Positions 1 to 64,000 of a stretch of DNA of 64,000 nt are shown here, in pieces; position 1 is the first letter of the stretch; each line of letters opens with the position of its first letter. The stretch is taken from contig NZ_CP145605.1 of assembly GCF_036884255.1 (NCBI RefSeq), positions 4,464,001 through 4,528,000 of the forward strand, given 5' to 3'. A program made the position numbers and the translations under genes. Under the pieces are notes generated by a model, which saw only the letters and a program-made list of their open reading frames with translations, was not told where the DNA came from and did no database searches. The stretch is from Paenibacillus tundrae (GTDB lineage Bacteria; Bacillota; Bacilli; Paenibacillales; Paenibacillaceae).

Positions 1-783
1 CTCCTTAGGTACCTGCAGACGTCCTGCCCGGTCAATAATGACAAATGCTTCATGTATATCCTGAGCACCCATCTGTGATAAGCCTTGATCATCATCCAAG
101 TTCGGGTTACGTTTCACAAACTCCGTACTCGTCAGTCCATCACGGATCGCAACAATGCGATCCACCTTACCTGCAAGCGTTAAGTCATGCGTAACAATGA
201 CAATCGTGACGCCTAGTTCTTTGTTCATTTTGCGAAAAATCCCCATAATGGTGTCACAAGTCTCGGAATCCACTGATCCCGTAGGTTCATCGGCAAGCAG
301 CAGCTTTGGCCGGTTTGATAGAGATATTGCGATAGCAACCCGCTGCTGCTCTCCACCTGATAACTGATGCAGCTTGTTATGCATCCGATCCTTGAGTCCT
401 ACCCACTCTAATAGCTGCATGGCATAGGCACGATCACGCTTACCCCCAAGAATCATAGGTGTTTCCACGTTTTCGAGTGCTGTGAGATAAGGCAGTAGGT
501 TTCGACCATTGTTTTGCCAGATGAAGCCTACTGTATGGCGTTTGTACTCCACGAGTTGCGCATCCGTCATCTTGAGCAGATCCCAATCGCCTACAAAGGC
601 TGTACCTGCTGTCGGACGATCCAGTCCACCCAGAATATTGAGCAACGTTGATTTCCCGCTACCACTATTACCGATGATCGCCATCATCTCACCTTGGTTG
701 ACCGTCAAATTGAGACCTTGAAGGGCAACGACTTCCACATCGCTGGATTTAAAAATTTTCACAAGTCCTTCGCATTGGATCAC
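1..783 (-). CDS. ABC transporter ATP-binding protein, MacB/LolD type (partial, 3' end outside window)
   Basis: ATPase for the large FtsX-type permease encoded just upstream. I read it from a GTG at 781-783, two bases after the permease stop, behind a GGAGAGGAG ribosome site; 261 codons are open to the window edge. Walker A GNSGSGKST lies at about residues 38-46, the signature LSGGEQQ at 141-147, Walker B LLLADEPTGSVD at 161-172, and the switch His in VTHD near 199. This is the architecture of the LolD/MacB/FtsE-like family. It is already longer than the usual 225-235 residues, so it carries a C-terminal extension of unknown role. It is the last visible gene of a four-gene operon that also encodes a second ATPase. 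Confidence 0.9.
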   Translation of the reverse strand, partial: MIQCEGLVKIFKSSDVEVVALQGLNLTVNQGEMMAIIGNSGSGKSTLLNILGGLDRPTAGTAFVGDWDLLKMTDAQLVEYKRHTVGFIWQNNGRNLLPYLTALENVETPMILGGKRDRAYAMQLLEWVGLKDRMHNKLHQLSGGEQQRVAIAISLSNRPKLLLADEPTGSVDSETCDTIMGIFRKMNKELGVTIVIVTHDLTLAGKVDRIVAIRDGLTSTEFVKRNPNLDDDQGLSQMGAQDIHEAFVIIDRAGRLQVPKE

Positions 784-785
784 GT

Positions 786-3710
786 TTACCTCTCCTCTCC
801 CATTTTGACCGCCTGGTGTACCCGTAGTCTACGAATCTGCCATAGCAGCATCGTAGCCCCAATAATGAGCATAACGACGGTCACGCCGTACAGTTGCAAC
901 ATGTCCTTCTCTTCAAACACAATTCGGAATGGTGGCACCTGTGCAGATACATTATCTGTCGTTTGTAGAAATGGTAAGAATAGACGACTCGATACTTGAC
1001 CAATTCCAATGCCGAGAAGGATCGACAAACCCGCCGTGAACACCTGCTCCAGTAACAACATCCCACTTAATTGAGCCCGAGATAATCCCATGGCGCGCAG
1101 AACGCCGAACTGTACGACACGTCCTGAGAGGTTGAAGAACCAGTACAGAATATAACCAATCAAAGATATAATGACCGATACAAGGAAGCCGAGACTCAAT
1201 ATACCGAATACGCCGCCCCGTGATGGATGTTTCCCCTGCGTTACCAGTTCGGTACGCACGTCACGGACAGATGATAGCTCAATACCTTCTGCCGCAAGTT
1301 TTTCCATCAGTGGTGCAACTTTGGCATCCGGCTTCATCTTCAGCCAGACTTCATAAGGAATAAGTGGTACTTGATCATAGATATAATCCAGATTCGCAAT
1401 AAAGAACGGTGTCTGATCTGGATACTGTGCAGGCCAGTATGGAAGAATGCCGAATATAACAAATTCAATCGCTTGACCTTGCACACCAATGGAGACTAAA
1501 TCCCCGGTTTTGAGCTTATACTTATCAGCAAATTTGGAGGAAACCAATACAGCTCCTTCATATTTACCGAGCAAATCAAGGTACTTATAAGGATGTGCAG
1601 GGAAAAGATCGTTACGGAACCAGCCTACTTGGGCAAAATCCACATTATCAATTCCTACGAGCATCCCCTGTCCACCTGATTTTCCAGACACGATGATGTT
1701 TCCCTTGGTCTGCATCACCCTTGCTGCATGCTCTACTCCGTCTAAACTGCGGAACACTTCAAAGGGTGGCTCAGAATAGATCACTTTGGTCGGTTGTGAA
1801 CCTCCACCAGGAGCACCTCCGCCCCCACCAGCGCCACCGCCTCCACCTGGTGCACCTCCACCAGCAGAGCCTCCGCCACTGTTGCCGCCTCCTTGCTGCC
1901 CTCCGCCTGAACCGCCACTTTGGCCGGAACCTTGTGGGGTCACTTCAGGAGAACCTTCCCATACCGTCTGCATAATGACATCTGTTCCATATCGGTATAG
2001 TGTACGTTCAGTAGAGTTCAGGTCAATGGTTCTGGCTGCGGCGGAATTATATACGCCAAGTCCCAAGGTCAGAACTAGCAATATCATCAACGGATAATAG
2101 GAAGACGACGAGCGCGAGAGTTGCGTCAGCGTCAGATATAGTGGAACCGGTAAAAATTTCTTGCCTATCCACTGAATTAGCTTCAAGATCCACGGGAATA
2201 TCCGTAGAAAGAACAGACCCAGGGCAAAAATGGCAAGTGCAGGAACAAAGAACAAAAACGGTTGTACTTGCAGTTGATCTGTGGTCATGCCCGTCTGGAA
2301 GGTCAACATCTGTCGTTCATAAAATAGATAATATCCATATCCGGCAAGTCCAAGCAGAACAACATCGAGGAACCAGCGCTGCCAGACTGGGGCACGATCC
2401 GTCCGTGCCTGCCTTCTCTTCGCTGACACAATCGTAGCGCGCGCATACGTAATCGCAGGAATCAGAGACGCAATGATTGCCACAAGAACAGCCACAAGTC
2501 CTAAGAGAATCGCTTCCTTCGATACACCAATCGGGATAGACTTCCGATCTACGAAGGAGAGGAAACCACTCGCCGAACCAATACTCTTCGCCATAAACCA
2601 GCCGAGCAAAGGACCTACAATTAAGGCAATAGCGCCAAGGAATATTCCCTCTAACAGATATAAAGAGAAAATCTGTTTTGCAGAAGCACCACGACTACGA
2701 AGAACAGCAATGTCACTTTCCTGCTTCTGGAGCGATTGTCTTGCATTCATTGCAATAAAGTAAAAGACCATTGCAATCATGGGTGCAGCAAGAGTGAACA
2801 GCATCGTCTGCAACTGTAGACTCTGACTGCGGAACTGCTTCAGCAAATCACCGAAGGTGATATCTACCTTTGTATCCTTTAACCGTTGATACAGATCAAT
2901 ATCAAGTCTCTCCAGCACAGAAGAAAGCCCCGAAATCTGGCTAGTCTGAATGTCTTTCAGATCAAACGCATAATACCATCGTGAGTTCTGAAGCGGAATT
3001 CCTTTTTCCTTGAGTAGCACCTCGTTAAATACGGATTCATCGATGTAAAGTCCATTCATCATGCTATCGAATCCCTGCACCCAATACGGGCTGCTTGTAT
3101 CATCTGCTGTGAAGGCACCCGTAATCTTCACCCGGAGCGTAATGTCTAGGCCACTATACACGGGATATTCAAGAATATCTCCAATGTGCAGATCGTTTCG
3201 ATACATGCCTTCTTCCAGCATTACCGCTTCAATGATTCCATCCTTCACCTGGTTACCAGGCTTAAGTCCTGTCGAATAGCTGACCTGCGAATCCAAGCCA
3301 GACATCGTTCCCAGACTCATGCTACGCACCCGGCTTGCATCTACCTTAGTTGGATCCTCTGGATTAACCTCAGTACTGCGGATAGAACGAGAGTTCACAT
3401 ACGTATGGAAGGGGAAACCAATATCACGCGGCACATCCTCACGGATATACCGATCCACTTCTTCCAAACCCAGTGTATCTGTCTTCACTCCACCAGGAGC
3501 CTGGTAACTCATCAACAATGAACCTGCTGGCAAACCTTCGCTATTGTCCTGTAAGGTTTGGGCTACAACTCGCTTCAGCGCACCGTCGGCATACATCGGA
3601 ATACTGACGGTGAACGCAACCGCCACGATTAATCCAATCAGTGTGCTGAAGGTCATCCAGCGAGTGTTCCACATTTTGCGGAACAGCAGCCGAAGCAATG
3701 GCAGCCCCAT
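786..3710 (-). CDS. Large FtsX-type ABC permease with a glycine-rich extracellular loop
   Basis: A 974-residue MacB/FtsX-like permease. One N-terminal membrane segment (about residues 16-38) is followed by a large extracellular domain to about 300 and three membrane segments to about 430. Further segments lie near 455, 490-515 and 540-560, then comes a second extracellular domain, and three C-terminal segments (about 855-965) end in a basic tail. This is the double-FtsX layout in which the ATPase works by mechanotransmission rather than by moving substrate through a channel. Residues about 605-660 are almost pure Gly/Ser/Gln/Pro, an unusual low-complexity spacer at the start of the second extracellular domain. 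Its ATG overlaps the adaptor stop codon by one base (TAATG), so the two are translationally coupled. The substrate cannot be told from the sequence. Confidence 0.88.
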   Translation of the reverse strand: MGLPLLRLLFRKMWNTRWMTFSTLIGLIVAVAFTVSIPMYADGALKRVVAQTLQDNSEGLPAGSLLMSYQAPGGVKTDTLGLEEVDRYIREDVPRDIGFPFHTYVNSRSIRSTEVNPEDPTKVDASRVRSMSLGTMSGLDSQVSYSTGLKPGNQVKDGIIEAVMLEEGMYRNDLHIGDILEYPVYSGLDITLRVKITGAFTADDTSSPYWVQGFDSMMNGLYIDESVFNEVLLKEKGIPLQNSRWYYAFDLKDIQTSQISGLSSVLERLDIDLYQRLKDTKVDITFGDLLKQFRSQSLQLQTMLFTLAAPMIAMVFYFIAMNARQSLQKQESDIAVLRSRGASAKQIFSLYLLEGIFLGAIALIVGPLLGWFMAKSIGSASGFLSFVDRKSIPIGVSKEAILLGLVAVLVAIIASLIPAITYARATIVSAKRRQARTDRAPVWQRWFLDVVLLGLAGYGYYLFYERQMLTFQTGMTTDQLQVQPFLFFVPALAIFALGLFFLRIFPWILKLIQWIGKKFLPVPLYLTLTQLSRSSSSYYPLMILLVLTLGLGVYNSAAARTIDLNSTERTLYRYGTDVIMQTVWEGSPEVTPQGSGQSGGSGGGQQGGGNSGGGSAGGGAPGGGGGAGGGGGAPGGGSQPTKVIYSEPPFEVFRSLDGVEHAARVMQTKGNIIVSGKSGGQGMLVGIDNVDFAQVGWFRNDLFPAHPYKYLDLLGKYEGAVLVSSKFADKYKLKTGDLVSIGVQGQAIEFVIFGILPYWPAQYPDQTPFFIANLDYIYDQVPLIPYEVWLKMKPDAKVAPLMEKLAAEGIELSSVRDVRTELVTQGKHPSRGGVFGILSLGFLVSVIISLIGYILYWFFNLSGRVVQFGVLRAMGLSRAQLSGMLLLEQVFTAGLSILLGIGIGQVSSRLFLPFLQTTDNVSAQVPPFRIVFEEKDMLQLYGVTVVMLIIGATMLLWQIRRLRVHQAVKMGEER

Positions 3711-4825
3711 TAGCGACCCACTACTTTCTGTCCAACGGTAAGGCCTTTCAGAATCTCTACATCTGTAGACGTCTGCTGGCCAACCTCAACATCCACTTCT
3801 CGTTTGCTACCATCGTTCTCTACAACCTGGACATAGGTTCTTGATCCAATGGAACGAAGAGCCGACACTGGAATAACAACTGCGTCCTTGGTACGCTGCG
3901 TTACAATGGATACCGTAAGCGGTGTACCGCGTTCAACGCCCTTAGGCATTTTGGCCAAGGAAACGATCACATATTGATCAAGTGATTCTTTTGCCGGAGG
4001 TGTATTGGTGTCTCCTGAACTTCCCCCACTACCACTTCCACTGTCCGAAGATTGCGCAGTTGGCATAACTTTAATAACTCCAGAGACCTTACCTGCGCCA
4101 TTAATATCCACGTCTGCTTTCATGCCTACAGAGAATTTCTCAAGATCTTCTTTGGCAAACGTAGCTGCAACGACGAGATTCGAAGTATCAGCAATCGTGG
4201 CAATCGGATCATACGCCTTGACAGCAGCACCCTTTTCCACCTGAACGGCAATGACTGTTCCCCCGAATGGAGCTGTTAGAGTCGCTTTCCCCAACTGCTC
4301 CTCCAGATCAGCCAATTCCTGACGCAGCTCTTCAAAAGCAATCGTCGCTTCTTCGAATTCCACAGGATCCATCTCATCCCGCTTACGCAGCGTTTCCTTC
4401 ATCTGTACCTCAGCTTTGCGAATCTGAAGGTTCTTCGCCCGAATTTCCTTCTCTACGCTCTCCACATCAAGCACAGCAAGGAGCTGACCCTTTTTGACTT
4501 TATCCCCTAGTTTCACATTCAGCTCTTTCACATGCATACCATCCAGCGTAAAATACACCTTTTCTTCTCTCTGACTCATCATTTTACCGCTACCGCTTAC
4601 TTTCTTCTCCAGTGTCTCGGTCCGGACTTCATATTCCGGCTTTTTGGAGATCGTTGGCGGTGTAATTGGCGGAAGCACTTCCTCTTCTGTCTCTGCCGGT
4701 AACAAAGAACATCCCGACATCGTTGCAACAACTATCGCACTAAGCACGATAAGCGCTGCACGTTTCCCCTTCTTCGTAGCGGCAGCTTTACTTGATAAAT
4801 CTGCCGTCCGCCATTTCATAAACAT
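3710..4825 (-). CDS. HlyD/MacA-type efflux adaptor lipoprotein
   Basis: Periplasmic-adaptor-like protein (371 aa from the chosen ATG) that should link the ABC permease to a substrate outside the membrane. I chose the ATG at 4825 because GGAGGT lies 8 bases upstream; an in-frame TTG at 4834 has no spacing. After a basic N-terminus, a hydrophobic stretch (about residues 23-37) ends in MSGC. That is a slightly atypical lipobox, with Met at -3 and Cys at about 39. Next come a biotinyl-lipoyl-like half, a short coiled hairpin rich in E, K and R (about 115-175), the second lipoyl half and a beta-barrel. A Gly/Ser-rich loop occurs near residues 265-280. The 5' end overlaps the upstream ATPase gene. 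The MacA/YknX family is the closest match. Confidence 0.87.
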   Translation of the reverse strand: MFMKWRTADLSSKAAATKKGKRAALIVLSAIVVATMSGCSLLPAETEEEVLPPITPPTISKKPEYEVRTETLEKKVSGSGKMMSQREEKVYFTLDGMHVKELNVKLGDKVKKGQLLAVLDVESVEKEIRAKNLQIRKAEVQMKETLRKRDEMDPVEFEEATIAFEELRQELADLEEQLGKATLTAPFGGTVIAVQVEKGAAVKAYDPIATIADTSNLVVAATFAKEDLEKFSVGMKADVDINGAGKVSGVIKVMPTAQSSDSGSGSGGSSGDTNTPPAKESLDQYVIVSLAKMPKGVERGTPLTVSIVTQRTKDAVVIPVSALRSIGSRTYVQVVENDGSKREVDVEVGQQTSTDVEILKGLTVGQKVVGR

Positions 4826-5720
4826 GGTCCGCAACCTCCAGAATTGTAGGATCGTGTGTAGTCATACATATCGTTACTTGCTCTACTTCAATAATATTGC
4901 GAAATACAGCCATAACCTGTGCACCCATCTTGGAATCAAGTTCGGCTGTAGGCTCATCCGCAAGCAACAATCTCGGCCGATGTGCAATAGCTTTAGCAAT
5001 CGCGACCCGCTGCTGCTCCCCCCCGGACATCTCAAATGGTCTGTGCTTCACCCGTTTGGTCAGACCAACTAGATCCAAACAATGACCTACTCGTTCTTTC
5101 CATTCCGAGCGAGGCACATCTGCCATTCTTAGCGACAGCTCTACATTTTCCCAAGCAGATAATAACGGCATAAGAGCATACGCCTGAAAAATAAATCCGA
5201 TTTCCCTACGCCGTAACGCTGTCCGCCGCCTGTCACCCCAATCCTGCAGAGGCTGGCCAGAGAAAAGGATATCACCACTCGAAGGCTGATCCAGCCCACC
5301 AAGCATATTAAGAAGTGTTGTTTTACCAGAGCCAGAGCGACCCTTCAGCATGACAAGCTGCTGTGGGTTAACTTCCATGTCAATGCCTTTGAGTACATGT
5401 ATAATTCGGCTGCCTGTCTGAAAACTACGATGCACATTACGCACTTCCAGCACAGGCCCATCATATGGAGGCAATAGATCCCGCTTCTTCACAGGTTTGG
5501 GCTTCTTGTCTTGAGCAGCAACTGCCAGTTCATCGGAGCTAGATTCATTCGGTTCAGTGAGAGTCTCATCTGAGAGGTTCTCCTCCACCGGAATCTTTGC
5601 TTCACTTATGTACGTTTGATCCTGCTGCTGGGCAGACTCCGGCTGCTCTGCTCCCTCAATATCATGCTTATCCCCTGGCTGACTTTTGGCAGATTTAATT
5701 TTGGAAAATAACTTCTTCAT
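4788..5720 (-). CDS. ABC transporter ATP-binding protein with acidic N-terminal extension
   Basis: First gene of the four-gene ABC operon (310 aa). Residues 90-310 form a normal MacB/LolD-type ATPase: Walker A GRSGSGKTT at 127-135, signature MSGGEQQRVA, Walker B LLLADEPTAELD and the switch THD. The first 88 residues are an added low-complexity segment rich in E, Q, S and D, ending in a KPKPVKKRD basic patch; such extensions are uncommon in this family. The 3' end overlaps the adaptor start. With two different ATPases and one double-FtsX permease, the operon may use a heterodimeric ATPase pair; that is inference. Confidence 0.88.
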   Translation of the reverse strand: MKKLFSKIKSAKSQPGDKHDIEGAEQPESAQQQDQTYISEAKIPVEENLSDETLTEPNESSSDELAVAAQDKKPKPVKKRDLLPPYDGPVLEVRNVHRSFQTGSRIIHVLKGIDMEVNPQQLVMLKGRSGSGKTTLLNMLGGLDQPSSGDILFSGQPLQDWGDRRRTALRRREIGFIFQAYALMPLLSAWENVELSLRMADVPRSEWKERVGHCLDLVGLTKRVKHRPFEMSGGEQQRVAIAKAIAHRPRLLLADEPTAELDSKMGAQVMAVFRNIIEVEQVTICMTTHDPTILEVADHVYEMADGRFIK

Positions 5721-5804
5721 GCAGCAATCACACTCATCCTCTCTTTACATTCCGCTCATTTCATGAAGACTCTAAAACTAGAAATCTATTCCATACTACA
5801 CTGC

Positions 5805-5810
5805 ATTATA
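5805..5810 (-). promoter_or_regulatory. Candidate -10 box for the ABC operon
   Basis: The minus strand reads TATAAT about 85 bases before the ATPase start codon. The region upstream is AT-rich but the -35 is poor (ACTTTT at 17 bases, or TTGTAA at 22). The rest of 5721-5887 holds nothing else I can name. Treat as a plausible sigma-A start region only. Confidence 0.35.
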
Positions 5811-5886
5811 AACGACGAATCACAACTAAAAGTTACAAGCTTTTTACAACGTTCAGGAGAAAAAGTTAATATTCTGTAGAGAACAA

Positions 5887-5916
5887 CAAAAAAGCACCCC
5901 AAAGTGCGGGATGCTT
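5887..5916 (-). terminator. Intrinsic terminator of the pyr operon
   Basis: On the minus strand a 9-bp stem (AAGCATCCC with GGGGTGCTT, one G-U pair) with a 7-base loop runs into TTTTTT. It lies about 90 bases after the pyrE stop and before the ABC operon start region, so it ends the pyr transcript. Confidence 0.85.
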
Positions 5917-6008
5917 CATACTAAACGGTGGAATTTGCCTGTATACCAGCAATCGTTACAATTTTGATACCGTTCGTGTAAGGACTACTTTTTTGTGCCT
6001 ATATGATA

Positions 6009-6650
6009 TTATTTACCAAATGAAGAAGGATCTTCACGCCAAGATTTAAGCAGGGCGAAGTCGCTTTCTTGAATCGTTCCTTGAGCCAAAGCCACATCCA
6101 TCAATGCTGTATAATTGGACAGGGTTTGCAGTGGAATTCCTGCTTCCTCAAAGGCTTTGATACCTTTGTCCAACTGGTAGCTGAAAATAGCGAGCACGGC
6201 GAGCGGTGTTGCGCCAGCGGCTTGTACAGCTTGCGCAGCTTTAATGGAACTTCCGCCCGTTGAGATCAGATCTTCAATGACTACGACCTTCTGTCCTTCC
6301 TGGATCAGACCTTCAATCAGGTTTTCTTTACCATGTCCTTTGGCTTTATCACGAATGTAGGCCATTGGCAGGTTCAGTTTCTGAGCTACCCATGCAGCGT
6401 GAGGAATACCTGCTGTAGCTGTTCCCGCAATCACTTCTGCTTCCGGATATTGTTCACGAATGATCGTTGCAAAAGCTTCAGCGATGTCCTCCCGAATCTC
6501 AGGATAGGACATGGTCAGACGGTTATCACAATAAATTGGTGATTTGATGCCAGACGTCCATGTAAAAGGTTGCTGCGGACGCAGTGCTACCGCTTTGATC
6601 TTCAACAATTGGGAAGCAATATGATTCGGAATCTCGTTAAGTGTAATCAT
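6009..6650 (-). CDS. pyrE: Orotate phosphoribosyltransferase
   Basis: Converts orotate and PRPP to orotidine 5'-monophosphate, the fifth step of UMP synthesis. The 213-residue length is normal. The PRPP-binding motif [14 protein letters not shown] is at about residues 122-135 and the flexible-loop segment [14 protein letters not shown] at 101-114. The ATG overlaps the pyrF stop (ATGA), so the last two enzymes of the pathway are translationally coupled. It is the last gene of the pyr operon and is followed by a clear terminator. Confidence 0.97.
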
Positions 6651-7387
6651 ACGTTTAACATCTCCTTCAAAATAGCCTCTGCCGCTTCACGCGGATTCGG
6701 GGCACCTGTAATCGGTCTTCCTACGACGATGTAATGACTACCTCTAGCAATCGCTTCTCCAGGAGTCAACACACGTGTCTGATCCCCGAGACCGCTTCCT
6801 GCTGGGCGAATACCCGGAGTGACGGTGTGAAACTCACTTCCACACGCCGCTCGAATGGCTGGTACTTCCAAAGGAGAAGCTACAACACCATCCAAACCTG
6901 ATTCATGAGCGAGACTGGCATAACGGACAACCGTCGCTTCTACTGAGCCGTCAATGCCGATTTCCGTGTTCATCGTTTCTTGGCTTGTACTGGTAAGCTG
7001 CGTAACCGCTATGATCTCTGGTCTAGTTAGCGAAGCGTCAGCCAGCAATGCAGCTTCTGCACCTTCACGAGCTGCTCGCATCATAGCCGTTCCCCCGGCA
7101 GCGTGAACGTTGAACATATCCACCCCTAGACGAGTGATGCTCTCCGCACCTCCACGCACAGTATTCGGAATGTCGTGCATTTTGACATCAAGGAACACGG
7201 AGTATCCTTTGGCCTTCAACTCTCGAATGAAGTCTGGTCCTGCTGCGTAGAACAACTGCATACCAACTTTGAGGTAACAGGGTATTCCCTCAAGCGCCTG
7301 TACGAGCTCCTTAGCTTGCTCTGCTTCAGGATAGTCCAGTGCAACCATTAAACGTCCTGCCATTTGGTTGAAATCAGGATGGTTCAT
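6647..7387 (-). CDS. pyrF: Orotidine 5'-phosphate decarboxylase
   Basis: Decarboxylates OMP to UMP, the last step of the pathway. I start it at the ATG at 7387 (MNHPDF, 246 aa) because GAGGAG lies about 10 bases upstream; the open frame extends to 7450, but that part looks non-coding and has no ribosome site. The catalytic signature [13 protein letters not shown] spans about residues 65-77 with the catalytic Lys near 69. The phosphate-binding loop lies in the C-terminal segment VTPGIRPAG and VVGRPITGA. It is preceded by a MITE-like element instead of the pyrK-pyrD genes found here in Bacillus. Confidence 0.96.
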
Positions 7388-7499
7388 TTCGCAGCAACTC
7401 CTCTGCCTGTAAGGCTTATTTTTATTGTTTTTGCCCGATATAAAGGACATCCCGCCAACCCAGAGGTTGACTGATGTCCTTCATCAATTGTCTTTTTAG

Positions 7500-7712
7500 A
7501 GGTTGTTCAAAAAGTCAGCTTTTGATTACGAAGGATGCCTGACGGCATCTCAGCATCGAAGTTGGAATTCAGCCGAAATAAGTGGATGCTTACGAAGGTG
7601 TTTCCTTCGGAAACAATGTAGTTGCTCACGTAGTTTTGCCTACGCTCCGCTACTCCATTTCTATCTTCATCCCATCTTCTCGGTACTGAAAACCATCCTT
7701 TTTGAACACGCA
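7500..7712. mobile_element. MITE-like non-coding element, copy 1
   Basis: A 213-bp non-coding element between carB and pyrF. Both ends carry the inverted sequence TGTTCAAAAAG (left at 7504-7514; right end GAACACGCA), with weaker similarity for another 15 bases inward. The element is flanked on both sides by an identical CTTTTTAG (7492-7499 and 7713-7720), which looks like an 8-bp target duplication. The right-hand duplicate overlaps the carB stop codon. A second copy lies at about 32546-32722, about 38 bp shorter internally. No transposase is present, so it would have to be mobilised in trans. Short open frames inside it are not convincing genes. Confidence 0.8.
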
Positions 7713-7716
7713 CTTT

Positions 7717-10700
7717 TTAGTTTACAAAGGCTGGCATAGCCTCAGAGGAGAAGTTGATTGTTTCCAGCATTTTCAGCAGGGCACTAATCGTATCCAATGA
7801 AGTCATACACACAACACCGTTCTCTACCGCTTCACGGCGGATTCTGAATCCGTCACGCTGTGGTGTTTTACCTTTGGTCAATGTGTTGAACACAAAGTTC
7901 GCTTCACCACTGCGGATCATATCCAAAATGTTCGGTGAACCTTCGCTTAATTTGTTTACTTTCGTTACCGGAATGTTGGCTGCTTCGAGAGCTGCTGCTG
8001 TTCCGCCTGTAGCCATAATTTTGTAACCCAATCTGTAGAAGCCTTCAAGCAAAGGTACTGCTTCATCTTTGTCTTTGTCTGCTACTGTAACTACAATGGC
8101 TCCCGTAGCCGGAATTTTCATGCCTGCTCCGATGAGACCTTTGAACAGCGCTTTGGCATAATTCGGGTCACGACCCATTACTTCACCTGTAGATTTCATC
8201 TCAGGACCAAGCGTTGGTTCCACACGACGCAGCTTCGCGAAGGAGAACACTGGAACTTTAACCGATACATGATCCGTTTCAGGCCAGAGACCATCCACAT
8301 AACCCAGATCTTTCAGTTTCACACCGAGAATAGCTTGTGTTGCCAGGTTAGCCATCGGAATGTTTGTTACTTTGCTCAAGAACGGTACCGTACGGGATGA
8401 ACGTGGATTCACCTCAATGACATACACTTGGCCATCATGGATGACAAACTGGATGTTGACCAGACCAATCGTTTTCAATTCTTTTGCAATTTTGATTGTA
8501 ATTTCTACAATCTTCTCTTTCAGATCCTGGGACAGGTGTTGTGGCGGATACACCGCGATGGAGTCACCGGAGTGTACCCCTGCGCGTTCGATATGCTCCA
8601 TGATTCCTGGAACGAGTATCGTTTCACCATCACAGATCGCGTCTACCTCTACTTCTTTACCCAGCATATAACGGTCAATTAGTACCGGATGCTCAGGGTT
8701 AATCTTAACCGCTTGCTCCATATATGTCAGCAATTCAGCATCGGAGTATACAATCTCCATTGCTCGACCACCAAGCACGTATGAAGGACGAACGAGTACT
8801 GGATATCCCAGACCTTGAGCTGTTTCTACTGCATCATCCACTGAAGTAACTGTTTTACCTTTCGGCTGTGCAATCTCTAAACGGGAGAGCAGATGCTCGA
8901 ATTTCTTACGGTCTTCCGCCTCATCGATGCTTTCCAGATCCGTACCAAGGATGGTTACACCTGCATTACGCAGTGGTGCTGCGAGATTGATTGCCGTTTG
9001 GCCACCAAACTGTACGATTACGCCCACTGGCTGTTCTTGTTCGATTACGTTCATAACATCCTCGAAGAACAGTGGCTCGAAGTACAGACGATCTGATGTA
9101 TTAAAGTCCGTAGATACCGTCTCCGGGTTGTTGTTGATAATAACTGCTTCGTAGCCTGCTTTTTGCAGAGCCCACACCGCATGTACTGTGGAATAGTCAA
9201 ACTCAATCCCTTGACCAATCCGGATTGGACCGGAACCAAGTACAACTACTTTTTTCTTGTCCGAAGGAAGGACTTCATTCTCTGTTTCGTAAGTCGAATA
9301 ATAGTAAGGCGTTGTTGCTTCGAACTCGGCCGCACATGTATCTACCATTTTGTATACCGGACGAAGGTTTTCTTCTTCACGGCGCGCTCTAACTTCTGCT
9401 TCTGTTGTCAATGTGCCTGCAGGTTGACCCTGAGCACGCAATTCAGCAATCGCACGATCCGTAAATCCAAGGCGTTTCGCTTGGTATAACGTTTCGGATG
9501 ATAGTTCGGACTCTTCACGAATAGTATCCTCGAATTTAATTAGACCTTCAATTTTGTCCAAGAACCACCAGTCAATCTTCGTCAGATCTTGAAGTTGTTG
9601 CAGAGTATATCCTCTGCGGAACGCCTCAGCAATCAAGAACATACGCTCATCGTCCGCTTTGATCAGACGCTCGTTTAGCGTTGCTTCATCAAGCGTTTCT
9701 GCCTCTTTCAGATAGAGACGGTGTACGCCGATTTCCAGGGAGCGAACAGCTTTATGAATGGATTCTTCAAACGTCCGTCCAATCGCCATAACTTCGCCCG
9801 TTGCTTTCATCTGTGTACCAAGCTTCCGGTTAGCCGATGTAAACTTGTCGAACGGCCAACGAGGAATCTTGCTCACGATGTAATCAAGTGTAGGCTCAAA
9901 ACAAGCGTAAGTTTGACCTGTTACCGGGTTCACGATTTCATCCAATGTGTATCCCATAGCAATTTTGGCAGCCATTTTGGCAATTGGATAGCCCGTTGCT
10001 TTGGAAGCAAGCGCGGATGAACGGCTTACCCGTGGGTTAACTTCAATAACATAGTATTGGAAGCTGTGCGGATCCAGTGCGAATTGTACGTTACATCCAC
10101 CTTCGATGTTAAGGGCACGGATGATTTTCAAGGAAGCCGAACGCAGCATTTGGTATTCACGATCAGACAACGTTTGACTTGGTGCCACTACGATACTGTC
10201 GCCTGTATGAACGCCAACGGGGTCAAAGTTTTCCATGTTGCAGACTACGATACAGTTATCGTTTTTGTCTCGCATAACTTCATACTCGACTTCTTTCATG
10301 CCAGCAATGCTTTTCTCAACCAAACATTGCCCAATTGGACTGTAACGAAGACCTGCTGCTACTGTTTCGCGCAATTCTTCTTCATTCGCACAGATTCCGC
10401 CGCCTGTTCCACCCAGTGTGTAGGCAGGACGAACAATGATCGGATAGCCAATCTCATTTGCAAACTCCAGTGATTCTTCCAGTGTTGTTACAATTACGCT
10501 CTCAGGTACAGGCTGCTCCAGTTCACGCATCAGGTCACGGAACAAGTCCCGGTCTTCTGCTTTTTCGATCGAAGTTAGCTGTGTACCCAGCAATTTCACA
10601 TTCTCACGTTCCAGTACACCTGCACGCGCAAGTTCTACTGCCATGTTCAAACCAGTTTGACCACCCAGTGTTGGCAACAACCCGTCTGGACGCTCTTGAC

Positions 10701-10935
10701 GGATGATTTGAGTTACGAAATCCAATGTGATTGGTTCGATATATACTTTGTCAGCCATGTTTGTATCGGTCATGATCGTTGCAGGGTTGCTGTTGATGAG
10801 GACAACTTCCACGCCTTCTTCTTTCAACGCCTGGCAAGCTTGCGTACCGGCATAGTCGAACTCGGCCGCTTGACCGATGACGATTGGTCCGGAACCAATC
10901 ACCAGGATTTTTTTGAGGTCTTTGTTAATCGGCAT
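7717..10935 (-). CDS. carB: Carbamoyl-phosphate synthase, large subunit
   Basis: Makes carbamoyl phosphate from bicarbonate, ammonia and two ATP. At 1072 residues it is full length. It has the duplicated ATP-grasp layout, seen as the paired starts [20 protein letters not shown] and [20 protein letters not shown] about 550 residues apart, and a C-terminal MGS-like allosteric domain (about residues 930-1072). It starts one base after the carA stop. Its stop codon sits inside the right-hand flanking repeat of the MITE-like element, so an insertion has landed exactly at the 3' end of the gene without truncating it. Confidence 0.97.
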
Positions 10936-10936
10936 G

Positions 10937-12076
10937 TTATTGTGCTCCTTTCACTGCAGCTGCCAATACGGCTTGACGTGGCTGTGGTGGGTTAGTGATT
11001 TTGTGCTCACGAATCATCTCGATGAAACGATCGAACAGATAGCTGTTATCGTAAGGCCCTGGCGCTGCTTCCGGATGATACTGTACCGAAAACGCTGGGA
11101 ATGTTTTATGTTTCAGACCTTCAATGGTCTTATCGTTATTGTTGATATGTGTTACTTCCAGATCTGTGTTCTTCACAGAATCCTCATTCACCGTGTAACC
11201 ATGGTTCTGAGAAGTGATGAAGCAACGTCCACTTTCAAGCTCTTTCACCGGATGGTTTCCGCCGCGGTGTCCGAATTTCAGTTTCTCTGTGTCTGCTCCT
11301 GCTGCAAGCGCGAAGAGTTGGTGACCAAGGCAGATGCCGAAGATCGGATATTCGCCGAGCAACTCACTGATCATTTTAACTGCGTGAGGTACATCTTTGG
11401 GATCCCCAGGGCCGTTAGACAACTGGATACCGTCTGGGTTCAGGCGACGAATCTCGTCTGCAGTTACATCATGAGGCACAACAACTACGTCACAGTTACG
11501 TTTGCTAAGTTCACGCAAGATCCCTGTTTTTGCACCGTAATCTACCAACACAATGCGTTCAGCCGTTCCTGGGCTACTGTACACATGAGGAGTCGACGTC
11601 AGTGGAACTTGGTTACGCAGCTCAGCGATTGTTGTATCGCCCATCATCTCCAGCAGTTCTTCCACAGGTTTCGATCCTGTTGTGAGAATTCCCTTCATCG
11701 TGCCGTGGTGGCGAATCCGGCGAGTCAACATGCGTGTATCAATCTCACTGATACCTACAATGCCGTATTCTTTGAGCAGATTGTCTACGCTGTACTCTGC
11801 ACGCCAGTTACTTGGCGTTGGCTCATGACGACGTACCACAAAGCCGTGTACAAATGGACGAATCGACTCAAAGTCATCACGTGTAATTCCGTAGTTACCG
11901 ATTAACGGATACGTCATGGTTACGATTTGACCGCAATAAGAAGGATCCGAAAGCACCTCTTGGTAGCCTGTAATTCCCGTATTAAAAACGACCTCACCCG
12001 TTGTTTCACCTTCAGCTCCGAACGCTTTACCAGTGAACAGTGTGCCGTCTTCCAACAATAATCTCGCCTGTGCCAT
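10937..12076 (-). CDS. carA: Carbamoyl-phosphate synthase, small (glutaminase) subunit
   Basis: Hydrolyses glutamine and channels ammonia to CarB. Full length at 379 aa. The class I glutamine amidotransferase triad is visible: the nucleophile Cys in GICLGHQ at about 249, and His and Glu in QYHPE at about 334 and 336. The start at 12076 has a good AGAGGAG site. It is separated from pyrC by a roughly 360-bp stretch dominated by a long imperfect palindrome, and runs directly into carB. Its position in the PyrR-controlled operon makes it the pyrimidine-linked enzyme (PyrAA). Confidence 0.97.
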
Positions 12077-12103
12077 CCCATCTCACTCCTCTGTGTTTAT
12101 CAA

Positions 12104-12313
12104 CGTTGAATGTCATTTCGGTTGAACTTAGCTTAAGTTTGAGCGGCTCCGCGGACAGAAAGCCCTGCGATCGCTGTTATCTCCTGATTACTTTTTAATC
12201 AATTTTTCAATTGATGTAATCCGGTGATAATGGCGAGCGCTTCGCTTCTTCGGGTTCTTTCTGCCCGCTCCGCAGTTACTTCAGCGTCCAAGTTCAAAAG
12301 ACTGCATTCAACG
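12104..12313. repeat. 210-bp imperfect palindrome between pyrC and carA
   Basis: The two halves of this stretch are imperfect reverse complements of each other. Outer arms CGTTGAATG (12104-12112) and CATTCAACG (12305-12313) match exactly, as do TTGAACTT (12122-12129) and AAGTTCAA (12290-12297). Further in, GACAGAAAG pairs with CTTTCTGC and GCGATCGCTGTTATC pairs loosely with GATAATGGCGAGCGC. The centre is an AATCAATT/AATTGAT hairpin near 12197-12214. In the pyr mRNA it would fold into one long interrupted hairpin. It has no coding potential. The rest of 12077-12434 (12314-12434) holds nothing I can name. Confidence 0.75.
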
Positions 12314-12434
12314 TGCTTGTTTCTTATATTGGACTCTCGGCATAAGCTGCCTCGAGTTAGTTAGTTATAAAGATGTTACTCATTAACATTTGTAGAATAA
12401 GAATTAATCCGTATCAGTTCAGTAATTTACCAAT

Positions 12435-13739
12435 TTACTGTTGTACCGTGTTATTCCATACGCTTTTGCCATCTACCCACGTTTGCATAGGCCAGCCTTT
12501 TAGCTTCCATCCTGTAAATGGTGTATTTCTACCTTTAGTAGCAAATGTAGATGGATCAACTGCTTGTTCTTGATTCAGATCAATCATCGTAATATCGGCT
12601 GGAGCACCCTCTTCAAGCTTACCTGTATCCAGTCGGAATACTCGTGCTGGATCAGCAGTCATTCGTTTAACCAGGAAGTCGAGTGTCCAGATTCCTGTCT
12701 CCACAAACTTCGTGTAGAGAAGTGGGAAAGCTGTTTCGAAGCCGACGATTCCGAATGGTGCAAGTTCCATTCCTTTTGCTTTCTCTTCTTCGCTATGCGG
12801 TGCATGATCCGTTACGATCATATCCAGCGTTCCGTCCTGCAAGCCTTCAATGCAAGCCTGCACATCACGTGGTGAGCGTAGCGGTGGGTTCATTTTCCAG
12901 TTAGAATCCATACCCGGAATATCTTCATCAGATAAGAGCAGATGGTGCGGACATACCTCAGCAGTTACCTTGATTCCAATGGACTTCGCCAAGCGGATCA
13001 AGCGAACCGATTGTTCTGTGCTGACATGGCATACATGGTAGTGAACTCCCGTTGCTTCAGCTAGCAGGATGTCCCGCCCAACATGAATCGCTTCGGATTC
13101 ATTCGGGATGCCTTTGATGCCGTGACGTTTGGAGAATTCCCCTTCGGTCACATAGCGACCCACAACCAGTGAATCGTCTTCACAGTGGGCAATAACCGGC
13201 ATATCCATACTTGCTGCAAGAGTCATCGCGTCCTTCATCATTTGCGCATTTTGTACGCCAACTCCGTCATCCGTGAATCCAATCGCACCCGCTTCTTTCA
13301 GTGCGGCAAAGTCGGTAAGCTCACGACCAAGTTCATTTTTGGTGATCGCCGCATATGGCAGCACTTTAACCAGGTCAGCTTCCTTCGCTTTATCCAGTAC
13401 CAGCTTCACGATATCCGGATTGTCGGTTACAGGTCTAGTATTTGGCATACATGCAATCGTAGTAAAACCGCCTTGTGCCGCTGACCGCGCGCCTGTTTCG
13501 ATCGTCTCTTTGTGTTCGAATCCCGGTTCGCGCAGATGCACATGCATGTCAATCAGCCCTGGGATAACCAGTTTGCCTGAAGCGTCCGTTATACGCTCAG
13601 CTGACTTTTCCGCAAGTTGTACGGCCTCGTCTTCCACTCCAGCGATAGCTTGAATCTTTCCTTCATCTATAATGATGCTTTTCCGTTCAAGTTCCCCTTT
13701 TTGATTCAAGACATTTGCATTTTTAATAATCTGTACCAT
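12435..13739 (-). CDS. pyrC: Dihydroorotase
   Basis: Cyclises carbamoyl aspartate to dihydroorotate, the third step of UMP synthesis. At 434 aa it is a class I (Bacillus-type) dihydroorotase. The zinc-binding DMHVHLREPGFEHKETIETG motif lies at about residues 63-82, later metal His residues occur in VIAHCEDD and VCHVST, and the catalytic Asp is in VTDHAPH. The start is supported by GCGGAGG. It follows pyrB by about 120 bases in the same direction. Confidence 0.97.
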   Translation of the reverse strand: MVQIIKNANVLNQKGELERKSIIIDEGKIQAIAGVEDEAVQLAEKSAERITDASGKLVIPGLIDMHVHLREPGFEHKETIETGARSAAQGGFTTIACMPNTRPVTDNPDIVKLVLDKAKEADLVKVLPYAAITKNELGRELTDFAALKEAGAIGFTDDGVGVQNAQMMKDAMTLAASMDMPVIAHCEDDSLVVGRYVTEGEFSKRHGIKGIPNESEAIHVGRDILLAEATGVHYHVCHVSTEQSVRLIRLAKSIGIKVTAEVCPHHLLLSDEDIPGMDSNWKMNPPLRSPRDVQACIEGLQDGTLDMIVTDHAPHSEEEKAKGMELAPFGIVGFETAFPLLYTKFVETGIWTLDFLVKRMTADPARVFRLDTGKLEEGAPADITMIDLNQEQAVDPSTFATKGRNTPFTGWKLKGWPMQTWVDGKSVWNNTVQQ

Positions 13740-13862
13740 GATTGCCCTCCGCTTCGGTTCTGTCCGACTTCCTAGAAGCCGGATGATTTGGTTTATCGTT
13801 TACCCTCTTATTGCTCTATAAGAACTCTCATCCGTAAGCCTATGCCCTTGAGCCCAACGTTG

Positions 13863-15367
<1,505 letters not shown>

Positions 15368-15390
15368 TCATGGCCCCGTGACGAGGAGAA

Positions 15391-15429
15391 CAAAAAAGAC
15401 TCCTTGCCGTGTTTAATGGCAAGGAGTCT
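15391..15429 (-). terminator. pyr leader attenuator (intrinsic terminator)
   Basis: On the minus strand a perfect 12-bp stem AGACTCCTTGCC / GGCAAGGAGTCT with a 9-base loop runs into a TTTTTTG tract, about 55 bases before the pyrR start codon. This is the conditional terminator of the classical PyrR attenuation system. Upstream of it lie the PyrR-type hairpins and a run of sequence that could form the alternative antiterminator, including a small CTTCAG/CTGAAG hairpin at 15436-15453. Confidence 0.92.
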
Positions 15430-15525
15430 CCAAACTTCAGTCTACGCTGAAGAAAGTTTACTCTCGGGGATGCACCGTTTCGTTTGCCGCAGCAAATAAA
15501 CGATGTATCGTTCACGTTACCTTGC

Positions 15526-15593
15526 CAGTCTCACGGGACTGATTTAAAGGTGCTATTCATGACGTCCATCTGGCAGTACCTCACAGGGTACTG
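15526..15593 (-). promoter_or_regulatory. Two tandem PyrR-binding-type RNA hairpins in the pyr leader
   Basis: Two hairpins with the CNGNGA hexaloop typical of PyrR targets. The first transcribed (15593-15574) is CAGTACC, loop CTGTGA, GGTACTG, a perfect 7-bp stem. The second (15541-15526) is CAGTC, loop CCGTGA, GACTG, followed by the usual GGCAAGG. The second fits the published PyrR consensus best (AGTCCCGTGAGACT). Known Bacillus attenuators carry one such loop each, so the doubling is notable. Confidence 0.75.
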
Positions 15594-15622
15594 TTATCCA
15601 TCAGGTCGTTTTATCTTCATGA

Positions 15623-15651
15623 ATTATGACAGAAAGACAACCCCCTGTCAA
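15623..15651 (-). promoter_or_regulatory. Sigma-A promoter of the pyr operon
   Basis: Minus strand TTGACA (15651-15646), a 17-base spacer, then CATAAT (15628-15623). It is well placed about 25 bases before the first PyrR-type hairpin. A small GATTCT/AGAATC hairpin lies upstream near 15690-15705. Confidence 0.85.
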
Positions 15652-15810
15652 CACCTCACCATAACAGGCGAAATTCCTCTGCTGTGATTCTCTTAGAATC
15701 AGCATTAGGGCTGAAAAACATCCATGCACACTACATTTCATTCGTTATTCATAATTATACAATAAATCTGTATATTTATCCATAGGTAATTATTCAAGGC
15801 TGTACACCAA

Positions 15811-15850
15811 AATAACCCTTTTCCCACATTGATAATGCGGAAAAGGGTTA
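15811..15850 (-). terminator. Terminator of the UbiA cassette
   Basis: Minus strand TAACCCTTTTCC and GGAAAAGGGTTA form a perfect 12-bp stem, with a small inner CATT/AATG pairing, followed by TTATTTT. It lies about 100 bases after the last gene of the UbiA cassette and isolates the cassette from the pyr promoter. Confidence 0.8.
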
Positions 15851-15950
15851 TAAAAGGTTTCGTGAATGTATTTAATGGAACAGTACGATAAGATATTTTT
15901 TCATGAATAGGCACATCATTATTTGTTATCCCGATAGGATAATCGACGGA

Positions 15951-17267
15951 TTAATTCCAACTCTGCGACTCAACAACAGCCTTCTTCCCTAATTGCTCGT
16001 AAGATTGTTTAATGGTCGTGAGTGTCTCCATATGACGATATATATTATTGCCTGCTGTTATGAGTATACTTACGATCAATAAACCAACCAGAACTTTTTT
16101 TCCCGTTCCCTGACGTAAACCAATAACAAATCCTCCGCCTAATAGGAAGAAAGCAAACAAATAATGCCCAGCATACAGATACATGTCATATTGGAATACG
16201 GCGAGTCCAAAGCCAACGACAATATGAAGCAAAAATGCAAAAATAATATAAGGAAGCAGTGTCCAAACTTCACGTTCCCGAATACCTTTGATTGCTCCGG
16301 TTAGAGCAAGAAGCAAGATGAACACTCCTGTAATTTGCACATATATTGGATTGGATCGTGTGAGATCTGTGACAAACGCAACCATGCTCGGGTCAAGCAA
16401 AATAACTTTTGGCGTTAAGATCGGATTAATGGTTAATAAATTCAGTGCTTTCCAGTGAACGGCGAACTGAAAAGGTGTTGCATAACTCGTTCCTCCGTTT
16501 TGAATACCCAGCAGCCAATTGGTTACCCAGCTTCGTCCACCGAGGGATACATATTGAATAACGGTAAATATTACAATCAAGGCACCTGCCAATAACATAA
16601 TCCCGATAAATTTTGTCCATCCAGCCTTACTTCTCCACGTCCGCATATTGCCAAACAATGCAGCAGCAAATGGAACAATATTGGTTGATGTTAACCCAAA
16701 ATTCACAGTGGCCAGAACAGCATGAGGTACAACACGAACTTCATTCTGTTCGCGAGAATATTGCAGATATATCACAGATAACAAGATAACAAATTGAACA
16801 TATGGGTAGGAATCAGGAATCAGAGCCGTGAACATCAGATATGAACTGAAGCCAAATAAAAGCGCAAAAAGTAACGGTATCGTGATCGTTCTGTCCTTCT
16901 TACTTAGAAAAACAAATACCAATACAACAGAAGCAGCGTTTATAAAGGATTGCAGGACGAGAAAGAATCCATTGCCACCTAACAACTGCGCCCCAGCGCC
17001 CAGAGCAAGAGCCATAAACGAAATTAGCGGATGAATGATGGATGAGCTATTGGTTCCGTAATACATCGATGGATCGAAATTGAATAAATTAAGCGGAAAA
17101 AGATGTGTACTAAATGGCGAGTAGACTGCCAAGCGATCTGCATTTTCCGAGATATAACTTACGTATGCCAGATTCATGACACCATAAAAAAGGGCAAAAC
17201 CAACGAACAAGTACAGTGCTGCCCAATTTGTTTTGCGATTATAAAATATGTATTCTGAAAATTTCAT
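15951..17267 (-). CDS. Polytopic membrane protein, possible GT-C type glycosyltransferase
   Basis: A 438-residue integral membrane protein with about ten or eleven hydrophobic segments and a short basic N-terminus. I do not recognise a precise family. The first extracellular loop (about residues 40-80) carries an acidic NFDPSMYYG motif, and a later loop has PDSYPY. Acidic residues in the first outer loop of a many-segment protein are the layout of GT-C glycosyltransferases, which use polyprenyl-phosphate sugars; this is inference. It is the last gene of the cassette with UbiA, a HAD phosphatase and two SMR-type proteins, where a transferase using the flipped lipid-sugar would be expected. An O-antigen polymerase-like or other membrane protein is possible. 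Confidence 0.72.
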   Translation of the reverse strand: MKFSEYIFYNRKTNWAALYLFVGFALFYGVMNLAYVSYISENADRLAVYSPFSTHLFPLNLFNFDPSMYYGTNSSSIIHPLISFMALALGAGAQLLGGNGFFLVLQSFINAASVVLVFVFLSKKDRTITIPLLFALLFGFSSYLMFTALIPDSYPYVQFVILLSVIYLQYSREQNEVRVVPHAVLATVNFGLTSTNIVPFAAALFGNMRTWRSKAGWTKFIGIMLLAGALIVIFTVIQYVSLGGRSWVTNWLLGIQNGGTSYATPFQFAVHWKALNLLTINPILTPKVILLDPSMVAFVTDLTRSNPIYVQITGVFILLLALTGAIKGIREREVWTLLPYIIFAFLLHIVVGFGLAVFQYDMYLYAGHYLFAFFLLGGGFVIGLRQGTGKKVLVGLLIVSILITAGNNIYRHMETLTTIKQSYEQLGKKAVVESQSWN

Positions 17268-17347
17268 GCACTCACATCCAATTTCTTTGATTACAAAACA
17301 TGTTATGAACTTCAGACCAAGCTGTATTTAGAATAGCCTCGCCCGGA

Positions 17348-17668
17348 CTACAGTACGAGAAAACATAACCCGCCCATGATGCAAATGACACCTAACCAGC
17401 GCAGTGTGCCGACATTTTCCTTAAATGCAAATCGAGCGATAAACAGCGTCCACACATAAGTGAGGGCATTGGCAGGTAATACCACCGTCAGTGGCAGAAA
17501 CTTCAATAATAAAATATTCAGCAGTGCTCCTGTACCATAGAAGCCGAGTCCCATCAATACATGTATTCGTCTGCGGCTGGTTGCATAGGCTTTCAATCCT
17601 GCCCCCCCCATCGCCCCGCATAACGTCATCACAATGAGCACAACAATCATCCAGCTATCGATCAACAC
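17348..17668 (-). CDS. Small four-helix SMR/EamA-type membrane protein B
   Basis: A 106-residue protein with four hydrophobic segments, like half of an EamA transporter or an ArnF-type flippase subunit. It starts at a GTG and overlaps the preceding SMR-type gene by 14 bases, so the two are almost certainly made together. Family knowledge: paired short EamA/SMR proteins such as ArnE/ArnF form heterodimers that move undecaprenyl-phosphate sugars across the membrane. The central LPANALTYVW segment sits where the conserved signature of this family lies. Drug efflux of the EmrE kind is the alternative. Confidence 0.8.
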   Translation of the reverse strand: MLIDSWMIVVLIVMTLCGAMGGAGLKAYATSRRRIHVLMGLGFYGTGALLNILLLKFLPLTVVLPANALTYVWTLFIARFAFKENVGTLRWLGVICIMGGLCFLVL

Positions 17669-17984
17669 TAGTCAATGTCACCCCAATTCCGAGCAATACA
17701 ACGGCTGCCAGCTTTTGGACGGTAATCTCCTCACCGAGTAGGAAATATCCATAGATCAGAGCAAAAATGTAACTGGCACACATCAAGGGATAAGCAACTG
17801 ACAACTTTTCCAACGCGAAGGCTTTGATCATCAAAATTGCACCCAGTCCGTAACATACGAAGCCGGCACCCAAGAAAAACCAGTCCGTCAGTCCCCATTT
17901 CCAGAACAGTTGACCTGTCGCTGTAAGAAAAGCAGAGATAAGCATTAGCAGCTTTCCCGTATGGCGAATTCTTACTTCCCCCAC
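17655..17984 (-). CDS. Small four-helix SMR/EamA-type membrane protein A
   Basis: A 109-residue four-helix protein with a Q-x-x-W-K-W motif in helix 1 and a YPLMCASY segment in helix 3. These resemble the ArnE/EmrE group. It starts at a GTG (17984), overlaps the HAD gene by 13 bases at its 5' end and the partner SMR gene by 14 bases at its 3' end. The tight overlaps argue for a heterodimer working on the product of the upstream UbiA and HAD enzymes. Confidence 0.82.
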   Translation of the reverse strand: MGEVRIRHTGKLLMLISAFLTATGQLFWKWGLTDWFFLGAGFVCYGLGAILMIKAFALEKLSVAYPLMCASYIFALIYGYFLLGEEITVQKLAAVVLLGIGVTLTSVDR

Positions 17985-18604
17985 GATAACGCCTCCGTCT
18001 CCGGCACATGTCTGTTGATAAAATACCGCTGTGCCACGAGCTGCATCACCGGCATATCAGACAAGGAATCTGAGTAAGCGCAGGACTGATCGTAGTCAAT
18101 CACCATGCCCTTCTGATCGAGATATGCTTGTATACGTCGCACCTTCTCCTCACCTTTGCAATTCAAACCTTCAACGGTACAGGTATATCCTTGATCATGG
18201 CGTACAAGTTCTGTTCCAATTACGTGATCGACCCAAGGGAAGTTCTCAAAATATTTCATGTACGCATGTGGAGATGCTGTAACGAGCAAAACATGATAAC
18301 CCGCTTCCTTGCGATGTTGCATCTCCACACTGGCTTCAGCAAAGATAGCTTTCCGCAATCTGGAGTCAAAAAAATGACTTAGATCTTCTTCCGTCATGCG
18401 TTCAATCCCTTTAAAATACGAGCGTTTGACTCGTTCAACACTCATAAGTCCTGCCTTAAACATCAGTGTGTGTAGAGCAATCACAGGTAATCTCCACGAT
18501 TGTCCTGGATAACGTCGAACACCATAATGCACGAATTGAAACATGGAATCGGTACGTATAATCGTTTTATCAATATCAAATATCGCAATTTTTGTACTTC
18601 TCAC
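17972..18604 (-). CDS. HAD-IB family phosphatase (SerB-like)
   Basis: A 210-residue haloacid dehalogenase-type hydrolase. Motif I is FDIDKT with the nucleophile Asp at about 10 and the acid Asp at 12; motif II is the Ser/Thr in VTASPHAY; motif IV is YSDSLSDMPV. A helical cap lies between motifs I and II. It starts at a GTG behind AGGGGGA. It is 36 bases after the UbiA gene, and in some bacteria the two domains are fused. The likely substrate is therefore the polyprenyl-phosphate 5-phosphoribose made by UbiA, giving polyprenyl-phosphate ribose. Phosphoserine phosphatase is a less likely reading in this context. Confidence 0.85.
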   Translation of the reverse strand: MRSTKIAIFDIDKTIIRTDSMFQFVHYGVRRYPGQSWRLPVIALHTLMFKAGLMSVERVKRSYFKGIERMTEEDLSHFFDSRLRKAIFAEASVEMQHRKEAGYHVLLVTASPHAYMKYFENFPWVDHVIGTELVRHDQGYTCTVEGLNCKGEEKVRRIQAYLDQKGMVIDYDQSCAYSDSLSDMPVMQLVAQRYFINRHVPETEALSWGK

Positions 18605-18640
18605 TTTGATCCCCCTTACGCTCCAGAAATCACAAACACC

Positions 18641-19555
18641 TTATTCAAAAATAGCAAAAATGCAGATTACACTAATCACATACAGAATTACGGTAATGAG
18701 TATAGGCTTGTCCTCAAATAATACCCGATCAGGCGAACCACCCTGGTTCTTCATATGAATCAAATACAAGTAACGGAACATACCATAAATGACTAAAGGA
18801 ATCGTCCACATAAGGTGTATCGTTCGATCCGACGTAAATGTAAATAACGAGTAACTAATAATCGTTGCTGTTGTAACAATGGTATTAAACTGATCCAATA
18901 AGGTAATCGAATAGTTATCAAGAACCTTACGATGAGAGCCTGTATTGCCTTCAAGCAAAGTAAGTTCGTTTCTCCGTTTTCCAATGGCCAGAAAAAGTGA
19001 AAGTAACAGCGTACAGATTAAAAACCAAGGAGTAAAAGGAACATGAATTAACACTCCACCTGCAATTGCCCGTAACACAAAGCCAGCTGCAATGGTCATC
19101 ATATCCAATATCACAAGATGTTTCAGCACAAATGAATAAGATACATTCAGTATAAAGTACACGATACACAATACGCCGAATATCGGGTTGACCACAAATG
19201 CTGTTCCTACAGATCCAATCAACAGCAAAGCACCAAATAGAAGGGCATGCGTCGGGTTAACCTGTCCTGAGGCAAGTGGGCGGAATTTCTTCACCGGATG
19301 TTGCTGATCCCTTTCTCTGTCCACATAATCATTCAGAATATATACGCAGCCTGCAACCAGACTAAATAAAATAAAACCAAGTATCGTCGTTAGAACCGTT
19401 TCTGTGCGAATTTCTTCAAAAGAAAACAATAATGCTGCAAATAATAATGCATTTTTGGTCCATTGTTTAGGCCTTAACAATCGCAATAATCCTGATAGAG
19501 TGTTCCCAGTTCCTACTGAACTAGTTGACACTGAGTTCGTACGTGAAGATAACAA
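18641..19555 (-). CDS. UbiA-type polyprenyl-phosphate phosphoribosyltransferase (DPPR synthase-like)
   Basis: A 304-residue membrane enzyme of the UbiA superfamily. It has the markers of the decaprenyl-phosphate phosphoribose synthase branch: LLRPKQWTKN at about 26-35, the Asp-rich NDYVDRERD at 75-83 followed by HPVKKFRPLASG, and LAIGKRRNEL near 190. About eight or nine hydrophobic segments follow. The family transfers 5-phosphoribose from PRPP to a polyprenyl phosphate (mycobacterial Rv3806c is the model). It starts at TTG behind a GGAG site. It is the first gene of the five-gene cassette and follows the terminator of the aminotransferase gene. The exact lipid acceptor is not known. Confidence 0.85.
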   Translation of the reverse strand: MLSSRTNSVSTSSVGTGNTLSGLLRLLRPKQWTKNALLFAALLFSFEEIRTETVLTTILGFILFSLVAGCVYILNDYVDRERDQQHPVKKFRPLASGQVNPTHALLFGALLLIGSVGTAFVVNPIFGVLCIVYFILNVSYSFVLKHLVILDMMTIAAGFVLRAIAGGVLIHVPFTPWFLICTLLLSLFLAIGKRRNELTLLEGNTGSHRKVLDNYSITLLDQFNTIVTTATIISYSLFTFTSDRTIHLMWTIPLVIYGMFRYLYLIHMKNQGGSPDRVLFEDKPILITVILYVISVICIFAIFE

Positions 19556-19660
19556 TTTCCATAACTCCCTTCAATAACAACTTCTGTCTATACAAACAAC
19601 GTAAAGACTTTATCATATGTTGCTTGTATATTTTTGTAAAGGGGAATTTACCCTTAAAAT

Positions 19661-19688
19661 CAAAAAAAAGAGACCGATATCGGTCTCT
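19661..19688 (-). terminator. Terminator of the aminotransferase gene
   Basis: A perfect palindrome AGAGACCGATATCGGTCTCT (19669-19688) followed on the minus strand by eight T. It lies about 50 bases after the aminotransferase stop and separates that gene from the UbiA cassette. Confidence 0.9.
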
Positions 19689-19740
19689 TCTGTGATCTAT
19701 CCTATTCAAACAAAAGTTTGTGTTGAACTAAAAGTGTTCA

Positions 19741-20994
19741 TTAGAATTCAAACTGCACATCGCTTAGGCGGCGTTTAATTTCAGCAATAACACGTTTCTC
19801 TTCCTCTTCTCCTTGCGCTACAAAGGTAACGGAGAAACGAACAAAATTGCCTGCATCATCCCAAGGTACAGAAGAAATCAATTTTTCGCGGATCAAGAAT
19901 TGGGAGAAATCTTCCCCAGACTCAAAGCGACGTCCACCAACTACACCTTTCGGAGCTTCAACATAAAGGAAGAATGAACCTTTAGGTTTTTCAGCCTGGA
20001 AGCCCAGTTCGTTCAATGCAGCAACAAGCATGTCATGACGACGGGAATATTTCTCTGCAATTTTTTCAGTGATTTCCGGGTGATTCAATCCATAAGCAGC
20101 AGCTTTCTGGATCGCGATGAATTGACCGGAATCGTTGTTGTCTTTAATATCACTGAATGCTTTGACTACAAGCGGATTACCCGCTACGAAACCAATTCTC
20201 CAACCTGTCATGTTGTAGGACTTAGACAAGGAATGTAGCTCAACCCCAACGTCTTTTGCACCAGGTACAGATAAGAAGCTGAATGGTTTTTTGCCATCAT
20301 ACGTAAGGGCTGCATAAGGAGCGTCATGGACAACCACCACGTTGTATTTCTTCGCCCATTCCACAACCTCGGTGAAGAATTCTACCGTTGCACTTGCACC
20401 CGTTGGGTTATTTGGGTAATTCAGATAAAGCAATTTCGCACGTTTGGCGATGTCTTCAGGAATCGCTGTCAGATCAGGCAAGAAGTTATTTTCTTTCGTC
20501 AACTGAATGTTGAACACTTCTCCACCAAGATATTTCGTGTGCGTACCCATTACTGGATATCCTGGCACCGTCATAATCGTTACATCGCCTGGGTTAATGA
20601 AGCAAGAAGGCATCATAGCCAGTGCAGGCTTCGAACCGATGGAATGCACGATTTCCGTATCTGCATCAATGCCATCCACGTTAAATACGTTCTTCAGGTA
20701 AGCTGCAGCAGCTTCCTTGAATTCTGGAATACCATTGTCCGCATAACCACGGTTCTCCGGTTTGGAAGCTTCTTGTGCCAGCGCAGCTACGATACCTGCA
20801 TCTGCCATTTCATCAGGCTCGCCAACACCAAGGTCAATCAGCTCTACATCAGGGAAATCCTTTTTGGCTGAAGCTTTAGCGCGTTTAATTTTCTCAAATT
20901 TATAAATGTTTGTGTCTTTACCATAGTTGGAGCCGCCAATGCGGTCGGCAAAATTAGTTTGAATGTACGTTTCTTGATATTTATCGATACTCAT
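19741..20994 (-). CDS. dapL: Class I/II aminotransferase, LL-diaminopimelate aminotransferase-like
   Basis: A 417-residue PLP enzyme. The Schiff-base Lys is in SLSKSYNMTGWRIG at about residues 240-253; NYPNNPTGA and VVVHDAPYA are the usual cofactor-binding segments. The N-terminal region with DLGVGEPDE and the length fit the DapL group, which makes LL-diaminopimelate directly from tetrahydrodipicolinate. That agrees with the meso-DAP-type MurE in this window. The ATG follows GAGGAG by 11 bases. A related aminotransferase of other specificity cannot be excluded, so the symbol is tentative. Confidence 0.78.
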   Translation of the reverse strand: MSIDKYQETYIQTNFADRIGGSNYGKDTNIYKFEKIKRAKASAKKDFPDVELIDLGVGEPDEMADAGIVAALAQEASKPENRGYADNGIPEFKEAAAAYLKNVFNVDGIDADTEIVHSIGSKPALAMMPSCFINPGDVTIMTVPGYPVMGTHTKYLGGEVFNIQLTKENNFLPDLTAIPEDIAKRAKLLYLNYPNNPTGASATVEFFTEVVEWAKKYNVVVVHDAPYAALTYDGKKPFSFLSVPGAKDVGVELHSLSKSYNMTGWRIGFVAGNPLVVKAFSDIKDNNDSGQFIAIQKAAAYGLNHPEITEKIAEKYSRRHDMLVAALNELGFQAEKPKGSFFLYVEAPKGVVGGRRFESGEDFSQFLIREKLISSVPWDDAGNFVRFSVTFVAQGEEEEKRVIAEIKRRLSDVQFEF

Positions 20995-21102
20995 TACGTG
21001 TTCATCTCCTCGTTTGACGCAAATTTCTACACTTTAATATGAAGCATTTGCGCAGGCTTAGCCATGGACAAAGTATCTGAACATTTGTACTTTCGCGAGA
21101 TG

Positions 21103-22101
21103 TCAGCGGCTACGTAGTGAGGAGAGCACATCTTCCATATCCTGCGGAATCGGAGCAGAGAACTCCAGATACTCTCCTGTTGTCGGATGAACAAAACCCA
21201 AGATCGCAGCATGTAATGCCTGTCCTTGCATTTTGATGCCTTTGTTTCGTCCATACACCGGATCCCCCACAAGCGGATGTCCGATAAATTTCAGATGCAC
21301 ACGAATCTGATGGGTTCGTCCTGTCTCCAGCTTCAGTTCCAACAAGGTATAGTCGTTGATCCGCTCCGTCACGTTAAAATGAGTAACAGCATGTTTGCTG
21401 TTCCGCTCCGTTACCGTAAACATTTTACGGTCATTGGTGTCTCGTCCAATGGGTGCATCAATTGTGCCCTGATCATGGCTTAAGTGGCCATGAACAAGCG
21501 CGATATACCGTCTATTGACGCTATGATCCTTAAGCTGTGCAGCTAATGAGGCATGCGCCCGATCATTTTTGGCAGCCATGAGTAAACCCGATGTATCCTT
21601 ATCAATACGATGCACAATGCCTGGACGCAGTTCTCCGTTAATCCCGGACAAGTCTTTGCAATGATGCATCAGCGCATTCACGAGCGTACCCGATGTATGT
21701 CCAGGTGCCGGATGCACAACAAGCCCCCGAGGTTTGTTAATGACGATAACGTCACTATCCTCGTATACAACTTCAAGTGGAATATCTTCAGGAATGATCT
21801 CTACTGCTTTCGGCTCAGGGATCTGCAGTACAACAAGATCACCTTCTGCTAATTTCGTATTTGCTTTGACTACAGCGCCATTCACAGTAACATTTCCCTC
21901 TGATATCCATAGCTGTACTTGAGAACGCGATACATTATCTATAGATTCAGTAATATATTTGTCGATCCGTTCCTTCTTATGGTCAAGAGAAATGATCCAT
22001 TCCATACGTTCATCGTTCGTGATCTCATCATCAACATTCATGTGCAGTTCCTCAGTTGATGTGTTCTCGTTATTGTGTTCTTCCTTGTGTAAATTACTCA
22101 T
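21103..22101 (-). CDS. ylyB: RluD/RluA-family rRNA pseudouridine synthase (YlyB)
   Basis: Isomerises specific uridines in 23S rRNA. I start it at the ATG at 22101 (332 aa), which follows AAGGA by 9 bases and overlaps the lspA stop codon; the frame extends further upstream without a ribosome site. The order is an N-terminal S4 RNA-binding domain (about residues 40-100), then the catalytic domain with HRIDKDTSGLL, where Asp is the nucleophile, and the RTHQIRVH motif. It directly follows lspA, as in B. subtilis. The first 30 residues are an acidic tail rich in N and E. Confidence 0.93.
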   Translation of the reverse strand: MSNLHKEEHNNENTSTEELHMNVDDEITNDERMEWIISLDHKKERIDKYITESIDNVSRSQVQLWISEGNVTVNGAVVKANTKLAEGDLVVLQIPEPKAVEIIPEDIPLEVVYEDSDVIVINKPRGLVVHPAPGHTSGTLVNALMHHCKDLSGINGELRPGIVHRIDKDTSGLLMAAKNDRAHASLAAQLKDHSVNRRYIALVHGHLSHDQGTIDAPIGRDTNDRKMFTVTERNSKHAVTHFNVTERINDYTLLELKLETGRTHQIRVHLKFIGHPLVGDPVYGRNKGIKMQGQALHAAILGFVHPTTGEYLEFSAPIPQDMEDVLSSLRSR

Positions 22102-22588
22102 GGTGTTCATTCCTTTCAGTCTGTGCAGCAGCTTTCTCTCGACGTCCCTCAAGCAAGGTTTCGATGATGATCAGTGCTACACCAATACAGATTGCCGAGT
22201 CAGCGATATTAAAGATAGGGAACGTATAGGTTCCAAAATTAAGCTGGATAAAATCGACAACCTCTCCGGTTAATGCGCGATCAAGAAAGTTTCCAATTGC
22301 TCCACCAAGCACTAAACTAAGCGCTATAGGCAGCAATTTGTGCGGGGTATCCTTTACCTTTTGCAAATACCAGACCAATGCAACAACGACAACCAAAGTA
22401 ACGACAATAAAGAACCAACGTTGATCCTGTAATATGCCAAAGGCTGCACCCGAGTTGCGATGTGATGTGATGACAAAGAAATTGCCGATCACTGGGATTT
22501 CTTCTCTTAGTTCCATCCGAGTTGCAATTAAGAATTTTGTTCCCTGATCCACCAAAAATACGATAAAAGCGAGGATATAATACACCAC
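22094..22588 (-). CDS. lspA: Lipoprotein signal peptidase (signal peptidase II)
   Basis: Cleaves signal peptides of diacylglyceryl-modified prolipoproteins. 164 aa with four membrane segments. The catalytic-Asp blocks are GGAIGNFLDRALTGEVVDF (about residues 98-116) and FNIADSAICIG (about 125-135), and NSGAAFGIL is the conserved block before them. It begins with GTG. The gene is divergent from ylyA, with about 220 bases between the two start codons, and overlaps the start of ylyB. Confidence 0.95.
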   Translation of the reverse strand: MVYYILAFIVFLVDQGTKFLIATRMELREEIPVIGNFFVITSHRNSGAAFGILQDQRWFFIVVTLVVVVALVWYLQKVKDTPHKLLPIALSLVLGGAIGNFLDRALTGEVVDFIQLNFGTYTFPIFNIADSAICIGVALIIIETLLEGRREKAAAQTERNEHHE

Positions 22589-22754
22589 GTTTGTTTGTCA
22601 CTCCGATCTTGTCTTTTCCAAACGATACCAGGCTTAATGCCAGACTTGTTCATTGTAGCACAGCTGTTTAGAAATCGTCCACGGGCGCGCTGTGCTGCAG
22701 ATCGGTTGGTAAAAACGATAACATTTCCCTTCTGTAATCCTGCAAGCATTGGTA

Positions 22755-22761
22755 CATCCTA
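22755..22761 (+). promoter_or_regulatory. Possible sigma-G-like -10 element for ylyA
   Basis: CATCCTA about 50 bases before the ylyA start fits the CATNHTA -10 of sigma-G promoters. The matching -35 (TGTAAT region, about 17-18 bases upstream) is weak, so this is only a suggestion. It would fit the known forespore role of B. subtilis YlyA. Confidence 0.3.
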
Positions 22762-22810
22762 CAGTAGAGTCCACATCCGGCTTATGCACGGAGCAGAAAG
22801 GGGGAACATG

Positions 22811-23548
22811 ATGTCACATTTTACAGGCAAACAACTACAATCCCTTCAATCTCAGCTTATTACTGAGAAGCAGGATATTGAGCATAGGCTCAAGCAGAAC
22901 GAACACTATGGTCTTGGTGATTCAATGCGATTTCAGACAGGTGAATTATCCCCAATCGATAACCATCCCGGTGATCTAGCTACCGAGATGTATGACCGCG
23001 AGAAAGATATTTCCTTACTGGAGCACGATGAGTTCCAATTGGAGCGAATTGATTCTGCTCTTCATGCCATTCAAGAGGGACATTACGGCATATGTGCTGT
23101 CTGTGAGCAACCCATTGATTATGAGCGCATGCAGGCAGTTCCTTACACCAAATACTGCAAAAAACATCAACCCGAGACCGTTGTTTCTGAGAATCGACCG
23201 GTGGAGGAGGAATTTCTTGCTCCTGCATTTGGCCGAACCAGCTTGGATGAACGAGATGATCAAAATGGCTTCGATGGCGAAGATGCATGGCAGATCGTTG
23301 AAAGCTGGGGAAGCTCTAATTCACCGGCGATGGCTGAAGGCCGAGATATTGATAGTTATGACGTCATGGCAATCGAGGCCACGGATGAGATTGAAGGTTG
23401 TGTTGAAGCCTACGAGAGCTTTGTTGCAACCGACATCTATGGTCATGACGTGTCCATCGTCCGCAATCGGCAATATCGACAGTATCTAGAAAACCGAGAA
23501 GGTGATAACCTTCTCGAGCCTGATTCATCTTCAGACGATCTTTACTGA
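22811..23548 (+). CDS. ylyA: YlyA/YteA-family DksA/TraR-type RNA polymerase-binding protein
   Basis: The only plus-strand gene I can support in the window. I start it at the second of two adjacent ATGs (22811, 245 aa), 6 bases after AAAGGGGG. A helical N-terminal region (about residues 1-75) precedes a zinc-finger-like segment GICAVCEQPIDYERM ... KYCKKH at about 98-125. The fourth ligand is His rather than Cys, as in the YteA group. An acidic C-terminal half follows. In B. subtilis YlyA binds RNA polymerase in the forespore and adjusts sigma-G-dependent germination genes. The ileS-ylyA-lspA neighbourhood is conserved, but here the gene is inverted. Confidence 0.88.
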   Translation: MSHFTGKQLQSLQSQLITEKQDIEHRLKQNEHYGLGDSMRFQTGELSPIDNHPGDLATEMYDREKDISLLEHDEFQLERIDSALHAIQEGHYGICAVCEQPIDYERMQAVPYTKYCKKHQPETVVSENRPVEEEFLAPAFGRTSLDERDDQNGFDGEDAWQIVESWGSSNSPAMAEGRDIDSYDVMAIEATDEIEGCVEAYESFVATDIYGHDVSIVRNRQYRQYLENREGDNLLEPDSSSDDLY

Positions 23549-23581
23549 CCCTCTACCGTCTTTTCAAAGATCAAAGGGTGC

Positions 23582-23923
23582 TCAGTTCAGTTCGAGCTGG
23601 CGTTGTACGATTCTGACGATATCCGCAATGTAATCACCTACAATAGGTAGATTAAGTGCTCCCAGTACCTGTAACACATAAATGATGGTTGCTGCAAAAA
23701 AGGTAAAGCCAATGGCAATTCCTACACCCCGGGCAGTTCCAGATAACAGGTTAAGTCCGATTAATTTCCACGGTCGGTTCAACAGCTCTGTATATTGAGC
23801 AATACGTGACCGTTCGAGCTCATTGGCAATTCGATTAGTTAACGTATGAAGCTCTCCGATCTTATCATCTGCTTCGTTCGTTGCTGACAAGGGTGAGGCA
23901 CCTTGTTTCTCGTTATCGTTCAT
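23582..23923 (-). CDS. DUF5665-type small membrane protein
   Basis: A 113-residue protein: a polar N-terminus (about 1-55) with a short helical, charged segment, one or two hydrophobic stretches (about 58-90, with a GTARGVGIAIGF motif) and an amphipathic tail. It matches the pattern I know as DUF5665, a family of unknown function in spore-formers. It converges with ylyA (34 bases between stop codons) and lies downstream of the ileS terminator. Start at ATG behind AAAGGA. Confidence 0.75.
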   Translation of the reverse strand: MNDNEKQGASPLSATNEADDKIGELHTLTNRIANELERSRIAQYTELLNRPWKLIGLNLLSGTARGVGIAIGFTFFAATIIYVLQVLGALNLPIVGDYIADIVRIVQRQLELN

Positions 23924-23984
23924 GTTTCGCTCAGTCCTTTAGAATAGAGTGACTGCACAATAGCAATCATTGCCCATTTGCCGA

Positions 23985-24040
23985 AAAACCAAACGAGCCA
24001 AGATACAGGGATTTTCATCCTTGCATCTAAGGCTCGTTTG
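23985..24040 (-). terminator. Terminator of ileS
   Basis: Minus strand CAAACGAGCC and GGCTCGTTTG (10-bp perfect stem) enclose a second imperfect stem (GGAT/ATCC). They are followed by GGTTTTTC. It lies about 100 bases after the ileS stop. The rest of the gap to the DUF5665 gene shows nothing else. Confidence 0.85.
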
Positions 24041-24138
24041 ATATTTACGCTATATTCTGTCCCATTTAAAATGGAGCTACTCCATCGTAACTGAGATCAC
24101 GGCTCATTCAACCTGTACGCAAGCTTCAGATAAAGACA

Positions 24139-27100
24139 TTACGCCTCGATATAAACACCGAACGTTTTGCCACCAGCTTCGATCTGTACCATGTTATCCA
24201 CTTTAGCAAATGTAACTTCAGTTACGAGGACATTCTCACGCAGTACATCATCAAACGCCTGAATGGCTGCTTGAAGCTCTGCATCTACGTCCAGTGTCAA
24301 ACGGACTCTTTTCTCAATTGGTAGATCCAGCTTCTTCCGAGTATCCTGAACAGCACGAACGACTTCACGAACCCAGCCCTCTTGTTCCAGCTCTGTTGTG
24401 ATTTCCGTATTGAGCGCTACCGTCAAACCATAACCTGACGCAGAAGCAAAACCTGATTTGGCATGCTTATCTACCAGCAGTTCCTCTTGGGTCACTTGCA
24501 GTTCTTCTCCTTCTGGAGAAACCACATTCAGTACACCTTCTGTAACAACTTTGCGAGTTTCGTCAGCGGACATGCCTTTGAAGAAATTCTGCAGGAATCC
24601 AACATTTTTACCATACTTCTTCCCTGCAACTTTCAAGTTCAATTTCAAAGAGAAATCAACGAATTCCGCATCATCATTCTCGGTACGGATTCCCTTCACA
24701 TTGATCTCTTCCTTGATGATCTCTTCATAACTATCCAAGTCGAAGCCTTTATCTAGTGATACGATCAACTCGGACAATGGCTGACGTGTCTTGATGCCTG
24801 TTTCGTTACGTACGTTACGAGCCAATTCAACGACCCGGCGTGCTGTCTCCATATCCTGCTCCAGCTTCAGATCAATCCAAGCCTCTTGAGCTACCGGATA
24901 ATCCTCCATATGCACACTTTCACCCGTAGTCAGGTTCAGATAGATATCCTCTGCCAGCATCGGTGTAAATGGAGCCACCAGCTTCGCTGTAGTCACGAGC
25001 ACTTCAGTAAGTGTACGATAGGCATCCAGTTTATCTTCGGTTAATCCAGCTCCCCAGAAACGGTCACGGGAACGACGGATGTACCAGTTGCTCAGCTCAT
25101 CCACAAACGCTTCGATCGCTTTGGAAGAATTCAAGTAATCATTCACAGCGAGCGCTTTTTCTACAACCAGGATCAGACTGTTCAGTCTGGATAGAATCCA
25201 ACGATCCAGCTTGTGTGAAGAGAGCTTGAACGGATGCTCCTGTGGATCAAATCCATCAATCGTGGCATACAACGTTAGGAATGCGTGTGTGTTGACAAGT
25301 GTATCCACCATTTTAGATTTAGCTTCACCGACAATCCCTTTGGAGAAACGTTTGCTGTTCCATGGTGCACTGTCAGACAATAAAGCCCAGCGGAATGCAT
25401 CTGTACCATATTCTTCGATAACTTCCCAAGGGTCGATGACATTACCTTTGGATTTGGACATTTTCTGTCCACTCTCATCCAATACGTGACCTGTTGCCAT
25501 TACCGCTTTGTAAGGCGCTTTGCCTGTCAGAAGTGTAGAAACCGCAAGCAAACTGTAGAACCAGCCACGAGTTTGGTCGATACCTTCACAGATCATATCT
25601 GCTGGGTATTGCTGTTCAAAGGTTTCTTTATTTTCAAACGGATAATGTTGTTGAGCAAACGGCATTGATCCACTGTCAAACCAAACGTCGATGACTTCTG
25701 GTGTACGCGTCATCTCGTATTTACCACAAGAGCTCATAACCTTCACATCGTCTACATACGGCTTGTGCAGTTCCAAATTCTCAGGCACATCCCCTACCGC
25801 ACGTGCACGCAATTCAGCGATGCTATGTGGAGCGAATTGTTCTCCTGTCTCTTCACATACCCAGATGTTGAGCGGAGTTCCCCAATAACGGTCACGGCTG
25901 ATGTTCCAGTCCACCAGATCTTCCAGGAACTTACCGAAACGGCCTTCACGAACGTGACCTGGATACCATTCTACATCACTGTTGTTTGCGATGAGTTGAT
26001 CCTTGATCGCTGTCGTTTGGATAAACCAACTGTCCATTGCATAGTACAGAAGTGGTGTATCACAACGCCAGCAGAATGGATAGCTGTGCTCATATTTTTC
26101 TTTGCTAAACAAACGCCCATTCTCCGACAGATAACGTACGATATCAATATCACAGTCCTTCACGAAACGTCCGGCAAAGTCCGTAACCTCAGCCACAAAC
26201 TTACCTTCAAGATCCACCATGTTCACGAAGCTGATTCCATTCTCACGGCATACACGGTAGTCATCCTCACCATGGGCAGGAGCCATGTGTACGATACCCG
26301 TACCGCTTGCATCTGTTACGAAGCTTGCTCCAAGGACGATGTTGGCTTTTTCAGCTTGTACGTAGTTAAACGGAGGGCTATACGTTTTACCAACCAAATC
26401 AGAACCCTTCAGCGCACCAACTACTTCATATTCCCCTTTGGCGTCCTTCATCACTTTCTCTACAAGATTAGTTGCCATGATATATACTTCGTTATCTTGA
26501 CGCACACGGGAGTAGTCCATATCTGGATTCACTGCAAGTGCTACGTGAGAAGGAAGTGTCCAAGGCGTTGTTGTCCAAGCAAGGACAAATTCACCACTGT
26601 CATCCAGCTTAAACTTCGCTGTAGCACTTAGATCTTTAACATCCTTATACCCTTGTGCAACCTCATGGGAGCTAAGCGTTGTTTGACAAGAAGGACAATA
26701 CGGACTAACACGGTGACCGCGGTAGAGCAGCCCCTTCTCATGGATTGTCGCCAAGATGTTCCATACACTCTCGATGTAGTTGTTATCCAACGTGATATAT
26801 GGATGATCCATATCTGTCCAATAACCGATTCCTTCTGTCAGGTCACGCCATTGCTGTTCATATTCAAACACGCTGGCTTTACATTCATTAATGAATTTCT
26901 CTACACCGTAATCCTCGATCTCCCATTTATGAGAGATACCCAGCTTCTTCTGTACACCCAATTCAACGGGAAGTCCGTGTGTATCCCAACCTGCTTTACG
27001 AACGACACGGTACCCTTTCATGGTGTTATAACGTCCTACAAAGTCCTTGATAACCCGACCTAATACGTGTCCGATATGCGGCTTACCATTAGCTGTTGGT

Positions 27101-27237
27101 GGTCCTTCGTAAAATACAAAGTTTGGCTTACCTTCACGATTCTCAATTGATTTCTGGAATGTGTTCTCTGTTTTCCATTTGTTTAACATGCGTAGCTCTC
27201 TAGCCCGCGCTTTTTCTTTGACATCAACTCGTTGCAT
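24139..27237 (-). CDS. ileS: Isoleucyl-tRNA synthetase, type 2 (eukaryote-like form)
   Basis: Charges tRNA-Ile. I start it at the ATG at 27237 (1032 aa), 9 bases after AAGGAAG, rather than at the earlier in-frame codon. The sequence is the IleRS2 type. Its class I motif lies in EGPPTANGKPHIGH (HIGH at about 54-57), followed by GWDTHGLPVELGVQKKLGI. KMSKS is near 590, and the protein is longer than the roughly 920-residue IleRS1 of B. subtilis. Both signature motifs are canonical. The CP1 editing domain lies between about 180 and 400. Type 2 enzymes are naturally little affected by mupirocin (family knowledge). Expression is under an Ile T-box, with a highly structured leader in between. Confidence 0.96.
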   Translation of the reverse strand: MQRVDVKEKARARELRMLNKWKTENTFQKSIENREGKPNFVFYEGPPTANGKPHIGHVLGRVIKDFVGRYNTMKGYRVVRKAGWDTHGLPVELGVQKKLGISHKWEIEDYGVEKFINECKASVFEYEQQWRDLTEGIGYWTDMDHPYITLDNNYIESVWNILATIHEKGLLYRGHRVSPYCPSCQTTLSSHEVAQGYKDVKDLSATAKFKLDDSGEFVLAWTTTPWTLPSHVALAVNPDMDYSRVRQDNEVYIMATNLVEKVMKDAKGEYEVVGALKGSDLVGKTYSPPFNYVQAEKANIVLGASFVTDASGTGIVHMAPAHGEDDYRVCRENGISFVNMVDLEGKFVAEVTDFAGRFVKDCDIDIVRYLSENGRLFSKEKYEHSYPFCWRCDTPLLYYAMDSWFIQTTAIKDQLIANNSDVEWYPGHVREGRFGKFLEDLVDWNISRDRYWGTPLNIWVCEETGEQFAPHSIAELRARAVGDVPENLELHKPYVDDVKVMSSCGKYEMTRTPEVIDVWFDSGSMPFAQQHYPFENKETFEQQYPADMICEGIDQTRGWFYSLLAVSTLLTGKAPYKAVMATGHVLDESGQKMSKSKGNVIDPWEVIEEYGTDAFRWALLSDSAPWNSKRFSKGIVGEAKSKMVDTLVNTHAFLTLYATIDGFDPQEHPFKLSSHKLDRWILSRLNSLILVVEKALAVNDYLNSSKAIEAFVDELSNWYIRRSRDRFWGAGLTEDKLDAYRTLTEVLVTTAKLVAPFTPMLAEDIYLNLTTGESVHMEDYPVAQEAWIDLKLEQDMETARRVVELARNVRNETGIKTRQPLSELIVSLDKGFDLDSYEEIIKEEINVKGIRTENDDAEFVDFSLKLNLKVAGKKYGKNVGFLQNFFKGMSADETRKVVTEGVLNVVSPEGEELQVTQEELLVDKHAKSGFASASGYGLTVALNTEITTELEQEGWVREVVRAVQDTRKKLDLPIEKRVRLTLDVDAELQAAIQAFDDVLRENVLVTEVTFAKVDNMVQIEAGGKTFGVYIEA

Positions 27238-27289
27238 GATGATCATCTTCCTTTCAGCTGTTGAATTGTGGACCGTCCACAAAAGCGTT

Positions 27290-27476
27290 TCAATCCCCCT
27301 GAATCCCCCTTACCAAGGGGGACCCCATAGGCGCTCCGCCCTCTGGACACCCGGGATGGGTTTGTCTAGAGAGAGTCTGCGGCGCTGTGGGATGCGGTTT
27401 CCGTACGACCCGCCGGCTCTTATGCGGCTCGTTCCCTGCGTGAACGCCGCAGAGCCTCACTGCGAGAGTTCGGTTG
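27290..27476. other. Structured GC-rich leader segment between the repeat array and ileS
   Basis: Transcribed 5' leader of ileS downstream of the T-box. It contains a TCCCCCT/AGGGGGA hairpin (about 27303-27322) and an inverted pair CTGCGGCG (27377-27384) and CGCCGCAG (27445-27452). The base composition is far richer in G and C than the flanking genes. Open frames here follow the repeats and are not convincing genes. Confidence 0.6.
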
Positions 27477-27800
27477 CCGTCCGCTTCGCCCGGACGGCGG
27501 TTGGCTCTCTCCTTGAGCTCCCTGCGGGGCTCATGGACGTTCGCCTTAGCGAACCCTTGTGCCGTCCGCTTCGCTCGGACGGCGAGTGGCTCTCTCCTTG
27601 AGCTCCCTGCGGGGCTCATGGGCGTTCGCCTTAGCGAACCCCTGGACCGTCCGCTTCGCTCGGACGGCGAGTGGCTCTCTCCTTGAGCTCCCTGCGGGGC
27701 TCATGGACGTTCGCCTCAGCGAACCCCTGGGCCGTCCGCTTCGCCCGGACGGCGAATGGCTCTCTCCTTGAGCTCCCTGCGGGGCTCATGGACGTTCGCC
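27477..27800. repeat. 85-bp tandem repeat array in the ileS leader (3.8 copies)
   Basis: Units start with CCGTCCGCTTCG at 27477, 27562, 27647 and 27732, exactly 85 bases apart; the last unit breaks off at about 27800. Differences between units are few point changes. Each unit holds three short palindromes: CCGTCCG/CGGACGG, GAGC(t)CC/GG(g)GCTC and GTTCGC/GCGAAC. The array would therefore fold as about a dozen small hairpins in the mRNA. It lies between the T-box terminator and the ileS ribosome site. Since 85 is not a multiple of 3 the frames shift from unit to unit, which argues against a repeated protein. Confidence 0.92.
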
Positions 27801-27811
27801 CTTTTTTAGAC

Positions 27812-28125
27812 ACAAAAAAACCTCATCCCTGGAAAGGGACGAGGTTGTGCTCGCGTTACCACCCTAATTCTGTTCATCACAAACCACATCCAATACAATT
27901 GGGTATGCTCTGTCATCAACAGCGCTTATGCCCCGCTAACTTCAGCAGGGTGCCGATATAACGTTCGGCTCACGGTTTCGCTTACGCACGGCACAGTATC
28001 ACCGCTTCAGCGTCACTTCTCCGGGGAGATATTCGGCTATAACTCATCCATTGGCTTGCACCGATATGCCAACTCTCTGAGGGATGAGATCATAACGTAC
28101 TGAACCCGTCATGGAATCACTATTC
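27812..28125 (-). promoter_or_regulatory. T-box riboswitch of ileS (isoleucine-specific)
   Basis: The T-box sequence AGGGTGGTAACGCG is read on the minus strand at 27865-27852. It is followed by a terminator, AACCTCGTCCCT / AGGGATGAGGTT plus seven T (27846-27812). Stem I begins near 28100 with CTCATCC/GGATGAG and TTGGC/GCCAA. On the 3' side the segment CCGAATATCTCCCCGGAG carries an AUC triplet in the place expected for the specifier codon, which matches isoleucine. Uncharged tRNA-Ile would pair with it and prevent termination. Confidence 0.93.
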
Positions 28126-28137
28126 ATTATGAATATA

Positions 28138-28166
28138 GTTATAGCCTCTTTGCAGACAAAAGTCAA
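28138..28166 (-). promoter_or_regulatory. Sigma-A promoter of the ileS T-box leader
   Basis: Minus strand TTGACT (28166-28161), 17-base spacer, TATAAC (28143-28138), followed after about 20 bases by the T-box leader. It lies just past the 3' end of divIVA. Confidence 0.8.
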
Positions 28167-28179
28167 CCAGGCACGTGGA

Positions 28180-28689
28180 CTAATAAATTTCCTTCATTCC
28201 CCGCTCCCGATCACGGACTTCCTGCTCCCGGCTCTCCAGCGCTTCCCAACCATCTTGAGACAACAATTCAAGCTGTGCTTCAACAAGTGTACGGAAACGA
28301 GCACGATAGATGGAAGCTTGCTTCTTGAGCTCTTCCACTTCTAGAGCAATTTTACGCGATTTAGCCAAAGATTCGTTGACGATGCGGTCCGCATTTTTCT
28401 CTGCTTCCTTCACGATCAACTGTGCTTCCTTCTTCGCGTTATTCTTCACATCATCGGCAGCTTCCTGCGCGATAATGATCGTTTTGCTGAGCGTTTCCTC
28501 AATGGTTGCAAAATGATCCAGTTTCTCCTGAACGGACAGCAACTGATTGCTCAGTTCTTTGTTTTCGCGAATGACGCCTTCATAATCTTTGATGACTTGA
28601 TCCAGGAACTCATTGACTTCATCCTCGTCATACCCACGCAAGCGTCGGGAAAATTCCTTGTTATGTATGTCCAGCGGCGTTAATGGCAT
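28180..28689 (-). CDS. divIVA: Septum/pole-positioning protein DivIVA
   Basis: Coiled-coil scaffold that recognises curved membrane at poles and septa. I start it at the ATG at 28689 (169 aa), 7 bases after AGGAGGT; the upstream extension has no ribosome site. The membrane-binding N-terminal domain, with LTPLDIHNKEFSRRLRGYDE (residues 3-22), precedes long heptad-rich coiled coils (about 25-145) and a short acidic/basic tail. It closes the ylm block, as in other Bacillales. Confidence 0.95.
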   Translation of the reverse strand: MPLTPLDIHNKEFSRRLRGYDEDEVNEFLDQVIKDYEGVIRENKELSNQLLSVQEKLDHFATIEETLSKTIIIAQEAADDVKNNAKKEAQLIVKEAEKNADRIVNESLAKSRKIALEVEELKKQASIYRARFRTLVEAQLELLSQDGWEALESREQEVRDRERGMKEIY

Positions 28690-28749
28690 GCTGTCCACCT
28701 CCTGTAAAAGTTCCTTCCCTTGAGAAGGGTTTGCAGCATATGGGTTCAA

Positions 28750-28928
28750 CCCAAAAATCCGTATGCAGAATCGCGTAGAGATCTATACGAGTAAACGGCT
28801 AGACCACCTTGTGATCTGTATCGGTTAGGATAACCCTTTGCACTCCAATGTATATCGGAAACATCGAATGTTTTTTACACCTTTATTTTAAACATTTCGA
28901 CAAGAAAGCTTGTTTTCCTGCAACACAT
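28750..28928. other. Intergenic region between ylmH and divIVA
   Basis: AT-rich 180-base gap that probably carries a separate divIVA promoter. An exact TTCGACA (28896-28902; TGTCGAA on the minus strand) matches the core of a Spo0A box, next to an ACAAG/CTTGT inverted pair. No clear -35/-10 pair stands out. A chance match is quite possible. Confidence 0.3.
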
Positions 28929-29711
28929 CTAGGCAAATTTGCCGATTTTTACGCGACAGCGTCCTTTTTTGGTCATACCATCCTGCTCCAGCACCTTGAA
29001 ACGGCCAAAACCTTGAATCGAGACCACATCGCCAGCCTTCAATGATTTGGAAGGATCCTCTTCCACCTTCCAGTTCACACGGCAACGCCCTGCCTTAATA
29101 GGCACCAGGACTTTACTGCGACTTAAACGGTAAACATCTGCACAGATTCCATCCAGACGCAACGAAGCGACCGTGATGTCCATGGTGTCCAGTTTGCTCT
29201 CTGACCATTTCATCTGATCAATCGGCAACAATTCTGTGAAGACATGTACACGGTGCACCTGATTCAATTGAAGCGATAAAAAAGCGCCGGTCTCCGCAGC
29301 CACTACAGTGTGGCATCCGTCATCCAGCACTTGGATATCTCCAATCTTACCCCGCTTCATCCCAAGCCCGAGCAGGGCACCCATATAGTCCCCATGCTCC
29401 AGCTCACTAATCTTCTGGTCATCCGACGTAATACTCATCACCTGCATACCCATGTCCTCATCATCCAGATAACGATAGTCAGGTGCAATCAACGCGCGTT
29501 TACGTTCAGCCGCTTCATAACCACCGTCCAAACGAATCTGTACATCATCACGGCGATTCACAAGTGTTTGCAAAATAAAAACCTGTCTTGGATCAAGAAA
29601 ATCAGTAAGCTTCATATCATGATACTTACCTGCACGTTCTATCCAATCGGAGGCTTTATCCACAAAGTCTCGCTCGTCATGACTAAAATGCTCGTAAATT
29701 TCACCACTCAT
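28929..29711 (-). CDS. ylmH: S4-domain RNA-binding protein YlmH
   Basis: A 260-residue protein. An alpha/beta N-terminal part of about 175 residues (with the EERD-type start DERDFVDKASDWIERAG) is followed by a C-terminal S4 RNA-binding domain (about 180-245, SLRLDGICADVYRLSR). YlmH homologues bind ribosome-associated RNA and are implicated in rescue of stalled large subunits (family knowledge). It lies between ylmG and divIVA in the conserved order. Start at ATG behind GGTGAG. Confidence 0.9.
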   Translation of the reverse strand: MSGEIYEHFSHDERDFVDKASDWIERAGKYHDMKLTDFLDPRQVFILQTLVNRRDDVQIRLDGGYEAAERKRALIAPDYRYLDDEDMGMQVMSITSDDQKISELEHGDYMGALLGLGMKRGKIGDIQVLDDGCHTVVAAETGAFLSLQLNQVHRVHVFTELLPIDQMKWSESKLDTMDITVASLRLDGICADVYRLSRSKVLVPIKAGRCRVNWKVEEDPSKSLKAGDVVSIQGFGRFKVLEQDGMTKKGRCRVKIGKFA

Positions 29712-29726
29712 CTATGCTCACCCTGC

Positions 29727-29996
29727 CTAGATTAAATAGCCCAAAATTGTGAATAGCCCCATACGAACTAACGTCAGCGTAAAGAGAGCTACGATTGGAG
29801 AGATATCCAATGTCCCGAATAGAGGAGGTATAAACCTTCTAAACGGACTTAAGTATGGCTCTACAAATTTACCCAACATCTCACCGATGAAACTTTCTCT
29901 GGCGTTAGGTAGCCATGACATCAAGATATACGCAATAATCATCCAATAATAAATGTTAAACAGTGTATCCAACAAACTAAAAATCATCGGACTCAA
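29727..29996 (-). CDS. ylmG: YggT-family membrane protein YlmG
   Basis: An 89-residue protein with two hydrophobic segments (about 3-25 and 65-88). A conserved loop between them contains SWLPNARES and EPYLSPFRRFIPP, the YggT signature. It begins with TTG behind AGGTGAG. Its role is not established; related proteins affect membrane insertion, cell division or osmotic tolerance. It lies next to sepF, as usual. Confidence 0.9.
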   Translation of the reverse strand: MSPMIFSLLDTLFNIYYWMIIAYILMSWLPNARESFIGEMLGKFVEPYLSPFRRFIPPLFGTLDISPIVALFTLTLVRMGLFTILGYLI

Positions 29997-30003
29997 AAAC
30001 GGC

Positions 30004-30471
30004 TCACCTCATTCTGTTATAATCTTGCTCGCTTTCAGCCAGTATTTCCGAAATTGCTCCTTGAATTTCAACTGTATCTGGCGTACAAAGAAAAATGTTG
30101 CCGCCAATTTTAGAAATTCCGCCGCCCAGGGCATATACTGTACCACTCAAAAAATCGATCACGCGTAATGCCTGATCCTGACGCACTCGCTGTAAGTTAA
30201 CAACAACCGTGCGATGGGAACGAAGATGATCGGCGATCTCTTGAGCTTCGTCATATGAACGCGGTTCATAAAGGACAACTTTAACATTTTTCTGGGAATG
30301 AATGCTCACGACATTATTACCCCTTTGGTTTCTACGTTTATCCAGACTGGAGGTTTCATTTTCTTGATGTTCTGCCTCAGTTTCCTCTTGCGCTGCCAAA
30401 CGTTCACGCTCCACAATCTCTTCTTCTTCCTGGAGCCCTAGGAAATTCATGAATTTATTCATTACGCCCAT
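30004..30471 (-). CDS. sepF: Cell division protein SepF
   Basis: FtsZ-bundling, membrane-anchoring division protein. I start it at the ATG at 30471 (155 aa), 7 bases after AGGAGG. The amphipathic N-terminal membrane anchor [13 protein letters not shown] is followed by an acidic linker (about 15-60) and the SepF fold (about 65-150), with [20 protein letters not shown] and [13 protein letters not shown]. It overlaps the end of ylmE. Confidence 0.95.
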
Positions 30472-31163
30472 CGTGAACCCTCCTCTTTTCCTACAAGAAT
30501 TGAACCCAGCCGAACCCATGTTGCCCCTTCTTCAATGGCCACTTCAAAATCATTAGACATGCCCATAGAGAGCTGGGTGATTGGTTCTGAGGTCAAGGCT
30601 TGTCCATTTAAGTCGTCTCTAAGCTCACGAAGTCCACGGAATACAGGACGAGTAAGCTCAGGGTTTTCCTCATGAGGCGCCATCGTCATTAGCCCGACAA
30701 CTTTTAGGTTGCTAAATGAACTGATTTCACACAAAAATGGTTTAGCCTGTTCGGGCTGTAATCCATACTTGCTCTCTTCACCCGAAATGTTAACTTGTAG
30801 AAACGTCTCCACCTGGATACCCAGTGCAGCCGCCTTTTTATCTAGCTCTTTCGCTAGGGATAAACGATCCAGGGAGTGTATGTAGCGGAATTTACCAATA
30901 ACGTCCTTCACTTTGTTCGTCTGCAGGTGTCCAATAAAATGCCATGTGCCTTGTTGGCCAAAAGCTTCCCATTTTGCCTGCGCATCCTGCCAGCGGTTTT
31001 CTCCAATATGCTCAAGACCATGTTGCAGCACTGCTCCCGTCGTTTCAAGCGAGACGTATTTGGTAACTGCAATGACGTTCACTTCCTCACGTACACGGTT
31101 ACTGCGCTGACACGCGTCTTCTATCTTCTGATTTACCTGTTGTATACGCTCCCCCAATGACAA
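30462..31163 (-). CDS. ylmE: YggS-family pyridoxal phosphate homeostasis protein YlmE
   Basis: Monomeric TIM-barrel PLP-binding protein of the alanine-racemase fold. I choose the TTG at 31163 (233 aa), about 6 bases after AGAGGTG; an earlier in-frame TTG at 31193 lies within pgeF without a ribosome site. The PLP Lys is in NVIAVTKYV near residue 35. IGENRWQDA and [12 protein letters not shown] are typical blocks. It overlaps sepF at its 3' end. Confidence 0.92.
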
Positions 31164-31168
31164 AGAGG

Positions 31169-32068
31169 TCACCTCTCTTCCAGCCCAATCCAACTCGCCA
31201 TTCTACCGGTTGTTCCATTTTCTTTGCGATAAGAAAAAAACAGCTCCGTATGGCAGCTTGTACACCAACTTGTACATTCGATATGATCCGGCAATATTCC
31301 TGCTTTCATCATAATGTGTCGATTACATTCTTTCAAGTTTAACATCGTTTTACCCTGATTGGCAGGCCGATAGATGCGATTAGGAGCAGATCCCTTGTAT
31401 TCATCATTACCCGTAGCATCGTCTAGCCAAACCCGTACATGCTGCATAACGTTTTCGTCCACTTCATAACAACAGTCTCCAATAGAAGGGCCAATCGCGC
31501 AGCGAATGTCTTGCCTCCGGCTTCCATAGGTCTCTTCCATGGTTTCTACCATGGACTTTGCGATTCCAGCAACAGTACCTTTCCACCCCGCATGGGCAAG
31601 CCCAACCGCTTGTTGAACAGGATCATAGAAATACAGAGGTACGCAGTCCGCATAGAATGACGTTAATAACACACCGGGTACATTCGTAACCAATCCATCC
31701 GTATCCTGAATGGCAGACTGCCGATCTTGCAAACCTCTGCCGCGATCCTCCGCGGTAATTACCGCTACGTGTTTGCCATGCACCTGTTCTCCGCAAGTCC
31801 AAGCATCTACCGAGAAGCCGAGTTGCTCTGCCACAAGCTTGCGGTTATGAAGAACATCTTCTGCATGATCCCCCACATGATAGGCACAATTCAGACTGGC
31901 ATAAGGAGTAATACCAACGCCTCCCTGCCTCGTAGTAAATCCTGCGGTCATCTGGCTAAATTGCCGTCTCCACGGCTCCAGATGTAATAACCTCGGTTCA
32001 GTATCCGTTTGTCCTGCCTGCTTTATATCTTGAACTGTATAATTTTGATCTAAAATAAAAGGTTCCAT
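31169..32068 (-). CDS. pgeF: Purine nucleoside phosphorylase LACC1-type / peptidoglycan editing factor (YlmD)
   Basis: A 299-residue protein of the YfiH/LACC1 family. The metal- or substrate-binding His and Cys residues lie in GEQVHG, YADCVPLYF and HAGWKGTVAG. Members act on purine nucleosides, and in E. coli YfiH also proofreads muropeptide composition (family knowledge). The ATG follows GGTGAG. The order ylmC-pgeF-ylmE-sepF is conserved in Bacillales. Confidence 0.9.
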   Translation of the reverse strand: MEPFILDQNYTVQDIKQAGQTDTEPRLLHLEPWRRQFSQMTAGFTTRQGGVGITPYASLNCAYHVGDHAEDVLHNRKLVAEQLGFSVDAWTCGEQVHGKHVAVITAEDRGRGLQDRQSAIQDTDGLVTNVPGVLLTSFYADCVPLYFYDPVQQAVGLAHAGWKGTVAGIAKSMVETMEETYGSRRQDIRCAIGPSIGDCCYEVDENVMQHVRVWLDDATGNDEYKGSAPNRIYRPANQGKTMLNLKECNRHIMMKAGILPDHIECTSWCTSCHTELFFSYRKENGTTGRMASWIGLEER

Positions 32069-32119
32069 CTTCTCACCTCACAACTTCCAGTTTACCAAAT
32101 GTAGCGCATTCTGTCTTGA

Positions 32120-32509
32120 CTATATCGTTCGCCGCTGGCTACGCTCTAACCGCTCAATTCGTTCTTCACGTTGTGTACGTCCCTGCTGTTCATCGTACAT
32201 CCGCGCTTCCCGGTCACGATCATCTAGAACCGTTTCCTTTACCTCATCCATTTTGACCAGAATAACGTCCGATCCGATCTTTACGATATTTCTCCATGGA
32301 ATGACCAGATCTGTTCCACCCCCAAATAGCCCCATAAAGCGGCTATACCCTGGCACCACAATGGCTTCAATACGCCCCTGCTTCAGGTCCAACTCCAAGT
32401 CACTTATCTGACCTAACCGCTTGCCATCGGTAATATTAATAACTTCCTTTGTTTGAAAATCAGAAATCTTCACACCTCTGGATACGGATTCTCCTGTATT
32501 TCCCTTCAT
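32120..32509 (-). CDS. ylmC: YlmC/YmxH-family PRC-barrel sporulation protein
   Basis: A 129-residue protein with a PRC-barrel fold in residues about 10-90 (KISDFQTKEVINITDGKRLG, then LELDLKQGRIEAIVVPG). A polar, Arg/Glu-rich tail (about 95-129) is longer than usual. The ATG lies 6 bases after GGGAGGA. It is the first gene after sigG and is separated from it by a MITE-like element and a terminator. Confidence 0.88.
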   Translation of the reverse strand: MKGNTGESVSRGVKISDFQTKEVINITDGKRLGQISDLELDLKQGRIEAIVVPGYSRFMGLFGGGTDLVIPWRNIVKIGSDVILVKMDEVKETVLDDRDREARMYDEQQGRTQREERIERLERSQRRTI

Positions 32510-32545
32510 TCGGCTTCCTCCCGCCTTTGCCCACCATCACTTATA

Positions 32546-32722
32546 GGGGTTGTTCAAAAAGCCCGCTTTTGATTACAAAGGATGCCCTGAGGCATCTTAA
32601 CGTCGAATATGGAATTCAACCGAAATGTCCGTTGCTCACGTAGTTTTTCCTACGCTCCGCTACTCCATTTCTACCTTCATCCCATCTTCTCGGTACTGAA
32701 AACCACCCTTTTTGAACACGCA
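32546..32722. mobile_element. MITE-like non-coding element, copy 2
   Basis: Second, shorter copy of the element at 7500-7712, in the same orientation. Ends GGTTGTTCAAAAAG (left) and CTTTTTGAACACG (right) are the same, and the 60-base block ending in TTCTCGGTACTGAAAACCA is nearly identical. Flanks share CACTTATA (32538-32545 and 32721-32728), a likely 8-bp target duplication, although the boundary register differs from copy 1 by about two bases. It separates the sigG terminator from ylmC. Confidence 0.78.
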
Positions 32723-32779
32723 CTTATATATAATTATATGTGCTAGCTGCGAAAAATGTCCTATTTCTCGGCTCACAGC

Positions 32780-32815
32780 AAAAAGGCGATCCTAGGTTTT
32801 TTTCCTCTGATCGCC
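32780..32815 (-). terminator. Terminator of sigG
   Basis: Minus strand GGCGATC ... GATCGCC (7-bp stem, loop of 17 bases with an A-rich part) followed by TTTTT. It lies 20 bases after the sigG stop. Confidence 0.8.
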
Positions 32816-32834
32816 TTCTTAGCTTTACCCCGTA

Positions 32835-33617
32835 TTACGATTTAACATGCTTTTGCATTTGTTGTATGGCCGACTTCTCCAGACGCGATACCTGTGCTTG
32901 AGAAATACCGATCTCATCTGCTACTTCCATTTGCGTTTTCCCTTCAAAAAAACGCATGGACAAAATCATTTTTTCACGTTGTCCAAGACGATGCATCGCT
33001 TCTCGAAGTGCAATCTCTTCAATCCATGATACATCCTTGTTTTTATCGTCACTGATCTGATCCATCACATAGATCGGATCACCACCATCATGATAAATGG
33101 GTTCAAAGAGTGAAACTGGGTCTTGGATGGCATCTAGTGCAAACACGACATCTTCCTTAGGCACATTGAGTGCTTCGGAGATTTCGAATATCGTCGGTTC
33201 ACGGGAATTTTTATTCGTCAGGCTGTCACGAACCTGAAGTGCTTTATAAGCAATGTCCCGCAAGGAGCGAGATACCCGAATCGGGTTATTGTCGCGCAAG
33301 TATCTACGGATTTCCCCAATAATCATCGGAACCGCATACGTTGAAAATTTAACATTTTGGGATAAGTCAAAATTATCAATGGCTTTCATCAGGCCAATAC
33401 ATCCAACCTGGAACAGATCATCGACAAACTCCCCTCGATTGTTAAAGCGCTGAATGACGCTAAGTACTAGACGCAGGTTGCCATTCACTAATTTTTCTCT
33501 TGCTGAGCGATCGTGATGTTGCTGGAGAGAGTGAAATAACTCCCTCATTTCAGTGTTGGTGAGAACAGGCAATTTTGCGGTGTCCACGCCACAAATCTCG
33601 ACTTTGTTTCGGGTCAT
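32835..33617 (-). CDS. sigG: Sporulation sigma factor SigG (forespore, late)
   Basis: A 260-residue sigma-70 family factor. Region 2 is NLRLVLSVIQRFNNRG to KFSTYAVPMIIGEIRRYLRD (about residues 45-110), region 3 lies in the middle and region 4 is a helix-turn-helix, TQMEVADEIGISQAQVSRLE (about 225-244). The length and N-terminal RNKVEICGV segment are those of SigG. The ATG has a perfect GGGAGG site. A sigma-F-type promoter lies in the gap after sigE, so it can be switched on separately from the spoIIGA-sigE transcript. Confidence 0.97.
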   Translation of the reverse strand: MTRNKVEICGVDTAKLPVLTNTEMRELFHSLQQHHDRSAREKLVNGNLRLVLSVIQRFNNRGEFVDDLFQVGCIGLMKAIDNFDLSQNVKFSTYAVPMIIGEIRRYLRDNNPIRVSRSLRDIAYKALQVRDSLTNKNSREPTIFEISEALNVPKEDVVFALDAIQDPVSLFEPIYHDGGDPIYVMDQISDDKNKDVSWIEEIALREAMHRLGQREKMILSMRFFEGKTQMEVADEIGISQAQVSRLEKSAIQQMQKHVKS

Positions 33618-33651
33618 CGTGATTTACCTCCCAAGGAGAAACATTAATGTA

Positions 33652-33680
33652 CATTATCTCCGGGGCAGGCTTTTTTATTC
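33652..33680 (-). promoter_or_regulatory. Sigma-F-type promoter for sigG
   Basis: Minus strand GAATA (33680-33676), a 14-base spacer, then GGAGATAATG (33661-33652). The second element fits the sigma-F -10 pattern GGNNANANTR at every fixed position and the first fits the GHATA -35. It lies 35 bases before the sigG start. Sigma-F control of sigG is known in Bacillus. Confidence 0.72.
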
Positions 33681-33728
33681 GTCCTTGGCAACCTTGCCAT
33701 TAATACCCAACTTTGCATTTCACTCCGT

Positions 33729-34451
33729 TTAGACCATTTTATTAAACTCTTTGCGGAGTCTTTTAATGATTCTTTTTTCGAGACGAGAGATATAGGATTG
33801 CGAGATTCCGAGTAAATCGGCAACATCTTTTTGCGTCTTTTCTTCCCCATCGGTCAACCCAAAACGAAGCTCCATAATCATTCGTTCACGATCCGTTAAT
33901 TTTTCCAATGCTTTGTGCAGCAGCTTACGATCTACTTGTTCTTCAATATTTCGATAGATTGTATCATTCTCTGTACCGAGTACATCGGATAATAATAGTT
34001 CATTTCCATCCCAATCGATGTTGAGTGGTTCGTCAAAAGAAACCTCTGTACGAATTTTACTATTGCGACGTAAGTACATTAAAATTTCATTTTCAATACA
34101 ACGTGATGCGTAGGTTGCCAGTTTAATTTTCTTTTCTGGATCAAATGTGTTCACCGCTTTAATAAGTCCAATGGCTCCGATGGAGACCAAGTCTTCAATG
34201 TTAATGCCCGTATTTTCGAATTTGCGTGCAATGTAAACAACCAATCGCAGATTGCGTTCAATCAGCATCGCTCGAATTGCAGCGTCTCCTGAGGATAACT
34301 TTTGAAGTAAGAATTCCTCTTCTTCACGGGTTAATGGAGGTGGTAGCGCTTCACTCCCACCGATATAATAAATCTCTTCACTCTTCAGACCGAACAAAAA
34401 CAACACACGATAGTATTGCAACTGAGCTACCAATTTCCATTTTACAAGCAT
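33729..34451 (-). CDS. sigE: Sporulation sigma factor SigE (mother cell, early), pro-form
   Basis: A 240-residue sigma factor with a hydrophobic pro-sequence (about residues 1-29). It ends at [16 protein letters not shown], the processing region cut by SpoIIGA in Bacillus (between the two Tyr). Region 2 is [16 protein letters not shown] to [20 protein letters not shown]; region 4 helix-turn-helix is [20 protein letters not shown]. The ATG follows GGAGGGA. It is 11 bases after spoIIGA, so protease and substrate are made together. Confidence 0.97.
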
Positions 34452-34462
34452 GTTCGTCCCTC

Positions 34463-35443
34463 CTATACCACATTCAGCGGCTTTTCTGTTGCTCCCACAG
34501 TGAGAGCCGTAGACTGTGTGCTAACAGCTTCTGACACGAGTTCAGGATGAATCACAGCACGATATTTGCCCTCTGAAGACAATACGCCGCCATCCAGACC
34601 TACCAATACCTTCGTTGTTTCATAGCATATTTCACCCAGACTCACTCGAACGAGATCAGGTCTTATCGCGAGCATAAAGGCAGTTCCTTTGTTAATCCCG
34701 CGAAATGGGACAAGCCTTAAACGATCTTGCCAACGAAACTGCTCTTGATCCAGTTCCATAATAAGGTTGTCCGGTGTCTCATCCTTCAACCTACCTTTCC
34801 AAGCCTCAGGCAACAGGTCTTGCCACAACGAGACTTCCATTACCATGACCGGTAAGCGGGAAAGAGGATCAGTCAGCTGATTACCGGTATCCACAAGGCC
34901 TGTACAAGTAACGCTCACCTCGTCAATTACAACCTCGACTCTGCCTAAATAGGTGGTCATACGATCTGTTTTGCGTTTGGAGTTCTGAACAACTTTGAAT
35001 AGAAATAAAACTGTAAAGAATACGATAAACGTAAACCAAAACGCAATTTTCAGATCAAAGGACATCCCGCCAGAGGTGGTAAACCAGATTCCGTTAAATA
35101 TCTCACCTGAATTCTGTAACATATAGTGCATACCTAGAATGCCGCCAGCAGCCACAAAATTAATGACGTAGAAGGTACCCAAGGTTCGTACAAAAGTCTG
35201 AAGACCTTTAAAGCCAAATGCGATGCTGAGCATCACCAGTGATAAGCCGAACTTGATCAGAAAGGTGAACATGAACTCAAGCTCTGGCACAAACATCATA
35301 ACCACATATAGCGCACCCACCACCGCTGACAGTAGCCATCTCCACCACACTAACTTGATGCTGCGCATCCATGCCGTAAGACCAATGAGTGCACCGTCAA
35401 TACACAAGTTCGTCAAAAAGATAAGATCCACATAAACAACCAA
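34463..35443 (-). CDS. spoIIGA: Sigma-E processing peptidase SpoIIGA
   Basis: Membrane aspartic protease that activates pro-SigE on a signal from the forespore. 326 aa: five hydrophobic segments in the first 150 residues, then a cytoplasmic protease domain with the catalytic Asp in [14 protein letters not shown] at about 183-196. [10 protein letters not shown] is a second conserved block. It starts at a TTG, 5 bases after AGGTG. It is the first gene of the spoIIG pair. Confidence 0.95.
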
Positions 35444-35684
35444 CTCTTCACCTGCCTACATCCATATCAGAATTCGATATAATGCACCGCTATACACCTA
35501 TCAGGATATTCACAAGTATACGCAGCCCCCTCTTCAAAGTCTGTCTAATCATGGAGGGATGGGTCCAACTATTTTTGTCGGATTACGCTTCGGATTGTTC
35601 AGAATTTGTTCATTACCGTATGATACAGTTAATTTGATTGCTTTATGGTCTAGCTCAAGCTATGTATACAGGGTGCAAAATAAT
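35444..35684. other. Intergenic region upstream of spoIIGA
   Basis: About 240 bases between the ftsZ terminator and spoIIGA, expected to hold the spoIIG promoter. A TTTGTCGGAT at 35574-35583 differs by one base from a Spo0A-box core (TTTGTCGAA), about 130 bases before the start codon. I do not see an unambiguous -35/-10 pair; TTGAAG near 35535-35540 is a possible -35. Confidence 0.35.
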
Positions 35685-35685
35685 A

Positions 35686-35722
35686 TAAAAAACCCGGAAC
35701 TCCATGAAGGAGAACCGGGTTT
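35686..35722 (-). terminator. Terminator of ftsZ
   Basis: Minus strand AACCCGG ... CCGGGTT (7-bp stem extended by TCTCC/GGAGT) followed by TTTTTATA. It lies 22 bases after the ftsZ stop and ends the dcw transcript before spoIIGA. Confidence 0.88.
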
Positions 35723-35743
35723 AGATTACATACTATATATTGC

Positions 35744-36856
35744 TTAGTCGTTATTAGTATTACGTGAACGATTGCGCAAAAATGTCGGAATGTCCAACTG
35801 ATCACCGCTTGGCTGGTTGCCGAACGGACGCAGATTAGGCGCACGGTTATCCGTAGGCTCACTAGTTGGAGCAGTTTTGCGAGCAGGTGGCGGCGATACA
35901 GGCTTATCTTCAAAGCCAGTAGCAATCACCGTAACCTTGATCTCTTCCTTCAGGTTCTCATCAATGATGGCACCGAAGATCATGTTGACTTCCGGATCGG
36001 AGGCAGACGTGACGATTTCTGCTGCTTCGTTAACTTCATATAGCGACAGGTTAATGCCACCTGTGATATTCATGATTACACCACGAGCACCTTCAATAGA
36101 CGTTTCAAGCAAAGGACTCATGATCGCTTTACGAGCTGCTTCAGCCGCACGATTTTCACCAGTGGATTCACCGATACCCATCAGCGCAGAACCGCGTTCA
36201 TGCATAATCGTTTTGACGTCAGCAAAGTCAAGGTTGATTAGACCCGGAACAGCGATCAGGTCAGAAATACCTTGTACCGCTTGACGCAATACGTTATCCG
36301 CTTGACGGAATGCTTCCAACATTGGTGTCTTTTTGTCTACAATCTCAAGCAAACGATCATTAGGAATAACGATCAGTGTATCTACTTTTTCCTTCAGAGC
36401 TTCAATGCCTTGCTCTGCATGGCTAGAACGTTTACGTCCTTCAAAAGTAAACGGGCGTGTTACTACGCCGACTGTAAGTGCACCACATTCTTTAGCGATC
36501 TCAGCGATAACTGGAGCCGCACCTGTACCTGTACCACCGCCCATACCGGCTGTAACAAATACCATGTCTGCACCTTTGAGCGTATTCATGATCAGGTCGC
36601 GGGACTCTTCCGCTGCCTTTTTACCAACATCGGGGTTAGCACCTGCGCCAAGACCACGTGTCAGTTTGTCACCGATTTGCAATTTATGTTCGGATTTAGC
36701 CAGATGCAATGCTTGAGCATCTGTATTTACCGTTATAAATTCCACACCTTGTACACCATTTTCGATCATTCGGTTCACAGCATTGCTTCCGCCGCCGCCT
36801 ACCCCGATGACCTTTATTTGAGCCAAGCTCTCCATCTCGAAATCAAATTCCAACAT
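35744..36856 (-). CDS. ftsZ: Cell division GTPase FtsZ
   Basis: Tubulin-like ring-forming GTPase. I start it at the ATG at 36856 (MLEFDF, 370 aa), 9 bases after GGGGGAGA. The GTP-binding motif [10 protein letters not shown] lies at about residues 104-113, the T7 catalytic loop [11 protein letters not shown] at about 207-217, and a linker rich in P, A and T follows residue 315. The C-terminal conserved peptide is [11 protein letters not shown]. Order ftsA-ftsZ is standard. Confidence 0.98.
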
Positions 36857-37004
36857 ATTATTCCATCTCCCCCTCAATGTGCATGGATGGCTCGTCCAAT
36901 TTTTGATTGAACCGAATCAATTTCATATATCGACGAACGAAAGCGTTTATGTTAGTTTCAGCGCATTCAGACGACTTCAAGAAGTATGAAAAAGATTCAA
37001 CCTG

Positions 37005-38288
37005 TTATATAAATTCGCTGAACATATTTTTCAGCCGTTCGAACAAACCCGGTTTTTGCTCCGATTCCGGAGACGTATTCGGCTTAACACGGTTGGTCGG
37101 TTTCTTGTTGTTATTGTTATTATTGTTGCTGCCACCGCCGTTGCTGCTCGATGGACGAAGACGCAGACTACGGATTACATTGTGCAGGATACCTACCCCG
37201 CTAGTGAAGCCTGGGTCACGTACACCGATATAATCTGGAACAGCTACTCGCACCGATGCAGCAAGCTCATGCTGAGCTACCTGCAGAACACCTGGCATGG
37301 AGACGGTTCCTCCCGTTAGTATATAACCTCCAGGAAGCTCCGTGTAACCAAGTCGCTTCACTTCTTGAGAGATCATCTGGAATATTTCCTGAACTCTTGG
37401 TTCGATAATGGCCGCCAAATCCTCTTGCGAGAATTCTTTATCCACATTGCTACCGATTCGTGTCACTTTGAACATGACATCCGCAGCAGCATCATCCAGC
37501 CAAGCACAGCCATATTTCAGCTTCACCTTTTCAGCTTGATCCGTTAGCGTACGTAAACCATAGGCGATATCATTCGTTACGAACTCTCCACCGATGGGTA
37601 ACGTTGAAGTTGCCACAAGGCTGTCCTCTTCAAAGACAGCAATCGTTGTAGCACCTGCTCCAACATCAACAAGCACAGATCCCATTGCTTTTTCATCTTT
37701 AGATAAAGCCAATTGTCCTGCACCAAGTGACATGAGTACCAAATCACTTACTTTCAGACCCGCTTTCTCTACGCAGCGCAAAAGATTATGTATCGCGGTT
37801 TTTGCACCCGTAATGATGGTCGCCTCCACTTCCAGACGAACACCAATCATACCACGGGGATCTTGTATGCCTTCCAAGCCATCAACAACGTACTGCTTGG
37901 CGACAACATCAATAATTTCCCGTTCCGGTGGAACCGCAATAACTTCGGCTGCTTTCAACACCCGCTCCATGTCTTCTTCTCCGATTTCACGATCCTCATT
38001 AGATACTGCCACGACGCCGTGACTGCTCATCAGCCCGATATGATTTCCCGAGATTCCAACATATACTTCGGATATTTGAATACCTACCATACGCTCAGCA
38101 TGATCCACAGCATTGCGAATCGACTGCACGGTCTGATCGATATCTACGATTACACCTTTGCGAATTCCTTCCGAGTCGGCAGATCCAACTCCAATAATAT
38201 TAAAGGTTCCATTATTAATTTCCCCAATAATAGCGCGAATTTTGGATGTACCGATGTCCAAACTAACAATGATGTCATTGTTACTCAA
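37005..38288 (-). CDS. ftsA: Cell division protein FtsA
   Basis: Actin-like membrane tether of FtsZ. I start it at the TTG at 38288 (427 aa), 9 bases after AGGAGGT; the longer frame to 38339 has no ribosome site. VSLDIGTSKIRAIIGEI (about residues 8-24) is the first phosphate loop, GAGATTIAVFEE the second, and TGGTVSMPG the adenosine motif. A poly-Asn/Lys linker (about 385-400) and the amphipathic C-terminal helix LFERLKNMFSEFI follow. There is a 240-base gap before divIB, so a separate promoter is likely. Confidence 0.96.
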   Translation of the reverse strand: MSNNDIIVSLDIGTSKIRAIIGEINNGTFNIIGVGSADSEGIRKGVIVDIDQTVQSIRNAVDHAERMVGIQISEVYVGISGNHIGLMSSHGVVAVSNEDREIGEEDMERVLKAAEVIAVPPEREIIDVVAKQYVVDGLEGIQDPRGMIGVRLEVEATIITGAKTAIHNLLRCVEKAGLKVSDLVLMSLGAGQLALSKDEKAMGSVLVDVGAGATTIAVFEEDSLVATSTLPIGGEFVTNDIAYGLRTLTDQAEKVKLKYGCAWLDDAAADVMFKVTRIGSNVDKEFSQEDLAAIIEPRVQEIFQMISQEVKRLGYTELPGGYILTGGTVSMPGVLQVAQHELAASVRVAVPDYIGVRDPGFTSGVGILHNVIRSLRLRPSSSNGGGSNNNNNNNKKPTNRVKPNTSPESEQKPGLFERLKNMFSEFI

Positions 38289-38339
38289 GTCTGTGGCACC
38301 TCCTGACTCCAATAGTAAAATACGTTCGGGTTTAAACAC

Positions 38340-38580
38340 TCTTAAAACATATTCAACACACTTTAGGCTTTCCCTCTTTTTTCTACAATTTTTTTGGGTG
38401 CCAAGATCTGGTTGCGAGACATAAAACCTTGAAGAAAAAAGAAGGAGGCAACTCTAGTGCCATAAGTTCAAGTGTATCATTTTTTCTTCATCTCAGAAAG
38501 AACAACTTTCACAGGTTAGACGTGGGCAAACCCTGACTCCGTAGGGATTTTAAATTCTTTTCAAGCCCAACGATCCGGAA
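38340..38580. other. Intergenic region upstream of ftsA
   Basis: AT-rich 240-base gap that is a likely site for an ftsAZ promoter, as in B. subtilis. On the minus strand a TGATACACT element near 38471-38479 resembles an extended -10, but the -35 is unclear. A small CCCT/AGGG hairpin lies near 38533-38548. The ylxW, ylxX and sbp genes that sit in this position in B. subtilis are absent. Confidence 0.35.
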
Positions 38581-39348
38581 TCAGGGACTTGCTCCTGGTT
38601 CAACATCATCCTCAGGGTTGTCGGCGATAAAAGGTACATAGGTATCGGCCTCCAACATCGTTATCTTTCCTGGTCGCTCTGTCTCAATAACCTGATTAAG
38701 GTATTCCACCTTATCCGGCAACATAGACACCGTTGTAATCACTTCAAACTGCGATTTTGTATAGATCCTAATCTGATCCGGAAATGAGGGCGTCGGATTC
38801 GGAATGATCTCCGAGATGTCCGTCGTAAGCTCGTTGGGAATGGTAGCTAAGACTTCACTCAATTTGGCCTTGAGCGGATCGTCTGTCTTCCACTGCGTCA
38901 GAATAGGTTTCTCTACAGCAACTCCAATGTTAGGTGGAACAATCAAGCTTGTCCCACTGGCAAGTATCGCTTTAAGCGCTCCGTCCGCGGCAAGTTCATA
39001 TGCAACCGTAGGGTATTCTTCGACCTTGATATGAATTGTGCCAGGAAATTGCTTGTCCACTGTCACATTGGAAATCGCCTTATCTGTCTTCAGCTGTTCA
39101 ATGATCTCTGACGAGCTTGTCCCAAAAAATTGTTCGCCCACCTTCAGACTACTCTTCTCCAATAATTCCGAAGTTGACGTGTACACATTACCCGTAATCT
39201 CAATCTCCGAAATCCGGCTCATTGAAGAGCGAAAGAACAATACTGCAAGTAACGCAACAAAAAGAAATAACAAAATGAATACAATTTTACGGCTTGTGTT
39301 TCGTTTAGGCCGATTCTTTTTGAGAACCGGAATTTGACTTTTTGGCAT
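38581..39348 (-). CDS. divIB: Cell division protein DivIB/FtsQ
   Basis: A 255-residue bitopic membrane protein. A Lys/Arg-rich cytoplasmic tail (1-22) leads into one membrane segment (about 22-40). The POTRA domain follows (about 43-115, ISEIEITGNVYTS), then a beta domain, and it ends in an acidic tail. It works with DivIC and FtsL at the septum. Its ribosome site is weak, and the gap to murA contains a CCCCTT/AAGGGG hairpin (about 39377-39397). Confidence 0.93.
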   Translation of the reverse strand: MPKSQIPVLKKNRPKRNTSRKIVFILLFLFVALLAVLFFRSSMSRISEIEITGNVYTSTSELLEKSSLKVGEQFFGTSSSEIIEQLKTDKAISNVTVDKQFPGTIHIKVEEYPTVAYELAADGALKAILASGTSLIVPPNIGVAVEKPILTQWKTDDPLKAKLSEVLATIPNELTTDISEIIPNPTPSFPDQIRIYTKSQFEVITTVSMLPDKVEYLNQVIETERPGKITMLEADTYVPFIADNPEDDVEPGASP

Positions 39349-39407
39349 AGATCGCGCTCCACAAAGCCTTCGGCCCCCTTCCCTTGAAGAAGGGGACTCA
39401 AAGGACG

Positions 39408-40691
39408 TTAATTGGCAAAATCGAGCTGTTTCGAAACGGGAGATTGTCTTTCAACGGAAGCTCCGAGACTCTGGAACAACTTTTCGATACAATCATACCC
39501 TCTGTCAATGTGATGAACTTGCTCTACAACCGTCTTGCCTTGTGCTGCTAAACCAGCAATAACCAAAGCTGCACCTGCGCGCAAATCGGTTGCTTCCACT
39601 GTGGCTCCATATAAACGGGGAACACCACGTATAAAGGCTGCATTTAGATCCACCGATATGTCGGCTCCCATTACATTCAGCTCATCCACATGTTTAAATC
39701 GACCTTCAAACACGGTCTCCTTCATGACACTAAAACCATCCGCTAGACTAAGCAGAACCATAATTTGCGACTGCAGGTCTGTGGGGAACGAAGGATAAGG
39801 TGAAGTTACGATTCGATCTACTGATTTTGGACGGCTCATACAGCTCACCGTCATTATATCATTGCATACTGTAATTTGAACACCAGTGCGCTTCAACACA
39901 TGTATAAGAGAAGTAAGATGTGCCGGATTGCAGTGTGTAAGCGTTACATTCCCTCTCGTAGCTGCGGCTGCGATCATCACCGTTCCAGCCACGATGCGAT
40001 CAGGAATAATTTCGTATGAGCATGGTACCAGCTTTTCCACACCATTAATCGTAATGGTATCTGTTCCGGCACCTATGATACTTGCACCCATAGCATTCAG
40101 AAAGTGCTGCAAATCCTGAATTTCAGGTTCACGTGCTGCATTAAAAATGGTTGTTGTGCCCTTAGCTACCACAGCTGCCATCATAATATTCTCCGTGGCT
40201 CCCACACTCGGGAAATCCAGATGAATATCCGTTCCAACCAACGAACGACCACGACAGATGATCTGTTGATCCTGTTCCTCGATTGTGGCTCCGAGCGCTT
40301 CCAGGCCCCGGAGGTGAAGATCAATCTTACGTTCTCCAATCGCACAGCCACCAGGCTGATACACGGATACTTGCCCGAATTTAGCGAGCAGTGGTCCCAT
40401 TAAGAAAATGGAAGAGCGCATCTGTTTCATAAGCTCCTCAGGCACATCATAAGACTGAATGGACGACGTATTAATCGTCACTGTTCCCTGTTCATGCCGA
40501 CACGTGCATCCAAGCCGTTCCAGGATATACAGCATTACTTCAATGTCCAGCAAGTGTGGTACGTTATGCAGGGTGACTTCCCCATCTGCCAACAAACTTG
40601 CGGCCATAATCGGTAAAGCGGCATTTTTTGCTCCATGGATGCGTATGGATCCTGAGAGGGGTTTCCCGCCTTCAATCACCAATTTGTCCAA
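39408..40691 (-). CDS. murA: UDP-N-acetylglucosamine 1-carboxyvinyltransferase
   Basis: First committed step of peptidoglycan precursor synthesis; the target of fosfomycin. 427 aa, two inside-out alpha/beta domains. The catalytic Cys is present in YQPGGCAIGERKIDLHL at about residue 116, so the enzyme is of the fosfomycin-sensitive type. Lys in GAKNAALP near residue 22 is also conserved. It starts at TTG, 6 bases after GGAGGTG. Its place between murB and divIB differs from B. subtilis, where murAA lies elsewhere. Confidence 0.96.
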   Translation of the reverse strand: MDKLVIEGGKPLSGSIRIHGAKNAALPIMAASLLADGEVTLHNVPHLLDIEVMLYILERLGCTCRHEQGTVTINTSSIQSYDVPEELMKQMRSSIFLMGPLLAKFGQVSVYQPGGCAIGERKIDLHLRGLEALGATIEEQDQQIICRGRSLVGTDIHLDFPSVGATENIMMAAVVAKGTTTIFNAAREPEIQDLQHFLNAMGASIIGAGTDTITINGVEKLVPCSYEIIPDRIVAGTVMIAAAATRGNVTLTHCNPAHLTSLIHVLKRTGVQITVCNDIMTVSCMSRPKSVDRIVTSPYPSFPTDLQSQIMVLLSLADGFSVMKETVFEGRFKHVDELNVMGADISVDLNAAFIRGVPRLYGATVEATDLRAGAALVIAGLAAQGKTVVEQVHHIDRGYDCIEKLFQSLGASVERQSPVSKQLDFAN

Positions 40692-40708
40692 TGTATCACC
40701 TCCGGGGT

Positions 40709-41614
40709 TTACCGCTCACCCACTACGAAGACTTCCGGTACCAGGTCAATACCGTTATGAGATGATATAGTGCTCTGAATATGCTGCATAAGGGTGATGA
40801 CGTCCTCTGCTGTTGCTTGGCCGGTATTAACAATGAAATTGGCATGCATGGTGGATACCTGTGCGCCTCCCTGTGTCTTACCCTTTAGCCCTGCTGCTTC
40901 AATCAAGCGAGCTGCATAATCACCAGGTGGGTTCCGGAAAACACTGCCTGCACAAGCCATCTGCAGTGGCTGTGTACGCCGTCTGCGATCCTTATAGGCC
41001 GCCATCGCTTCCGAAATCACCTTGCGCTCGCCTTGCTGAAGAGCAAACGTAGCCTCAAGTACAATGCCTCTCTGATCATGCAGTACAGAGTGGCGGTAGG
41101 CAAAATTCATGTCCTCCTTGCTATAACGTACCAATTCCCCTGTCTCCAGCACAATCTCAGCGGATTGAAATATCCGTGACACATCCGATCCATGGGCTCC
41201 CGCGTTCATATACACAGCTCCACCGACAGTTCCAGGAATCCCGCTACCAAATTCCAAACCGGTAAATTCTTTTTTGGCAGCCATCACACTCAGCTTAACA
41301 AAAGAAAATGCAGCTCCGGCTGTTACGCCATCTTCGTGAAATTCCGCAAAGTCAAAGCCTTCTCCTGGTTTCACGACAACACCGCGTATTCCTTTGTCAG
41401 ATACTAGCATGTTTGATCCACGTCCCAGTTGCATCCACGGGATCTTATGCTTTTGTAACAACTGAATTAGATTGACCATCTGCTCTTTGTTTTCCGGTAT
41501 GACTAGCGCATCCGCAGGACCACCGATTTTCCATGTCGTATATTTTGCGAGCGGCTCGTTTTCAAGAACTTTGCCGACATTATTCTGGGATAGTACCGAT
41601 ATCCACTGCTGCAT
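40709..41614 (-). CDS. murB: UDP-N-acetylenolpyruvoylglucosamine reductase
   Basis: FAD enzyme that reduces the MurA product to UDP-MurNAc. 301 aa, type II (no extra domain). The FAD-binding segment is QLGRGSNMLVSDKGIRGVV at about 62-80. GSGIPGTVGGAVYMNAGAHG is near 123-142, and the catalytic Ser is in CAGSVFRNP near 225. The ATG lies behind GGAGG. A palindrome-rich gap separates it from murG. Confidence 0.96.
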   Translation of the reverse strand: MQQWISVLSQNNVGKVLENEPLAKYTTWKIGGPADALVIPENKEQMVNLIQLLQKHKIPWMQLGRGSNMLVSDKGIRGVVVKPGEGFDFAEFHEDGVTAGAAFSFVKLSVMAAKKEFTGLEFGSGIPGTVGGAVYMNAGAHGSDVSRIFQSAEIVLETGELVRYSKEDMNFAYRHSVLHDQRGIVLEATFALQQGERKVISEAMAAYKDRRRRTQPLQMACAGSVFRNPPGDYAARLIEAAGLKGKTQGGAQVSTMHANFIVNTGQATAEDVITLMQHIQSTISSHNGIDLVPEVFVVGER

Positions 41615-41648
41615 GTTGAAAACCTCCTTTACTTCGAACCGATGAGCC

Positions 41649-41748
41649 AGCCTGCTGCTGTTTCAACAGGCTGGGCTACGACGCTGTGGAACGATTGTCA
41701 CGATTTATACGGTATCTTATGTCAGTCCCGGCAGGTATGTGACAATCG
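41649..41748. repeat. Two palindromes in the murG-murB gap
   Basis: CCAGCCTG (41647-41654) and CAGGCTGG (41667-41674) form one hairpin. CGATTGTCAC (41692-41701) and GTGACAATCG (41739-41748) form a second, longer-range perfect 10-bp inverted repeat around a 37-base loop. Neither has a T tract on the minus strand, so they do not look like ordinary terminators. The genes on both sides are clearly co-oriented. Confidence 0.6.
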
Positions 41749-41761
41749 CCCAGAACACACT

Positions 41762-42871
41762 TTAGCGGTGCACAGCGAGTCGCCGAATTTCATTCACAAG
41801 CACCTCGGCTGCATCGGGTTTGCCAAGCTGTTTGGATGCTGCAGCCATCTTCCTGCGAGCTCCCTCATCATTCATGATGCCAGCAATCGTTTCATAGAGT
41901 TTTTGACCCGTTAGATCCTTTTCCAACATCGTTATAGATGCTCCTCCACCTTCAAGCGTGCGAGCATTCGCTTCCTGATGATTGTTTGTTACATTTGGTG
42001 AAGGGATAAGAATAGATGGAATGCCAAGTGACGTAATTTCCGCAAGGAATGACGCCCCTGCACGATTCACAATAAGGGAAGTACAAGCAAGCACTTCAGG
42101 CATATTGTGTACATAAGGCAGTACGTGCAGATGATTAGGCATCGTGCCGAGCGAACTTCGGATCGCTTCTCTTGTTTCATCGAAATAGGTATCGCCGGTG
42201 ACGTATACGACATGAACATCATCCAGCCCAGCTAACCTAGGCGCCATATCTACCATTGCTTTGTTGATTGCCTTGGCTCCGCGACTGCCCCCTACAACAA
42301 GGACAACGCGACTATCCATCGGAACCCCCAACGTAGCAAAACCGCGATCACGGCTTGCCTTAGCAACTGTCGTTGCACGCGGATTCCCTGTATAGATGAC
42401 TCGTTTAGCGCCAGAGAATGCTTTTTCAGCCCCTTCAAAGCTAACCGCTACGGTATTCACATAACGTGTGAGGAACTTGTTAGTCAGACCTGGAATGGCA
42501 TTCTGTTCGTGAATAATACTTGGAATACCTAGCTTGGCCGCAGCGTAAACGACTGGACCGCATACATATCCACCCGTACCAATAACGACATCAGGCTTAA
42601 ATTCCTTGAGCATTTTTTTGGATTTGCTAACACCTTGAATAAATCGCATGACGGTCTTCAAGTTGTCGATCGACAGTTTCCTACGGAAACCTGTAATGTC
42701 GATGGATTGAAACGGAATATTTTCTTGAGGCACCAGTTTGCTTTCCAAACCTCGGGTTCCTCCAATATATAAAAATGTCGAGTCGGGATTTTCCGCCTCC
42801 AATTGCCTTGCTATGGCAACAGCCGGATAGATATGTCCACCCGTACCGCCGCCGCTTAGAACGACTCGCAT
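41762..42871 (-). CDS. murG: Lipid II synthase MurG
   Basis: Adds GlcNAc to lipid I at the inner face of the membrane. I use the ATG at 42871 (369 aa), 6 bases after GAGGTG, instead of the GTG at 42880; both overlap or abut the SEDS gene end. GGTGGHIYPAVA at about 7-18 is the first glycine-rich loop. VVGGSRGAKAIN and the donor-binding HEANARTLEGGGASI-like block (here HQEANARTLEGGGA) are present. GT-B fold. Confidence 0.96.
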   Translation of the reverse strand: MRVVLSGGGTGGHIYPAVAIARQLEAENPDSTFLYIGGTRGLESKLVPQENIPFQSIDITGFRRKLSIDNLKTVMRFIQGVSKSKKMLKEFKPDVVIGTGGYVCGPVVYAAAKLGIPSIIHEQNAIPGLTNKFLTRYVNTVAVSFEGAEKAFSGAKRVIYTGNPRATTVAKASRDRGFATLGVPMDSRVVLVVGGSRGAKAINKAMVDMAPRLAGLDDVHVVYVTGDTYFDETREAIRSSLGTMPNHLHVLPYVHNMPEVLACTSLIVNRAGASFLAEITSLGIPSILIPSPNVTNNHQEANARTLEGGGASITMLEKDLTGQKLYETIAGIMNDEGARRKMAAASKQLGKPDAAEVLVNEIRRLAVHR

Positions 42872-42876
42872 CGTAT

Positions 42877-43974
42877 TCACCTCGCATAACGGGATAAGTT
42901 TAATAAAATACCTAGAGCAGTAAGCATAAGCGTTAGAGACGACCCACCATAACTGATTAACGGTAGTGTAATCCCTGTAACAGGCATGAGCCCAATAACA
43001 ACCCCGATGTTAATGATCACCTGAACAGCAACCATACCTACAATCCCTACACCGAGCAAGCTGCCAAAGGCATCAGGAACAGTCATTGCTACACGCATAC
43101 CTCTCCAGACTAATACTAGAAATAAAAGCAAAACGATTAATCCACCGATAAAGCCTAACTCCTCGGCCAAAATAGAAAAAATAAAGTCCGTTTGTGGCTC
43201 AGGCACATAGCTATACTTCTGACGGCTCATACCTAATCCAAGACCCGCGAGTCCTCCTGGCCCAATCGCATATAACGATTGAATAATCTGATAACCTGCG
43301 CCCAGTGGGTCAGACCATGGATCTAGAAAGGCTGTAATCCGTTTCAAACGGTAAGGTGCCGCCGCGATCAATGCCGCAAATCCAGCCACACCACCCAAAG
43401 CGAGGAACATTAAATGTTTCATGCGTGCACCTGCCGTAAACACAATCAACATGGATGCCCCCATCATAACTGTGCCTGTCCCCAAATCGGGCTGCAGCAT
43501 AATAATGCCAAATGCCAACCCCATCAATCCAAGTGGTGGTAACAAACCGGTGGTGAAGGTCTTGATTTTCCCAGGGTCTTTACTAAGCCAGTGTGCCAAA
43601 AACAATATCATGCCTAGCTTCATAAATTCGGAAGGCTGAATACCAAACGAACCAATGCCAAGCCAGCTCCGCGCTCCACCGCGGACAACACCAATGCCCG
43701 GAATCAGTACAGCAATCAGCATAATAAAACAGGCAATCAAAATCGGCTTCGCATACTTCCTCCAAACACGGTAATCCACATTTGCCGTTACAAACATAGC
43801 GGCAAGTCCAAGTCCTGCGAACAGCAGTTGTCTTTTGGCAAAGTAAAACGAATCCCCATAGTCGTGGAAAGCAAGCACCGAACCTGCACTGTATACCATA
43901 ATAATGCCGATGGCAAGCAATGCCATAATACAAATCAGGAGCCAGAGATCTGGCGCCGGTCGCGACTGTTTCAT
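42877..43974 (-). CDS. spoVE: SEDS-family protein SpoVE/FtsW
   Basis: A 365-residue protein with ten membrane segments. It is a peptidoglycan glycosyltransferase partner of a class B PBP. Typical blocks are VVRGGARSWLGIGSFGIQPSE (residues about 105-125, with the ARSWL/QPSE motif) and GVVIGLMPVTGITLPLISYGGSS near the C-terminus. The position between murD and murG is that of spoVE in Bacillus, where it pairs with SpoVD; whether it also serves as the vegetative FtsW cannot be told here. Confidence 0.9.
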   Translation of the reverse strand: MKQSRPAPDLWLLICIMALLAIGIIMVYSAGSVLAFHDYGDSFYFAKRQLLFAGLGLAAMFVTANVDYRVWRKYAKPILIACFIMLIAVLIPGIGVVRGGARSWLGIGSFGIQPSEFMKLGMILFLAHWLSKDPGKIKTFTTGLLPPLGLMGLAFGIIMLQPDLGTGTVMMGASMLIVFTAGARMKHLMFLALGGVAGFAALIAAAPYRLKRITAFLDPWSDPLGAGYQIIQSLYAIGPGGLAGLGLGMSRQKYSYVPEPQTDFIFSILAEELGFIGGLIVLLLFLVLVWRGMRVAMTVPDAFGSLLGVGIVGMVAVQVIINIGVVIGLMPVTGITLPLISYGGSSLTLMLTALGILLNLSRYAR

Positions 43975-44022
43975 CAGGAGGCCACCCCTTGCATGGAAGT
44001 AGGGGCTTTTCCACCCCCCTAC

Positions 44023-45444
44023 TTACAAGTTATGCGCCGCCTCTTTAAAAATGCGTCCCCGCTCTTCATAGGATGCAAACATGTCCCAACTTGCGCATGC
44101 TGGTGATAAAAGAACTACATCACCTGGAGCCGCAAGCTTAGATGCTTCCTGCACTGCAGCGGTTAACGTCTTGGCAGCGTCCTCCTCATTATCGACGACC
44201 TTAATTTGCTTTAACCCAGCTAGCTCAGCTACATGAGCGATTTTTGCACGATTCTCACCGAGTGCAACAACTGCCTTTACTCGTTCCTGGAACAATGGTA
44301 AGAGCTCCATCATATCTGAACCCCGATCCAGTCCACCTGCTATAAGTACAACGGGCTCTTTGAAAGAATTCAGCGCCATAACCGTAGCTTTGGAATTGGT
44401 TGCTTTGGAGTTATTGAAGTATGTAGCACCGTCATGCTGCAATACATATTCCAGTCGATGTTCCACTCCCTTGAACTCCGTAAGAGGAGCTGCAAGCATA
44501 GCAGGATCGGCTCCAGCGGATACCGCTATAGCTACAGCTGCCAGTGCGTTCTCTACATTGAATCTGCCGGGAATACCAATGTTCTCCACATCAACAATCA
44601 CATGACGATTACCTTGCTCATCCGCATAGATCACTTGACGCTTCACATCATCCTCTTCGCCATCCACATAAGGAGGTTCAGCATATACACCTACTTCTAG
44701 CGTCTCGGTCATGGAGAACGGCAGCAGTTTGCTCTTGATGTAGGGTACAAGTCCGCGACATACCGGATCATCCCAGTTCAGAATGGCGATATCATCCGAT
44801 TGCTGATTGGAGAACAATTTGGCTTTGGAAGCCACATAATCATCCATATCCCCATGGTAGTCCAGGTGAGTCTCGGCTACATTGAGTAGACTAGCAATCC
44901 GTGGACGGAAATCGGTGGTACCTTTGAGTTGGAAGCTACTGAGCTCCACGACCATCCAATTATCGGCAGTGGCTTGTTGCGCTGCCTCGGAAAGCGGGGT
45001 TCCGATATTGCCAGCAACGATAGGCTGCAAGCCTGCATGCTGAAGCATCTTGCCTACCCATGTTGTCGTGGTGGTTTTCCCATTGGAGCCTGTAATTCCA
45101 ATCATCGGAGCAGCACACAAGTGATAGGCAACCTCAACTTCTGTCACGACCTCAATACCTAAATTCAGTGCTTGCTGAACTGGTGGAGCTTGATAAGGAA
45201 TCCCAGGATTCTTGACCACTAGCTTCACCTCGCTGTGAATCAGATCGTCCGGATGCCCTCCGCATACAACAGAAATTCCCAAAGCCTCCAATTCGGATGC
45301 TTCGGGACACTGTTGTCTTTCTTTTTTATCATTCACTGTGACGATTGCCCCAACGTGATGCAGTACTTTAGCTACCTGCACACCACTCTTGGCAAGTCCT
45401 AGTACTACAACTTGTTGTCCGCGATACGATTCAGGATGGTTCAT
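44023..45444 (-). CDS. murD: UDP-MurNAc-L-alanine:D-glutamate ligase
   Basis: Adds D-Glu to UDP-MurNAc-Ala. 473 aa Mur ligase with an N-terminal Rossmann domain (VVVLGLAKSGVQVAKVL). The ATP loop is ITGSNGKTTTTTWVGKML at about residues 117-134. The central domain has HLDYHGDMDDYVASK, and a C-terminal ligase domain carries AGGLDRGSD. Starts 3 bases after mraY. Length normal. Confidence 0.97.
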   Translation of the reverse strand: MNHPESYRGQQVVVLGLAKSGVQVAKVLHHVGAIVTVNDKKERQQCPEASELEALGISVVCGGHPDDLIHSEVKLVVKNPGIPYQAPPVQQALNLGIEVVTEVEVAYHLCAAPMIGITGSNGKTTTTTWVGKMLQHAGLQPIVAGNIGTPLSEAAQQATADNWMVVELSSFQLKGTTDFRPRIASLLNVAETHLDYHGDMDDYVASKAKLFSNQQSDDIAILNWDDPVCRGLVPYIKSKLLPFSMTETLEVGVYAEPPYVDGEEDDVKRQVIYADEQGNRHVIVDVENIGIPGRFNVENALAAVAIAVSAGADPAMLAAPLTEFKGVEHRLEYVLQHDGATYFNNSKATNSKATVMALNSFKEPVVLIAGGLDRGSDMMELLPLFQERVKAVVALGENRAKIAHVAELAGLKQIKVVDNEEDAAKTLTAAVQEASKLAAPGDVVLLSPACASWDMFASYEERGRIFKEAAHNL

Positions 45445-45447
45445 GAT

Positions 45448-46416
45448 CTACAACCCCTTGTTGAGATAAAGTCCAAGAGCGGCCAGAATTGCGCCTACCG
45501 CCCAAAAGGTAATTACAACTCTCCATTCAGACCATCCACTTAATTCAAAGTGGTGATGAATGGGACTCATTTTGAACACACGTTTGCCTCGTGTCTTGAA
45601 AGATATCACCTGAATAACAACAGATAGAATCTCAATCACGAACACACCGCCGATAATGACGAAAAGCAGTTCTGTCTTGGTTACAATAGCTACTGCACCA
45701 ATGGCTCCACCGATCCCAAGAGAACCGGTATCTCCCATAAATACTTTAGCAGGATGTGCGTTGTATACAAGAAAACCAAGTACAGCACCAATCATCGCAG
45801 CCGCACACACCGCAGCAGGCATTGAAGTGGCTTGCATTGCAACAATGGCGAATGCTCCGAAAGCTATGGCGCTAATTCCGGATAACAACCCGTCTAGTCC
45901 ATCGGTAAAGTTAACCGCATTGGTGATCGCCAGCATCATGAACACTACAAACGGATAATAGAACCATCCGGTCCAATCGAAGGAAACCGATGTCCCTGGG
46001 ATAGAGATCGCCGTGCTGTGTCCATTTTGAATTAACAAGTAACACATCACTGCACTGAAGAACAACTGACCAAGCATTTTTTGTCTAGCTGTCAGTCCAA
46101 GCGAACGTTTAAATACGATTTTGATGTAATCATCTAAGAATCCAATCAGACCAAAGCCCAGTGTAGCTACAAGCAGGACATAAAAGTCTGTATTCTTAAC
46201 TGCTGAAAATTTCAAAAATGCCAATGTGAACGCGAGCAAAATCACGACTCCGCCCATTGTAGGTGTTCCGCTTTTTTTGAGATGGCTCTGTGGGCCATCC
46301 TCCCTTACCTGCTGCCCGAATTTCATACGACGCAGCAATGGAATCAGGAGCGGTGCGGCAATCACCGCCAGAATAAATGAAACGCCGATTGTTAACAGTA
46401 ATACCTGGAAATCCAT
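45448..46416 (-). CDS. mraY: Phospho-MurNAc-pentapeptide transferase
   Basis: Makes lipid I from UDP-MurNAc-pentapeptide and undecaprenyl phosphate. 322 aa with ten membrane segments. The catalytic LDDYIK motif is at about residues 94-99, [12 protein letters not shown] near 165-176, and the cytoplasmic SPIHHHFEL loop near 284-292. ATG with GAGGGGTG five bases upstream. Confidence 0.97.
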
Positions 46417-46438
46417 GGGTTCACCCCTCTAGTCTACT

Positions 46439-47845
46439 TCATTTCTGTAATGGTGCTATTTTTAGTGCTTCGACCACGTCCTCAAGTTTCATCCCCCGGG
46501 AAGCTTTGAACAAGACAACATCTTTTGGCTGGAGCTTCTCCATAAGGTAACGGGTCAGTTCCTCTTTATTATCAAAAGCTAGAACGGCTTCCGCCGGCAT
46601 ATGCTGCTTAGCCCCTTCAGCGATACTTGCAGCAAGCGAGCCATATGTCAGTACCATATCCATCTTATCTGGAGTCACATACGCCCCAATGCCATAGTGG
46701 AGCTCTTTCTCTTGTGGTCCTAGTTCAAGCATATCTCCTAGTACAGCGACTTTGAAACGATATCCTCGTAAACTCTCAAGAACGTCCACCGCTGCTTTCA
46801 TCGAGGTTGGACTGGCATTATAAGCATCGTTAAGTATCGTGAGCCCACTGGAGGACTGGAGGACTTCAATACGCATACCTGTGAGCTTTAATCGAGATAA
46901 CCCCTCAGCAATCTGCTCCGATTTCACTTCGAAGTGACGCGCGACAGCAAGAGCTGCCAGACAATTCACTACATTATGAGTACCTAGCAGTGGAAGCGTA
47001 TAGGCTGCTTCTGCCGATTGTTTACTCGTAAACACAACGCCACTCGGAGCATTCATGATGCCTGTTGGATAATCATCGTTATCGGTTTGAAGTCCAAATG
47101 TAACTCGCTGCATGTTATTTGGCTTTATCGTTGATGGTTCAGCCAGCACTTGAGCGATTAACGGCTCGTCTCCGTTGTAGATCAACACACCGCTTGGCTT
47201 CATACCTGCTGCAATTTCAACTTTGGCTCTAGCAATCTCCAAACGAGATCCCAACTGAAGAAGATGAGATTCTCCGATATTCGTAATGATTGCCACATCA
47301 GGCTGGGCGATTTTGGATAGTACCTCAATTTCTCCCCGTCCACTCATGCCCATTTCCAAAATAATAATTTCGGTGTCCTCGTTCATGGAAAGAACGGTCA
47401 GTGGCAAACCGATATGATTATTAAAGTTACCTTGCGTTTTGTGTACTTTGTACGTCGTAGACAGAACCGCATCCACAATATCTTTTGTTGTGGTTTTACC
47501 ATTACTGCCGGTAATGCCTACAACGGATGCACGACTCTCGTTCAGATAAGCTGAAGCAAGCGCCTGTAGTGCGAGTAGCGTGTCTTCAACAAGGATGATC
47601 GCTCCTTGAGGAGCAGTCCCATGATCCTTTTGCCATAGCGCAGCTGAAGCTCCTGTCTCTAAACAGGTTGGCACAAATTCGTGCCCGTCAAACCTCTCAC
47701 CCACAAGCGGAATAAACAAGCTACCGACCGCTCGCTTACGTGAGTCTGTATATACGCCTTCTACAAGCGTCTCACCATATGCGGTAGCGTCACACAACGT
47801 TCCTCCGCACATCTCCGCCAATTGTGCCAATGTTCTTTTTATCAA
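46439..47845 (-). CDS. murF: UDP-MurNAc-tripeptide:D-Ala-D-Ala ligase
   Basis: Completes the UDP-MurNAc pentapeptide. 468 aa; ATP loop VVGITGSNGKTTTKDIVDAV at about residues 107-126, central-domain Lys in ARAKVEIAAG, and the NDAYNASPTSMKAAVDVL block of MurF near 330. It starts with TTG whose last bases overlap the murE stop (TTGA), so the two ligases are coupled. Confidence 0.97.
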   Translation of the reverse strand: MIKRTLAQLAEMCGGTLCDATAYGETLVEGVYTDSRKRAVGSLFIPLVGERFDGHEFVPTCLETGASAALWQKDHGTAPQGAIILVEDTLLALQALASAYLNESRASVVGITGSNGKTTTKDIVDAVLSTTYKVHKTQGNFNNHIGLPLTVLSMNEDTEIIILEMGMSGRGEIEVLSKIAQPDVAIITNIGESHLLQLGSRLEIARAKVEIAAGMKPSGVLIYNGDEPLIAQVLAEPSTIKPNNMQRVTFGLQTDNDDYPTGIMNAPSGVVFTSKQSAEAAYTLPLLGTHNVVNCLAALAVARHFEVKSEQIAEGLSRLKLTGMRIEVLQSSSGLTILNDAYNASPTSMKAAVDVLESLRGYRFKVAVLGDMLELGPQEKELHYGIGAYVTPDKMDMVLTYGSLAASIAEGAKQHMPAEAVLAFDNKEELTRYLMEKLQPKDVVLFKASRGMKLEDVVEALKIAPLQK

Positions 47846-49329
47846 TTGGATTTGCCCCTTATCGCTTCTTTGGCTACGATTCGATCATCAAAGTCGGTTT
47901 TGGTTGTGCCGATAATCTGATAGGTTTCATGTCCCTTGCCCGCAATCAATACTACATCGGCTGGGCTTGCCATTTCAATAGCCTCATGAATAGCCTGACG
48001 TCGATCAACAATCATAACATAGCGATCCGCAGGAACGGATTCCTCAATCAGCCCTTGCTCAATGTCTTTAAGAATCAGGTCAGGATCTTCTGTCCGTGGA
48101 TTATCAGAAGTGACCAAAACGATGTCGCTGTATTTAGCAGCAATTTTACCCATCAACGGCCGTTTCGTACGGTCCCGGTCGCCACCACAGCCAAATACGC
48201 AGATTACACGTCCTTCAGCAAATTCTTTGACGGTTCTTAATACATTCTCCAGTCCATCCGGTGTATGTGCGTAGTCTACAATGACTGCAAACGGTTGTCC
48301 CTCATCAACTGCCTCTACACGTCCATCTACCCCTGGCACAGTCTCCAGGCTACGTTTGATTTCTTCAAGAGGAATGCCCTCAATGAGTGCTGCAGCAATT
48401 GCAGCCATGGCATTATACACATTGAATTTACCAACCATACGTAGCGAAATGTCCGTGCTGCCTGCAAATGTATCCACATGGAATGCTGTACCCTGAGAAG
48501 TAATCGAAATTTGGGATGCACGTACGTCTGCATTGTCGCCCATACCATATGTAATCACTTCAGCCGCCGTAACAGAAATGAAATAAGCCGCTGCCGGATC
48601 ATCCGCGTTAATGACCGCAAATTTCCGTTTGGAAGCTTCTTCGGCATAACCATTGCCTAGGCGGGCAAAGAACAACCCTTTCGCTGCGCGATATTCTTCC
48701 ATGGAATGATGGTAATCTAGATGATCCTGTGTCAAATTGGTAAACACCGCTGTGCGGAATTCCGTTCCTTTTACACGACCCTGTTCAAGAGCATGAGAAG
48801 AAACCTCCATGACGCAGCACTGCGTACCCGATTGTACCATATCATTCAAACTCCGCTGCAAATCAAGTGCTTCAGGTGTTGTGCCTGACATTGGATAAGT
48901 ACGGCCGGCATAACGCATTTGGATCGTACCGATCAAACCTGTATTTTGCCCATAGTCGCTCATGATTTTTTCGATCAAGTACGTGGTCGTTGTTTTACCA
49001 TTCGTTCCTGTTACTCCAATCATATTCATCTTTTGACTTGGTGAGTCAAAAAAGAAATCAGCAAGCACAGCCATCGCTACTCGGCTATCTCTCACAAGAA
49101 GCTGTGGCACGGGTAGATCGAGTAGACGTTCCACAACTAGAGCTACAGCTCCTGCCTGTACAGCTTTCTCTGCATATTCATGCCCATCCACGGTATGTCC
49201 CGGAAGACAGATAAACAGATCTCCCGGTTGTACCTGACGAGAATCTGTCTGCAAGTTTAAGCACTCTGTATTGGGTTCACCATTCAGACGAGCAGTTATA
49301 AGTTTTGATGCAAGTTGTTTTAAGAGCAC
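47842..49329 (-). CDS. murE: UDP-MurNAc-tripeptide synthetase, meso-DAP type
   Basis: Adds the third amino acid of the stem peptide. I start it at the GTG at 49329 (495 aa), 8 bases after GAGG; the longer frame to 49350 lacks a site. ATP loop GVTGTNGKTTTTYLIEKI lies at about 104-121. DNPRTEDP near residue 403 is the signature of the meso-diaminopimelate-specific enzymes, which agrees with DAP-type peptidoglycan and the DapL-like gene. The central-domain Lys is in REYRAAKGLFF-type context (here MEEYRAAKGLFF). Confidence 0.96.
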   Translation of the reverse strand: MLLKQLASKLITARLNGEPNTECLNLQTDSRQVQPGDLFICLPGHTVDGHEYAEKAVQAGAVALVVERLLDLPVPQLLVRDSRVAMAVLADFFFDSPSQKMNMIGVTGTNGKTTTTYLIEKIMSDYGQNTGLIGTIQMRYAGRTYPMSGTTPEALDLQRSLNDMVQSGTQCCVMEVSSHALEQGRVKGTEFRTAVFTNLTQDHLDYHHSMEEYRAAKGLFFARLGNGYAEEASKRKFAVINADDPAAAYFISVTAAEVITYGMGDNADVRASQISITSQGTAFHVDTFAGSTDISLRMVGKFNVYNAMAAIAAALIEGIPLEEIKRSLETVPGVDGRVEAVDEGQPFAVIVDYAHTPDGLENVLRTVKEFAEGRVICVFGCGGDRDRTKRPLMGKIAAKYSDIVLVTSDNPRTEDPDLILKDIEQGLIEESVPADRYVMIVDRRQAIHEAIEMASPADVVLIAGKGHETYQIIGTTKTDFDDRIVAKEAIRGKSN

Positions 49330-49453
49330 ATGGATAACCTCACTTCTCAAAGTTTACTACTTCTGTATATGTCTTTATTATACTATCGTCATTATAACCA
49401 ATTAATGAAACGCATCTCGATCCATTTTGTTGCGGTCAGGCCTTGATTAAGAC

Positions 49454-51418
49454 TCAAGGCTCCTGACCTTCTTCTGCTGAATGATTATGGGCATCGTTGA
49501 GGACATCGCCCATATATATTCGTATAGTTGAACCTTGATCAACACGTGCTCCAGGCTTGGGTGCTTGATTAATCACATATTTCCCGCTGCCGGACTTTGC
49601 GAGCATGAAGTTCATATTCAGATCCTCATACAAGTCTTCAACGGTCGCGCCTGTTAGATCAGGTACGGTCACGATTTTAGTTTCACCATATTTATATTCT
49701 TTGGCCACTTGATCCTTACGTACAGGAACCTTCATATAGTGAAGGGCATCCTCCAAAATATTCTGTACGATCGGCGCCGCGACGACACCACCAAATTGGA
49801 TCCCCTTAGGATTATCTACCGCAGTGTACACAACAATCTGTGGGTCATCAGCTGGGGCGAAGCCAATGAATGATACAATATGTTCACTCGAAGAATAACG
49901 ACCATTTATAACCTTCTGTGCCGTTCCTGTTTTACCACCTACACGATAGCCATCAATAAAAGCTGGTCGGCCGGTACCTTTTGCCACAACACTCTCCAAT
50001 GCTTCACGCACTTGTTTGGACGTGTTCTCCGAGATGACTTGTCGTACTAGCTCTGGCTTAGCTTCCTCTATCACTTCACCTGTCTCGGGATGAACCCACG
50101 CCTTCGTAACATAAGGCTTGTAGAGCTTACCGCCATTAATTGCAGCAGACACGGCTGCAACTTGCTGGATCGGCGTCACAGATACACCTTGACCAAATGC
50201 AGTGGTTGCCAGCTCTACAGGCCCTACGCGTGAGAGCTTGAATAGAATACCACTCGCTTCACCACTAAGATCGATGCCCGTTTTGGTTCCGAATCCAAAG
50301 TTTTTAATATACGAGAAGAGTGATTCCTTCCCTAACTTTTGACCCAAAGCTACGAATCCCGGGTTACAAGAGTTCTCGACAACCTGTAAGAATGTCTGAC
50401 TCCCATGCCCGCCCTTTTTCCAACAGCGTAACCTTGCACCGCCAACCTCTACATAGCCTGGATCAAAAAACTGATCCTGCTGCAGATTCACTTTCTTCTC
50501 TTCCAGCGCTGCTGCTAATGTGATGATCTTAAACGTTGAACCTGGTTCATATGTCATCCAGATTGGCAGATTGCGGTTATAAATCTCGGCAGGATACTGT
50601 TGATAGTCAGCAGGCTCATATCCTGGTCTACTTGCCATCCCTAACACTTCACCTGTTTTGGGATTCATCGCTATGGCAAGTGCGGAGTTTGCTTGAAACT
50701 TGACCATCGCCTGATCTAACTCTCGCTCCATGATTGACTGAATGGATTTATCAATCGTCAATTCCAGATTCAGCCCATCCCTCGGTTCCACATACTTCTC
50801 AGATGAGCCCGGCATTAGCCTTCCGGCCGCATCGGACAAGTAGGACACGCTGCCGTTCAAGCCATTGAGCTTATCATCATACTTTTTCTCTACCCCAGTT
50901 AAACCTTGATTATCGATCCCAGTAAACCCAAGAATATGAGCAGCCAGATCCCCATAAGGATAAAAGCGTTTATTGTCTTCTGCAACAACGATACCCGGAA
51001 GCTTCAAATCACGGATGCGTTGAGCTTTATCCATCGTAATTTTGCGGCCGCCGGGCTGTAGTCTGACAATAAGTTCTCTTTTCTTGATGGTTGCCAGCAC
51101 TTTCTCTTCCGTCATGCCTAGCAGTGGAGCAAGTGCTTTTGCGGTGACCTCTGCTTCCTTCACCTGGGCAGGAATAGCCATAATGGTCGGGCTCGTCACA
51201 TTATAAGCAAGTGAGGTTCCATTCCGATCCAGAATCTCTCCCCGTTTTGCCGAATATGGAATATTCCGACGCCACGATTCCTCCGCCTTAGCCGACAATT
51301 CTGGCCCCTTTCCGAGTTGTACATATGCCAGCCGTATAACCAGAGCCGAAAACAAAAAGATTAAAACAACTAAACTCCATAACAGCCTGCGCCGTAAATT
51401 TACACTTGATCCCTTCAC
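49454..51418 (-). CDS. spoVD: Class B penicillin-binding protein SpoVD
   Basis: Transpeptidase for spore cortex synthesis. 654 aa: short cytoplasmic tail, one membrane segment (about 12-30), PBP dimer domain, transpeptidase domain with STFK near residue 292, SCN near 351 and KTGT near 498. One C-terminal PASTA domain lies at about 575-635. GTG start, 8 bases after GGGGGGAT. It lies directly after the vegetative pbpB, as in Bacillus; the single PASTA domain and position separate it from PBP2B. Confidence 0.93.
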   Translation of the reverse strand: MKGSSVNLRRRLLWSLVVLIFLFSALVIRLAYVQLGKGPELSAKAEESWRRNIPYSAKRGEILDRNGTSLAYNVTSPTIMAIPAQVKEAEVTAKALAPLLGMTEEKVLATIKKRELIVRLQPGGRKITMDKAQRIRDLKLPGIVVAEDNKRFYPYGDLAAHILGFTGIDNQGLTGVEKKYDDKLNGLNGSVSYLSDAAGRLMPGSSEKYVEPRDGLNLELTIDKSIQSIMERELDQAMVKFQANSALAIAMNPKTGEVLGMASRPGYEPADYQQYPAEIYNRNLPIWMTYEPGSTFKIITLAAALEEKKVNLQQDQFFDPGYVEVGGARLRCWKKGGHGSQTFLQVVENSCNPGFVALGQKLGKESLFSYIKNFGFGTKTGIDLSGEASGILFKLSRVGPVELATTAFGQGVSVTPIQQVAAVSAAINGGKLYKPYVTKAWVHPETGEVIEEAKPELVRQVISENTSKQVREALESVVAKGTGRPAFIDGYRVGGKTGTAQKVINGRYSSSEHIVSFIGFAPADDPQIVVYTAVDNPKGIQFGGVVAAPIVQNILEDALHYMKVPVRKDQVAKEYKYGETKIVTVPDLTGATVEDLYEDLNMNFMLAKSGSGKYVINQAPKPGARVDQGSTIRIYMGDVLNDAHNHSAEEGQEP

Positions 51419-51524
51419 GAAAAAGATCCCCCCACTCGTCCCAAAATCATGACTTTCCTTACATTCATGAATATTCGGGACAACCAGGGGTTAGAACAAG
51501 CTCTATTTTAAATGCTATCGCGTG

Positions 51525-53855
51525 TTATGGAAGTGAACTGTCCACCTGTTTACCTTCGGACGATTCGGATTCACTTGAAGATGCATCATTCTGATTGGAC
51601 TGATCCGCCTCTTCGCCCTGCCCAGTAGCATCTGATTTTGAATCTTCGGCATTCTTATCGACTGCCGCGTCCGAAGAATCAGGAGCATCATCTGCAATAC
51701 CCGTGACAGCCGCCTTGGCCGGTTGAAGTACCAATTGAACCGTACGCTGCTCACCTGATATCTGCTCCGTCTGTTTCACCACAAAGCCTTCTCCCTTAAC
51801 GGTTACACCTACTTTAATTAAAGAGAGAACTTCAAGTGCATCCCGGAGAGAGGAACCCTTCAGATCCGGAATCTTCATCTTACTGCTTTCTTCCGTCAGC
51901 AGGTAGATGCGTTGTCCAGGATTCATTAAAGACCCAGCAGCTGGATACTGACGTATTACATTCTCACCTTGGCCTAATGTTTCATAGGCAATACCTGCAT
52001 TCAGCAATTGACTTCTAGCTTGCTTCGCTGTTTTGCCAATCAGATCAGGAGCCTTGGATTGAATGACAGGAGCAACTTTAGTTTTACTGTTCCCCGTTGA
52101 AACTGTTTCTTTGGGAATTCCCCAGTATTGAAGAGTTTGGCTAACAATTTTCTTAAATACCGGAGCGGCGGCAGTTCCGCCTCCAATGTTAGCACCGCTT
52201 GGTTGGTCGATAAGAACCAACATCGCGATTTTGGGATTGTTCACAGGTGCGAATCCAATGAAGGAAACGACATCCTTTGATTTGCTATATTCCTTGCCAT
52301 CCCATTTTCTGGCTGTACCTGTTTTTCCAGCTACTCGATATCCTTCAATATAGGCATTTTTCCCTGTACCAATTGTTTGGTCAGCCACAACCTGTTCTAA
52401 ATAACCACTCACAAGTTTGGAAGACTCTTTAGAAATAACCTGGCGAACTTCCTTCGGTTTAATAACCTCTGTCGTCCCATCATTCGGATTAATGATTTCT
52501 TTAACCAAATGAGGTGTCAGTAGCTTCCCGCCGTTGGCAATCGCTGAAATAGCTGCCACCTGTTGGATCGGTGTAACTTGCACGAGACCATGACCATAAG
52601 CAGCCGTTGCAATCTCTGACTTATACACCAGTGGTTTAATTGGTGAAGCCGACTCGCTTGGAAGATCAATGCCTGTCTTCTTACCGAAGCCAAACTGGTC
52701 AATATAGTGACGTAACCGATCACCACCCAGCATATTATAACCGAGGTTAACAAACGCAATGTTACTTGAACGTTTTACACCCTCCAAATACGAAATCCAG
52801 CCATATGCATGACCATTATCACTGATCGGATAACCGCCAATATAAACCCGTTTCGATTCAAAGGTCGCATTCGGATCGAATAACTTCTCTTCAACTGCGC
52901 CTGCTAAAGTGACAATCTTAAACGTGGAACCTGGTTCATAGATTGACTGTGTCGCATGGTTAATAAAGTTTTTCTGATCCGGCGTCTCACCATACGTATT
53001 CGGGTTAAAGGTTGGCCAGTTCGCCATACCTAAGATTTCCATAGTATTAGGATCTGCTGCAATGACAGTCATACTTAGCGGATTGTATTTAGCCACAGCT
53101 TCTTTCATGGCATCTTCAATATAATATTGAATCGTATCATCAATCGTAAGTTTTAACGTTTTACCATTCTGTGGTGGCAGATACGTATCCTGAGATCCTG
53201 GCAGTTTAATGCCTTTGGCATCCTTTTGGTAATTCAAATGCCCATCCGTGCCTGTCAATACATCATCATAAGACACTTCGAGTCCGTTAACCGCTTTTCC
53301 ATCACGATTCATATAACCTAGCAGATGCGAAGCAAGTGTCTCTTCTGGATAGTAACGCTTCGATTCCTGTGTCATTACAATAGCATTTCGTGCCTTGTAC
53401 TTTTCCTGCAACTCTTCCCGAAACTCATTCACTTTCGCTTGGAGGTCAGGTCCAATCTTGTACCCCTCACTGCGCACTTCACGTTGGGCGTAGAATCCGC
53501 CATTATCTGGTTTTTTCGCTGTAACGATCGCACGCATTTCACTTTCATTTTTACCTAGTATAGAAGAAAGTCTACTTGTAACTTCATCCTCAATACCTAG
53601 CTCATTAATTAGCAGAGGGTTTACAGATACGGTGTATGCAGGCGCATCCGTTGCCAGTATATTTCCGTTTCGATCTGTTATTGAACCTCGACTGGCTTTA
53701 ATCGTCTGTTCACGCTCAATCAATCCGGAAGCTTCTTCTGTCCAGAAGTCTTTGTTCACAATTTGAATAAAGAAGATTCGAATCACTAGTACAAGAAAAA
53801 AGAGGGTAATACATCCCCCTATAAGTAGCGTGCGCATTTTTATTCTTTTTACCAT
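51525..53855 (-). CDS. pbpB: Class B penicillin-binding protein PBP2B-like
   Basis: Septal transpeptidase. 776 aa: membrane segment at about 10-30, dimer domain, transpeptidase motifs STFK near 310, SSN near 363 and KTGT near 510. Two PASTA domains (about 600-725) follow, and then an unusual acidic, Ser/Asp/Glu-rich tail of about 45 residues that ends in QVDSSLP. The tail is outside the membrane. ATG behind AGGTG. It follows ftsL in the conserved order. Confidence 0.94.
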   Translation of the reverse strand: MVKRIKMRTLLIGGCITLFFLVLVIRIFFIQIVNKDFWTEEASGLIEREQTIKASRGSITDRNGNILATDAPAYTVSVNPLLINELGIEDEVTSRLSSILGKNESEMRAIVTAKKPDNGGFYAQREVRSEGYKIGPDLQAKVNEFREELQEKYKARNAIVMTQESKRYYPEETLASHLLGYMNRDGKAVNGLEVSYDDVLTGTDGHLNYQKDAKGIKLPGSQDTYLPPQNGKTLKLTIDDTIQYYIEDAMKEAVAKYNPLSMTVIAADPNTMEILGMANWPTFNPNTYGETPDQKNFINHATQSIYEPGSTFKIVTLAGAVEEKLFDPNATFESKRVYIGGYPISDNGHAYGWISYLEGVKRSSNIAFVNLGYNMLGGDRLRHYIDQFGFGKKTGIDLPSESASPIKPLVYKSEIATAAYGHGLVQVTPIQQVAAISAIANGGKLLTPHLVKEIINPNDGTTEVIKPKEVRQVISKESSKLVSGYLEQVVADQTIGTGKNAYIEGYRVAGKTGTARKWDGKEYSKSKDVVSFIGFAPVNNPKIAMLVLIDQPSGANIGGGTAAAPVFKKIVSQTLQYWGIPKETVSTGNSKTKVAPVIQSKAPDLIGKTAKQARSQLLNAGIAYETLGQGENVIRQYPAAGSLMNPGQRIYLLTEESSKMKIPDLKGSSLRDALEVLSLIKVGVTVKGEGFVVKQTEQISGEQRTVQLVLQPAKAAVTGIADDAPDSSDAAVDKNAEDSKSDATGQGEEADQSNQNDASSSESESSEGKQVDSSLP

Positions 53856-53871
53856 CGGTACACCTCTTTAC

Positions 53872-54279
53872 TTACTTTGCTGTATCCGAAGAAGACCCCG
53901 CGTTAGTTGAACGTGGTACATAAATAACGTTTTTGTCCGTCGCTTCAACGTAACCAAGTTCACGTGCATGTTCGATTACCAAATTGTTTAATTTCTCACG
54001 TTCCACTTGTAAATCAGCAATCGTTTTCTCAGCTTCTCTAACCTCGGATAACGTTGATTGTGCTTGTTTGTTCAGATCATAGATCTGAGCGTAACGTGAC
54101 ATCATTACGCCGCCTACAACGATTACTGCCACCAAAGTGAGTAAGTATAGAAATTTTTCACGTGCGGGAAGTCCGGTACGACGCGTCACTACTTTGGTAG
54201 TTTCCTTGTATCGTTGCTGGGTCACACGCTGTTGAGACGCTTTTTCTTTTACAGCCAGATTACCACGTGTATATGCCAT
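53872..54279 (-). CDS. ftsL: Cell division protein FtsL
   Basis: A 135-residue bitopic protein with a Lys/Arg-rich cytoplasmic part (1-42), one membrane segment (about 44-64) and an external leucine-zipper-like coiled coil (about 68-110, with LNKQAQSTLSEVREAEKTIA). It forms the DivIB-DivIC-FtsL complex. ATG behind GGAGGAG. Sequence conservation in this family is low; position in the cluster is the main evidence, with topology. Confidence 0.92.
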   Translation of the reverse strand: MAYTRGNLAVKEKASQQRVTQQRYKETTKVVTRRTGLPAREKFLYLLTLVAVIVVGGVMMSRYAQIYDLNKQAQSTLSEVREAEKTIADLQVEREKLNNLVIEHARELGYVEATDKNVIYVPRSTNAGSSSDTAK

Positions 54280-54307
54280 GCATAGGCTCCTCCTTCACTC
54301 TTTAAGT

Positions 54308-55258
54308 TTACAATTTCTCTGCTACGCGCAGTTTGGCTGAGCGTGCACGGGAATTTTCAGCTAGTTCTGATTCCGTAGGAATCATAGGCTTCCTGTTGAC
54401 TAAACGCAACGTTCCCTTACCGCCACACACGCATAAAGGGAAATCGGGAGGGCATGTACACTTCTCCAGATAACTGCTAAAAATCTGTTTGCATATCCGA
54501 TCTTCAAGCGAGTGAAAGGTTATGACAGATACGCGTCCACCTGGTGCCAGGCATCGAACGGCCTGATGCAAGCCTTCCTCAAATGCACCTAACTCATCGT
54601 TAACTGCAATTCGTAGAGCCTGAAAACTTCTCTTAGCAGGGTGCCCACCGGTACGACGAGCCGCCGCAGGGATCCCTTCCTTGATTAACTCGACAAGCTC
54701 ACCTGTCGTTTCAATAGGCGATTGACTTCGCTTATCTACAATGACACGTGCGATTCTTCTTGAGAACTTCTCTTCACCATAACGATATAGGATCTGAGCA
54801 ATTTCATTCTCTGGCCACTCATTTATGATTTCTTTGGCAGTCAAAAATGCATCCTGATCCATTCTCATATCGAGTGGAGCATCATGATTGTAACTAAATC
54901 CACGTTCTCCTTCATCAAACTGCGGTGAGGATACACCTAAATCGTACAAAATGCCATCGACCTGTGGTACACCATCCTTCTGTGGAATGTCCAGTTCCTT
55001 TAGGACTTGTTCCAAATCACGGAAGTTGGTTTTGACCAATGTTATACGGTCTCCATAAGCAGCTAACTTCTCACGTGCATTATCCAAAGCCCAATCATCC
55101 TGATCCAGTGCGATCAGACGTCCCCCTGGACCAAGCTTGGAAGCAATTACGGAACTATGTCCGCCACCGCCTAAAGTGCAGTCCACGTATATACCGTCCT
55201 GCTTGATGTTTAATCCCTCTGTTGCCTCTTCTTTGAGTACGGTTATGTGGTGAAACAA
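54308..55258 (-). CDS. rsmH: 16S rRNA (cytosine-1402-N4)-methyltransferase
   Basis: SAM-dependent methyltransferase (MraW) acting on the decoding site. 316 aa; SAM motif [20 protein letters not shown] at about 24-43, [11 protein letters not shown] near 51-61, and C-terminal [17 protein letters not shown] start, 8 bases after GGAGG. It sits between mraZ and ftsL, as in most bacteria. Confidence 0.96.
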
Positions 55259-55276
55259 CCTGCACCCCTCCTGACT

Positions 55277-55714
55277 TTATAAATCAAAATTAAAATCGAC
55301 TAGCTTTTCGGCAATGTCGTTGAATACTTCTTCTGATTGATTAAAATAATTCTCCCAGATGTCTTTACTCCAGATCTCTACCCGGTTCGATACGCCAAGT
55401 ACAACACAATCCTTGTCTAGTTTGGCATATTCCCTTAGATTACCCGGCAAATTTACCCTACCCTGTTTGTCCAAATCACATTCAGTCGCACCAGAGAAAA
55501 AAAATCGAGTAAATGCACGCGCATCTGACTTCATTAAAGGTAGTGCTTTGAGTTTCTGTTCCATGACCCCCCACTCTTCCATAGGGTACACGAAAAGACA
55601 TTGATCCAACCCCCGTGTGACAACGAAAGACGGCCCTAGAGATTCGCGGAATTTGGCAGGGATAATAACCCGCCCTTTATCATCAATGCTATGTTGGAAC
55701 TCCCCCATAAACAT
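55277..55714 (-). CDS. mraZ: Transcriptional regulator MraZ
   Basis: AbrB-fold ring-forming DNA-binding repressor of its own dcw operon. I start it at the ATG at 55714 (MFMGEF, 145 aa), the usual length; the GTG four codons upstream is possible. Two SpoVT/AbrB-like repeats are visible: [17 protein letters not shown] (about 9-25) and [17 protein letters not shown] (about 84-100). Four phased TGGGN-type boxes lie between the promoter and the gene. Confidence 0.95.
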
Positions 55715-55730
55715 TGGCCCACTCACTCCT

Positions 55731-55765
55731 CACCCGTTTCTCCCACTTCGCCCCACTTTCCACCA
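55731..55765 (-). promoter_or_regulatory. MraZ operator: four 10-bp-phased TGGGN-type boxes
   Basis: On the minus strand TGGTG (55765-55761), TGGGG (55755-55751), TGGGA (55745-55741) and GGGTG (55735-55731) are each separated by 5 bases. MraZ in other bacteria binds three TGGGN repeats with 5-base spacers. Here the array begins just downstream of the -10 element, in the predicted 5' untranslated region. A fifth TGGGC (55721-55717) is out of phase. Confidence 0.78.
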
Positions 55766-55769
55766 CCTA

Positions 55770-55798
55770 AGCATAATAGATTCGCACTAAAAAATCAA
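55770..55798 (-). promoter_or_regulatory. Sigma-A promoter of the dcw cluster
   Basis: Minus strand TTGATT (55798-55793), 17-base spacer, TATGCT (55775-55770). It is about 55 bases before the mraZ start and overlaps no gene. Confidence 0.8.
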
Positions 55799-55806
55799 AA
55801 CCCTTC

Positions 55807-55841
55807 TTACTTGCTTGATTTTTTTTCATTTTAGCAAGTAA
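55807..55841. repeat. Inverted repeat upstream of the dcw promoter
   Basis: TTACTTGCT (55807-55815) and AGCAAGTAA (55833-55841) are perfect 9-bp reverse complements around a T-rich 17-base spacer. It lies between the ahcY terminator and the -35 of the dcw promoter. It could be a binding site or a second terminator arm. I know no assigned function. Confidence 0.5.
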
Positions 55842-55882
55842 AAAAAACGCCTCTGACCCTGCAACTCAGGATCAAAGACGTT
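55842..55882 (-). terminator. Terminator of ahcY
   Basis: Minus strand 16-bp stem AACGTCTTTGATCCTG / CAGGGTCAGAGGCGTT (all positions pair, three as G-U) with a 5-base loop, followed by an eight-T tract. It lies about 107 bases after the ahcY stop. Confidence 0.9.
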
Positions 55883-55988
55883 TCCTTCTACGGGCAAATG
55901 AATATTTACCCGATTATGAGCCATATCATCAATACACTATTGTAGACCGTTTGAATCAGTTATTCAGCTTGTAATTACTGGGAATCGT

Positions 55989-57254
55989 TTAGAATTTCCA
56001 GCTGTCCAGGTATTTTTCTTGCTCCGCGGAGAGTGAATCAATCGTAATATCAAGGCTCTCAAGCTTATAGCTAGCCACTTGTTGATCGATTTCATACGGT
56101 ACATTGACCACGTTTTTGCCAAGACTTGCATAGTTCTCACTCACATAGCGCAAACCGAGCGCTTGAAGTGCAAACGTTGTATCCATGATCTCAGCCGGAT
56201 GGCCATCAGCCGCCCCCAAGTTCACAAGACGACCTTCAGCTAACAAGTACATCTTACGTCCATCTTTGAAGCGATATTCTTCAATGTTACGACGAACTGT
56301 GCGAATAGACTCGGAACGTTTAGCAAGCTCAGGCTTATTCACTTCGACATCAAAGTGACCTGCATTACTTAGGATTGCACCATCTTTCATTACATCATAA
56401 TGCTCACCTGTAATTACGTCTTTGTTTCCTGTAACTGCGATGAAGAAATCACCGATCTTCGCTGCTTCCACCATCGTCATCACACGGAATCCATCCATGT
56501 GCGCCTCTACCGCTTTGATTGGGTCAATCTCGGTTACGATAACATTCGCTCCGAGCCCTTTGGCACGCATAGCTACACCTTTTCCACACCAGCCATAACC
56601 TGCAACAACGACGTTCTTCCCTGCAACGACCAGGTTGGTCGTACGGATAATTCCATCAAATGCAGACTGACCCGTGCCATAGCGGTTATCGAACAAGTAT
56701 TTGCAATAAGCGTCATTAACTGCAACCATCGGGAATTGCAATTGGCCTTCTTTCGCCAATGCTTTCAGACGAATAATACCTGTTGTCGTTTCCTCTGCAC
56801 CACCACGAATCGTTGCAGCCAGGTCAGGACGTTCTGAGGCAATAATCGTAGCAAAGTCGCCACCATCATCAATGATGAGATCAGGCTTCACTTCAAGAGC
56901 GCGAAGTTGAAGCTGTTTGAACTCGGCAGGTTCTGGATTGTATTTTGCATATACCGTTACGCCATCTTCAACAAGCGCGGCACACACATCATCCTGCGTG
57001 GACAATGGGTTACTGTGGGTAATCGTCACTTCTGCCCCACCAGCCTGAATCACTTTAGCAAGATAAGCCGTTTTGGCTTCAAGGTGAAGGCAGATCGCAA
57101 CTTTGAGTCCTTTGAATGGAAGATCCTGCTCAAATTGACGGCGAATCCGGTTTAAGACAGGCATGTGCGCCTCGACCCAATCAATTTTCAAATGTCCTTC
57201 TGGAGCAAGCCCCATATCTTTCACGATACTATTTTGCAGCGCGGGTGTTGTCAT
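55989..57254 (-). CDS. ahcY: Adenosylhomocysteinase
   Basis: NAD-dependent hydrolysis of S-adenosylhomocysteine to adenosine and homocysteine. 421 aa, the short bacterial/archaeal form. The substrate region is CLHLEAKTAYL near 55-65, DDGGD near 128 and VNDAYCKYLFDNRYGTGQS near 178. The NAD motif is VVVAGYGWCGKGVAMRAKG near 215-233. The C-terminus ends in KYLDSWKF, without the Lys-rich KPxxYRY tail of the long forms. Some relatives act on S-inosylhomocysteine, so substrate is not certain. It lies alone between bshC and mraZ, with its own terminator. Confidence 0.88.
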   Translation of the reverse strand: MTTPALQNSIVKDMGLAPEGHLKIDWVEAHMPVLNRIRRQFEQDLPFKGLKVAICLHLEAKTAYLAKVIQAGGAEVTITHSNPLSTQDDVCAALVEDGVTVYAKYNPEPAEFKQLQLRALEVKPDLIIDDGGDFATIIASERPDLAATIRGGAEETTTGIIRLKALAKEGQLQFPMVAVNDAYCKYLFDNRYGTGQSAFDGIIRTTNLVVAGKNVVVAGYGWCGKGVAMRAKGLGANVIVTEIDPIKAVEAHMDGFRVMTMVEAAKIGDFFIAVTGNKDVITGEHYDVMKDGAILSNAGHFDVEVNKPELAKRSESIRTVRRNIEEYRFKDGRKMYLLAEGRLVNLGAADGHPAEIMDTTFALQALGLRYVSENYASLGKNVVNVPYEIDQQVASYKLESLDITIDSLSAEQEKYLDSWKF

Positions 57255-57297
57255 TACAGATCCTCCTTAGATTGTATTCCTTCTATTATAAAGAGCA

Positions 57298-58929
57298 TTA
57301 CAGTCTGATCACTTGATGTTGCCCACGGAATTCACGGTGATCTTGAATCAATTCTTCAATCCATTCGGTTCCGAAGCGATTCAGATAATAGAGCGCATTG
57401 TGCACGCGTTCTTGTGGTTTATTCATTGGGAAAAGAGCATTTTGTATGCCATTCCAATGACTAAGCCCCACCTGATGTTTAAGTGAAATCGCTTTGTTCG
57501 TCTGGTTTTGCAGATACTGAATTTGTTCGTTGATCTTTCTTAAATTCGTATCACAGATTCGATCTAGACCGGGATGAATTGCCGTAATTTGCTCAATCAA
57601 AGGACGATAGATATCAGCAATCGCCTGACTAGCCTGGCTGAATTGTTCTTCTACCTGAAATGTCTCTTGACCAGCAAGCCACTGATCACGTTTTTCTTCG
57701 AGATGGTACTGCACATCTTGGAAAGAAAGCCCGTACTGATTCATATGTTTCTGATGAACATCCTCAAGGATGGTAAATGACAAACGTGGTAACAGAATGG
57801 GCATCTGAAGACCAAACTGTGTAAATGCAGTGCGTGTCAAACCCCAATAGGAGATCTCACCTTGCCCCAAAATAACAGCGATAACAGGCAGGATTGAATC
57901 CTGCATTAACGGACGAGTGAGTACGTTATTACTGAATCTCTCGGGATGTTCTGCCAGCTCTTGTAACAAGCGTTCTTCTGAGAAGGAAACCAGACCTTTC
58001 CGATCCGTGTATAGACCGTCCTTCAAAAGCAACAACAGGCGTGCTCCTCCATGAATGTAAAACAAGTTGGCACCGTCATCTGCAACTTCTGCTGGCATGT
58101 CGTAGCCTGCTTCTTTCACTAATGAAGCTCCGTGAAGATAAGCCTCACGCAATATATCATTTTCACGAATGATCCGTTCAAAAACGGGTTGCTCTAATTG
58201 GCGAAGATCCGGCGAAGCAGCATCCATCAGGATAAGTCCACTTTTGCCAAACAACGCAGCAATCAATCGAGCAAAAGCATCACTAAGATTGGAACTTGAG
58301 TTATGGATATCAACCAGCAGTTTCATTAAGTTCGGTTTATGTACCGTGTCAGGTAATAGATGCTCTACCTGCTCAATTGAAGTCATCCACTGTTCTGTGT
58401 CAACCTTCACGTTACTGACCGAATCACGCCCCTCAAAGCGTCCATGCAGCTTCAGCTTCACGATATCGCCTTGGGTATCCGGTAAATAGGTGTGGTTAAC
58501 CTCATCCCAGTCATGATCTTCTCCCGCAATCCAGAAGACGGGTACAACCGGGCGCTGTAATCTAGTCTCAGCTTCACGCGCAGCTGCTACTACACTGGCT
58601 GCTTTGTAAATAACGAACAAGGGTCCTGTCAACAATCCACTCTGTTGACCCCCTGTGACTACCAGCGCATTCTCGTCAGCTAAACGATCGAGTGATCGTT
58701 GCACAGCATCATCAGGGTTTAATCGCTTATTATATATACGTAGATATTCTACTAAGTCCTGACGGTTAATACGTGTGTCTTCCGATTGGTCGAGCCATTC
58801 GGCACGTCTGTCCAGTTCAGATTCCCAGTGAATGTCATACTCATAAAGGCCACGCGCAGCATCACGTGAACAGATGTAGTCTTCTGCAAGCCGTGATCCG
58901 CTGCGGAGCGCCTCTGTAACACCTTTCAT
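57298..58929 (-). CDS. bshC: Bacillithiol biosynthesis cysteine-adding enzyme BshC
   Basis: Adds cysteine to GlcN-malate in bacillithiol synthesis. 543 aa, the normal length. The Rossmann-like core carries VVTGGQQSGLLTGPLFVIYK at about 91-110 and VFWIAGEDHDWDEVNHTYLP near 132-151, both highly conserved in BshC. A long coiled coil lies near 440-500. ATG behind AGGAGG. In B. subtilis bshC (yllA) directly precedes mraZ; here ahcY lies between. Confidence 0.95.
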   Translation of the reverse strand: MKGVTEALRSGSRLAEDYICSRDAARGLYEYDIHWESELDRRAEWLDQSEDTRINRQDLVEYLRIYNKRLNPDDAVQRSLDRLADENALVVTGGQQSGLLTGPLFVIYKAASVVAAAREAETRLQRPVVPVFWIAGEDHDWDEVNHTYLPDTQGDIVKLKLHGRFEGRDSVSNVKVDTEQWMTSIEQVEHLLPDTVHKPNLMKLLVDIHNSSSNLSDAFARLIAALFGKSGLILMDAASPDLRQLEQPVFERIIRENDILREAYLHGASLVKEAGYDMPAEVADDGANLFYIHGGARLLLLLKDGLYTDRKGLVSFSEERLLQELAEHPERFSNNVLTRPLMQDSILPVIAVILGQGEISYWGLTRTAFTQFGLQMPILLPRLSFTILEDVHQKHMNQYGLSFQDVQYHLEEKRDQWLAGQETFQVEEQFSQASQAIADIYRPLIEQITAIHPGLDRICDTNLRKINEQIQYLQNQTNKAISLKHQVGLSHWNGIQNALFPMNKPQERVHNALYYLNRFGTEWIEELIQDHREFRGQHQVIRL

Positions 58930-59013
58930 GAGGTCTGCCTCCTATTCTGCTTCAAAGCCTTTCTTGATTGTACCGAATCCAATGCCTCTTCGTCAAAAGA
59001 AAGTCACAAAAAC

Positions 59014-59045
59014 TACAAAAAAACCGCCGAACAAGTCGACGGTTT
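59014..59045 (-). terminator. Terminator of the opp operon
   Basis: Minus strand AAACCGTCG / CGGCGGTTT (9-bp stem, one G-U pair, 7-base loop) followed by TTTTTTT. It lies 33 bases after the stop of the fused OppD-OppF gene. Confidence 0.9.
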
Positions 59046-59077
59046 AAGATACATAGATAAGTCCAGTTACAATTGGT

Positions 59078-60847
59078 TTATACGTAAGGCTCTGAAACCC
59101 AATGACCTTTGGAAACTTCAATTAATTGAGCATTTTCCAGGTTATAAGGATCGTTTACAGGGCCACTACCTGCATTCTGGATTGGGCCAGCTTGCTCATC
59201 CGGCAACAAAATACGACGTTTGTTTGCTTCAACTTCCGGATCAGGTACCGGAATTGCTGACAGCAACGTTTTCGTGTATGGATGGATCGGATTAGCATAT
59301 AGCTCTTCACTTTCAGCAAGCTCAACCACTTTACCCATATACATAACCGCTACGCGGTCACTGATATGTTTAACCATGGACAAGTCATGCGCAATAAAGA
59401 GATATGTCAAGCCAAGACGTTGTTGGAGCTCTTCCAACAGTTTAACGACTTGTGCTTGGATCGATACATCCAATGCAGACAATGGCTCGTCACAGATGAT
59501 GAATTTAGGGTCTACAGCCAAGGCACGGGCAATCCCGATCCGTTGTCTTTGACCACCAGAGAATTCATGTGGGTAACGAAGCGCATGGCTAGGATTCAAG
59601 CCTACCAGATCAAGCAGCTCTTCAACCCGTTTTTTACGCTCAGCCCGGCTGGAAGCCAAACCGTGGATATCTAGGGATTCACCGATAATATCCATAACGT
59701 TAAAACGAGGGTTCAAGGATGCATATGGATCTTGGAAGATCATCTGCATATCTTTACGCATTTCTTTCATCTTACGCGGAGACAGCTTGTAGATATCTGT
59801 TCCGTTAAAGTTAACACTTCCGCCAGTTGGTTCATAAAGGCGCAGAATAGTACGACCTGTTGTAGATTTACCACAACCAGATTCGCCTACAACACCAAGT
59901 GTTTCGCCTTCAAAAATATCAAAGCTAACATCATTAACCGCCTTAAGAATGTTACCTTTACCCAAATTGAAGTATTGTTTCAAGTTCTTCACTTGAACTA
60001 GCGGCTTGTTGGCACCTTTGATAATACCAGCCGGTGCAGGTTTTTCTTTCTTAGGCTCATCCAAGCGTGGTAGAGCGTTCAACAACTTGATCGTGTATGG
60101 ATGTTGAGGATTGCTAAAGATTTCGGCAGTTGTTCCTGTCTCAACCACTTCGCCTTCCTTCATAACTACGACACGGTCACACATACCAGCAACTACACCA
60201 AGGTCATGGGTAATCAGCATGATCGATGTTCCGAGCTTTTGTTGCATATCCTTCATAACGTCCAGAATCTGCGCCTGAATCGTTACGTCGAGTGCTGTTG
60301 TTGGCTCATCCGCGATAAGAAGAGATGGACGGCACGCCAGCGCGATCGCGATCATCGCACGTTGACGCATACCACCAGAGAATTGGTGTGGATAATGATT
60401 CATGCGAATAGCCGCATTTTTGATTCCCACGAGCTCCAACATTTCCAGGGCGCGTTTTTCTGCTTCTTTCTTGGACATATTCTGGTGCTTACGCAGAACT
60501 TCAGTGATCTGTTTACCTATTTTAATTGTAGGATTCAATGAAGTCATTGGATCTTGGAAGATCATACCGATATCTTTACCACGAATGGCTTCCATTTGTT
60601 TGTCTGTTTTATTTAACAGGCTTTGCCCGTGAAAAGTAATTTCTCCACTTTTGACCTTCGAAGGCGGGGAGGGAATCAACTTCATGATCGTTTGGGCGGT
60701 AACACTCTTACCACTACCCGATTCACCAACGATCCCCAACGTCTCTCCTTTGCCAAGTTCAAAACTTACATTTTTAACGGCATCAAATTCTCCAGAACGT
60801 GTCGTAAAGGACACGCTCAAATCTTTGACTGTTAAAATCGGCTCCAT
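59078..60847 (-). CDS. Fused OppD-OppF oligopeptide ABC transporter ATPase
   Basis: 589 aa from the ATG at 60847, which has AGGAGGT 7 bases upstream. Two complete ABC ATPase domains are in one chain. Domain 1 (about 1-270) has [24 protein letters not shown] and [12 protein letters not shown]. Domain 2 (about 285-560) has [24 protein letters not shown] and [12 protein letters not shown]. Each half ends in the oligopeptide-transporter C-terminal segment ([15 protein letters not shown] and [15 protein letters not shown]). The order corresponds to OppD then OppF. All key residues are intact in both halves. Confidence 0.93.
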
Positions 60848-60865
60848 TAATCCCACCTCCTATTT

Positions 60866-61792
60866 CTATTTACGTAATTTCGGATCGAGTGCATCACGCA
60901 GACCGTCACCGAGCAAGTTAAATGCTAGCATTGTGATAACCATCAAACCTGCTGGGAACCACATCCGCCATGGAAACAGTGTCCAACCTGTCAAGGCATC
61001 ATTGATCATTGAACCTAGTGAAGATCTCGGTGCAGATACACCTAGTCCGAGGAAGCTCAAGAAAGCTTCAGCAAAGATTGCATTTGGAATGGACAATGTC
61101 AATGTTACGAGAATTGGACCGATTGCGTTAGGCAGCAAATGACGGAACAATTGACGAGTTGTGCTTGCACCCATCGAACGTGCCGCGAGAATAAAGTCTC
61201 TGTTTTTGAGTTGCATAATCTCTCCACGGACAATCCATGACATACTGATCCAGCCCGTAATGGTGAGTGCAATGATAATGGTAGTCAAACTTGGTTCCAA
61301 TACAACCAACAACAAGATTACTACGAGCATGTAAGGCAAAGAGTAAAGAATTTCGGAAAACTTGTTCATAATTCCATCTACACGTCCACCGTAGAAGCCC
61401 ATGATTGCCCCATAAATAACACCGATAATAAGGTCAATCAAAGCTGCGGCCAAACCTACAGTAAGGGATACACGTGCACCGACCCATGTTCTTACCCATA
61501 CATCACGACCAAGCTCGTCCGTTCCGAACCAGTGTTCCGCACTTGGTGGTGAGTTAGAATTGATCAGATCGTTGGAATAGTAATTGTACTGAGTAAACAA
61601 TGAAGTTGGACCGATTATAGAGAAAATCACGACAAGAATTAAGACACCTAGACTGATCATTGCGGCTTTGTTCGCTGCAAGTCTATACATAGCATCTTTA
61701 AAAAGAGATATGCTTTCTTGCGGCTTAACCGCTGCCTGACTGTTCAGGTCAGTGTTAGCCGTTTCATTTTTTTTATTGTTCGTGCCAGACAA
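60866..61792 (-). CDS. oppC: Oligopeptide ABC transporter permease OppC/DppC
   Basis: 308 aa with an extended polar N-terminus (1-30), a first membrane segment near 40-62 and the OppC N-terminal domain. The binding-protein-dependent transport permease domain follows (about 95-300, five segments), with the EAA-type loop AARSMGASTTRQLFRHLLPN. TTG start, 7 bases after GGGGG, and 2 bases after the oppB stop. Confidence 0.92.
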   Translation of the reverse strand: MSGTNNKKNETANTDLNSQAAVKPQESISLFKDAMYRLAANKAAMISLGVLILVVIFSIIGPTSLFTQYNYYSNDLINSNSPPSAEHWFGTDELGRDVWVRTWVGARVSLTVGLAAALIDLIIGVIYGAIMGFYGGRVDGIMNKFSEILYSLPYMLVVILLLVVLEPSLTTIIIALTITGWISMSWIVRGEIMQLKNRDFILAARSMGASTTRQLFRHLLPNAIGPILVTLTLSIPNAIFAEAFLSFLGLGVSAPRSSLGSMINDALTGWTLFPWRMWFPAGLMVITMLAFNLLGDGLRDALDPKLRK

Positions 61793-61794
61793 CG

Positions 61795-62727
61795 TTATGC
61801 CCCCTTCCGGCTTTCCAGCTTAATTCTAGGATCAATTAGCACGTAAGCAATATCTGTGAAGAAACGTGCCAACATCAGGAGAATACCGTAGAAGATCGTA
61901 ATCCCCATGATCATTGTGTAATCACGGTTTGTGATACTTTCTACGAATACTTTACCAATACCACCAATGTTAAAGATTTGTTCAATAACTACGGAACCTG
62001 TAATAATATTTGCTGTCATTGGACCAACATAAGTCACAACAGGAAGAATACCATTACGTACAACATGTCTGAACATAATTGCAGGCCATTTCAGACCTTT
62101 AGCTTTCGCTGTTTTGATATAGTCAGCATGAAGTACTTCCAGCATGCTTGAACGCGTCAAACGAGCGATAAAGGCGATCGGAGATGCAGATAGAGCTGCA
62201 ACCGGGAGCACATAGTCGAGTGGTCCGTCGAAGCCCATTACGTTAAACCATCCGAGTTTGGATGCAAAAATGTATTGCAATAGGGACGCTAACAAGAAGC
62301 TTGGTACCGCGATCCCGATAACAGCAAGCACCATCGTGACATCATCAATGAGTTTACGGTGATACACTGCTGCGATCAGACCAAGCAGTACACCCACTAT
62401 AACGGAGATAATAATTGCGAAGACACCCAGTTTAAGTGACGCTGTAAACGTTTGAGTAATCATGTCGGTTACTTCTTGGTTCAGGTATTTCATAGAAACC
62501 CCGAAATCCCCTTGAATAATTCCACCCATGTACTTCAGATATTGAACAAACATAGGCTTGTCTAATCCATACTTCACTTCTAGTAGTGCCCGAATTTCAG
62601 GCGTTACTTTTTTCTCGGATGTAAAAGGGTCACCCGGAATGGCCTTCATTAGGAAGAAGGTTGCTGATGCGAGTATGAAAAGCGATAGCAGCATAAATAG
62701 CAGTTTTTTCAGCACGTACTTAACCAA
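61795..62727 (-). CDS. oppB: Oligopeptide ABC transporter permease OppB/DppB
   Basis: I start it at the TTG at 62727 (310 aa), 9 bases after GGAGGT; the frame stays open for another 50 codons upstream, but that part overlaps the terminator hairpin and has no ribosome site. Membrane segment at about 9-30, then the OppB N-terminal domain with MKAIPGDPF, and the permease domain (about 95-300) with the EAA-type loop TAKAKGLKWPAIMFRHVVRN. Typical for the family. Confidence 0.92.
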   Translation of the reverse strand: MVKYVLKKLLFMLLSLFILASATFFLMKAIPGDPFTSEKKVTPEIRALLEVKYGLDKPMFVQYLKYMGGIIQGDFGVSMKYLNQEVTDMITQTFTASLKLGVFAIIISVIVGVLLGLIAAVYHRKLIDDVTMVLAVIGIAVPSFLLASLLQYIFASKLGWFNVMGFDGPLDYVLPVAALSASPIAFIARLTRSSMLEVLHADYIKTAKAKGLKWPAIMFRHVVRNGILPVVTYVGPMTANIITGSVVIEQIFNIGGIGKVFVESITNRDYTMIMGITIFYGILLMLARFFTDIAYVLIDPRIKLESRKGA

Positions 62728-62847
62728 CCCTTGCACACCTCCAAAAACAATATTTTGTATACAAATCGATTGTAGAATTAGACAACAATAAAGTCCAATC
62801 CATTTATCGGAAATTTCAAGAATTATAAGGAAAATCAGTTCACATAC

Positions 62848-62890
62848 AAAAAAATCGGGATATATATGGAATTCCACATATATATCCCGA
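62848..62890 (-). terminator. Strong hairpin terminator between oppA and oppB
   Basis: Minus strand reads a near-perfect 36-base palindrome (62890-62855; outer arms TCGGGATATATAT and ATATATATCCCGA around GTGGAATTCC) followed by TTTTTTTG. It lies 27 bases after the oppA stop. Partial readthrough here would give more binding protein than permease, the usual arrangement for oppA-type operons. The sequence from 62728 to 62847 is AT-rich; I see no clear internal promoter. Confidence 0.85.
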
Positions 62891-62916
62891 AGTAATCATA
62901 TAGACTTCAGAACAAC

Positions 62917-64000
62917 TTATTTCTCTTCCAGATATGCACGAGTGAAGTCAATTGCTCCACTGAAATCAAGTTGTACGCCTTTCAGGTAAGGCTTAGTCAA
63001 AGATACGTTAGTGTAGTAGTAGATTGGCATAACAGCCATTTCATCTTGAATCAGGATTTTTTCAGCGTCAGCGAAAGCAGCCATACGAGCAGCTGGATCA
63101 GCAGATTTTACAGTGTCTTTAACATCTTTGTCATACTGAGCATTGCTGAACTTGGAATCGTTGTTTGTGTTTCCAGTAGTCCACATTTCCAAGAAGTTGT
63201 ACGGGTCATTATAGTCTGCAGACCAACCTGCACGAGCAACTTGGAAGTTTTGGTTTTGACGATTATCGAGGAATACGCCCCACTCTTGGTTTTCAGTTTT
63301 CACGTCAACGCCAAGATTATTCTTCCACATATCAGCAACTGCAAGAGCAATCTTCTGATGGTTGTCACTTGTGTTGTAGATCAAAGTGATTGCAGGCAAC
63401 GTAGTGTAACCTTCTTCTTTCATACCTTCTTCAAGCAATTTTTTAGCTTCTTCTACATTTTCAGTGAAGTAGTCATCTTTGTGCTCATCACGGAACTCGC
63501 CGTTTTCACCACGGATACCTGGAGGTACGAAACCGAATGCTGGAATTTGTCCACCTTGAGTTACTTTGTCAACGATTGGTTGACGGTTAATAGACATTGC
63601 AAATGCTTTACGGATTTTAACGTTGTTAAATGGAGCTTCATTTACGTTAAATTGGTAGTAGTACGTACTTGCGATACCAGTAGCTTTGAACTCATCTGGC
63701 AATTCTGCTTTTACAGAAGGAATTTGGTCAGTTGGGATCTCACCGTTAGGTGCACCAGTGTAATCCAATTGTCCGGATTTGTAAGCTTGCAGTTCAGAAG
63801 CACTGCTGCTTGTCAAGGACATATCGATTTGAGTCAATTTAATATCAGATGCTGCATGGTAGCCATCATTTTTCTTAACTACGATTTTTTGACCTTTAGC
63901 GTACGTATCCATAGTGAATGGTCCGTTAACGATCATGTTTTTGTAATCTGTGAAGAATTTGTCATTTGTATCAGCAGACTGGTGTACTGGGTAGTACGTG
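62917..64000 (-). CDS. oppA: Oligopeptide ABC transporter substrate-binding protein (partial, 5' end outside window)
   Basis: C-terminal 360 codons of an OppA/DppA-type SBP family 5 lipoprotein. The frame stays open to the window edge, and the first in-frame ATG (63936) is internal. Family blocks visible are NGPFTMDTYAKGQKIVVKKN, the YYYQFNVNEAPFNNVKIRKA region, AFAMSINRQPIV and RAGWSADYNDPYNFLEM. The N-terminal lipobox is not in view. It is the first gene of the opp operon and ends just before a strong terminator. Confidence 0.93.
   Translation of the reverse strand, partial: TYYPVHQSADTNDKFFTDYKNMIVNGPFTMDTYAKGQKIVVKKNDGYHAASDIKLTQIDMSLTSSSASELQAYKSGQLDYTGAPNGEIPTDQIPSVKAELPDEFKATGIASTYYYQFNVNEAPFNNVKIRKAFAMSINRQPIVDKVTQGGQIPAFGFVPPGIRGENGEFRDEHKDDYFTENVEEAKKLLEEGMKEEGYTTLPAITLIYNTSDNHQKIALAVADMWKNNLGVDVKTENQEWGVFLDNRQNQNFQVARAGWSADYNDPYNFLEMWTTGNTNNDSKFSNAQYDKDVKDTVKSADPAARMAAFADAEKILIQDEMAVMPIYYYTNVSLTKPYLKGVQLDFSGAIDFTRAYLEEK

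Follow-up and report, generated by a model that had tools for sequence, protein, structure and literature searches.

What is known of the polyprenyl-linked ribose route comes mainly from mycobacteria and Gram-negative bacteria. Kelly et al. (2024) set out the same pathway logic in Citrobacter and point to candidates in Gram-positive organisms, including a Bacillus (PMC11127046). The three-component pentofuranose system of Citrobacter youngae O1/O2 comprises ORF15 (PPPRS-PRP, a HAD-type phosphoribose phosphatase fused to UbiA; section 7 of that paper), ORF14 (MATE) and ORF12 (GT136) (PMC11127046), and epimerases diversify the same lipid-linked donor (Kelly 2024, PMC11127046). The main text of that paper makes no mention of Paenibacillus, the genus for which the original prediction took the route to be undescribed, but the principle is published (PMC11127046).

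The cassette treated here lies in a 64,000-nucleotide stretch of DNA from the soil bacterium Paenibacillus tundrae (the window), to which all coordinates refer. Its five genes are called in one direction on the minus strand, from 19555 to 15951 (3.6 kb), just where they had been predicted, and the two motifs quoted for UbiA, NDYVDRERD and KRRNEL, are both found in its translation.

19666..19691, minus strand: terminator-like hairpin after dapL and before ubiA, 11 pairs, 5 of them G-C, then a T run
19612..19640, minus strand: promoter-like site TTTACA-17-TATGAT upstream of ubiA, 10/12 matches
18641..19555, minus strand: ubiA, TTG start, 304 aa; predicted polyprenyl-phosphate phosphoribosyltransferase, DPPR-synthase type
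17972..18604, minus strand: HAD-IB phosphatase, 210 aa; proposed 5'-phosphatase for polyprenyl-P-phosphoribose
17655..17984, minus strand: SMR1, SMR/EamA half-transporter 1, 109 aa; proposed flippase half
17348..17668, minus strand: SMR2, SMR/EamA half-transporter 2, 106 aa
15951..17267, minus strand: glycosyltransferase with predicted GT-C fold, of DUF6080-like type, 438 aa; candidate ribofuranosyltransferase
15820..15844, minus strand: terminator-like hairpin 3' of the GT-C gene, 11 pairs, 3 of them G-C

In the proposed pathway, UbiA would transfer 5-phosphoribose from PRPP to polyprenyl phosphate, presumably C55, and the HAD enzyme would take off the 5-phosphate to leave polyprenyl-P-ribofuranose. 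The SMR pair, probably ArnE/ArnF-like, would flip this lipid to the outer face, where the GT-C protein would pass ribofuranose to an extracytoplasmic acceptor and free the carrier. We put at about 75% the probability that the cassette is such a self-contained pathway, serving ribofuranosylation of a surface polymer via flipped polyprenyl-P-ribofuranose.

Locus, conservation and loss

The SMR1 and HAD genes overlap by 13 bp and SMR2 and SMR1 by 14 bp. Upstream, dapL ends at 19741; downstream, pyrR starts at 15337, with a PyrR leader ahead of it at 15390-15554. The two flanking terminators of the original prediction are present as an 11-pair hairpin at each side, but the terminator scan of the region gave 6 sites where 5.6 were expected from shuffles, which is no excess, so these calls rest on stem length and position. 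Promoter-like sites are likewise at shuffle frequency in the region (15 against 14.6 expected). At a scar locus in another genome (L208) a similar inverted repeat is visible where P. tundrae has the dapL-ubiA hairpin.

Four cassette genes have dN/dS of 0.03-0.06 in comparison with P. pabuli (L142); the GT-C gene has saturated dS in that comparison and dN/dS of 0.05 against L147. This purifying selection, together with the same gene order in other species, argues that the arrangement is not due to chance. UbiA and GT-C matches occur in the same 45 of 75 Paenibacillus genomes, where they share contig and strand. Among 62 named GT-C loci, 61 have ubiA within 6.5 kb, the exception being Brevibacillus formosus (L173), where the stretch examined holds GT-C but no ubiA, and 46 have all five families, one with its HAD gene in pieces. 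The expected co-occurrence of the cassette genes in other genomes is thus borne out. One locus (L106) keeps the set in a changed order (HAD, GT-C, SMR, ubiA). Of the 61 loci with ubiA, 13 have no HAD gene, and five of these (L172, L176, L177, L178 and L200) have no local SMR genes either, so ubiA does not need all of the others next to it.

The predicted insertion between dapL and pyrR describes the P. amylolyticus/pabuli/tundrae group, but elsewhere the cassette occupies other places, and in four relatives only remnants of it lie between dapL and pyrR, which indicates that it was lost there. Such loss would fit, we speculate, a surface trait on which selection keeps changing, with phages as one conceivable agent.

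The cassette proteins

UbiA exceeds the cut-offs of two NCBIfam decaprenyl-phosphate phosphoribosyltransferase models (NF008977, 286.1 bits, cut-off 234; NF008978, 231.5 bits, cut-off 207) and does not reach that of a third DPPR-synthase model (NF008976, 188.9 bits, cut-off 474). Its closest solved relative is the M. tuberculosis DPPR synthase (PDB 8j8j, E 9.4e-47). The PRPP-site residues of DPPR synthase named in PMC10994848 include K28, N73, D77, K87, R90, Q135, Y138, K143 and K208; in a by-eye alignment with these nine, eight are identical (K34, N75, D79, K89, R92, Y140, K145 and K210 of UbiA) and the sole difference is Q135, replaced by N137. The site residues are conserved. On this family and active-site evidence, phosphoribose transfer by UbiA is proposed as the first step, and the profile scores place the protein with the DPPR synthases, as predicted, and not with the menaquinone or heme O enzymes.

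The HAD protein matches PF12710 (E 2.2e-35) and TIGR01490 (120 bits, cut-off 98.3). Residues D10, D12, T14, S111, K154, D179 and D183, which we take to be the HAD catalytic motif positions, are each conserved at a level of 95% or higher across 58 related rows, in which some genomes are counted twice. The match to the HAD-UbiA fusion model NF006088 is weak and falls on the fusion's HAD part (E 0.0074). The parallel originally drawn with the mycobacterial phosphatase needs correction, since that enzyme is unrelated to the HAD family (PMC11127046, section 7).

A second line of evidence for dephosphorylation comes from the related loci. In 60 ubiA loci of the order the phosphatase slot holds HAD only in 12, a divergent PAP2 protein (DUF212) only in 35, neither in 13 and both in none, an exclusion that reflects a few lineages and not 47 independent events. 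Whole genomes give a similar picture, DUF212 being found in 1 of 55 with a HAD-type cassette and 4 of 5 with a HAD-less one, although three of those four (G197, G126 and G265) belong to family f6, which has a type-B ubiA locus with PAP2 plus another, unlinked DUF212 gene, so that a lineage effect is inseparable from the pattern. Two genomes depart from it, G240 with a HAD-less cassette and no DUF212, and G298 with both HAD and DUF212. That a ubiA locus has HAD or PAP2 and never both supports the predicted phosphatase step.

SMR1 scores above the PF00892 (EamA) cut-off and SMR2 just below it (36.1 and 25.2 bits, cut-off 28.2); both miss the ArnE/ArnF equivalog cut-offs by far (SMR1 against ArnF 22.1/99 bits, SMR2 against ArnE 36/92 bits). 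By family and position they are probably an ArnE/ArnF-like flippase pair.

What had been described only as a large polytopic membrane protein is predicted, with high confidence, to have the GT-C glycosyltransferase fold. It matches DUF6080 (PF19558) at 53.6 bits, above the cut-off of 27, and its AlphaFold2 model has pLDDT 88.7 and pTM 0.91. A VIA structure search listed 50 matches (Z 12.6-24.0), all to glycosyltransferase, OST or GPI-transamidase chains, and all of them, by title and recall, presumably GT-C-fold proteins; ALG12 (Z 24.0), Pmt4 (19.6), PglB (19.6), AftB (18.4) and ArnT (18.4) are among those listed. Foldseek gave no match at or below 0.001 for this model (best E 1.1e-3). D65, a candidate for the acidic residue of the first external loop of GT-C enzymes, lies between predicted helices 11-41 and 82-96 and is invariant in 45 sequences. 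The sugar and the acceptor assigned to the enzyme are inferences. No paper on DUF6080-like proteins was found in the open-licence literature searched, and the GT-C protein would supply a function for them.

Alternative readings and the acceptor

That UbiA is an ordinary prenyltransferase of a menaquinone, heme O or lipid pathway, with unrelated neighbours, is very improbable. PF01040 is common to all UbiA proteins and heme O synthase is weakly matched (51.4 bits, with the cut-off at 210.3), but two of the three DPPR-synthase cut-offs are exceeded, the cassette gene set is conserved, and K34 and K193 are near-universal in related rows (118 of 119 and 119 of 119) while the two usable paralogues of P. 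tundrae itself have no lysine at either position and fall outside the DPPR-type group in the tree, with 100/100 support though on very long branches. It is rather improbable that the HAD protein acts on some other phosphate ester, with 5-phosphoribose passed on unchanged or losing its phosphate to a different enzyme. The substrates of HAD-IB proteins are diverse, and the only solved relative found, 3fvv, is uncharacterised; among the 61 ubiA-bearing named loci, 13 have no HAD and no PAP2 within 6.5 kb, and G240 has neither HAD nor DUF212. The exclusion of HAD and PAP2 in ubiA loci, the genome-wide distribution of DUF212, the conserved HAD motifs and the precedent of Citrobacter ORF15 (PMC11127046) all speak for the proposed phosphatase instead. 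Unlikely, finally, is the same pathway with an epimerase encoded elsewhere that makes arabino- or xylofuranose before transfer. Donor-diversifying epimerases are known (Kelly 2024, PMC11127046), and L122, a ubiA cluster from within the order, includes a DprE1 at 499.5 bits, against a cut-off of 500. In P. tundrae, however, no sixth gene lies between dapL and pyrR, and the best DprE1 match in the genome reaches 89.9 bits; the DprE1 part of the missing epimerase noted in the original prediction is therefore confirmed at the genome level.

The acceptor is a more even matter. An LTA-synthase-family gene is directly downstream of the cassette in five named genomes (L185, L192, L193, L194 and L196) and upstream and divergent in a sixth (L175), which makes lipoteichoic acid the best single guess, though a tentative one. 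The L175 UbiA has closer relatives than the UbiA proteins of the five-genome group, and its LTA link therefore looks separate; P. tundrae itself has its LTA-synthase-family genes a long way from the cassette. The odds are about even that the acceptor is instead a secondary cell wall polymer, an exopolysaccharide or a surface protein: ubiA relatives of other architecture sit in sugar-nucleotide/polysaccharide clusters (e.g. L125 and L127), and the protein glycosyltransferases Pmt4 and PglB also have the GT-C fold. Against these acceptors, the LTA synthase family is the only cell-envelope polymer enzyme among the 7 of 15 recurrent neighbour families that were scanned, and in L185 its frame shares 4 bp with the GT-C gene. 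Less likely than not is the full picture of a Paenibacillus lipoteichoic acid decorated with PRPP-derived ribofuranose by way of a lipid carrier, a free-standing HAD, an SMR pair and an unnamed GT-C family, and lost by deletion in several relatives.

Comparison with known systems

If ribofuranosylation by the cassette is correct, a Gram-positive system tractable in the laboratory would be at hand, with synthesis, flipping and use of polyprenyl-P-ribose all encoded within 3.6 kb, and the HAD-for-PAP2 exchange would be a handle on the dephosphorylation step. Type B loci, found in the same order, have the arrangement ubiA-SMR-PAP2(DUF212)-F4. Their ubiA is 53-63% identical and an SMR gene is usual, but PAP2 takes the phosphatase slot, and F4 (~560 aa) showed no similarity to the GT-C of the cassette by profile comparison.

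With the CsbB/GtcA/YfhO-type LTA glycosylation of Bacillus and Listeria (PMC7389260), the cassette would share a lipid-linked sugar, a small flippase, a membrane glycosyltransferase and decoration outside the membrane. The Paenibacillus donor would come from PRPP by UbiA, whereas theirs is made from a UDP-sugar, and YfhO (PF09586) has no match in the P. tundrae genome, a B. subtilis control being positive.

The mycobacterial decaprenyl-phosphoryl-ribose/arabinose pathway (Rv3806c, Rv3807c, DprE1/E2, Rv3789, Emb/Aft) begins with the reaction proposed here for UbiA, and the predicted GT-C fold is common to the Paenibacillus protein and AftA, AftB, AftD, EmbB and EmbC. P. tundrae differs in having no DprE1 over the cut-off, a HAD protein as candidate phosphatase, two small proteins for Rv3789, and one GT-C where mycobacteria have several.

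With Citrobacter youngae O1/O2 the cassette would have in common a UbiA-type polyprenyl phosphoribose synthase, a HAD phosphoribose phosphatase, a flippase and a GT-C transferase, working without a nucleotide sugar. In Paenibacillus the HAD is a gene of its own, the candidate flippase is an SMR pair and not a MATE protein, the GT-C is DUF6080-like (GT136 in Citrobacter), and the host is Gram-positive. The principle is thus already published (PMC11127046), and what is new here is the separate HAD, the SMR pair and the DUF6080-like GT-C.

Layout and co-occurrence of the five genes

Between dapL and pyrR, at 19555-15951 of the minus strand, the cassette comprises ubiA, a HAD gene, two overlapping small SMR genes (SMR1 and SMR2) and the gene for a 438-aa membrane protein (GT-C), for which Pfam returned respectively UbiA, HAD, EamA, sub-threshold EamA and DUF6080. 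The original prediction of five same-direction genes between two terminators agrees with the gene calls, and a terminator-like hairpin flanks the cassette at either end; pyrR is preceded by its own PyrR leader. Purifying selection was found on all five genes wherever dS was estimable. Against L142 (P. pabuli) and locus L147, dS of the genes at 15951-19555 ran from 1.6 to saturated, versus 1.1 for dapL and 0.8-1.0 for pyrR; interspecies transfer or codon bias could explain the rise. A T-box leader (RF00230, 98.4 bits) lies at 27832-28121 on the minus strand.

Among 75 Paenibacillus genomes UbiA was found in 47 and GT-C in 49, and the two pair up, sharing contig and strand, in an identical 45, a set that excludes G031 (with a different UbiA, 48% identical), the scar in G035 and remnants in G029, G042 and G043. 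In G034, G037 and G038 the match to GT-C contains stop codons; those of G034 and G038 fall at the C-terminal end (ORFs of loci L140 and L134). Of 37 genus loci, 36 have HAD as a single piece with more than 90% covered; in L022 coverage is 60%. Five more genus genomes are covered by L134, L139, L156, L159 and L166, the last three assigned by position to G071, G006 and G011, while G010, G050 and G053 were classed as HAD-type by ubiA-GT-C spacing only. In L139 (G005) ubiA lies in two frames, through either frameshift or sequencing error, and the other four genes are full-length matches.

A collection of 62 named GT-C loci was found with patterns drawn from the GT-C alignment, so the sample is tilted to close relatives. 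It draws on Paenibacillus, Saccharibacillus, another Paenibacillaceae bacterium, one MAG and one Brevibacillus. The five genes co-occur in other genomes here too: all five families are present in 46 of the loci (HAD in pieces in one), and ubiA lies within 6.5 kb of GT-C in 61, Brevibacillus formosus (L173) being the sole exception. HAD is missing from 14 of the 62, including 13 of the 61 that have ubiA, and no PAP2 gene is near any of the 14; five of these HAD-less loci hold ubiA and GT-C alone.

The UbiA enzyme and the proposed phosphatase step

Judged by its sequence, the window UbiA is a DPPR-synthase type enzyme, as had been proposed: family scores, PRPP-site residues and tree placement agree, and together they rule out an ordinary prenyltransferase. 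It scores over the cut-off for two of three NCBIfam decaprenyl-phosphate phosphoribosyltransferase models, and its closest solved relative is 8j8j, the M. tuberculosis enzyme. The PRPP site of the mycobacterial DPPR synthase Rv3806c includes, according to PMC10994848, K28, N73, D77, K87, R90, Q135, Y138, K143 and K208; eight of these nine are identical in the window UbiA, Q135 being replaced by N137, as read off the 8j8j alignment. Conservation was scored over 119 UbiA and 58 HAD rows, with some genomes represented twice (L080-L139 and L140-L201 overlap) and a third paralogue row (L003) left out of the UbiA comparison: K34, N75, D79, D83 and K89 are each conserved in 118 of 119 related UbiA rows, R92, Y140 and K145 in all 119 and K210 in 106. 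The motifs conserved in the HAD rows are the catalytic ones of HAD enzymes. The window genome encodes four UbiA proteins, and the two usable paralogues fall outside the cassette-UbiA family. That separation has 100/100 support, in a tree with very long paralogue branches, an unresolved backbone and unsettled bootstrap. Among phage sequences a single UbiA relative turned up, on a faecal contig that carries no annotation; it is 33% identical.

UbiA is present in 97 of 296 genomes of the Paenibacillales set. A profile search of 60 ubiA loci of the order found HAD in 12, PAP2 in 35, both in none and neither in 13. The PAP2 protein is divergent and belongs to PF02681 (DUF212), a family that includes B. 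subtilis YuiD. Cassette-type GT-C accompanies HAD in 12 of 12 loci, and F4, another large membrane protein of about 560 aa, accompanies PAP2 in 23 of 35. Since two unrelated phosphatases occupy one place, that place is, on good evidence, a phosphatase step.

Genome-wide, DUF212 was found in four of five genomes with a HAD-less cassette (G312, G197, G126 and G265, but not G240) and in one (G298) of 55 with a HAD-type cassette (45 from the genus, 10 from elsewhere), a figure that includes the three genomes typed by gene spacing only. DUF212 is rare across the genus anyway: its sole occurrence among 73 genus genomes is in G031, adjoining a HAD-less ubiA, and apart from G031 it was found in none of 27 of the 29 cassette-free genus genomes (G062 and G074 left out). 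Its absence beside a HAD cassette is therefore weak evidence; more weight falls on its occurrence in genomes that lack HAD. Against the phosphatase reading stand the HAD-less loci without PAP2, and G240; a lineage effect is also possible, because G197, G126 and G265 all belong to family f6 and carry a further, unlinked DUF212 gene. In the HAD-less locus L109 (G312:C1:4971000-4987000) an opposite-strand 532-aa ORF breaks ubiA after codon 269 and a 448-aa ORF interrupts the SMR2 region; both are probably insertion sequences.

The GT-C protein and the proposed flippase, sugar and acceptor

The last gene encodes a protein that has, in a structure model built from a 45-sequence alignment (mean pLDDT 88.7, pTM 0.91), a GT-C fold. 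The best 26 Foldseek rows, none at E <= 0.001, and all 50 matches listed by VIA are, by title, GT-C proteins. Among the VIA matches listed ALG12 came top (Z 24.0 over 339 residues, 5.2 A), followed by Pmt4 and PglB, with AftB and ArnT each at Z 18.4. Matches came from the fold search alone, the sequence profile having found none among solved structures. Sharing this fold does not by itself identify the sugar or the acceptor. D65, invariant in the alignment and placed between the first two long helices of the model, is a candidate catalytic residue. A sequence relation to F4 of the type-B loci (ubiA-SMR-PAP2-F4) was considered and dropped, profile comparison having found none. PF19558 had seven matches across 398 genomes of the phylum, three in Paenibacillus and four above cut-off, and no GT-C relative was found among plasmid sequences. 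In loci L090 and L091 profiles for SMR and PAP2 match close to ubiA, and a 570-aa protein comes after ubiA; in L090 this protein has sub-threshold DUF6080 similarity (E 2.1e-5) and is a possible link between the GT-C family and other architectures.

In curated family models SMR1 and SMR2 resemble ArnE/ArnF weakly, so their pairing as a flippase is what we infer. In line with the original prediction, no DprE1-like epimerase scored over cut-off anywhere in the window genome; an FAD oxidase, identified by eye and encoded close to heme O synthase, was considered as a DprE1 and ruled out on score. The ubiA cluster L122 (G229, of the same family as the window genome) has a DprE1 match of 499.5 bits against a cut-off of 500, together with two large proteins (810 and 1075 aa), and is a possible arabinan pathway. 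With DprE1 beside ubiA in L122 but sub-cut-off in the window genome, ribofuranose is the simplest predicted product.

Because LTA-synthase-family genes adjoin the cassettes of relatives, lipoteichoic acid is the leading, though unproven, acceptor. Such a gene directly follows GT-C on the same strand in P. sp. NAIST15-1 (L185, with a 4-bp overlap of the two frames), P. profundus (L192), P. sp. 2.1 (L193), P. apiarius (L194) and P. dendritiformis (L196), and precedes ubiA divergently in P. sp. MSJ-34 (L175). L196, L185 and L175 were scanned directly and the other three assigned by clustering with L196. The L196 protein matches LTA primase 4uop (E 8.8e-89); the family was recognised in all three scanned, at scores below the LtaS equivalog cut-off of 970 (290.6, 287.7 and 340.2, respectively). 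UbiA identity among the five loci is 72-97%, and the L175 UbiA is not closest to theirs, so the link was kept through much divergence and may, on these sequences, have had two origins. The LTA-synthase family is represented in the window genome by three genes, all away from the cassette, with 60% identity for the nearest relative; no YfhO was found in that genome. L192, L193, L194 and L196 each have, upstream of ubiA, a protein of 971-1037 aa; the L192 copy has GAP1-N2 and GAP1-M (GTPase-associated) domains by Pfam.

History at dapL-pyrR and published pathways

Within reach of 24 of the 62 named loci are dapL, pyrR or both; the other 38 lack any of the four flank genes tested. Four genus genomes whose dapL shares 95-98% identity with that of the window retain GT-C remnants between dapL and pyrR, of differing extent:

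G035: scar, ubiA codons 1-84 and GT-C codons 369-436, joined to within a few bases
G029: remnant, GT-C codons 363-420
G042: remnant, GT-C codons 391-433
G043: remnant, GT-C codons 393-438

No cassette remnant was seen in G047, G009 and G024, examined likewise. Plain insertion into an empty site, as originally proposed, is thus an incomplete account: we infer that the cassette arrived at dapL-pyrR in this group and was then lost in some members, perhaps on more than one occasion. A copy in P. puerhi, of another family (L132, G126:C35; also L160), shares about 90% identity with the window in SMR1, while its ubiA is cut to about 100 codons and HAD is gone, which suggests horizontal transfer, then decay; that genome also carries a type-B ubiA locus (L133).

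The claim that such a route is not described for Paenibacillus agrees with the open-licence literature, where searches found no paper on a UbiA phosphoribosyltransferase in Paenibacillus, under the family or the enzyme name, nor on DUF6080, and with the main text of Kelly et al. 2024 (PMC11127046), from which the genus is absent. Searches on Paenibacillus ribofuranose, polysaccharide and cell wall gave no relevant title, nor, among the matches listed, did those on its lipoteichoic acid structure or those linking teichoic acid, ribofuranosyl and UbiA, PMC11127046 apart. The principle, however, is already published. That paper describes a three-component pathway of polyprenyl phosphoribose synthase, flippase and GT-C, with Gram-positive candidates that include a Bacillus; in its own Citrobacter system the HAD phosphatase is fused to UbiA, the flippase is of the MATE type and the transferase is GT136 (PMC11127046). 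Four further ubiA loci from the order (L128-L131; PF01943 for L131) have a MATE/Wzx-like gene after ubiA, matching the Citrobacter arrangement.
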